Assembly: GCA_902551185.1 (NCBI GenBank)
Contig: CACDCN010000004.1
Coordinates: 25,001-58,088 of the forward strand
Direction of reading: 5' to 3'
Length of the DNA: 33,088 nucleotides
DNA from: an uncultured SAR86 cluster bacterium
GTDB taxonomy: Bacteria; Pseudomonadota; Gammaproteobacteria; Magnimaribacterales; D2472
Shown in pieces: positions 1-33,088 of this stretch. Within the stretch, counting starts at the first letter, position 1; each line of letters begins with the position of its first letter. The notes beneath the pieces are model-generated. The model searched no databases. It worked only from the letters and a program-made list of their open reading frames with translations, and was not told the DNA's origin. The position numbers were made by a program, and so were the translations under genes.

Positions 1-773
1 TATCCACAGCTCATCCCCTCATTTTTCAACATAAGTGGGTTCGCGCCTCCAGTCGATGTTACTCGACCTTCACACTGGCCATGGATAGATCACCCGGTTT
101 CGGGTCTAATTCCAGAAACTAAACGCCCTATTAAGACTCGGTTTCCCTACGCCTACCCTAATTGGTTAAGCTTGCTACTGAAATTAAGTCGTTGACCCAT
201 TATACAAAAGGTACGCCGTCACAGAACAAGTCTGCTCCGACTGCTTGTAAGCACAAGATTTCAGGTTCTATTTCACTCCCCTCGCCGGGGTTCTTTTCGC
301 CTTTCCCTCACGGTACTGGTTCACTATCGGTCAGCATAGAGTATTTAGCCTTGGAGGATGGTCCCCCCATATTCAGTCAAGATTTCACGTGTCCCGACCT
401 ACTCGATTTCACTTAATTTAGTCTTTCACATACAGGGCTATCACCTACTATGGCTAAACTTTCCAGAATATTTTGCTGGACTAAAATAAGCTTAAGGGCT
501 GATCCGGTTTCGCTCGCCGCTACTACCGGAATATCAATTGATTTCTTTTCCTCTAGGTACTTAGATGTTTCAGTTCCCTAGGTTCGCTTCTTATACCTAT
601 GTATTCAGTATAAGATAATATACTTATGTATATTGGGTTTTCCCATTCGGAGATCCTCGGATCAAAGTTTATTTACCAACTTCCCGAGGCTTATCGCAGG
701 TTATTACGTCCTTCATCGCCTTATGCTGCCAAGGCATCCGCCTTGTGCTCTTCCTTTACTTGATCATATAACC
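1..773 (-). rRNA. rrl: 23S ribosomal RNA, 5' part (cut by window edge)
   Basis: Read on the minus strand this is the start of 23S rRNA. The 5' end, near 773, begins GGTTATATGATCAAGTA and leads into the conserved stretch AAGGCGGATGCC. Conserved domain I segments continue to the left edge, where the gene is cut. Roughly 770 nt, about a quarter of a full 23S, are present. It lies downstream of 16S in the same transcript. The exact 5' end is set by analogy with E. coli and may be off by a few bases. Open reading frames over it are not genes. Confidence 0.97.
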
Positions 774-953
774 TTAAAAAGGTTATTTTTCATTTTGAGA
801 GTACTTAATAAAATATATTAACTACTTTTTAATTTGCAGTGATCTCATGTATACAAACTGTATACACTAGAAAATTACATACCATTTATTTTACATAACA
901 TTGAAATTTAAATATTTGATTACTCGTGTGGGCGTTTAAAACACTTCTTTCGT
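774..953 (-). other. 16S-23S internal transcribed spacer without tRNA genes
   Basis: This stretch of about 180 bp separates 16S from 23S. It is very AT-rich. Neither strand shows a tRNA: there is no CCA-ended acceptor pair, no T-arm TTCAA-type motif in context, and too little room for the tRNA-Ile/tRNA-Ala pair found in many gammaproteobacterial operons. It contains the 3' arm of the 16S processing stem (910-936) and, at about 848-864, two copies of the self-complementary octamer TGTATACA separated by only a few bases. Nothing else is recognisable. Confidence 0.85.
910..936 (-). other. 3' arm of 16S precursor processing stem
   Basis: In the minus-strand transcript this segment can pair with 2542-2568 upstream of 16S. 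Together they form a helix of about 27 bp that closes the 16S loop. The only non-Watson-Crick pairs in the core are two G-U wobbles (919 with 2559, 933 with 2545), as expected for a helix conserved by compensation. Such flanking helices are the known substrate of RNase III in pre-16S maturation. Confidence 0.8.
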
Positions 954-2487
<1,534 letters not shown>

Positions 2488-2541
2488 ATATCATGTTTGT
2501 TGATTTTTAAATAAAAAATCTAAATTTTATCTCGTATTTTG

Positions 2542-2568
2542 AACACCCACACGAGTAACCAAATATTT
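2542..2568 (-). other. 5' arm of 16S precursor processing stem
   Basis: This is the leader half of the helix described for 910-936, and it lies about 55 nt upstream of the mature 16S 5' end. Pairing is continuous over about 27 positions including two G-U pairs. It then breaks on both sides with A-A and A-C mismatches, which defines the helix limits. Confidence 0.8.
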
Positions 2569-2578
2569 TAAAAAACTA

Positions 2579-2608
2579 TCCGGCTCGAAGTCCGGAGGTG
2601 CTATTCTA
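2579..2608 (-). promoter_or_regulatory. Candidate rrn promoter and leader hairpin downstream of ilvC
   Basis: On the minus strand, between the ilvC stop and 16S, a -10-like TAGAAT (2603-2608) is followed by AGCACCTCC. That resembles the GC-containing discriminators of stable-RNA promoters. The -35 is weak (TTTCTT at a 17-nt spacing), but an A-rich tract upstream could act as an UP element. Just downstream, TCCGG/CCGGA (2579-2583 with 2592-2596) can form a 5-bp hairpin, followed three bases later by a run of six T. The hairpin could instead be a short intrinsic terminator for ilvC. The sequence alone does not decide between the two readings. Confidence 0.4.
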
Positions 2609-2643
2609 ACGGAGTTATATCTAAGAAGAAAGCCTTTTTTTAA

Positions 2644-3999
<1,356 letters not shown>

Positions 4000-4003
<4 letters not shown>

Positions 4004-5736
4004 GTTTTTTCTCCTTTACCTAACCACATGTCTTTAAGACTGCCATCGGGAGCAACTAGCATTGGGTAAACGTGTTCATTTGGGTCAACATATATATCAA
4101 CAAAAACTAATTTATCTTTAATAGACATTGCCTCTTCAATTCCTGCTTTTAATTGAGAATTTTTTGTAATTTTTATGCCGACATGACCATAAGATTCTAC
4201 TAACTTTGAAAAATCTGGAAGTGAGTCTTCATAGCTAATTGATGAATGTCTTCCATCGTAGTTCATATCCTGCCATTGTTTAACCATCCCAAGAGCTAGA
4301 TTATTTATGTTAAATATTTTTATGGGTAATTTATATTGCGTGCAGGTTGATAATTCTTGAATACACATTTGTATACTTCCTTCTCCAGTTATGCAGATTA
4401 CTTCTTCATCTGGATACGCTAATTTAACACCCATTGCAGCAGGTAAACCAAAACCCATTGTTCCAAGACCACCAGAATTAATCCATTTTCTTGGCTCATC
4501 AAAATGATAATATTGAGCAGCAAACATTTGATGTTGACCTACATCTGAAGTTACAAAAGCATCACCATTAGAAGCATGATAAATATGCTGAACGACTGCC
4601 TGAGGTAATATTGGACCATCATCTGAATTATTCTTATACAAATCATGGTCTAATCCATGCATTTCTTTCCATTGCTCTATTTGTTTACGCCAAGCATCTA
4701 AATTGGAATCATTAATTTCTGATGATCTCAATTTAAGTTTTGAGTTTATTGCTTGTAAAGAATTTTTAACTTGACCAAAAACTGCTATGTCAGCTTCGAT
4801 AATCTTTGAAACAGATGAATGGTCAACATCAAAATGAATAATTTGCGCATTAGGAGCAAATTTTTCAGGCGTATTTGTTATTCTATCGTCAAATCTAGCT
4901 CCGATTGCAATTATAAGATCAGCATTATGCATTGCCATATTTGCTTGGTATGTTCCATGCATGCCTAACATACCAAGAAAATTTTTATTGCTAGCAGGAT
5001 ATACACCTAAACCCATTAAAGTATTTGTAATAGGAGCATTTATATAACTATTAAGTTCAAAAAGTTCCTTAGAGGCATTACTTGAAATAGTGCCGCCCCC
5101 TGCATAAATAACTGGTTGCTTTGAGTTAATCATTGCTTCTATAGCTCTATCAATCTGAGAGTCTTCTGGTTCAATCGGAGGATTGTATGATCTTATATTT
5201 ACTTCACTTGGATATTTATATTCAAATAAATCTACAGGATTTGTTAAATCTTTTGGGACATCTATAACTACTGGCCCTTGCCTTCCAGATGTTGCTATAT
5301 AAAAAGCTTCTTTAATAATTTTTGCTATATTGCTTTGATGGTCAACTGTGAAGCTATGTTTCACAATAGGACGAGAAACTCCAATCATATCTGTTTCTTG
5401 GAATGCGTCTGTTCCGATTAAATGACTTTGAACTTGGCCTGATATAACAATCATTGGAATTGAATCCATAAATGCAGTTGCAATACCTGTAATAGCATTA
5501 GTTGCTCCTGGACCAGATGTAAGCATTACAACCCCAGGCTTGCCAGTAGCTCGCGCATACCCATCAGCAGCATGAGTGGCACCCTGTTCATGCCTGACAA
5601 GAATATGTTGCATTTCTTTTTGATTAAAAATTGCATCATAAATATGTAGGGATGCTCCTCCTGGATAACCAAAAATATACTCAACCCCCTCCTCAATGAG
5701 CGATTGAATTAATATGTCATTTCCAGCTAACTTCAT
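4000..5736 (-). CDS. ilvB: Acetolactate synthase large (catalytic) subunit
   Basis: This thiamine-diphosphate enzyme condenses pyruvate with pyruvate or 2-oxobutyrate, the first committed step to Val, Leu and Ile. Its 578 aa are full length. The N-terminal ThDP-activating glutamate is E50 in RHEQGA. FAD-binding and central-domain motifs follow (GPGATN 75-80, GTDAFQE 108-114). The metal-ThDP motif is GEGS (451-454) with N478-N479. The sequence is closest to the IlvI type (QELSTCTQY, GMVKQWQDM). GEGS replaces the textbook GDGS; I believe this is common in IlvI relatives. It is the first gene of the operon, 66 nt after rluD. No leader peptide or attenuator is visible in that gap. Confidence 0.98.
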
Positions 5737-5802
5737 AATAATTACCTAAGAATGAGGTTTATACATTAATCATACTTATAAAAACAAGCTTTTTTAATAT
5801 AT

Positions 5803-6738
5803 TTAAATATGTTTTTTAAGCTGTGAGATTAATTTTTTTATATCTTGTGGAATCGGTGCATTAAAGCTGATGTCTTCATGTGTATCAGGGTCTGCAAAAG
5901 ATAACTTGCTTGAGTGTAGTGCTTGTCTAGGAAAATTTCTTATAAGGTCAATTAATTCTTTAGGTGTATTTTTAGCAATATTCCCCGATGGGTTGTAAGT
6001 CTTATCTCCAATAATAGGTAATTTTTTACTAGCTAAATGTACTCTTATTTGATGGGTTCTTCCTGTTTTTATTGACACATCTAACAATGAATAATTATTA
6101 AAATCCTCCTCTAATTTTATAAAAGAATAGGCTTCTTTACCATCAGGTCTGATAGACATTTTTGTTCTATTATTTTTATCTCTTCCTATTGGATCATCAA
6201 TTGTAAGACTTCCAATAATTTTACCAACAACTGCTGCTATATAATTTTTTTTCACTTTTCTTTCTTGAAGTTCCTGTACAAAATAATTTCTAAACTTTTC
6301 TGTTCTTGCGACCAAAAGAACTCCTGAAGTGTCTTTGTCCAATCTATGTACTATTCCCGCTCTAGGTATATTCTCTAGTTCTGGGTATTTATGAAGAAGA
6401 CCATTAGCCAAAGTTCCATTATTAGAACCTGCGCCTGGATGCATTATTAAATTGCTTGGTTTATTTATGATTAAATAATCCTTTTCTTCTGTGATTACAT
6501 CAAAATATATATCTTCTGGTTCCCAGAAGTTTTTTTTCTCTGTTATAGGATTAATCTCAATTACATCATCAACATGAACATTATCTTTAGGCAAAGCAAG
6601 TTCGCTATTTAACAATATCCTTCCTTCAAGGATCCATTTTTTTAATTGAGTCCTAGAAAAATCTTTAAACATTTCTGAAGAAACTTTGTCTAGTCTCATA
6701 TTAGAGAATTCTGATGTCACTTTTTTACAATTGGTCAT
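5803..6738 (-). CDS. rluD: 23S rRNA pseudouridine synthase RluD family
   Basis: This enzyme makes pseudouridines in helix 69 of 23S rRNA (positions 1911, 1915 and 1917 in E. coli). An N-terminal S4 RNA-binding domain spans about residues 13-65 (RLDKVSSEMF, RTQLKKWILEGRI). The catalytic RluA-family core carries HRLDKDTSG at 131-139, with D134 as nucleophile, and GRTHQIRVHLA further on. At 311 aa it is close to E. coli RluD (326 aa). It diverges from bamD, as in E. coli, which supports RluD over RluA or RluC. The pgeF (yfiH) gene that follows rluD in E. coli is absent; ilvB takes that place. Confidence 0.93.
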   Translation of the reverse strand: MTNCKKVTSEFSNMRLDKVSSEMFKDFSRTQLKKWILEGRILLNSELALPKDNVHVDDVIEINPITEKKNFWEPEDIYFDVITEEKDYLIINKPSNLIMHPGAGSNNGTLANGLLHKYPELENIPRAGIVHRLDKDTSGVLLVARTEKFRNYFVQELQERKVKKNYIAAVVGKIIGSLTIDDPIGRDKNNRTKMSIRPDGKEAYSFIKLEEDFNNYSLLDVSIKTGRTHQIRVHLASKKLPIIGDKTYNPSGNIAKNTPKELIDLIRNFPRQALHSSKLSFADPDTHEDISFNAPIPQDIKKLISQLKKHI

Positions 6739-6758
6739 ATGAACTTATTTAAAAAAAA

Positions 6759-6788
6759 TTGTTCTAATTTTATGTTTTTAAAGAACAA
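6759..6788. promoter_or_regulatory. Inverted repeat in the rluD-bamD divergent region
   Basis: TTGTTCT (6759-6765) and AGAACAA (6782-6788) form a perfect 7-bp inverted repeat across a 16-nt AT-rich gap, in the middle of the 84-bp divergent control region. It could be a dyad operator or simply part of overlapping promoters. No factor can be named. Confidence 0.3.
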
Positions 6789-6822
6789 AATGTAATTATG
6801 CAGGTAAAATGACAAATCAATA

Positions 6823-7644
6823 ATGAAACTTTCAAAAAATATATATAAATTTGCTATTTTGTTGCCATTGGTAACTTCTATATTAATTTCGTGCAGATCG
6901 GATGGTCCTGAAATTGAACAGCCTGAAAAAATTTATTATGACCAAGCTCAAAGACGAATGAATTCTAATAATTACTTCGGGGCTATTGAATCTCTTGAGG
7001 CAATTGAAAGCAGATATCCATTTGGCAAGTATGCAGAACAAGCTCAAGTTGAATTAATTTATGCTAATTTTATGAATTCTGATAATGATGCAGCGCACGC
7101 TGCAGCTGAAAAATTTATTAGGCTTCATCCCAGACACCCTAATATTGATTATGCTTATTTTATGAAGGGTTTATCAAGTTATGCTCGTGACAGAGACCTT
7201 TTGATTAGAATCTCAGATACAGATCTTTCAAATAGAGATATATCGGGAGCAAAGCAATCTTTTGCCGAAATAACAGAATTTTTAACTAGGTTTCCTGATA
7301 GTCAATATGTTCCTTATGCAAAACAAAGAAATATTTATCTTAGAAATATGATTGCTAGGAATGAGCTAGCAGCTGCTGATTATTACTTAACAATTAATGC
7401 ATACGTGGGGGCAATAAGAAGAGCTAATTATGTAATTGAAAATATACCAAATTCAAGTGAAAACTATAGAGCCTTAAAAATACTCGAAGAATCTTATGAA
7501 GCTCTTGGATATCTTGAGCTTTTAAATGATGTAAGAGTGGTCATAAATATTAACTACCCAGATGAAGAATCAAGGCAGGCCTCTAATGATAGAAGTTGGT
7601 CATGGAATTTTCTTAAGAACTCTAGGCCAGATAGATCTAATTAG
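6823..7644 (+). CDS. bamD: Outer-membrane assembly lipoprotein BamD
   Basis: This is an essential lipoprotein of the BAM complex, which inserts beta-barrel proteins into the outer membrane. A signal peptide ends in the lipobox LISC with the lipidated cysteine at residue 24. TPR-type helical repeats follow, starting at YYDQAQRRMNSNNYFGAIES and including the conserved SRYPFGKYAEQAQ and RLHPRHPNIDYAYFMKGL stretches. The 273 aa are slightly longer than E. coli BamD (245 aa), with extra C-terminal residues. It diverges from rluD as in E. coli. No strong Shine-Dalgarno is seen before the ATG; the nearest is a weak AGGT about 18 nt upstream. Confidence 0.95.
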   Translation: MKLSKNIYKFAILLPLVTSILISCRSDGPEIEQPEKIYYDQAQRRMNSNNYFGAIESLEAIESRYPFGKYAEQAQVELIYANFMNSDNDAAHAAAEKFIRLHPRHPNIDYAYFMKGLSSYARDRDLLIRISDTDLSNRDISGAKQSFAEITEFLTRFPDSQYVPYAKQRNIYLRNMIARNELAAADYYLTINAYVGAIRRANYVIENIPNSSENYRALKILEESYEALGYLELLNDVRVVININYPDEESRQASNDRSWSWNFLKNSRPDRSN

Positions 7645-7659
7645 GGTTCAGTAAGCTCA

Positions 7660-10600
7660 TTAATCTTTAATTTTATTCAGCCATATAAACATTGCTGGAA
7701 TATACAATAAGGCTGTCATTGTGGCGCCTAAAACTCCTATACTCATTCCCCAAGCCAATGGTCTAAAGAATATACTTGCAAATATTAATGGCAAGAATCC
7801 GCCCAAAGTTGTTAAAGATGTAGTAATAATATGTCTGGTTGAACGAATAACCACCTCAATTAAATCTGCTTTTTTCATGGTGATTTGATTAGCTTTTTCT
7901 TTAATGTGAGATAAGACAATGATTGAATCATTAATGGACAGTCCGATTAAACCTAATGCACCAATTGTTCCAATAAATCCATAATTTTGTTGGCCAATTT
8001 TTAATCCTAAGAAAGACAGTCCGATAGAAAATATTGCGACAGATAAAATTACTGCAGTTTGTCTAAAAGAATTTAGAGCAAATACTAATCCAATCGTTAT
8101 CAATAAAATATAAATAATTGCTGATGAAAATATTTGAGATTGAGATTCTCCTCTAGAATTTGCCTCGCCTCCTACCAAGATTGAATATCCTGGCGGTAGT
8201 CTTCTTTCAAACTCTTTAAAGTTTTCCTCTAGGTATAGTTCCGTTTGATGTGGCAATGTACCTGTCCATATCCAACCCTCAACATGATTAACCCTTTGAC
8301 TATTTCTTCTTGTGACATATGAGCTTGTTTTATTTATTCTCGCCTCTCCATAATTTCCAATAAAATCGATTCCATTTTGAGATGGTATAGAGAGGTAGTT
8401 TGTATCACCTATAATGTCAGATGAGGATCTTATGCCCTTTACTCTAATAGGTAATTCTTTATTCGAATCGAGCATTGAGCTGACAATAATCCCATTATTT
8501 TCTGCATATAACTCGTTTACTAGCAGTTCAGTATTTTTTCCAGATAGTGAAATATTAGAACTATTAAATTCAAATTCTATATTAGTATTTGAGTAACCAT
8601 CTAAGGATTTCGTATGACTAACATCTGGTGCATTATTAATAATTAATTCTAATTCTGATCCAAGAGCTCTCAAAACATTTTCATCATCGCCAATAATCGA
8701 ATATTGAATATCAGAAAATACTGGTGGCCCTGATTGAAAGCTATCTACAAAAAGAATCAAATCTGGATTTTTAGCTACTAGCATTTTTGAAAGTTCTGGT
8801 AAATTATCAATCATTTCATAATAATCTTTTGCAAAAAAGACAGCTTGGGCATGATTATTAGAACCAATTTTTTCTTCACCGCCAACTATGTTCATTAATA
8901 CCCTAGGCATCCATCTTCCTATAAACCAATAATCTCTATCTAATTCAATAAGATTGCTATCAATGACTTGCTGTCTTAATAATTTGACTCTTTCAAGAGT
9001 CTTGATTGAAGATGAGTTTGTAGGCAGTTCTAAGTGAATGCGGAACATATCTCTATCATTTGTTGGAAAGAAGTCTTTTGGAATTGATCCAAATAACAAG
9101 AAACCTAATACGGGAAGCGATATTGAAATTAATAATGCTCGTCTTGGAACATCAAAAGCCCATGTAAGAAATTGTCGATATTTTTTAAGAATTTTCTCAT
9201 TTTTATATCCTTCTTCATGAACATTTATATTTGCAAAAAAAGGTATGCGTTCCATATAACTCATCAAGACTGGAACCATTATTAATGCCAATAACAATGA
9301 TGAAATAATTGACATAATAACTGTTAATGCCAGACCGCCTACAAACTCCGTACTTGAACCCTCTCCTGTAACTATAGGCATAAAAGCAAAAACAGTAGTT
9401 GCAGTTGCAGCAAGTAAAGGGGTTGAAATATGAACTAATGTTTGATTTATAGATTCTTTTATTGGTAGTCCTAGCGACCTCCTATATTTATAATCTTCAA
9501 CAACTATAATTCCATTATCAATTAATAATCCTAAAGCAATAATTATTCCTGTAATAGATGTCTGATGAAGGGGTAGATCTATTAATCTGCAACCTAATAA
9601 AACCAATGAAACTGAAAATGGCAAGATAGCAGTTACTATTATTCCTGGCCTAACTCCTAAGAAAAAGAAACTGAGGCTTAAAACAAAAAAAGATGCTAAT
9701 GAAAAGCTCTTAATCAGCTCGCCAAATTTACCAGAAACGTATATAGATTCATCATATATTTGTTCTATATGAAATTCTTCTGGCAATGATTGACGCATAT
9801 CATTAACTTGTTCTTCTGCATTCTTTACATAGTCATAAACTCTTTGCGCAAATGATCCTGTTGCAGATACTGATATAACTCTTCTACCGTTATATAAAAA
9901 TATATCTTCTATTGGGTTTGCTGGTTGCATTGAAACTTCAGCGATATCCTGAAGTCTAATAATTTCGGATTGGTTTATTACCTTAACTGGTATCTCGCCA
10001 ATTTTTTGTGGACTAGTTATATTATCTTTTAATCTAATTAAAAATTCAGAGTACTCATCAGAAACTACGCCAATAGGTTTTTTATTATCATATGATCTAA
10101 TTGCCGAACTAATGTCTTGGTATGTTAATCCTAAAGATGACATTTTTGCCGAATCAACTTCAACAACTATTTCTTCTTCCGCCTCTCCATATATCGCTGT
10201 TTTTTCTGTGCCTGGAACAGAACTTAATTTTTTCTGAAGTTGCTGTGCCAACCTAGACATCATAATAATTGGCTCATCGCCTTCGCCCTTCCAATCAATA
10301 ATATATTCAACTGTTATTGGAGGTCCTGATGACCTTTCAAGTAACATAGTAGTGCCAATAGGTTTTTCTATCTGATCAATCTTATTTTGAACTTTTGACC
10401 AAACTTCTTCTATTAATGCAGGTGGAACACTTTGTTGCAGCTCAACTATAGTCTCAGAAAAACCTTGAGTGATAATAGATTCTAGATCCTCAATATCAAT
10501 CTCAACAATTTCTCTTAATTTGTTTTCAAGATTATCTACGATTTGGGTTTCTATTCTTTCTGGTGTAGCCCCAGGATAAGAAATAGTAACAGTCGCCCAT

Positions 10601-10731
10601 CTCTCGGCCAACTCTGGATTTTCTTGAATTGGTAATGTGGATACAGAAGAAATGCCAGATAATAATATGAAAGCTAAAGTTAAAAAAAGTATTCTTGGCC
10701 TATCAAGGAATATAGTTATAAATTTAATCAT
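7660..10731 (-). CDS. RND-family efflux pump inner-membrane transporter
   Basis: This is a proton-driven inner-membrane pump subunit of the AcrB/HAE superfamily, expected to form a trimer that exports hydrophobic compounds with an adaptor and an outer-membrane channel. Its 1023 aa show the internal duplication: TM1 near 13-33, a large periplasmic loop, a TM2-TM6 block near 340-500, a second loop, and TM8-TM12 from about 860. The TM4 proton-relay region reads GLLIDNGIIVVED, so D405 is kept while the AcrB D408 position is N406. The TM10 position of AcrB K940 reads SIND (N934, D935). It follows its adaptor gene with a 2-nt gap. The substrate is unknown, and no outer-membrane factor gene is nearby. 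Confidence 0.93.
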   Translation of the reverse strand: MIKFITIFLDRPRILFLTLAFILLSGISSVSTLPIQENPELAERWATVTISYPGATPERIETQIVDNLENKLREIVEIDIEDLESIITQGFSETIVELQQSVPPALIEEVWSKVQNKIDQIEKPIGTTMLLERSSGPPITVEYIIDWKGEGDEPIIMMSRLAQQLQKKLSSVPGTEKTAIYGEAEEEIVVEVDSAKMSSLGLTYQDISSAIRSYDNKKPIGVVSDEYSEFLIRLKDNITSPQKIGEIPVKVINQSEIIRLQDIAEVSMQPANPIEDIFLYNGRRVISVSATGSFAQRVYDYVKNAEEQVNDMRQSLPEEFHIEQIYDESIYVSGKFGELIKSFSLASFFVLSLSFFFLGVRPGIIVTAILPFSVSLVLLGCRLIDLPLHQTSITGIIIALGLLIDNGIIVVEDYKYRRSLGLPIKESINQTLVHISTPLLAATATTVFAFMPIVTGEGSSTEFVGGLALTVIMSIISSLLLALIMVPVLMSYMERIPFFANINVHEEGYKNEKILKKYRQFLTWAFDVPRRALLISISLPVLGFLLFGSIPKDFFPTNDRDMFRIHLELPTNSSSIKTLERVKLLRQQVIDSNLIELDRDYWFIGRWMPRVLMNIVGGEEKIGSNNHAQAVFFAKDYYEMIDNLPELSKMLVAKNPDLILFVDSFQSGPPVFSDIQYSIIGDDENVLRALGSELELIINNAPDVSHTKSLDGYSNTNIEFEFNSSNISLSGKNTELLVNELYAENNGIIVSSMLDSNKELPIRVKGIRSSSDIIGDTNYLSIPSQNGIDFIGNYGEARINKTSSYVTRRNSQRVNHVEGWIWTGTLPHQTELYLEENFKEFERRLPPGYSILVGGEANSRGESQSQIFSSAIIYILLITIGLVFALNSFRQTAVILSVAIFSIGLSFLGLKIGQQNYGFIGTIGALGLIGLSINDSIIVLSHIKEKANQITMKKADLIEVVIRSTRHIITTSLTTLGGFLPLIFASIFFRPLAWGMSIGVLGATMTALLYIPAMFIWLNKIKD

Positions 10732-10733
10732 TG

Positions 10734-11702
10734 CTAATTAACTTTTTTGCCTTCAATAATTTTAGCTGCACCGCCCAAAACTACTAAGTCACCATCTCTT
10801 AAAGTGCCGTTAACAAAAGCATAGTCATCTTCAAAATATATTATTTCAACTATGTCTCTAACTACAATATTTTTGCTGTCTATTGTATATACCGTCCATA
10901 AACCTTGGTCTGATTGAGATAAGGATTTTAGAGGTACCCAAGTTCCAGAAGCTTTCTTAATAATTTTCAATTGCAGATTTGCTATCGACCCCGGATTAAA
11001 AAATTCATTAAATCTAAATATAGCTAATCTGCTATCTGAGCCTCCAGGTGACATAGGAGCCAATCTAGTTAACTCTGCTTTAATTTCTTTTCCTTCAAAA
11101 TCAAAGTCATATTCTTTACCTATTTCCATATCACTTAAATATGTAACTGGTACAGAAATATGTGCTTCTACATAATTTGAATCAATTATCTCTAGAATAG
11201 GTATACCAGAATTTATCACCGTACCAGTATCTAAAAATCTACCTTGAATAACTCCATTAAACGGCGACATAAGACTAGTCTGTTCTAGTTTAACTTTAAA
11301 GAACTCATATTGAGATTTTGCAATGATAAAGTCAGACTTTGCTTTATCTAATTCTTGAATTGATATGTGGCCTTGCTTTCTTAGATCTTCAAATCTATTT
11401 AAAACCTGTTCTGACAAATCATAACTTGCTTTGGCTTGATTAAGTTGTGCAGCGGCTTCTCTATCATCTAATTTCGCTAATATTTCACCTTCTGAAACAG
11501 AATCACCTACATCAACATATATTTTATTAATCTTACCAGGGATTTCAAAAGCTAATTTAGATTGCTCTATTGGCAATAATTTCCCTGGAAATTCTTTTTT
11601 CATCGAGTAAGCATTTAATATTTTTACTTCAAGCACCTCCATAGCTAAAAGCTCTACAGAGAAAATTATAGTAATTAAGAGAATTTTAATGGTTTGCTGC
11701 AT
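10734..11702 (-). CDS. RND efflux periplasmic adaptor (membrane fusion protein)
   Basis: This is an HlyD/AcrA-type adaptor linking the RND pump to an outer-membrane channel. A hydrophobic N-terminal signal covers residues 1-20, without a lipobox cysteine, so it is not obviously a lipoprotein. The first lipoyl half-motif is at about 50-85 (EIPGKINKIYVDVGDSVSEG). A helical hairpin at about 85-140 and a second lipoyl half follow (SPFNGVIQGRFLDTGTVI), then the beta-barrel. The 322 aa are short for the family (AcrA 397 aa), mostly because of a short hairpin. It is first in a two-gene operon with the pump and is transcribed away from the TetR gene across a region with two operator-like palindromes. 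Confidence 0.92.
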   Translation of the reverse strand: MQQTIKILLITIIFSVELLAMEVLEVKILNAYSMKKEFPGKLLPIEQSKLAFEIPGKINKIYVDVGDSVSEGEILAKLDDREAAAQLNQAKASYDLSEQVLNRFEDLRKQGHISIQELDKAKSDFIIAKSQYEFFKVKLEQTSLMSPFNGVIQGRFLDTGTVINSGIPILEIIDSNYVEAHISVPVTYLSDMEIGKEYDFDFEGKEIKAELTRLAPMSPGGSDSRLAIFRFNEFFNPGSIANLQLKIIKKASGTWVPLKSLSQSDQGLWTVYTIDSKNIVVRDIVEIIYFEDDYAFVNGTLRDGDLVVLGGAAKIIEGKKVN

Positions 11703-11727
11703 ATTTGACTTTGTTTATTAAAAATTC

Positions 11728-11750
11728 TAATGTAAGCAGTGTAAACATTA
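11728..11750. promoter_or_regulatory. Operator-like palindrome, copy 1 (TetR-family site)
   Basis: A 23-bp imperfect palindrome has outer half-sites TAATGT and ACATTA around a central CAGTG, with two 3-nt unmatched spacers. It lies between the adaptor gene and the divergent TetR gene. The -10 candidate of the efflux operon (TAATGT read on the minus strand, 11745-11750) falls in its right half. Confidence 0.7.
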
Positions 11751-11755
11751 ATATA

Positions 11756-11778
11756 TAATGTATGCAGTGTCAACATTA
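11756..11778. promoter_or_regulatory. Operator-like palindrome, copy 2 (TetR-family site)
   Basis: This is a second copy of the 23-bp palindrome with the same half-sites and centre, differing from copy 1 at two spacer positions. It starts 28 bp after copy 1. A TTGACA-type -35 read on the minus strand (11768-11773) lies in its right half and is spaced 17 nt from the -10 candidate in copy 1. It ends 12 nt before the tetR start codon, so binding could also block tetR transcription. Confidence 0.7.
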
Positions 11779-11790
11779 TAAATAATAATT

Positions 11791-12411
11791 ATGAAGACTT
11801 ATCATCATGGAAACCTTAAACAAGAACTCATAGACTGTGCCTGCAGGCTATGCGAAAGAGATGGTTATACAAAATTAAGTATTCGGTCACTGGCTAAAGA
11901 AAGTGGAGTTTCACAAACTGCGCCCTATCGTCACTTTAAAACCAAAGAAGCCTTATATGCATCTGTTGCAACAGAAGGTTTTAAAAAACTTTCAAAAGCA
12001 TTCAGTATTGATGTTAGTAAAAAAATTACGAAAAAGCATCTTGTTGAAATAGGATGTAAATACATTGAATTTGGTCTGAAAAATGCAAATACCTATGATC
12101 TTATGTTTGGTACTGCTGTTGGTAACTTTGCTGATTATCCTGAATTGCTTAAATCAGCAAATTCAAGCTATGAAAATTTAAGATTAAGTTTTTCTAAATT
12201 AGCCAATGATAGCGATGAAGTTGTAGATTTTAAATGTATTACTTTATGGTCCATGGTCCATGGTCTTGTAGGAATATTAAGAAAGGTTCAGGTGATTGGA
12301 GATGAAGCCCTGATAAATCCTGAACTCGGCCCTATGTCTACTGCTAATGTTATAGCTGGCAACCTTGAAGATCATTTAGATAAAGTTATTAGCGGAATAA
12401 TTAAAAATTAA
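11791..12411 (+). CDS. TetR-family transcriptional regulator (WHG-domain type)
   Basis: This is a one-component repressor candidate of 206 aa. The N-terminal DNA-binding domain has the TetR helix-turn-helix at about residues 24-50 (KLSIRSLAKESGVSQTAPYRHF). The C-terminal ligand domain contains W-x-x-VHGL near 150-157, typical of the WHG subgroup. It diverges from the RND adaptor-pump operon with two tandem palindromes between, the standard layout for a repressor that controls its own gene and the adjacent pump. The inducer cannot be predicted. Its TAA abuts the stop codon of the convergent flavin-reductase-like gene with no base between. Confidence 0.93.
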   Translation: MKTYHHGNLKQELIDCACRLCERDGYTKLSIRSLAKESGVSQTAPYRHFKTKEALYASVATEGFKKLSKAFSIDVSKKITKKHLVEIGCKYIEFGLKNANTYDLMFGTAVGNFADYPELLKSANSSYENLRLSFSKLANDSDEVVDFKCITLWSMVHGLVGILRKVQVIGDEALINPELGPMSTANVIAGNLEDHLDKVISGIIKN

Positions 12412-12876
12412 TTACTTATATTCGCCATCAACATAGGTGAGTGTAGATATTTCATCTGAATAGGTTGCATCCTCAACCATCCCTACAACTATAGTATGAG
12501 TATGATAAGAAGTTAACTTATCAACCTTACAAAAAATATTAGCTTGAGCATTTCCTAGGAATGGGACATTATCAGTATTCCAATTGTTATCATTAAACCT
12601 TTCATCATATTTATTTTCATCAGAGCATATATTCGAAAGCTCTTCTTGATTCTTGCTTAATAAATTAATACAAAATTTTGATCCCTCTTTTAATGTGTCA
12701 TGTATTCTAGAGTTCTTATTGATACATACTAGAAGACTGGGTGGTTCCATAGATATTGATGTTACAGAAGAAACAGTGATTGCATTTGAATTACCCTCTT
12801 CATCTTTGTTAGATAAAATGCTTACAGAATAAATATATCTGCGCATAGCTAATCTAAATTTATCTTGAATACTCAT
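12412..12876 (-). CDS. Flavin reductase-like domain protein
   Basis: This small protein of 154 aa has the split-barrel FMN-binding fold of the flavin_reduct/HpaC group. Recognisable parts are the N-terminal FRLAMRRYIYSVSILS, the loop SNAITVSSVTSISMEPPSLLVCINKNSRIHDTL at about 30-62, and FCINLLSKNQEELS. Such proteins supply reduced flavin to monooxygenases or bind flavin or heme. No monooxygenase partner is in the window, so the substrate and role are open. It starts 33 nt from the divergent rsmD and ends flush against tetR. Confidence 0.85.
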   Translation of the reverse strand: MSIQDKFRLAMRRYIYSVSILSNKDEEGNSNAITVSSVTSISMEPPSLLVCINKNSRIHDTLKEGSKFCINLLSKNQEELSNICSDENKYDERFNDNNWNTDNVPFLGNAQANIFCKVDKLTSYHTHTIVVGMVEDATYSDEISTLTYVDGEYK

Positions 12877-12909
12877 ACTATGAATTATACTTAAAGAAAA
12901 ATATTATAG

Positions 12910-13467
12910 ATGAAAAATAGCATTAGAATTACTGGCGGCGATTTAAAGGGAAGAAAGGTTTCTTTCGATTTCAAAAATACATTAAGGCCTACGTCTAGCA
13001 AACTAAGAGAGGTTTTATTTAACTGGATACAATTTGAAATAAAAGGATGTGAATGCTTGGACCTGTTTGCTGGAACTGGCTCTCTAGGAATTGAAGCTAT
13101 ATCAAGAGGTGCATCTAAGTTAATTTTTATAGAATCAAATAAAAAAAACTACTTATCTCTAAAAGAATGTATATCAGAGCTTGATCTAAAAAAACAGTCT
13201 AAAGTATTGTTCAAAAATGGTTTTTCTTGGTTAAATGAAAATGACCTTTCTAATTTTGATTTAATTTTTTTAGATCCACCTTTCAATCAAAATTATGAAA
13301 AAAAAGTACTGGATATTTTAGATAAAAATAAAAGTCTAAAATCTTCATGTAAAATTTATATTGAATTTAGTAAATTTGATGAAATAAAGCTACCTGATTC
13401 ATTTAAGATATTTAAGGAAAAAACCATAGGCGATGTTAAAGCGTTTCTTTTAAAAAATGACAATTAA
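12910..13467 (+). CDS. rsmD: 16S rRNA (guanine966-N2)-methyltransferase
   Basis: This is a SAM-dependent methyltransferase modifying G966 of 16S rRNA in the 30S subunit. Family hallmarks are the N-terminal ITGGDLKGRKV and RPTSSKLREVLFNWI, the SAM-binding motif LDLFAGTGSLGIEAISRGA at about 50-68, and the catalytic DPPF at 122-125. The 185 aa are normal for the family. Its end overlaps the start of hemC by 11 nt, so it is probably cotranscribed with hemC and hemD. In E. coli rsmD neighbours ftsY instead. Confidence 0.95.
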   Translation: MKNSIRITGGDLKGRKVSFDFKNTLRPTSSKLREVLFNWIQFEIKGCECLDLFAGTGSLGIEAISRGASKLIFIESNKKNYLSLKECISELDLKKQSKVLFKNGFSWLNENDLSNFDLIFLDPPFNQNYEKKVLDILDKNKSLKSSCKIYIEFSKFDEIKLPDSFKIFKEKTIGDVKAFLLKNDN

Positions 13468-14323
13468 AATAGTTTCTAGATCTTCAAAGCTAGCACTTGC
13501 ACAAGTACAAGAATTTATAGATGTTTTTTCAATAAAAGAATATGAGTTAATAAATATAAAAACAAGGGGAGACATATTAAGTTCTCAAGGTGAAGTATTG
13601 TTTGATAAAGCTAATTTTGTATCTGATATTGAAAAAAGTCTTATTGAAGAAAAAGCAGATGTTGCTATTCATTCAGCAAAGGATATGCCAGCTGAAGATA
13701 CTGAATATCTTAACCAACTTTTCTTTGCAAAAGGTGAGGAGAGAGTAGTTTCAGATCTATTAATTTTTAGAAAAGATACCGAACCTGTATTTGACATAAA
13801 TATGAAATTAGGGACTTCAAGTCTAAGGAGAAAGATGCAAGCCAAATTCCATTTAAAAGCAAAGAATATTATGGATCTAAATGGAAATATTGATACAAGA
13901 ATACGAAAACTAAATGAAGGAATTTATGATTGTATTATTTTAGCCGAAGCTGGTTTATCAAGACTTCAATATCTTTTAGAGGATCAAAACTATATAAAAT
14001 TAAATCATTTGACATGCTCTGGTCAGGGAGCTCTAGCGGCTCAATGGAAGAATGAAAATAAATTTAGTGACATGATTATTTCATCTGATATTTCTTCAGC
14101 TGCAATTAATCTAAATGATGAAATAAATATGGAAAAATCTCTTTTACAAAAGTTAAATACAAGTTGTAATTCTGCAATATCTCTTAGAGCTCAAAATGGT
14201 TTATTAAAAGGCGAGATTTTCGGATCCAAAAGTTATATCTCTTTTAGTGGGGACCAAATTGATGAGGTTTACAAAGATATTAAGGAAAATAGAGGATTAG
14301 AATTGCTAAATGAACATCATTGA
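13457..14323 (+). CDS. hemC: Porphobilinogen deaminase (hydroxymethylbilane synthase)
   Basis: This enzyme joins four porphobilinogen molecules into hydroxymethylbilane in heme synthesis. K75-D76 in IHSAKDMP give the catalytic aspartate (E. coli D84). The arginines of GTSSLRRKMQ (R124, R125) and NIDTRIRKL bind substrate carboxylates. C237 in NTSCNSAI is the dipyrromethane cofactor cysteine, although the usual GGC-x-x-P context is lost. At 288 aa it is about 25 aa shorter than E. coli HemC (313 aa), mostly at the C-terminus. It overlaps rsmD by 11 nt and hemD by 14 nt. Confidence 0.96.
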   Translation: MTIKIVSRSSKLALAQVQEFIDVFSIKEYELINIKTRGDILSSQGEVLFDKANFVSDIEKSLIEEKADVAIHSAKDMPAEDTEYLNQLFFAKGEERVVSDLLIFRKDTEPVFDINMKLGTSSLRRKMQAKFHLKAKNIMDLNGNIDTRIRKLNEGIYDCIILAEAGLSRLQYLLEDQNYIKLNHLTCSGQGALAAQWKNENKFSDMIISSDISSAAINLNDEINMEKSLLQKLNTSCNSAISLRAQNGLLKGEIFGSKSYISFSGDQIDEVYKDIKENRGLELLNEHH

Positions 14324-14966
14324 TACAAAAGCTTCTGGTATTAAATGCCATAATAAAAATAACTTAATAAAAAATATTCCTTTATTTGATATATCGCCAA
14401 TTAAATACAAACTAGAAGAAAATAATTTTACTCATGTTATCTTTCAAAGCATTTCATCAGTTGAGTATTTTAAAGACTATCAAATTCTGAATAATAAAAA
14501 GGTTTTTTCAATGGGTCTATCAACCAATAAAGCGCTAGGTGAAAAGGGAGTTGTTTCATCTAGTCCAGAAATACCTGGATCTGAAGGATTAAAATCAATA
14601 ATTAATGATGAATCTGATGATAGTAAATATTTAATAATAAAAGGTAGAGATGGTTTAAATATAATTGAAGACTACTTAAACCGAAAGAATATATTCGTAG
14701 AAAAAATTATTTGTTATGAAAGAAAGATGTTTGAATCATATGATGATCTTAAAAAAAATTTTTTAGATGTAGATGCGATAATCTTCCCTAGCGTACTTGC
14801 TGCAAAAATATATTTTAATAAGTTGCATGATAGAAATAAAAAGAATATAAAATTTTTTGGTATATCTGAAAGAATAAATAATTTTATTAAAGCTCTCGGG
14901 CATAATCCAATATTGATAAACTATTTTTCAGAAAATCTTGAATTAGATATTAAAGAATTTATTTAG
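14310..14966 (+). CDS. hemD: Uroporphyrinogen-III synthase
   Basis: HemD closes and inverts ring D of hydroxymethylbilane to give uroporphyrinogen III. The sequence is weakly conserved, as usual for this family, but the pattern fits: [10 protein letters not shown] in place of the TS-x-x-AV motif, then a G-x-x-T-x-x-L-like segment ([14 protein letters not shown]), PGSEGL, and [19 protein letters not shown] followed by CYERK at about 130. Two-lobed Rossmann-like halves are implied by the 218-aa length (E. coli 246 aa). The position directly after hemC, with a 14-nt overlap, is the strongest support. Its stop overlaps the convergent rho stop by 8 nt. Confidence 0.9.
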
Positions 14967-16236
14967 ATTTTTTTCCGTTTCCGTTCTTCATTGAGCTAAA
15001 GAACTCATCGTTAGTCTTATGTGTTTTTATTCTATCTATTAAGAATTGAATTGCTTGTGCATCTTCCATTTCATCAAGGATTTTTCTTAGAACCCACATT
15101 CTTTGAAGTTCATCTTCAGTTGTTAGGAGATCTTCTCTTCGAGTACCTGACCTTCTTATATTTATAGCAGGGTAAATTCTTTTTTCGGCAATCTTCCTTT
15201 CAAGATGGATTTCCATATTACCTGTTCCTTTAAATTCCTCATAAATAACTTCATCCATCTTGGAGCCTGTCTCAACCAGAGCGGTAGCTATAATCGTTAA
15301 GCTTCCACCCTCCTCTAAGTTTCTTGCAGCTCCAAAAAATCTTTTTGGTCTTTCAAGCGCATTTGAATCTACACCACCACTTAAAATCTTTCCTGATGCA
15401 GGTTGTACTGAGTTATATGCTCTACCTAAACGAGTGATTGAATCTAATAAAATAACAACATCTTTCTTGTGTTCAACCAATCTTTTGGCTTTCTCTATTA
15501 CCATATTTGCGACTTGTACATGACGTGTTGGTGGTTCATCAAAAGTACTTGCAACCACTTCACCTTTAACAGTTCTTGACATATCAGTAACTTCCTCAGG
15601 CCTTTCATCGATGAGTAAAACAATTAGCTCAACTTCTGGATTATTACTCTTAATTGAATGAGCAATACTTTGTAACATTAAAGTTTTACCTGCTTTTGGA
15701 GGAGAGACTATTAAACCCCTTTGACCTTTTCCTATGGGAGCAATCAAATCAATTATTCTTGAAGATAAATCTTCATTTGAGCCACTTCCTTGTTCAAGCA
15801 TAAGCCTATCATTTGGAAAAAGCGGTGTTAAATTCTCAAAAAGAATCTTATTTTTTGTTTTAGCAGGCTCTTCCCCGTTTATGGTATCAACTTGGGTAAG
15901 AGCAAAATATCTTTCTTTATCTTTAGGTGTTCTTATCTTTCCTTCAACTGAATCACCTTTTCTAAGATTAAATTTTCTAATTTGACTTGGTGATACATAT
16001 ATATCATCTTCCCCAGCACAATAAGAACCCTGAGGTGATCTCAAGAATCCAAAACCATCATTAAGAATTTCTAAAACTCCGCCTCCATAGATGTCAATAC
16101 CCTCAGAAGCTTTATACTTAAAGATTCTAAATATAATCTCTTGTTTTTTAAGTCGGCCAAGATCTTCTAAACCTAAATCAGTTGCGATCTCAACTAGCTC
16201 GCTGATAGGTTTATCTTTAATTTCAGTAAGATTCAT
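14959..16236 (-). CDS. rho: Transcription termination factor Rho
   Basis: This hexameric RNA-dependent ATPase ends untranslated transcripts. The 425 aa are close to E. coli (419 aa) without insertions. An N-terminal helical domain (1-45) is followed by the cold-shock-like RNA-binding domain ([22 protein letters not shown], 51-72). Walker A is PPKAGKT (179-185), and the [11 protein letters not shown]-loop and R-loop regions ([23 protein letters not shown]) are intact. trxA lies upstream on the same strand, as is common in gammaproteobacteria. The 117-nt leader holds a good promoter candidate and a C-rich tract. Confidence 0.99.
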
Positions 16237-16300
16237 TTAATAATTATTCCAATATTTTTATGTTGAAAGGGTTGAAATTGATAGGTCTTTAAATCTGGAT
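16237..16300 (-). promoter_or_regulatory. C-rich rho leader (possible Rho-dependent autoregulation site)
   Basis: The transcript leader between the predicted start (about 16300) and the rho ATG contains a C-rich, G-poor stretch (CCAGATTTAAAGACC, then TCAATTTCAACCCTTTCAAC). This stands out in an AT-rich genome. C-over-G bias is the usual mark of Rho loading sites, and E. coli rho is known to be autoregulated by attenuation in its leader. I see no leader-peptide start in it. Confidence 0.4.
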
Positions 16301-16306
16301 ATAAAA

Positions 16307-16334
16307 ATAATAACTCTTTTTATTTAATATGCAA
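16307..16334 (-). promoter_or_regulatory. Candidate sigma-70 promoter of rho
   Basis: Read on the minus strand, TTGCAT (16329-16334) and TATTAT (16307-16312) are separated by 16 nt in the trxA-rho gap. The -10 matches consensus at five of six positions and the -35 at four of six. It would give rho its own transcript as well as read-through from trxA. Confidence 0.45.
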
Positions 16335-16353
16335 AGTTATATGTACAAAAAAT

Positions 16354-16680
16354 TTACGTTTTTGATCTTATAAACTCATCAAGTTGTTGTTTTGTTAAGG
16401 CCCCTATCTCTATTCCAGAGAGTTCTCCATTTGTAAAAATCATTAAAGTTGGAATTGATCTTATTCCAAATTCGCTTGCTACTTCTCTATTAGCATCGAC
16501 ATCCATTTTGCAGACTTTGATTTTATCTTTAAACTCTTCGGCTGCTTCTTCTACAAGTGGAGCAAGTTGTTTGCAAGGTCCGCACCATTCTGCCCAAAAA
16601 TCTACTAAAACCGGAGATTCTGAATTTAAAACTTCATTTGTAAAATCTTCTTTATTTCGAACTTCAATAACATTACTCAT
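16354..16680 (-). CDS. trxA: Thioredoxin 1
   Basis: This is a 108-aa cytoplasmic dithiol reductant of ordinary TrxA length. The active site is WCGPC with C33 and C36. The conserved buried Asp (VDFWAEWCGPC, D27) and the cis-proline loop RSIPTLMIF are present. Its ATG overlaps the hemB stop in an ATGA (16677-16680), so it is translated as part of the ilvD-hemB row, and rho follows downstream. The start matches the family N-terminus. Confidence 0.98.
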   Translation of the reverse strand: MSNVIEVRNKEDFTNEVLNSESPVLVDFWAEWCGPCKQLAPLVEEAAEEFKDKIKVCKMDVDANREVASEFGIRSIPTLMIFTNGELSGIEIGALTKQQLDEFIRSKT

Positions 16681-17675
16681 TTATTTTGCATCTCCTTTGA
16701 TATTTCTTTTGCAGCATATGTAAGAATCGCGTCCGCTCCTGCTCTTTTAATACTAACCAATGATTCTAGCATAACCTTTTGATCAAGCCATCCTTCTTTA
16801 ATGGCAAGTTTTAACATACTGTATTCTCCACTTACCTGATATGCAAAAGTAGGTATTTTAAATTTCTCTTTAATAAGATGAATAATATCTAGATATGGCA
16901 TTGCTGGTTTAACCATAACAATATCAGCTCCTTCATTAATATCTATAGCTACTTCATGAATAGCTTCATCTTTATTGTGGATAGACATTTGATAAGAAGA
17001 TTTGGTTGCTTTGCCAAGATTAGAAGCTGAATTTACTGCATCTCTAAAAGGCCCATAAAACTTTGAGTTATACTTGGCCGCATATGATAATAAAATTGTA
17101 TTCTTAAAATTAGAATCTTCTAGAGATTGTCTGATTGATCCAATTCTTCCATCCATCATATCTGAAGGAGCAATAATATCTGCACCAGCTTCAGCTAATA
17201 TTAAAGATTGCTCTATGAGAACTTTAATTGTCGCATCATTATCAATTTCATCATTAATAAGAATCCCATCATGACCATGATCAGTATAAGGATCTAATGC
17301 CACATCTGCTATTAATATAATCTCAGGAAAATTCTTCTTTATAGTTTTTATAGCTGAAGATATAAAATTATCTTCTTTAGTTGCTTCGCTACCTTTACTA
17401 TCTTTCTTATCTGATTCAACTACAGGAAAGACTGCGATAGTATTTATGCCAGATTCAATAACCTCTTCTATTTCTTTTAATACTTCATCGATACCAAATC
17501 TATTAATCCCTGGCATACTTTCAATTGATTCAATTCCATTGAAGTTTTCTTTTATAAATATTGGTTGAATTAAGTCTTGAGAACTTAAATTGGTCTCTGC
17601 TACTAAATCAATTAAATTTGAATTTCTTCTTAATCTTCTTAACCTTGTATTTGGAAACTTTCTATTTATAGTCAT
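16677..17675 (-). CDS. hemB: Delta-aminolevulinic acid dehydratase (porphobilinogen synthase)
   Basis: HemB condenses two 5-aminolevulinate molecules to porphobilinogen. Schiff-base lysines are K201 (YAAKYNSKFYGPFRD) and K256 (VMVKPAMPYLD). The segment ADVALDPYTDHGHDG (123-137) has aspartates where zinc-dependent enzymes have cysteines, so this is the Mg-type enzyme known from Pseudomonas. The 332 aa are normal for the family. It starts 5 nt after the ilvD stop and overlaps trxA by 4 nt. In Pseudomonas hemB and trxA are near each other but separated by ppk and ppx; here they touch. Confidence 0.97.
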   Translation of the reverse strand: MTINRKFPNTRLRRLRRNSNLIDLVAETNLSSQDLIQPIFIKENFNGIESIESMPGINRFGIDEVLKEIEEVIESGINTIAVFPVVESDKKDSKGSEATKEDNFISSAIKTIKKNFPEIILIADVALDPYTDHGHDGILINDEIDNDATIKVLIEQSLILAEAGADIIAPSDMMDGRIGSIRQSLEDSNFKNTILLSYAAKYNSKFYGPFRDAVNSASNLGKATKSSYQMSIHNKDEAIHEVAIDINEGADIVMVKPAMPYLDIIHLIKEKFKIPTFAYQVSGEYSMLKLAIKEGWLDQKVMLESLVSIKRAGADAILTYAAKEISKEMQNK

Positions 17676-17680
17676 TATTC

Positions 17681-19339
17681 TTAATCTGTTATGGCTCCTA
17701 AACTTGCTGATTTTACACTTTTTGCATATTTAGCAAGCACGCCTTTTTTAGGTTTTTTGATAGGATTTTTCCAGTTAGATTCTCTTCTATTAATCTCTTC
17801 ATCATCCACCTTTAGAATTAACTGATCATTTTCTGCGTCTATTAAAATTTTATCTCCATCTTCAATCATAGCTATCAAGCCCCCATCTGCAGCTTCGGGA
17901 GAAATATGCCCGACCACAAAGCCATGAGTCCCTCCAGAAAATCTACCATCAGTAATAAATGCAACTTTTTCTCCTAAACCTAATCCCATAATTGCAGACG
18001 TTGGTTTTAACATTTCTCGCATTCCTGGTCCGCCTTTCGGTCCCTCATATCTAATTACAATGACATCACCATCTTTTATTGAATTAGATAAAATCGCTTC
18101 AACACCCTCTTCTTCTGAGTTGAAGACTTTGGCTTTTCCCTCAAAAGATGTTCCTTCTTTACCGGTAATTTTTGCAACTGCCCCATCTTTAGCTAAATTT
18201 CCATATAAGATTCTTAAATGACTGTCTGCTTTAATAGGGTTATCAAAACTTTTAATAATCTTATCATTTTTATAGGGTTGGACTCCTTCAAGATTCTCAG
18301 CTAATGTTTTCCCAGTAACTGTCATGCATTTACCATTAAGCAAACCTTTATCTAAGAGAGCCTTCATCATTGGTTGAATCCCGCCATTAGCATTTAGTTC
18401 TGACATATAGTGATCACCAAAAGGTTTTAAGTTTGCTAAAACAGGAGTTCTTTTACCTATTTCCGTAAAATCATCCAAGCATAAATCAACCCCTATTGAA
18501 TGAGCGATTGCTAATAAATGTAAAACTGCATTGGTAGATCCACCTAAAGCAATGACAACAGTGATTGCATTTTCAAAAGCTTCTCTAGTCATAATATCTG
18601 AGGGTTTTATGTCTCTCTCAAGTAAATTCATAATTGCATTTCCTGCATTTACACAATCGTCCTTTTTTGAATCAGAAACAGCGTCTTGACTGCTACTACC
18701 TGGCAAACTCATACCAAGCGCTTCAATTGAAGATGCCATTGTATTTGCTGTATACATTCCACCGCATGATCCGGGACCTTCCACAGATACTTTCTCATAA
18801 TGAATTAATTGTTCCTCATCAATCTTACCCTTTGAGAATTCACCAACTTTTTCTAATACAGTCACATAATCTGTATTCTCATCACTGGGTTTGATAGATC
18901 CTCCATAAATAAATATAGATGGTCTATTTAGTCTAGCCATACCAATCAAACATCCTGGCATATTTTTATCACAGCCCCCGACAGTTATTAATCCATCATA
19001 GGCAAGACAACCCACTACTGTCTCAATTGAATCTGCTATAACCTCTCTTGAAACTAGAGAGTACTTCATTCCTTGAGTTCCCATGGATATCCCATCTGAT
19101 ACAGTAATTGTGTTAAACAGAACTCCTTTTCCTCCAGATGAATTAACAGAACTTTCAACAACTTCAGACAATTGATTTAGATGCATATTGCATGGGGTAA
19201 CCTTAGCACCAGTTGAAGCAATGCCAATGAAAGGCTTTGAAAAGTCTTCAGTTGTAAAGCCAACACCACGCAGCATTGACCTTGATGCTGCTTGATTTGG
19301 TCCATCAACTAGTTCTTTTGAATATTTTCTTGAACTCAT
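17681..19339 (-). CDS. ilvD: Dihydroxy-acid dehydratase
   Basis: This iron-sulfur dehydratase makes the 2-oxo acids of Val and Ile synthesis, acting after IlvC. Cluster cysteines are C50 (TPCNMH), C123 (GGCDKNMPG) and C192 (GSCGGMYTANT). The 552-aa length matches the shorter form found in many bacteria and plants rather than the 616-aa E. coli enzyme. The C-terminal motifs GPKGGPGMREML and TDGRFSGGTHGFVVGH are intact. It sits in the minus-strand row between the ABC protein (14 nt upstream) and hemB (5 nt downstream), far from ilvBNC. Confidence 0.97.
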   Translation of the reverse strand: MSSRKYSKELVDGPNQAASRSMLRGVGFTTEDFSKPFIGIASTGAKVTPCNMHLNQLSEVVESSVNSSGGKGVLFNTITVSDGISMGTQGMKYSLVSREVIADSIETVVGCLAYDGLITVGGCDKNMPGCLIGMARLNRPSIFIYGGSIKPSDENTDYVTVLEKVGEFSKGKIDEEQLIHYEKVSVEGPGSCGGMYTANTMASSIEALGMSLPGSSSQDAVSDSKKDDCVNAGNAIMNLLERDIKPSDIMTREAFENAITVVIALGGSTNAVLHLLAIAHSIGVDLCLDDFTEIGKRTPVLANLKPFGDHYMSELNANGGIQPMMKALLDKGLLNGKCMTVTGKTLAENLEGVQPYKNDKIIKSFDNPIKADSHLRILYGNLAKDGAVAKITGKEGTSFEGKAKVFNSEEEGVEAILSNSIKDGDVIVIRYEGPKGGPGMREMLKPTSAIMGLGLGEKVAFITDGRFSGGTHGFVVGHISPEAADGGLIAMIEDGDKILIDAENDQLILKVDDEEINRRESNWKNPIKKPKKGVLAKYAKSVKSASLGAITD

Positions 19340-19353
19340 TTCTACTATATTTT

Positions 19354-20940
19354 TTAATCGGATGCGTATCTTAACGCAGCGGAGAGCAATTTTTTAGTAT
19401 ATTTTTGTTTTGGATAGTCAAAAACCTCGTTAGACAGCCCAGATTCAACGATTTCTCCGTCTTTCATAACAAAAATATAGTCTGACATTGATCTTATTAC
19501 TTTTAAATCATGACTTATAAATAAATAGGTTAATTTATATTCATTTTGGATATCTTTAAGTAAATTTATAACTTGTATTTGTATAGATCTATCTAATGCA
19601 GAAGTTGGTTCATCTAAAATCATAAAAGCAGGATTCATTATTAAAGATCTGGCTATTGCTATTCTCTGTCTTTGTCCACCAGAAAATTCATGAGGGTATT
19701 TATTTTTTGCACTCAACTCAATACCCACATCAGATAAAACTTTATCAATCCTATTTTGTGTTTCCAGTTTTGATAATTTAAAGTGAACGCCTAAGCCTTC
19801 TCCAACAATTTCACTAATTGTCATTCTTGGTGATAAAGATCCATATGGATCCTGGAATACAATCTGAATATGTTTTTTGATTTCTTTTGAAGAGCTTATT
19901 ATGTTTTTACCTTCAAAATATATATTTCCTTCAAACTTAGTTAGATTTGCGATTGCTTTTCCTAATGTAGATTTGCCGGAGCCTGACTCTCCCACCAAGC
20001 CTATAGTGGTATTTTTGTAAATATTAAGCGAAGTATCTTTTACAGCATGGAATCTATTTTTTTTAAAAAAATTAATGCTTGGTATGTCGTAATAAACATC
20101 TAAATTTTGTATTTCTAGAAAAGGAGCTTCTTCTGAATTAATGTCTTCTTTAGGCTGAGGTTCTGCGCTTAAAAGTTTTTGCGTATAAGAGTGTTTGGGG
20201 TTCTCAAATACATTACTTGTATCACCACTTTCAACTATATTCCCATTTTGCATAACACAAACTTGATCTGAAAACTCTTTAACCAATCCAAGGTCATGAG
20301 TTATAAATAAGATCGACATTCCTAGATCTCTTTTTAGTTTAGACATCAAGTCCAATATTTGCGCTTGAATTGTTACATCTAACGCAGTTGTTGGCTCATC
20401 AGCAATTAGTAATTGCGGTTTATTAACCAAAGCCATTGCGATCATAATCCTCTGTCTTTGCCCACCTGAAAGCTCGTGTGGGTAAGCTTTAAAGCGCCTT
20501 TCCGCATCATCAATCTCAACTAAATTCATAAGCTTGATTGCCTCATCTTTAGCTTCTTGTTTTGTGGCCTTGGTATGCAAAAGAACTGACTCTGTTATTT
20601 GGTCTCCAACTCTATGATATGGATTTAAAGAAGTCATAGGTTCTTGGAATACCATGGAAATTATATTTCCTCTTATAGATAACAAATCTTTTTTTGAAGC
20701 ATTAATAATTTCTTGATTATTAAATTTAATAGACGATTCTTGTGAATACGATGCTTGAGGTATTGGGAGCAATTGCATAATTGACATTGCTGTAACTGAC
20801 TTACCAGAACCAGACTCACCTACAAGTGCGAGGGTTTTATTGGTTTCAATATCAAAACTTATTTTATCTACTGCACGAAATGAGCCATCCCGTACTTTAA
20901 AATTTATACTTAAGTCTTTTACTTCAACTATATTCTTCAT
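19354..20940 (-). CDS. Fused twin-ATPase ABC transporter protein (YejF/Dpp-Opp type)
   Basis: Two complete ABC ATPase domains lie in one 528-aa chain, as in YejF and GsiA. Domain 1 has Walker A GESGSGKS at 41-48, signature LSGGQRQR at 157-164 and Walker B LLIADEP at 177-183. Domain 2 has Walker A at 317-324, signature FSGGQRQR at 419-426 and Walker B FMILDEP at 439-445. Both keep the Q-loop (VFQEPMTSLNP, VFQDPYGSLSP) and H-loop (THD, SHD). The family energises uptake of peptides, microcin C or glutathione, but no permease or binding-protein gene is adjacent. It overlaps the hydrolase gene by 4 nt. Confidence 0.93.
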   Translation of the reverse strand: MKNIVEVKDLSINFKVRDGSFRAVDKISFDIETNKTLALVGESGSGKSVTAMSIMQLLPIPQASYSQESSIKFNNQEIINASKKDLLSIRGNIISMVFQEPMTSLNPYHRVGDQITESVLLHTKATKQEAKDEAIKLMNLVEIDDAERRFKAYPHELSGGQRQRIMIAMALVNKPQLLIADEPTTALDVTIQAQILDLMSKLKRDLGMSILFITHDLGLVKEFSDQVCVMQNGNIVESGDTSNVFENPKHSYTQKLLSAEPQPKEDINSEEAPFLEIQNLDVYYDIPSINFFKKNRFHAVKDTSLNIYKNTTIGLVGESGSGKSTLGKAIANLTKFEGNIYFEGKNIISSSKEIKKHIQIVFQDPYGSLSPRMTISEIVGEGLGVHFKLSKLETQNRIDKVLSDVGIELSAKNKYPHEFSGGQRQRIAIARSLIMNPAFMILDEPTSALDRSIQIQVINLLKDIQNEYKLTYLFISHDLKVIRSMSDYIFVMKDGEIVESGLSNEVFDYPKQKYTKKLLSAALRYASD

Positions 20941-21947
20941 AGTATTTGTTTATATTCTGTTAAAAAATCATCTACCGCTTTTTTTGCTGCTTTTAGTCTT
21001 GTCATACTTGCAAAGCCATGGAATAAAGAAGGATAGTGTAATTGTTTCACATAATTATTATTTTCATGTAGTTTAAAGGCATATTCTTCTGCCTCATCAG
21101 ATAGAGGGTCAAATCCAGCAGTAACTATTATTGTCTTTGGTAATTCCATATCATCTGTATAAAGCATTAAATTAAAGGCCTTGTTGGCATCGTCCTGACT
21201 GGTTTTTCTAAATTTTTCCCAAAACCATATCATTGCTTCTTTAGTAAGCAAATATCCACTTTGAAATAATTCAATTGATTGTGAATTACATTTTGGGTCA
21301 CACATTGGATATATTAAAAATTGGCTATGAACACTAGGTTTTTTATTATCAGCCAGATAATGTGTAACTGATGCTGCCAAATGGGCGCCAGCACTATCAC
21401 CGCAAAGACTTATATTTTCTATTGCTACGCCCTTCCCAATTAGCCAATCTAAAGCAGTCATTGCTTCTTCTAATGCAAAAGGGAATTTATGCTCAGGAGA
21501 TAAGCTATATTCTAAGGAATATATTTTAGTTCTAAGCTTCTCAGCAAAGTATGAAACTGTTGGATCGTGGGTTTCAATTGAATTCAATACATACCCCCCG
21601 CCATGAAAATATAAAATTACATTTTCATTATCAGTCTTATAAGGTACGTATTCTCTAATTTGGATATTTTCTGATTCGCCAATAAGGTGATCAGTTTTTT
21701 TTATATCTTTTTTTGTCTTTGCAGCTATTCTTAACATAACTCTTCTTTCTTCAATTAACTCTCTTATTTCAGGAATTTCATCATCAGAAATTTTATGAAT
21801 TTCGAATTTAGGCATAAGTGATAAAAATGCCATTGATTGAATATCAAAAATATATTTCCTTTTTATGTCTTTATTAAAAATAAAAAGAATCTTCAATAGC
21901 CATACTGGAATTAAAAAAAATATATTTATTAAGAAGTTCCTTGCCAT
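20937..21947 (-). CDS. Alpha/beta hydrolase of the hormone-sensitive-lipase type
   Basis: This is a probable carboxylesterase of 336 aa. The oxyanion-hole motif HGGG is at 115-118, and the nucleophile elbow GDSAG at 183-187 gives catalytic S185. An acid residue is likely in GFDPLSDEAEEY and the histidine in LFHGFASM near the C-terminus. The N-terminal 45 residues are strongly hydrophobic (two stretches at about 5-24 and 33-45), suggesting membrane attachment or a cap. It is the first gene of the long minus-strand row, and its stop overlaps the start of the ABC protein. The substrate is unknown. Confidence 0.9.
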   Translation of the reverse strand: MARNFLINIFFLIPVWLLKILFIFNKDIKRKYIFDIQSMAFLSLMPKFEIHKISDDEIPEIRELIEERRVMLRIAAKTKKDIKKTDHLIGESENIQIREYVPYKTDNENVILYFHGGGYVLNSIETHDPTVSYFAEKLRTKIYSLEYSLSPEHKFPFALEEAMTALDWLIGKGVAIENISLCGDSAGAHLAASVTHYLADNKKPSVHSQFLIYPMCDPKCNSQSIELFQSGYLLTKEAMIWFWEKFRKTSQDDANKAFNLMLYTDDMELPKTIIVTAGFDPLSDEAEEYAFKLHENNNYVKQLHYPSLFHGFASMTRLKAAKKAVDDFLTEYKQIL

Positions 21948-22009
21948 AATTAATTATAAATAAAACTAATGCTTCACTTTGTATTTTTTGAAGTTTATCC
22001 TAGATAACA

Positions 22010-22429
22010 ATGAAAAAGATAATATTTATCCTAATTATATTAACAGCTAATAATTTGATCCTTGCTGAACAAAATTCAAAATTTTTTAATGAAATTAAGG
22101 AAATACTGCCAGCAAAAGAAGTTTTTAAAATAACTTTTTTGGAAAATAATAAAAATTTAGAAATTAATTGGCATATAGAAGAGGGTTATTACCTTTATTT
22201 AAATTCTGTTGGCATAGAAATTGATAAGAATAAAGGCAAGTATAAGATAATAAGTGCCAATTTATATGATCATGAAGATGAGTTTTTTGGAAAGACTAAG
22301 ATTATTAGAAATAAATTAAAAATCTCTATAAATAATCTAGAAATAAGTGATAATAAGGACATAAATATATATTATCAAGGTTGTTCAGATAAAGGCTTTT
22401 GTTACCCTGTTCAAAACTTAAAAATTTAA
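22010..22429 (+). CDS. Stand-alone DsbD N-terminal (alpha) domain protein
   Basis: This 139-aa periplasmic protein matches only the first domain of DsbD, which passes electrons to DsbC, DsbG and CcmG. A signal peptide covers residues 1-19 (ending LILA). The cap loop DEFFG is at 90-94 (E. coli DEFYG). The redox pair C125-x5-C131 lies in YQGCSDKGFCYP, nearly identical to E. coli. The chain stops right after this domain, so the eight-helix membrane domain and the C-terminal thioredoxin domain are missing. Its place directly before aroQ is where full-length dsbD lies in Pseudomonas, so it looks like a shortened dsbD in place. The electron donor is unknown. Confidence 0.9.
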   Translation: MKKIIFILIILTANNLILAEQNSKFFNEIKEILPAKEVFKITFLENNKNLEINWHIEEGYYLYLNSVGIEIDKNKGKYKIISANLYDHEDEFFGKTKIIRNKLKISINNLEISDNKDINIYYQGCSDKGFCYPVQNLKI

Positions 22430-22472
22430 TAAAATCGTTTAAATTCATCTAATTTCTGTTAAAATCAATCAA

Positions 22473-22904
22473 ATGAAAATATTAGTATTAAATGGTCCAA
22501 ATCTTAATCTTCTAGGTATTAGAGAGGAAGATGTCTATGGATCAGAAACACTTGAAGAAATAGAATTAAAGCTTAAAAAAATTGTTGAGGAATCAGAGTG
22601 TGAACTAAACTTTTTTCAAAGCAATGCTGAGCATGAGCTTATTGAAGCCATTCATGATGCATATAAATCTAATACTAATAAAATTATATTTAATCCTGCT
22701 GGATATACGCATACTAGTGTCGCACTTAGAGATGCTCTCTTAGCAGTTAAGATTCCTTTTTTTGAAGTTCACATCTCAGACATTGAATCAAGAGAAGATT
22801 TTAGACAAAAATCATACTTCTCTGATATTGCTAAAAAAGTATTTAGTGGTCATGGTACAGATGGTTACACCCTTGCTTTAAAAGAAGCTATAAAAGATAA
22901 ATAG
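22473..22904 (+). CDS. aroQ: 3-dehydroquinate dehydratase, type II
   Basis: This dodecameric shikimate-pathway enzyme removes water from 3-dehydroquinate. The 143 aa carry the N-terminal [17 protein letters not shown] with catalytic Y22, then [32 protein letters not shown] (73-88) and [14 protein letters not shown] with H99. All are type II signatures. It sits between the DsbD alpha-domain gene (43-nt gap) and the accB stub (8-nt gap), keeping the dsbD-aroQ-accB order seen in Pseudomonas although both neighbours are truncated. Confidence 0.97.
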
Positions 22905-22912
22905 GAAATAAT

Positions 22913-23083
22913 ATGGACATAAGAAAAATTAAAACTTTAATAGAGATGCTTGAAGATTCTAACCTTAAAGAAATTGAGGTTAGTCAAGGAAATGAATCAG
23001 TAAGAATTTCTAAAGCTGATAATAAAATAGCTACAATTGAGACAAATCAGGTTTCTCAAAAAGATATCTCAGAAAATAGTTAA
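22913..23083 (+). CDS. accB: AccB N-terminal stub (biotinyl domain absent; possible pseudogene)
   Basis: This 56-aa reading frame is collinear with the start of the biotin carboxyl carrier protein of acetyl-CoA carboxylase. MDIRKIK, LIE, E-I-E-V-S, and ESVRIS all match E. coli AccB, where the same segment is residues 1-34. It then enters a polar linker and stops at TAA, exactly where the Ala/Pro linker normally precedes the biotinyl domain. The EAMKM biotinylation motif is absent, and accC, which normally follows, is absent too; leuS begins 16 nt later. The start is supported by AGGA with 6-nt spacing. No internal stop or frameshift is seen. It is either a deletion remnant or a retained regulatory domain. 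Confidence 0.9.
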
Positions 23084-23099
23084 GTTTTAGAAAATTAAA

Positions 23100-25505
23100 A
23101 TGAGTTCTAACTATAAGCCCCAATTGATTGAAAAAACCATTCAAGATAAATGGGATAAAGAAGAAAGATTTCTCGCTAAGATAGATGATAGAGAAAAATT
23201 TTATTGTTTATCTATGTTCCCCTACCCCTCTGGAAAGCTTCATATGGGTCATGTAAGAAATTACACAATTGGTGATGTAATCTCAAGATACAAAAGAATG
23301 AATGATTTTAATGTTTTTCAACCAATGGGCTGGGATGCTTTTGGATTACCAGCAGAAAATGCAGCAATAGAAAATAAAGTAAATCCAAAAGATTGGACAA
23401 ATGCAAATATTGATAATATGAAAAAACAACTTAAATCATTAGGTTTAAGCTATGACTGGTCAAAAGAATTACGAACATGTGACCCAAAATACTATAAATG
23501 GGAACAGCTAATATTTAAAAAGTTCTATGATGCTGGATTAGTGTATAGAAAAAAATCAATAGTAAATTGGGACCCAGTTGATGAAACAGTTTTAGCAAAT
23601 GAGCAAGTAATAGATGGAAAAGGATGGAGGTCTGGAGCACAAATTGAGATTAAAGAGATTGATCAATGGTTTATCAAAATAACTGAGTATGCTGAAGAAC
23701 TCCTTGATTCACTGGATGATTTGGACTGGCCTGAAAATGTAAAGTTAATGCAAAAAAATTGGATTGGAAAATCTAATGGGGCTGAAATTAAATATAAGAT
23801 TGATGAATCAGATGAATATCTGACAACTTTTTCAACAAGGCCAGATACTATTTTTGGAGTATCTTTTCTTGCTATTTCACCAAATCACCCACTAGCAATT
23901 GACCTATCAAAAAAGGATCAAAACATTCTTGAATTTCTTGAAAAATGCAAAGATATAAAAGCAGCTGAAGCAGATATAGCTAAGGCAGAAAAATTAGGAA
24001 TAGATACTGAAATTAAAGTCATACATCCTCTTACGGGAGAGAAATTACCATTATGGATTGGCAATTTTGTTCTACTTGATTATGGAACAGGTGTAGTTAT
24101 GGGTGTTCCTGGTCACGATTCACGGGATTATGAATTTGCCACTAAATATGAATTAAATATCAAACAAGTAATTAAGACAAAAGATGATGATCTTCCTATA
24201 ACTGAAAATGGTATTTTAATTAATTCAGATAAATATGATGGGATGACTTCTGAAGAAGCTTCTAATGGAATAATTAAAGAACTTGTTAAGTTAGATTCTG
24301 GAGCGCATTTAATCCAATTTAGATTAAGGGATTGGGGTATAAGCCGACAACGATACTGGGGTTGTCCAATACCTGTAGTCTATGAAAATGGTGTGCCCAA
24401 AGTAATTGAAGAAAAAGATATGCCAATAAAGCTTCCTGAACTTGATAAGAATTCTCCACCAATACCTTTAAGCCAAAATAAAGAATTCATAGGTATTAAA
24501 GATGGTGTAATAAGAGAAAGTGATACTTTTGATACTTTTATGGATTCTTCTTGGTACCATGCCAGATTCACATCTTCGAATAATGAGGATCAAATCTTTG
24601 ATGAAAATACTGATTATTGGCTCCCAGTGGATCTTTATATTGGAGGAATTGAACATGCGATTTTACATCTCTTGTACTCTAGATTCTTTCACAAAGCATT
24701 AAGAGACATTGGTTTAGTGGAAGGAGATGAACCTTTTAAAAAATTACTTACTCAAGGCATGGTTCTTAAAGATGGTGCAAAGATGTCAAAATCTAAAGGT
24801 AATACTGTTGACCCCCAATCTTATATTGAAAAATATGGAGCAGATACAGTAAGACTTTATATGATGTTTACTTCCCCACCAGAACAAAGCCTTGAATGGA
24901 GTGAGTCATCAGTTGAGGGTGCATCAAGATTCCTTAAAAAAATCTGGAACTTAGTTAATGGAAGAAAATATAAAAAATTTAATAAAAAACTAGAATTTAA
25001 TAAAGAAGAAATGTCTGTTAGAAGAAAATCTCATGCGACATTAAAAAAAGTTGAAAATGATTATGAGGTTAGGTTTGCATTTAATACAGCAATTGCAGCA
25101 ATAATGGAGCTTATAAATTTTATACCTGATGAATATAGAAATGAGGATGCTAGCGATGCTCAAAAATATTGTTTAGATGAGGCAATAATGTTCACATTAA
25201 AGATGCTCTCACCGATTTCTCCTCATATTTGTGAACATCTATGGAATGATTTTTATCTAGATGAATCATCCATTGATAAATGGTGGCCCAAGTTCGATGA
25301 AAATTTATTAGAAGTAGAGGAATTCGAATTAATTATTCAAGTAAATGGTAAAGTTAGAGGAAAAATAAATATAGATAAAAACATAGAGCAAAAAGAAATT
25401 GAATCTTCGGCATTAAATGTTGAGAATGTTAAAAGTCATATCGGTTCTTCAAAAATTAAGAAAGCTATTTATATAAAAGAAAAGCTTATTAATTTTGTAA
25501 TTTAA
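23100..25505 (+). CDS. leuS: Leucyl-tRNA synthetase
   Basis: This class I synthetase charges tRNA-Leu. The ATP-binding HIGH box is HMGH at 48-51 ([19 protein letters not shown]) and KMSKS is at 561-565. The CP1 editing domain is present, with [11 protein letters not shown] and [18 protein letters not shown]. At 801 aa it is about 60 aa shorter than E. coli (860 aa). No Shine-Dalgarno precedes the ATG, so translation may depend on ribosomes leaving the accB stub 16 nt upstream. It leads the conserved leuS-lptE-holA block. Confidence 0.98.
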
Positions 25506-25539
25506 ATTTCTTCTCATAAGTTTTAATATAATTAATATA

Positions 25540-26010
25540 ATGCAAAAAAAATATTTATTTCTAGTGCCCCTAATTCTGATTTTTGTTCAGGGATGCGGGC
25601 TTAATCAATATAAATTAGGGAATATTAGTAATTATGATTTTTCAATTGCGTATGATGAAGGGATTCCTAGAAGTTTAGAAAAAAAAATAAATTCAGTATT
25701 TAAGCCAATCTTAAACTCCAATAGCAGAGATAATTATAAGATTAATATAAAAAATTATAAGTTTGATAGGTATGATGTCTATGCCGGACAGGCACTAAGG
25801 TCACTGGAAGTTGAAGTTAAATCTTCAATAGAGGTGAGTTTAAATTTAAATGATAAAAACATTAATAAGTCGCTTGTCTCAGTAAAAAGATTTAATTCAA
25901 ATGAATTAAATCCTTTAGCAGATGAAGAGATGTTAGATTTTATAAGGAATCAGGCTATCGATGATTTGGTCAATCAATTATTTTTGGAGGTAAGTCTAAT
26001 TGATATGTGA
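25540..26010 (+). CDS. lptE: LPS-assembly lipoprotein LptE
   Basis: This outer-membrane lipoprotein plugs the LptD barrel that delivers lipopolysaccharide to the cell surface. A signal peptide ends in the lipobox VQGC with C19. The rest of the 156 aa is poorly conserved, as is typical for LptE, but has the mixed alpha/beta pattern and the segment about 85-125 (YAGQALRSLEVEVKSSIEVS) expected of it. Identification rests on lipobox, size and position between leuS and holA, the fixed gammaproteobacterial order. Confidence 0.9.
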   Translation: MQKKYLFLVPLILIFVQGCGLNQYKLGNISNYDFSIAYDEGIPRSLEKKINSVFKPILNSNSRDNYKINIKNYKFDRYDVYAGQALRSLEVEVKSSIEVSLNLNDKNINKSLVSVKRFNSNELNPLADEEMLDFIRNQAIDDLVNQLFLEVSLIDM

Positions 26011-26986
26011 GGCCGCAGCATTAAATAAATATATAGAGAAATCACCAAATATCTTTTTTATTTTTGGTGCTGAGATTGTTCTAAGGAATCATACAAGGGA
26101 TCAAATCAACAAATTCTTTAAAAAAGATGGTTTTACTGAAAAGAAGATTCTTAATGAAAAAGAATATTCCGATATAGAAAAAACAATTATAGAAAATGCT
26201 GGAGGCTCACTATTTGGTTCAAAAACTATAATAGAGATTCTTCATAACAGCGGTAAAATTCCTAAAGAAATTATAAATATCTTTGAGATTCCTAATATAA
26301 ATCAAATGAACAATATTGTAATTTTAATCCGATCAGGATTAGAAAAAATAAATAAGAATACTAAATGGGTTAAAAAAATGGATGCCTTCTCCCTCTTAGT
26401 TGATTGTAAAAAATTAAAATCTTATGAAGAAAAAGTCTGGATTAAAAACCAACTAGAATTTATGGAAGAAGCGCATGCAAAAGACTATACAAATAGAATT
26501 GCAGACATATTCTCAGGAAACCTTATAGCTCAAGCTAATGAAATTAATATTCTAAAGCTAACATATTCTAAGGATATTGATAATAAAAAAATTGATGGGG
26601 ATGGGGCTGAATTTTTACCATATGAGTTAGAAGATAAAATAATAGAATTAAATACAAATTATGCCCTAAGAATTATTAAGTCCATAAAAAAAAATGACGA
26701 CCATTATGCCCCATTACTTGTTTGGATTCTCGGAAAAATAATAAATACATCTATTAATGCACATCAAAATAAAAATAAAAAAATGAGCTTAGAAAATTCT
26801 GGTGTTTGGAATAATAAAATACCAAACTATATGAATTTTATTAAAAAAAATACATTGCAAAAAATAATGCCCCTTCAAAAGAAAATCTATGAACTTGATC
26901 TTGCTGCCAAAGGATTAACTGGGATTACAAAAGACCAATTCTGGCAAGAGCTTGATAACATGGTTATTGAATTAACCTCTAGATAA
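26000..26986 (+). CDS. holA: DNA polymerase III delta subunit
   Basis: This is the clamp-loader subunit that opens the beta sliding clamp. The 328 aa show the delta pattern: NIFFIFGAEIVLRNHTRDQI, then SLFGSKTIIEI and VWIKNQLEFMEEAH, with the C-terminal helical domain containing LVWILGKII and ELDLAAKGLTG. The start is a TTG at 26000 inside the end of lptE (11-nt overlap), supported by GGAGG at 25986-25990 with 9-nt spacing; no suitable ATG lies nearby in frame. The stop overlaps the convergent dat stop by 8 nt. nadD, next in E. coli, is not here. Confidence 0.92.
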   Translation: MICEAAALNKYIEKSPNIFFIFGAEIVLRNHTRDQINKFFKKDGFTEKKILNEKEYSDIEKTIIENAGGSLFGSKTIIEILHNSGKIPKEIINIFEIPNINQMNNIVILIRSGLEKINKNTKWVKKMDAFSLLVDCKKLKSYEEKVWIKNQLEFMEEAHAKDYTNRIADIFSGNLIAQANEINILKLTYSKDIDNKKIDGDGAEFLPYELEDKIIELNTNYALRIIKSIKKNDDHYAPLLVWILGKIINTSINAHQNKNKKMSLENSGVWNNKIPNYMNFIKKNTLQKIMPLQKKIYELDLAAKGLTGITKDQFWQELDNMVIELTSR

Positions 26987-27806
26987 AAAAATTATTCTTA
27001 AAAATTTCTTCACATTTTTTAAAAAGCATATTATCCATTTCAAGGTTTGTTTTATAATCAAGTATTTCGCTTACTTGCGCTAATCCTTTGGTAGAGCTGG
27101 TGAGCCAAATTGATTTTGCATTTATTAAATCATCTATAGTATATTGTCCTTCCTCAACCCTTATCCCGCTCTCTTTTATCTTTGTTATTAATAGCTCCCT
27201 TGTAATACCTGGAAGAATATTATGTGAGAGCGAGGGCGTGTAAACACAATCATTATTTATGAAAAAGATATTTGAGGCGCCGCCTTCAGTTATAAGATCA
27301 TTTTTATGCATAATAACTTCATCACAACCTTTCTCGCTAGCGAAATTCATACTCATTACATTACCTAATAATGATGTTGATTTGATATCACATCTCTGCC
27401 ATCTTAAATCTTCACAAAACATAACTTTTAAAGATTTTGGTTTAAAAGCATGTTCAACGATATATCCAAAAGTTTCAGTAGAAATTGACTCTTTGTAAAT
27501 ATGAGATCTAATATCATCAACACCTCTTGATGCTTGATAATAAACATATCCGTCTTTAAAATCGCATTGTTTTATTAAATGCATTATTTCTTCGGATGTC
27601 GCATCAATATTGATAGCAATAGATAATGCTTTGCAGCTATTTTTAAGCCTTAAAATATGCTTATCAAAAGCTATTATCTTTAAATTGTAAAATGGGATAA
27701 CCTCATAAACACTATCTGAAAATGTATATGCTCTGCTCAGAGGGGAAATCTTTATTTTGTCTAGGAAATCAAACTTGCCATTATAAACAGCCTGAATTTG
27801 ATTCAT
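26979..27806 (-). CDS. dat: D-amino-acid aminotransferase (fold-type IV PLP enzyme)
   Basis: This class IV aminotransferase of 275 aa has PLP-lysine K142 in RWQRCDIKSTSLLGNV, the form typical of D-alanine aminotransferases, and E174 in LITEGGASNIFF. ILPGITRELL is also present. IlvE and PabC are the alternatives; the RCDIKS context favours Dat. Its ATG follows the dacC TAA with no base between, and a dat gene beside dacC occurs in several gammaproteobacteria. That placement fits a supply of D-Ala or D-Glu to peptidoglycan. It is the last gene of the rlmH-to-dat operon and meets holA head-on. Confidence 0.87.
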   Translation of the reverse strand: MNQIQAVYNGKFDFLDKIKISPLSRAYTFSDSVYEVIPFYNLKIIAFDKHILRLKNSCKALSIAINIDATSEEIMHLIKQCDFKDGYVYYQASRGVDDIRSHIYKESISTETFGYIVEHAFKPKSLKVMFCEDLRWQRCDIKSTSLLGNVMSMNFASEKGCDEVIMHKNDLITEGGASNIFFINNDCVYTPSLSHNILPGITRELLITKIKESGIRVEEGQYTIDDLINAKSIWLTSSTKGLAQVSEILDYKTNLEMDNMLFKKCEEIFKNNFFI

Positions 27807-28949
27807 TTAAGCAATTCCAAATAGACTCATTACCCAAAGTATAAATCTTGACCAAAGTCTTCCAATAAAGCCTTTTGCCTCAACCGTATTTAATGCTACT
27901 AGGTCAGCTACTAAAACTACTTCGTTATTACTAATAATTTCTAAAGTACCTATCGTTTGACCTTTCTCAATAGGTGCCTGAATATTGTTCTTAAGGTTAT
28001 ATTTTAATTTAGTATCTTTAAAGCTAATTCTTGGGAGAGTGATTGAGATATCCTCTGCAACTCCCAGACTTACAATGTCATCCCTACCACCCCACACTTT
28101 GGCAGTAGTATATTCTGTATTTGCATCTAAATATTTTTGAGTAGCATAAAATCTGAACCCATATTCGAGTAATCGTTGAGTTGAGAGAAATCTTTCATTA
28201 TCAGAATCGCTTCCAGCAACAACGGTTATCAATCTCATATTCCCACGTTTGGCTGAACCAATTAAACAATAACCAGCAGTGGAAGTATGGCCAGTTTTAA
28301 CACCGTCAGATGTCTCATCTCGAAAAATTAATTTATTCCTATTTAGTTGTCTAATATTGTTATATGTGAAACTCTTTTCTTTATAAAGCGCATATTCATT
28401 TGGAAATTTATTAATAAATTTAGCAGTAAGATTTGCTAAATCTCTTGCGGATGTAGCATGGTTTTCATCAGGCAAACCTGTTGAATTTGAAAAATATGTA
28501 TCATTCATTCCTAGAGCTCCAGCATATGAATTCATTAAATCTACAAAGCCATCTTCTGTACCTCCAACATATTCAGCTATCGCTACAGATGCATCATTAC
28601 CAGACTGGATAATAATTCCCTTTAACAAATCTAATATGCTGACTTTTTTACCCGCCTCTATAAACATTTTTGAGCCTTCCATTTTCCAAGCTTTTTCACT
28701 GATAAGAACCTGATCATCTAAGCTAATAAGCCCATTTTGAATTTGGTCTGCTACCACATAACCCGTCATAACCTTTGTCATACTAGCTGGTTCAATTAAT
28801 TCACTAGAATTAAATTCAGCTATAACGGTATTAGTATTAGGCTCAATTAAAATATAACTCTTAAGATCTAACTCTGGTGCATTTGGAACAAAGCTTTGAG
28901 CTAAAATAAAATTAGGTATAAATAGAACTAGTAAAAATATTTTCTTCAT
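27807..28949 (-). CDS. dacC: D-alanyl-D-alanine carboxypeptidase (PBP5/6 family)
   Basis: This serine carboxypeptidase trims the terminal D-Ala of peptidoglycan pentapeptides. A signal peptide covers residues 1-17 (ending ILA). Active-site motifs are S56-M-T-K59, S116-G-N118 and K218-T-G220, all at the usual spacing. The C-terminal beta domain ends in an amphipathic, aromatic-rich helix (FIGRLWSRFILWVMSLFGIA) that anchors the protein to the inner membrane. The 380 aa are full length. It overlaps mltB by 4 nt (ATGA). dacA and dacC are equally fitting names. Confidence 0.96.
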   Translation of the reverse strand: MKKIFLLVLFIPNFILAQSFVPNAPELDLKSYILIEPNTNTVIAEFNSSELIEPASMTKVMTGYVVADQIQNGLISLDDQVLISEKAWKMEGSKMFIEAGKKVSILDLLKGIIIQSGNDASVAIAEYVGGTEDGFVDLMNSYAGALGMNDTYFSNSTGLPDENHATSARDLANLTAKFINKFPNEYALYKEKSFTYNNIRQLNRNKLIFRDETSDGVKTGHTSTAGYCLIGSAKRGNMRLITVVAGSDSDNERFLSTQRLLEYGFRFYATQKYLDANTEYTTAKVWGGRDDIVSLGVAEDISITLPRISFKDTKLKYNLKNNIQAPIEKGQTIGTLEIISNNEVVLVADLVALNTVEAKGFIGRLWSRFILWVMSLFGIA

Positions 28950-29833
28950 TTCTTAAACTCTTCTGATAAATAATACACTGCCATTGCATAAACATCACTA
29001 ATATTATATCTAGCAATTGCTCGGAAGTTGTCATCCCCAATAAAATGTAAATCTTCTCCATTTTCATTAAAAGTCAATGGGATAAATTGTGTTAGGGATT
29101 GATGAGGTTTATAAAATTTTCTTACATTATTTGGAAAAGTTTGAACTACAATCTTACCCTCTTTTTTCCACCCATGTCTTTTTAAATAATTAGCAATACT
29201 GCCTATGGCATCGTCTATGGAATTAAATAAATCGATATATCCATCCCCATCATAATCAATTGCATATGCTCTATAACTAGATGAAATGAATTGAGAATAA
29301 CCCATAGCACCAGCATAAGATCCCTTAATTTTTAAAATATCAAGATTATTTTCTCTTGTTAAAAGAAAAAGTTGTATTAACTCGCTTCTGAAAAATTTTG
29401 ACCTTCTAGGATCATCAAAGCCAAGAGTGGTTAGACTATCTATTACCCTATAACCCCCCATATTATTTCCAAAATTTGTCTCTACTCCAAGGATGGCAGT
29501 TATTATCTCCTTAGGCACTCCAAATTCTTTTTCAGCTCTTTCCAAGGTATCAATGTTCTTTTTTATAAATTTTTTTCCATCTACAATTCTTTTGTTCTTT
29601 AAAAAAATTGCCCTATAGTCATCCCATGTTTTTGTTTTCTCAGCTGGTTTTGCAACAGAATTAAGAGCTGTTCTTCTTTTTTTTGCATCTTTTAATACTT
29701 CTAAAACATATGCCCTTTCAAACCCATGTTTTGTAACAAGTTCATCTATAACTTTTTCACTGTCTTTATGATTTGAGTAATCAGCAAATATAGATAAATT
29801 AAATATTAAAGTTATAAATAATAATATTTTCAT
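28946..29833 (-). CDS. mltB: Lytic murein transglycosylase B
   Basis: This enzyme cleaves the glycan strands of peptidoglycan to 1,6-anhydromuropeptides. The catalytic glutamate is E118 in AILGVETNFG. GGYRVIDSLTTLGFDDPRR and AGAMGYSQFISSSYRAYAIDYDGDGYIDLF are typical MltB/Slt35 segments, the last resembling the Slt35 EF-hand-like site. The 295 aa include a signal peptide (1-17). No lipobox is evident, so it is probably soluble or only transiently anchored. It overlaps dacC and rodA by 4 nt each. The rlpA gene often found beside it is missing. Confidence 0.95.
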   Translation of the reverse strand: MKILLFITLIFNLSIFADYSNHKDSEKVIDELVTKHGFERAYVLEVLKDAKKRRTALNSVAKPAEKTKTWDDYRAIFLKNKRIVDGKKFIKKNIDTLERAEKEFGVPKEIITAILGVETNFGNNMGGYRVIDSLTTLGFDDPRRSKFFRSELIQLFLLTRENNLDILKIKGSYAGAMGYSQFISSSYRAYAIDYDGDGYIDLFNSIDDAIGSIANYLKRHGWKKEGKIVVQTFPNNVRKFYKPHQSLTQFIPLTFNENGEDLHFIGDDNFRAIARYNISDVYAMAVYYLSEEFKK

Positions 29834-30921
29834 TTTTGCATTAATTTTTTATGTGTTGCCATAGAGATTATAATTCCAAAAGCTATGTAAAATGATAACA
29901 AAGATGAGCCACCTTTGCTTATAAAAGGTAGTGGCATTCCTACAACTGGAATTATTCCTACAACCATAGCTAAATTAATAAATATTGTTGAAATAAATAA
30001 AAGGCTTAACCCTCCTATTGTAAGCCTACAAAACCTATCTCTAGCATTTAAAGCTAAATATAAACACCTGAATAAAATGAAGAAAAATACTAATAACAAA
30101 ATACAAACCCCTATAAAACCAAATTCTTCAGCTATTACTGAAAAAATAAAATCTGTTTCAGTTTCAGGTAAAAAATCTAAATGGGCTTGAGAGCCTTGTT
30201 GATAACCCTTGCCTTGAATTCCTCCTGAACCTATAGCTATTTTTGACTGAGTTATATTCCAGCCAGAGCCATAAGGGTCTGCTGATGGATCCAGTAAAGT
30301 TAAAACTCTTTGTCTTTGAAATGGCATTAAAAGATTATTCCAAATGAAAGGCAAAGATAATATAAAAATTCCAAAAGAAACTCCGATGAATCTCCAACTT
30401 AATCCTGCAAGAAATAAAATATAAACCCCAGCAATAAAAATAACTAAACTTGTTCCCAGATCTGGCTGTATTCTTACTAAATTTACAACAAAGAAAATTA
30501 AGATTAATGCAATAAATGTATGAGATAAGTTAATTGGAAGAGTTTTATCATATAAATATGCTGCCAAGAAAACTGGCAACGATATCTTTATTACTTCTGA
30601 TGATTGAAGTGTAAATAATCCTAAGTCTAACCATCTCTTAGCACCATTAACCTCTTTGCCTATTAGGAGAGTTAAAATGACCAATAAAATTGATAATACT
30701 AAAAATATTAAAGAATTATTTTTATAAAAATCTGGGTCTGGTTGACTTAATGCAAACATCAAAATTAAACCAAAAATTACAAAGAAAGATTGTTTAAATG
30801 TTGTTTCAAAATTTTCTTGCGATGCGCTATATAAAAATACCAACCCCATTATTGATAGCAGAGTTATAGCAATAAATAGATATTGATCAAAATAAATTTT
30901 TGATTTAAATAATTTATTCAT
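29830..30921 (-). CDS. rodA: Rod-shape SEDS peptidoglycan glycosyltransferase RodA
   Basis: This membrane polymerase of the elongation machinery works as a pair with PBP2. The 363 aa form about ten hydrophobic segments. SEDS signatures are present: GAKRWLDLG, LQSSEVIKISLPVFLAAYL, the RIQPDLGTSLVIF loop with its essential Asp, HLDFLPETETDFIFSVIAEEFGFIG, and the C-terminal PLPFISKGGSSLLSFYIAFGI. Its start overlaps the mrdA stop in an ATGA arrangement and its stop overlaps mltB, consistent with 1:1 production with PBP2. Confidence 0.97.
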   Translation of the reverse strand: MNKLFKSKIYFDQYLFIAITLLSIMGLVFLYSASQENFETTFKQSFFVIFGLILMFALSQPDPDFYKNNSLIFLVLSILLVILTLLIGKEVNGAKRWLDLGLFTLQSSEVIKISLPVFLAAYLYDKTLPINLSHTFIALILIFFVVNLVRIQPDLGTSLVIFIAGVYILFLAGLSWRFIGVSFGIFILSLPFIWNNLLMPFQRQRVLTLLDPSADPYGSGWNITQSKIAIGSGGIQGKGYQQGSQAHLDFLPETETDFIFSVIAEEFGFIGVCILLLVFFFILFRCLYLALNARDRFCRLTIGGLSLLFISTIFINLAMVVGIIPVVGMPLPFISKGGSSLLSFYIAFGIIISMATHKKLMQK

Positions 30922-32756
30922 TCTTTTAAAAGATTGTTTAAAACTGCTATTGCGACAGGTCCTGCAACAGAACCCCCGCTTTCGCCATTCTCTATTACAA
31001 CGCTTACAGCATATTTAGGATTAGGCATTGGACCAAAAGCAACAATTATTGCATGGTCTCTCTGTTCCTCAACCTCTCTAATTATTTTATAATCTTCTTT
31101 AGTTTCAGTGCTGACTAATTCAACTGTTCCTGATTTTGCTGCAATAGTGAAATCTCTTAATTGTCTTAATCTTTTTGCTGTGCCTTTAGGACTTTCTATA
31201 ACGCCAATCATACTTTGATGAATTTTTTCCCAATCATTATCATTTATATTGATTGAAATTAAATTATTCTTTTCGGTTCCTTCACCATCTTGAACAAAAG
31301 AAAATTCATTTAATGTTCCTTTATTAGCCAAGAGTGCGGCATAGTATGCTAATTGAAGTGGGGTAGCACTCATATAGCCCTGCCCAACTCCTAAATTAAC
31401 AGTATCACCTTTGGCCCAACCAAAATTTAGATTATTCATTTTCCATTTTGGGTTAGGAAGAAGGCCTTTATCTGGCAAAAAACAATCAACACAAATGTTT
31501 TTCCCAAACCCGAAATTTGATAAAAACCCAATGAGCTCATTGATGTCTGACTTATAGGCCAATGAGAAGAAAAAAGTATTTGAACTTTCTATAATCGCAT
31601 TATTAAGATTTATATTTCCATGTCCACCTTTTTTCCATCCTCTAAAAATTCTCTCATCCTCAGGAAGAATAAAGAACCCTGGATCATTGATGAAATAATC
31701 CCAATTAATGATCTTACTTTCTAGACCATAAAGACCTATTGCTGGTTTAATTGTAGAAGCAGGAGAATATCTTCCTTGGGCAGCCCTATCAAAAAAAGGT
31801 TTATTTTTATCATTTAATAATTTCTGAAATTCTTTATTTGAAAGGCCATTTGCAATTTTATTTACTGAAAATGATGGAGAGCTTAAATAACTTACAATTG
31901 CGCCATTTCTAATATCTACAGCAACTACGGCCCCCCTTCTATTATTTAATTGTTTATAAGCTACTTTTTGAGTTTCTAGATCTAAAGAGGTATAAATATT
32001 TTTACCATCTAATTCTTGAACTTCTTCTATTTCTCTTAATAGCTTTCCTGAAGCATCAACTTCATATATTTTTTTTCCAAAAGATCCTCGCAAATCACTA
32101 TCATATACACTTTCTAATCCAGTTTGCCCTATCAGATGGCCATTTGAATATTTAAAGATCGTTTCCTTTGGTTGAAGTTCTTGTTCAAATAAAATCTCTT
32201 CAAGTTTGTTATCATCAATATTTCCAACATAACCAACCGAATGCGAAAATAGATTTGGATATAAATTTTCTCGTACATATCTTTCATCAATAAGTACTCC
32301 TGGGAATCGATGCTGTCTAATTTCAAATTTAGCTATTTCCTCTATAGTTAAATTTCTTTTTATAATTAATTCTCTATTTAATTTAGCCCTACTTTGATAA
32401 TTCTTATTTACATAATCGATATCTTCATCTGACAAGCTAACTATTGGTTGAATTTGATCTAAAAGACTGTCAAGGTCATCTATCTGAGATGGAGAGATTA
32501 TTAAGTTATAACTAGGAACATTATTTACCAGGATTTTTCCATTTCTATCAAAAATTATCCCCCTTCTTGGCTGTACCAATATTTCTCTTGTTTTGTTCTC
32601 TAAGGCTGCAATCTCATAGTCTGTATAACTGGAAACTTGAAGAGAAAAAGTTTTATATAAAAAATATAAAAATAGTAGTCCAAAAAAGGTATAAATTATA
32701 ATTAATCGATTAAAAAAATTTTTCTTTTCTGAAACTGTTCTATTTAAATCAATCAT
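30918..32756 (-). CDS. mrdA: Penicillin-binding protein 2 (elongasome transpeptidase)
   Basis: This class B PBP crosslinks peptidoglycan during cell elongation. One membrane helix (about 17-36) is followed by the pedestal domain (VQPRRGIIFDRNGKIL at 61-76) and the transpeptidase domain. Active-site motifs are S334-T-I-K337, S391-S-N393 and K541-S-G-T544; KSGT rather than KTGT is normal for PBP2. The 612 aa are close to E. coli (633 aa). It overlaps rlmH and rodA in ATGA junctions. Two cysteines (C422, C425) in ICVDCF form a CxxC between the SSN and KSG motifs. Confidence 0.97.
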   Translation of the reverse strand: MIDLNRTVSEKKNFFNRLIIIYTFFGLLFLYFLYKTFSLQVSSYTDYEIAALENKTREILVQPRRGIIFDRNGKILVNNVPSYNLIISPSQIDDLDSLLDQIQPIVSLSDEDIDYVNKNYQSRAKLNRELIIKRNLTIEEIAKFEIRQHRFPGVLIDERYVRENLYPNLFSHSVGYVGNIDDNKLEEILFEQELQPKETIFKYSNGHLIGQTGLESVYDSDLRGSFGKKIYEVDASGKLLREIEEVQELDGKNIYTSLDLETQKVAYKQLNNRRGAVVAVDIRNGAIVSYLSSPSFSVNKIANGLSNKEFQKLLNDKNKPFFDRAAQGRYSPASTIKPAIGLYGLESKIINWDYFINDPGFFILPEDERIFRGWKKGGHGNINLNNAIIESSNTFFFSLAYKSDINELIGFLSNFGFGKNICVDCFLPDKGLLPNPKWKMNNLNFGWAKGDTVNLGVGQGYMSATPLQLAYYAALLANKGTLNEFSFVQDGEGTEKNNLISININDNDWEKIHQSMIGVIESPKGTAKRLRQLRDFTIAAKSGTVELVSTETKEDYKIIREVEEQRDHAIIVAFGPMPNPKYAVSVVIENGESGGSVAGPVAIAVLNNLLKE

Positions 32757-33088
32757 TTGTGATAAGGCATATTATTTATTATTGTATGGGCTCTATAAAT
32801 CTGTTCAACCATTATTAATCTAAATAGCTTATGAGGAAAAGTAAATAAAGATGCGGATAATATCTGATTAGATCTGTTTAAGATATCTGAAGATAAGCCA
32901 AATGATCCTCCAATGATAAAGGAAATATTATTATTAATTTCTCTATTCTTGAAGATTAATTTGCTAAAAGCCTCACTACTAATTTGCTCTCCGTTGCTAT
33001 CCCAAGCAATTACAAAATCTTTATCAGAAATCTTTGAATTTATAAGTTGTGATTCTTTCTTAATAACTTCCTTAAGTGAATAATTAGG
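32753..33088 (-). CDS. rlmH: 23S rRNA (pseudouridine1915-N3)-methyltransferase, C-terminal part (cut by window edge)
   Basis: The last 111 residues of RlmH read in from the right edge; about 45 N-terminal residues lie outside. The SPOUT fold is clear: FVIAWDSNGEQISSEAFS, the SAM-binding loop FIIGGSFGLS, then LTFPH-type LFTFPHKLFRLIMVEQIYRAHTI, and the family's C-terminal NNMPYHK, matching E. coli NHPYHR. It methylates the pseudouridine made by RluD at 1915, so both modifiers of that base are in this window. Its TGA overlaps the mrdA ATG, placing it first among the visible genes of the operon. Confidence 0.96.
   Translation of the reverse strand, partial: PNYSLKEVIKKESQLINSKISDKDFVIAWDSNGEQISSEAFSKLIFKNREINNNISFIIGGSFGLSSDILNRSNQILSASLFTFPHKLFRLIMVEQIYRAHTIINNMPYHK

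Follow-up and report, generated by a model that had tools for sequence, protein, structure and literature searches.

The analyzed stretch of DNA (the window) comprises 33,088 nucleotides of contig CACDCN010000004.1 from the uncultured SAR86 cluster bacterium GCA_902551185.1 (genome G000). It contains an open reading frame of 56 amino acids that corresponds to the N-terminal domain of AccB, here called the stub, in the gene order dsbD_N-aroQ-stub-leuS. leuS starts 16 bases past the stub and accC is absent there. The features of the locus are as follows.

21972..21993, + strand: imperfect inverted repeat CTTCAC-N11-TGAAG over a sigma70-like promoter, before dsbD_N; candidate operator (pattern count)
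22010..22429, + strand: dsbD_N, encoding only a DsbD N-terminal domain, first gene of the run (PF11412, E 1.8e-18)
22473..22904, + strand: aroQ, type II dehydroquinase, directly upstream of the stub (PF01220, E 9.3e-56)
22913..23083, + strand: the stub, a stand-alone AccB N-terminal domain of 56 aa (TIGR00531, 4hr7, 19 intact stubs)
22913..23014, + strand: conserved core of the stub, codons 1-34 (pN/pS 0.061 among ten g1 stubs, pair counts, AlphaFold2)
23015..23083, + strand: variable tail and stop codon, probably derived from the AccB linker (near-neutral difference ratio; stub length of 51-58 aa in 19 genomes)
23084..23099, + strand: closed gap where relatives carry the AccB biotinyl domain and accC (aroQ-accB-accC-leuS in G061 vs aroQ-stub-leuS in stub genomes)
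23100..25505, + strand: leuS, directly downstream of the stub (named via sequence and gene order, not by family search)

The stub starts with ATG, contains no internal stops and is immediately preceded by TAGGAAATAAT; a purine-rich, ribosome-binding-like stretch is found before most stubs. Residues 1-45 could be aligned with positions 1-45 of the NCBIfam model TIGR00531 (BCCP) with an E value of 9.9e-8, and residues 1-36 matched the AccB chain in PDB structure 4hr7 with an E value of 9.5e-9. As a member of the AccB/BCCP family the stub thus has the N-terminal domain, but its TIGR00531 score of 32.6 bits lies below the curated cut-off of 115.2, and the reading frame stops before the biotinyl domain with the EAMKM lysine. 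A Pfam search of the stub gave no match above the cut-offs. The stub resembles AccB as modeled by TIGR00531 in its first 34 residues, which are near-identical to those of full AccB in relatives, and in its position after aroQ; it differs in the missing biotinyl domain and biotin lysine, and in that no AccC, AccA or AccD was identified in its genome. The initial annotation had described an intact AccB N-terminal domain of 56 aa without biotinyl domain and without accC at the site, and both the TIGR00531 match and the directly adjoining leuS agree with this. AlphaFold2 predicted a helix (residues 3-15) and a beta-hairpin of two strands (20-25 and 28-35); confidence was moderate, with a mean pLDDT of 73.6 and values of about 75-88 for residues 1-40. 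When the PDB was searched for this fold, no match at E 0.001 or better was obtained, and the top match, a human Ragulator chain with E 0.16, was attributed to chance.

Intact stubs of 51-58 aa were identified in 19 of the 107 genomes of the window's GTDB family, belonging to three genera. Frameshifts in relatives, which the initial annotation had named as a sign of decay, were seen in none of the 19 stubs, nor were internal stops; two of the 19 stubs read contain an ambiguous base. A full-length accB split over two frames in G044 (59% complete) was regarded as a broken full accB and excluded from the stub count. Scanning GTDB contigs with the stub alignment yielded 45 loci, 17 with a stub (51-58 aa) followed by leuS and 28 with a full accB followed by accC. 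The taxon labels of these loci were SAR86 (36), only (Gamma)proteobacteria (7) and Pseudomonadales (2). One stub genome, G053 of genus g8, is a single contig of 1,229,821 bases. That the arrangement is an assembly error is very unlikely, as it occurs in 19 genomes including the single-contig G053, with no accB-accC seen at the stub loci.

In a tree of flanking proteins (six proteins, 32 genomes), the stubs of g8 (G053) and g9 (G091) were placed apart from those of the window's genus, g1. A single origin of the g1 stubs was rejected by an AU test on the flanking genes (p 2.7e-8), because G055 and G073, which carry accA, accB and accC, nest among the stub genomes. In G055 and G073 (63 and 71% complete, respectively), neither accD nor malonyl-CoA decarboxylase (MCD) was identified. 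Since the g1 stubs are not monophyletic and those of g8 and g9 stand apart, the truncation has several origins, with one or more in each of the three genera, or spread by recombination, provided that lost genes are not regained.

Selection on the stub was estimated from differences between related genomes. Over codons 1-34, ten non-redundant g1 stubs had a pS of 0.716 and a pN of 0.043, and eight g1 full-length accB genes a pS of 0.618 and a pN of 0.034. For g1, dN/dS of these codons was 0.02-0.035, a rough value with synonymous sites near saturation. In eight close stub pairs, nucleotide differences in codons for the same amino acid (S) and codons for a different amino acid (N) were counted, resulting in S 34 and N 3 for codons 2-34 and S 12 and N 30 for the tail (p 5e-9); tails were compared ungapped, which may inflate N. 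Without the most divergent pair (G077-G056), the counts were S 22 and N 1 for the core vs S 10 and N 16 for the tail (p 2e-5). With a ninth pair, G064-G080, which had been excluded from the test for sharing part of its path with another pair, the counts were S 45 and N 6 for codons 2-34 and S 12 and N 45 for the tail. Random change is expected to be non-synonymous or to create a stop in 77.5% of cases, and the tail was indistinguishable from neutral (p 0.36). Six pairs of full AccB had S 41 and N 2 in codons 2-34, which was not detectably different from the stub core (p 0.66). The N-terminal domain is therefore not visibly relaxed after the loss of AccC and carboxyltransferase.

Judged from these substitution patterns, selection acts on the protein that the stub encodes, with a strong protein-level constraint on its first 34 codons. 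The alignment and dN/dS comparison suggested in the initial annotation thus resulted in a strongly constrained core and a near-neutral tail, and its proposal that the stub is retained rather than debris is upheld by the pair counts and by the 19 intact stubs. That the stub is a decaying pseudogene, or an artefact of assembly or completeness, is extremely improbable: the genomes are mostly drafts and the gene is truncated, but codons 2-34 show three N against 34 S where ∼78% of random changes are expected to be non-synonymous or to introduce a stop, and the same structure recurs in many separate assemblies, among them the single 1.23-Mb contig of G053. It is also very unlikely that the stub is a leader or spacer ORF that translationally couples aroQ and leuS and whose product is irrelevant. 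Its short distance to aroQ and the ribosome-binding-like stretch before most stubs would fit such a leader, but the core conserves amino acids and not bases (pS 0.72, near saturation, and pN 0.043), and the gap between stub and leuS varies among the stub genomes.

Acetyl-CoA carboxylase (ACC) is held to catalyze the initial reaction of fatty acid synthesis in bacteria, for which it is normally essential. Among the 107 genomes of the family, TIGR00531 exceeded its cut-off in 74 and TIGR00515 (accD) in 75. In the 19 stub genomes, searches with TIGR00531, PF02785, TIGR00515 and PF01039 did not identify a full accB, accC, accD or AccA-type match, where AccA-type means a ∼320-aa frame on PF01039 positions about 230-450, like accA of G061, and not a match to AccA's own model. 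The window's genome, G000, had no AccC-size PF02785, TIGR00515 or AccA-type PF01039 match, an absence that is weak on its own because this genome is only 77% complete. A full accB elsewhere in G000 was rejected, since one of the two TIGR00531 matches was interpreted as the stub and the other as the 651-aa alpha subunit of a fused carboxylase; Biotin_lipoyl matches were found only in this subunit and in a 401-aa frame. A single-polypeptide ACC (AccS type) was rejected as well, the 19 stub genomes having no PF02785 match beyond the fused alpha. The set of accC, accA and accD that defines a heteromeric ACC was thus found neither in G000 nor in any of the 19 stub genomes. Except for G053, the ACC-less genomes consist of several contigs each and are 60-94% complete.

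Of the 34 g1 genomes, 11 have accD without MCD, 15 have MCD without accD and eight have neither (63-90% complete). In none of the 15 MCD genomes could a full accB, an AccC-size PF02785 match, accD or an AccA-type PF01039 match be identified. The genomic sites of the missing genes were also read. accA is present between dnaE and tilS in G061, G076, G054, G095, G097 and G049; this site is closed (dnaE-tilS) in all 16 readable ACC-less genomes, 15 with a stub plus G078, in which MCD is present and the stub locus was not found. It was unread in G075 (contig edge) and in G000, G072 and G084 (no dnaE match). The accD site has the order trpA-accD-SPOR-like-cvpA in G061 and G095, and was read in the 15 g1 MCD genomes and G053, with G091 left out. 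In all 15 g1 MCD genomes (G000, G056, G057, G064, G065, G066, G074, G077, G078, G079, G080, G081, G082, G084, and G085), MCD replaces accD (trpA-MCD-SPOR-like-cvpA), as located by gene order in two of them:

L110:10986-12248 (G079): MCD at the accD position, trpA-MCD-SPOR-like-cvpA-purF
L147:9798-11108 (G000): MCD at the accD position, same order

The accD site of G053 is empty, with trpA directly followed by the SPOR-like gene and MCD elsewhere in the genome. In G091, MCD adjoins the pip-aroK pair, as in its genus. From these gene contents and sites, the whole acetyl-CoA carboxylase appears to have been lost, and not merely left unassembled, in several SAR86 bacteria. The initial annotation had expected either a functional accB/accC pair elsewhere or an unusual pathway; the pair was not found in G000 or its stub relatives, which leaves the unusual pathway. 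A role as assembly factor of ACC, which it had also considered, is unsupported because none of accA, accC and accD was found and those of their sites that were read are closed or reused.

The MCD protein of G079 matched PF05292 (E 8.9e-92) and PF17408 (E 1.5e-15), and Ser298 and His354, which we take to be the catalytic pair, are invariant across 35 aligned MCDs. A match to MCD was found in 16 of the 19 stub genomes and in three there was none. The MCD tree included 33 of the family's 51 MCD genomes and two plasmid MCDs; its 'other' rows include G028 (59% complete), which is also without accB and accD matches. The MCDs of 17 ACC-less genomes formed one clade spanning three genera (98/97). MCD of G053 is 81-83% identical to g1 MCD, and six other proteins compared were 51-81% identical. 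Horizontal transfer of the ACC-less type of MCD is therefore likely from these phylogenetic data. The single clade is moderate evidence, because holding the G091 MCD with its own genus was not rejected in the AU test (p 0.085). MCD alone does not exclude ACC, because MCD and accD co-occur in other genera. Two sites, L268 and A383, are fixed differently in the ACC-less and the 16 other SAR86 MCDs, which may reflect ancestry alone.

fabD was identified in 31 of the 39 genomes searched, including 17 of the 19 stub genomes, and a synthase of ∼404 aa, which we named FabB-type, in 21 of 24 genomes searched, including 13 of the 14 stub genomes in that set. Since both are kept, malonyl-CoA still appears to be needed. 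A fabD-fabG cluster (L105-L108, fabG named via sequence and order) was observed in G061, G079, G053 and G000, with no recognized fabF or fabH alongside and the ∼404-aa synthase gene elsewhere. For MatB of the matABC system, no clear orthologue was found; the Tritonibacter MatB query gave only AMP-binding enzymes with 29-36% identity, in 14 of 39 genomes at E 1e-50, and malonate utilization through MatB plus MCD could thus not be assigned. By counts and lengths only, AMP-binding genes of similar lengths were present in G079 (3), G053 (4) and G080 (5) and in G061 (5) and G097 (4), which have ACC. The malonyl-CoA feeding FabD may come from the fused alpha/beta carboxylase, from MCD in reverse, from external malonate or from an unrecognized enzyme.

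Because ACC seems to be lost in these abundant marine bacteria yet fabD and the FabB-type synthase are kept, malonyl-CoA would have to come from elsewhere, or a known enzyme would have to act in a new way. It is a speculative and rather doubtful scenario that free-living SAR86 lineages make fatty acids without ACC, with a horizontally shared MCD (possibly carboxylating, or beside an unrecognized malonyl-CoA source) replacing it and the AccB N-terminal domain surviving as an independent regulator or adaptor that AccB always carried. No title or abstract reporting ACC loss or a retained AccB stub in SAR86 was found, nor was there any such report among titles and abstracts on bacteria without ACC, on streamlined SAR86 or on the AccB N-terminus, subscription papers, preprints and supplements being outside the scope of these searches. 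The main text of a paper on SAR86 isolates (PMC11582366) contains neither 'carboxylase' nor 'malon'.

On balance, we favor the interpretation that the stub is a functional small protein, a module of the AccB N-terminal helix and beta-hairpin that was kept after the whole ACC was lost. As the stub core is conserved like that of full-length AccB while ACC genes were not found, the domain probably serves something other than ACC in the stub genomes. The stub would then mediate protein interaction with a partner that is not part of ACC, and this other job may already have belonged to full-length AccB. In this sense, the frozen stub resembles a natural separation-of-function experiment, in which the constraint on the AccB N-terminus seems independent of AccC and carboxyltransferase. 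Plant BADC and actinobacterial AccE, too, have no catalytic role and serve ACC-type enzymes as accessory proteins. BADC has retained a biotinyl-like fold, and AccE has an unrelated sequence; unlike the stub, each of them acts together with an ACC.

The sole remaining biotin-dependent carboxylase consists of the fused alpha subunit (641-651 aa) and a beta subunit of ∼550 aa encoded in one operon (L101-L104), which resembles acyclic-terpene (Atu) or MCC operons. The beta subunits of G061, G079 and G053 are 92-94% identical and only 66% identity was found in G000, which suggests that the operon was exchanged between lineages. The stub might be a docking or assembly subunit that helps this enzyme to carboxylate acetyl-CoA. 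In Chloroflexus, according to PMC11077971, the N-terminal hairpin of BCCP docks and joins biotin carboxylase dimers, and a beta-hairpin lies within the conserved core of the stub. Since AccC is gone, such a role could apply only to the fused alpha, which is present in 15 of the 19 stub genomes and in a 16th, G080, with its first 327 residues reaching the contig end. In BC1 of Chloroflexus aurantiacus the hairpin oligomerizes and docks BC, as would be possible for the stub, but there it is fused to biotin carboxylase, whereas the stub is without an AccC-type partner. This docking role is unlikely by our estimate: alpha and beta also occur in genomes with ACC, the high identity of beta between G061, G079 and G053 gives no sign of a new role, and neither subunit was found in G081, G082 and G085 (75-87% complete).

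Alternatively, the stub could bind another retained protein, e.g., AroQ, MCD or a PII protein, which we also consider improbable. An interaction between PII and AccB is mentioned in a passage of PMC5437119, and MCD is present in most stub genomes. aroQ adjoins the stub in 19 of 19 stub genomes, but this adjacency is equally true of full accB.

Regulation by the stub of its own operon, dsbD_N-aroQ-stub-leuS, is the leading, though still tentative, guess for the small protein's function, made by analogy with E. coli. There, the AccB N-terminal domain autoregulates accBC according to a section of a review (PMC3896788). The domain is the same and a regulatory action of its own has been proposed; in E. 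coli, however, it is part of full-length AccB and acts on accBC, whereas the stub stands alone without accC and its regulation is putative. A regulator would need no ACC. The initial annotation had also named a retained regulator as an option, which is possible in view of the published E. coli autoregulation and the operator-like repeat at the operon promoter. The stub turns the old question of AccB autoregulation into one that is directly testable in E. coli.

The candidate operator was found once in the window, where 0.02 matches are expected by chance. It recurs at the corresponding position in 12 of the 40 genomes read, namely in 7 of 19 stub genomes and in 5 of 21 genomes that have full accB. 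The sigma70-like promoter that it overlaps is our own reading of the sequence, and the repeat may be part of the promoter alone, because 12 of 19 stub genomes lack it and 5 of 21 full accBC operons are preceded by it. In each of the 40 genomes (of the family's 107) in which the locus was read, the dsbD_N-only gene encodes 136-159 aa, and is thus not locally truncated. Its ATG lies ∼8 bases past the −10-like hexamer, by which a leaderless transcript would be possible.
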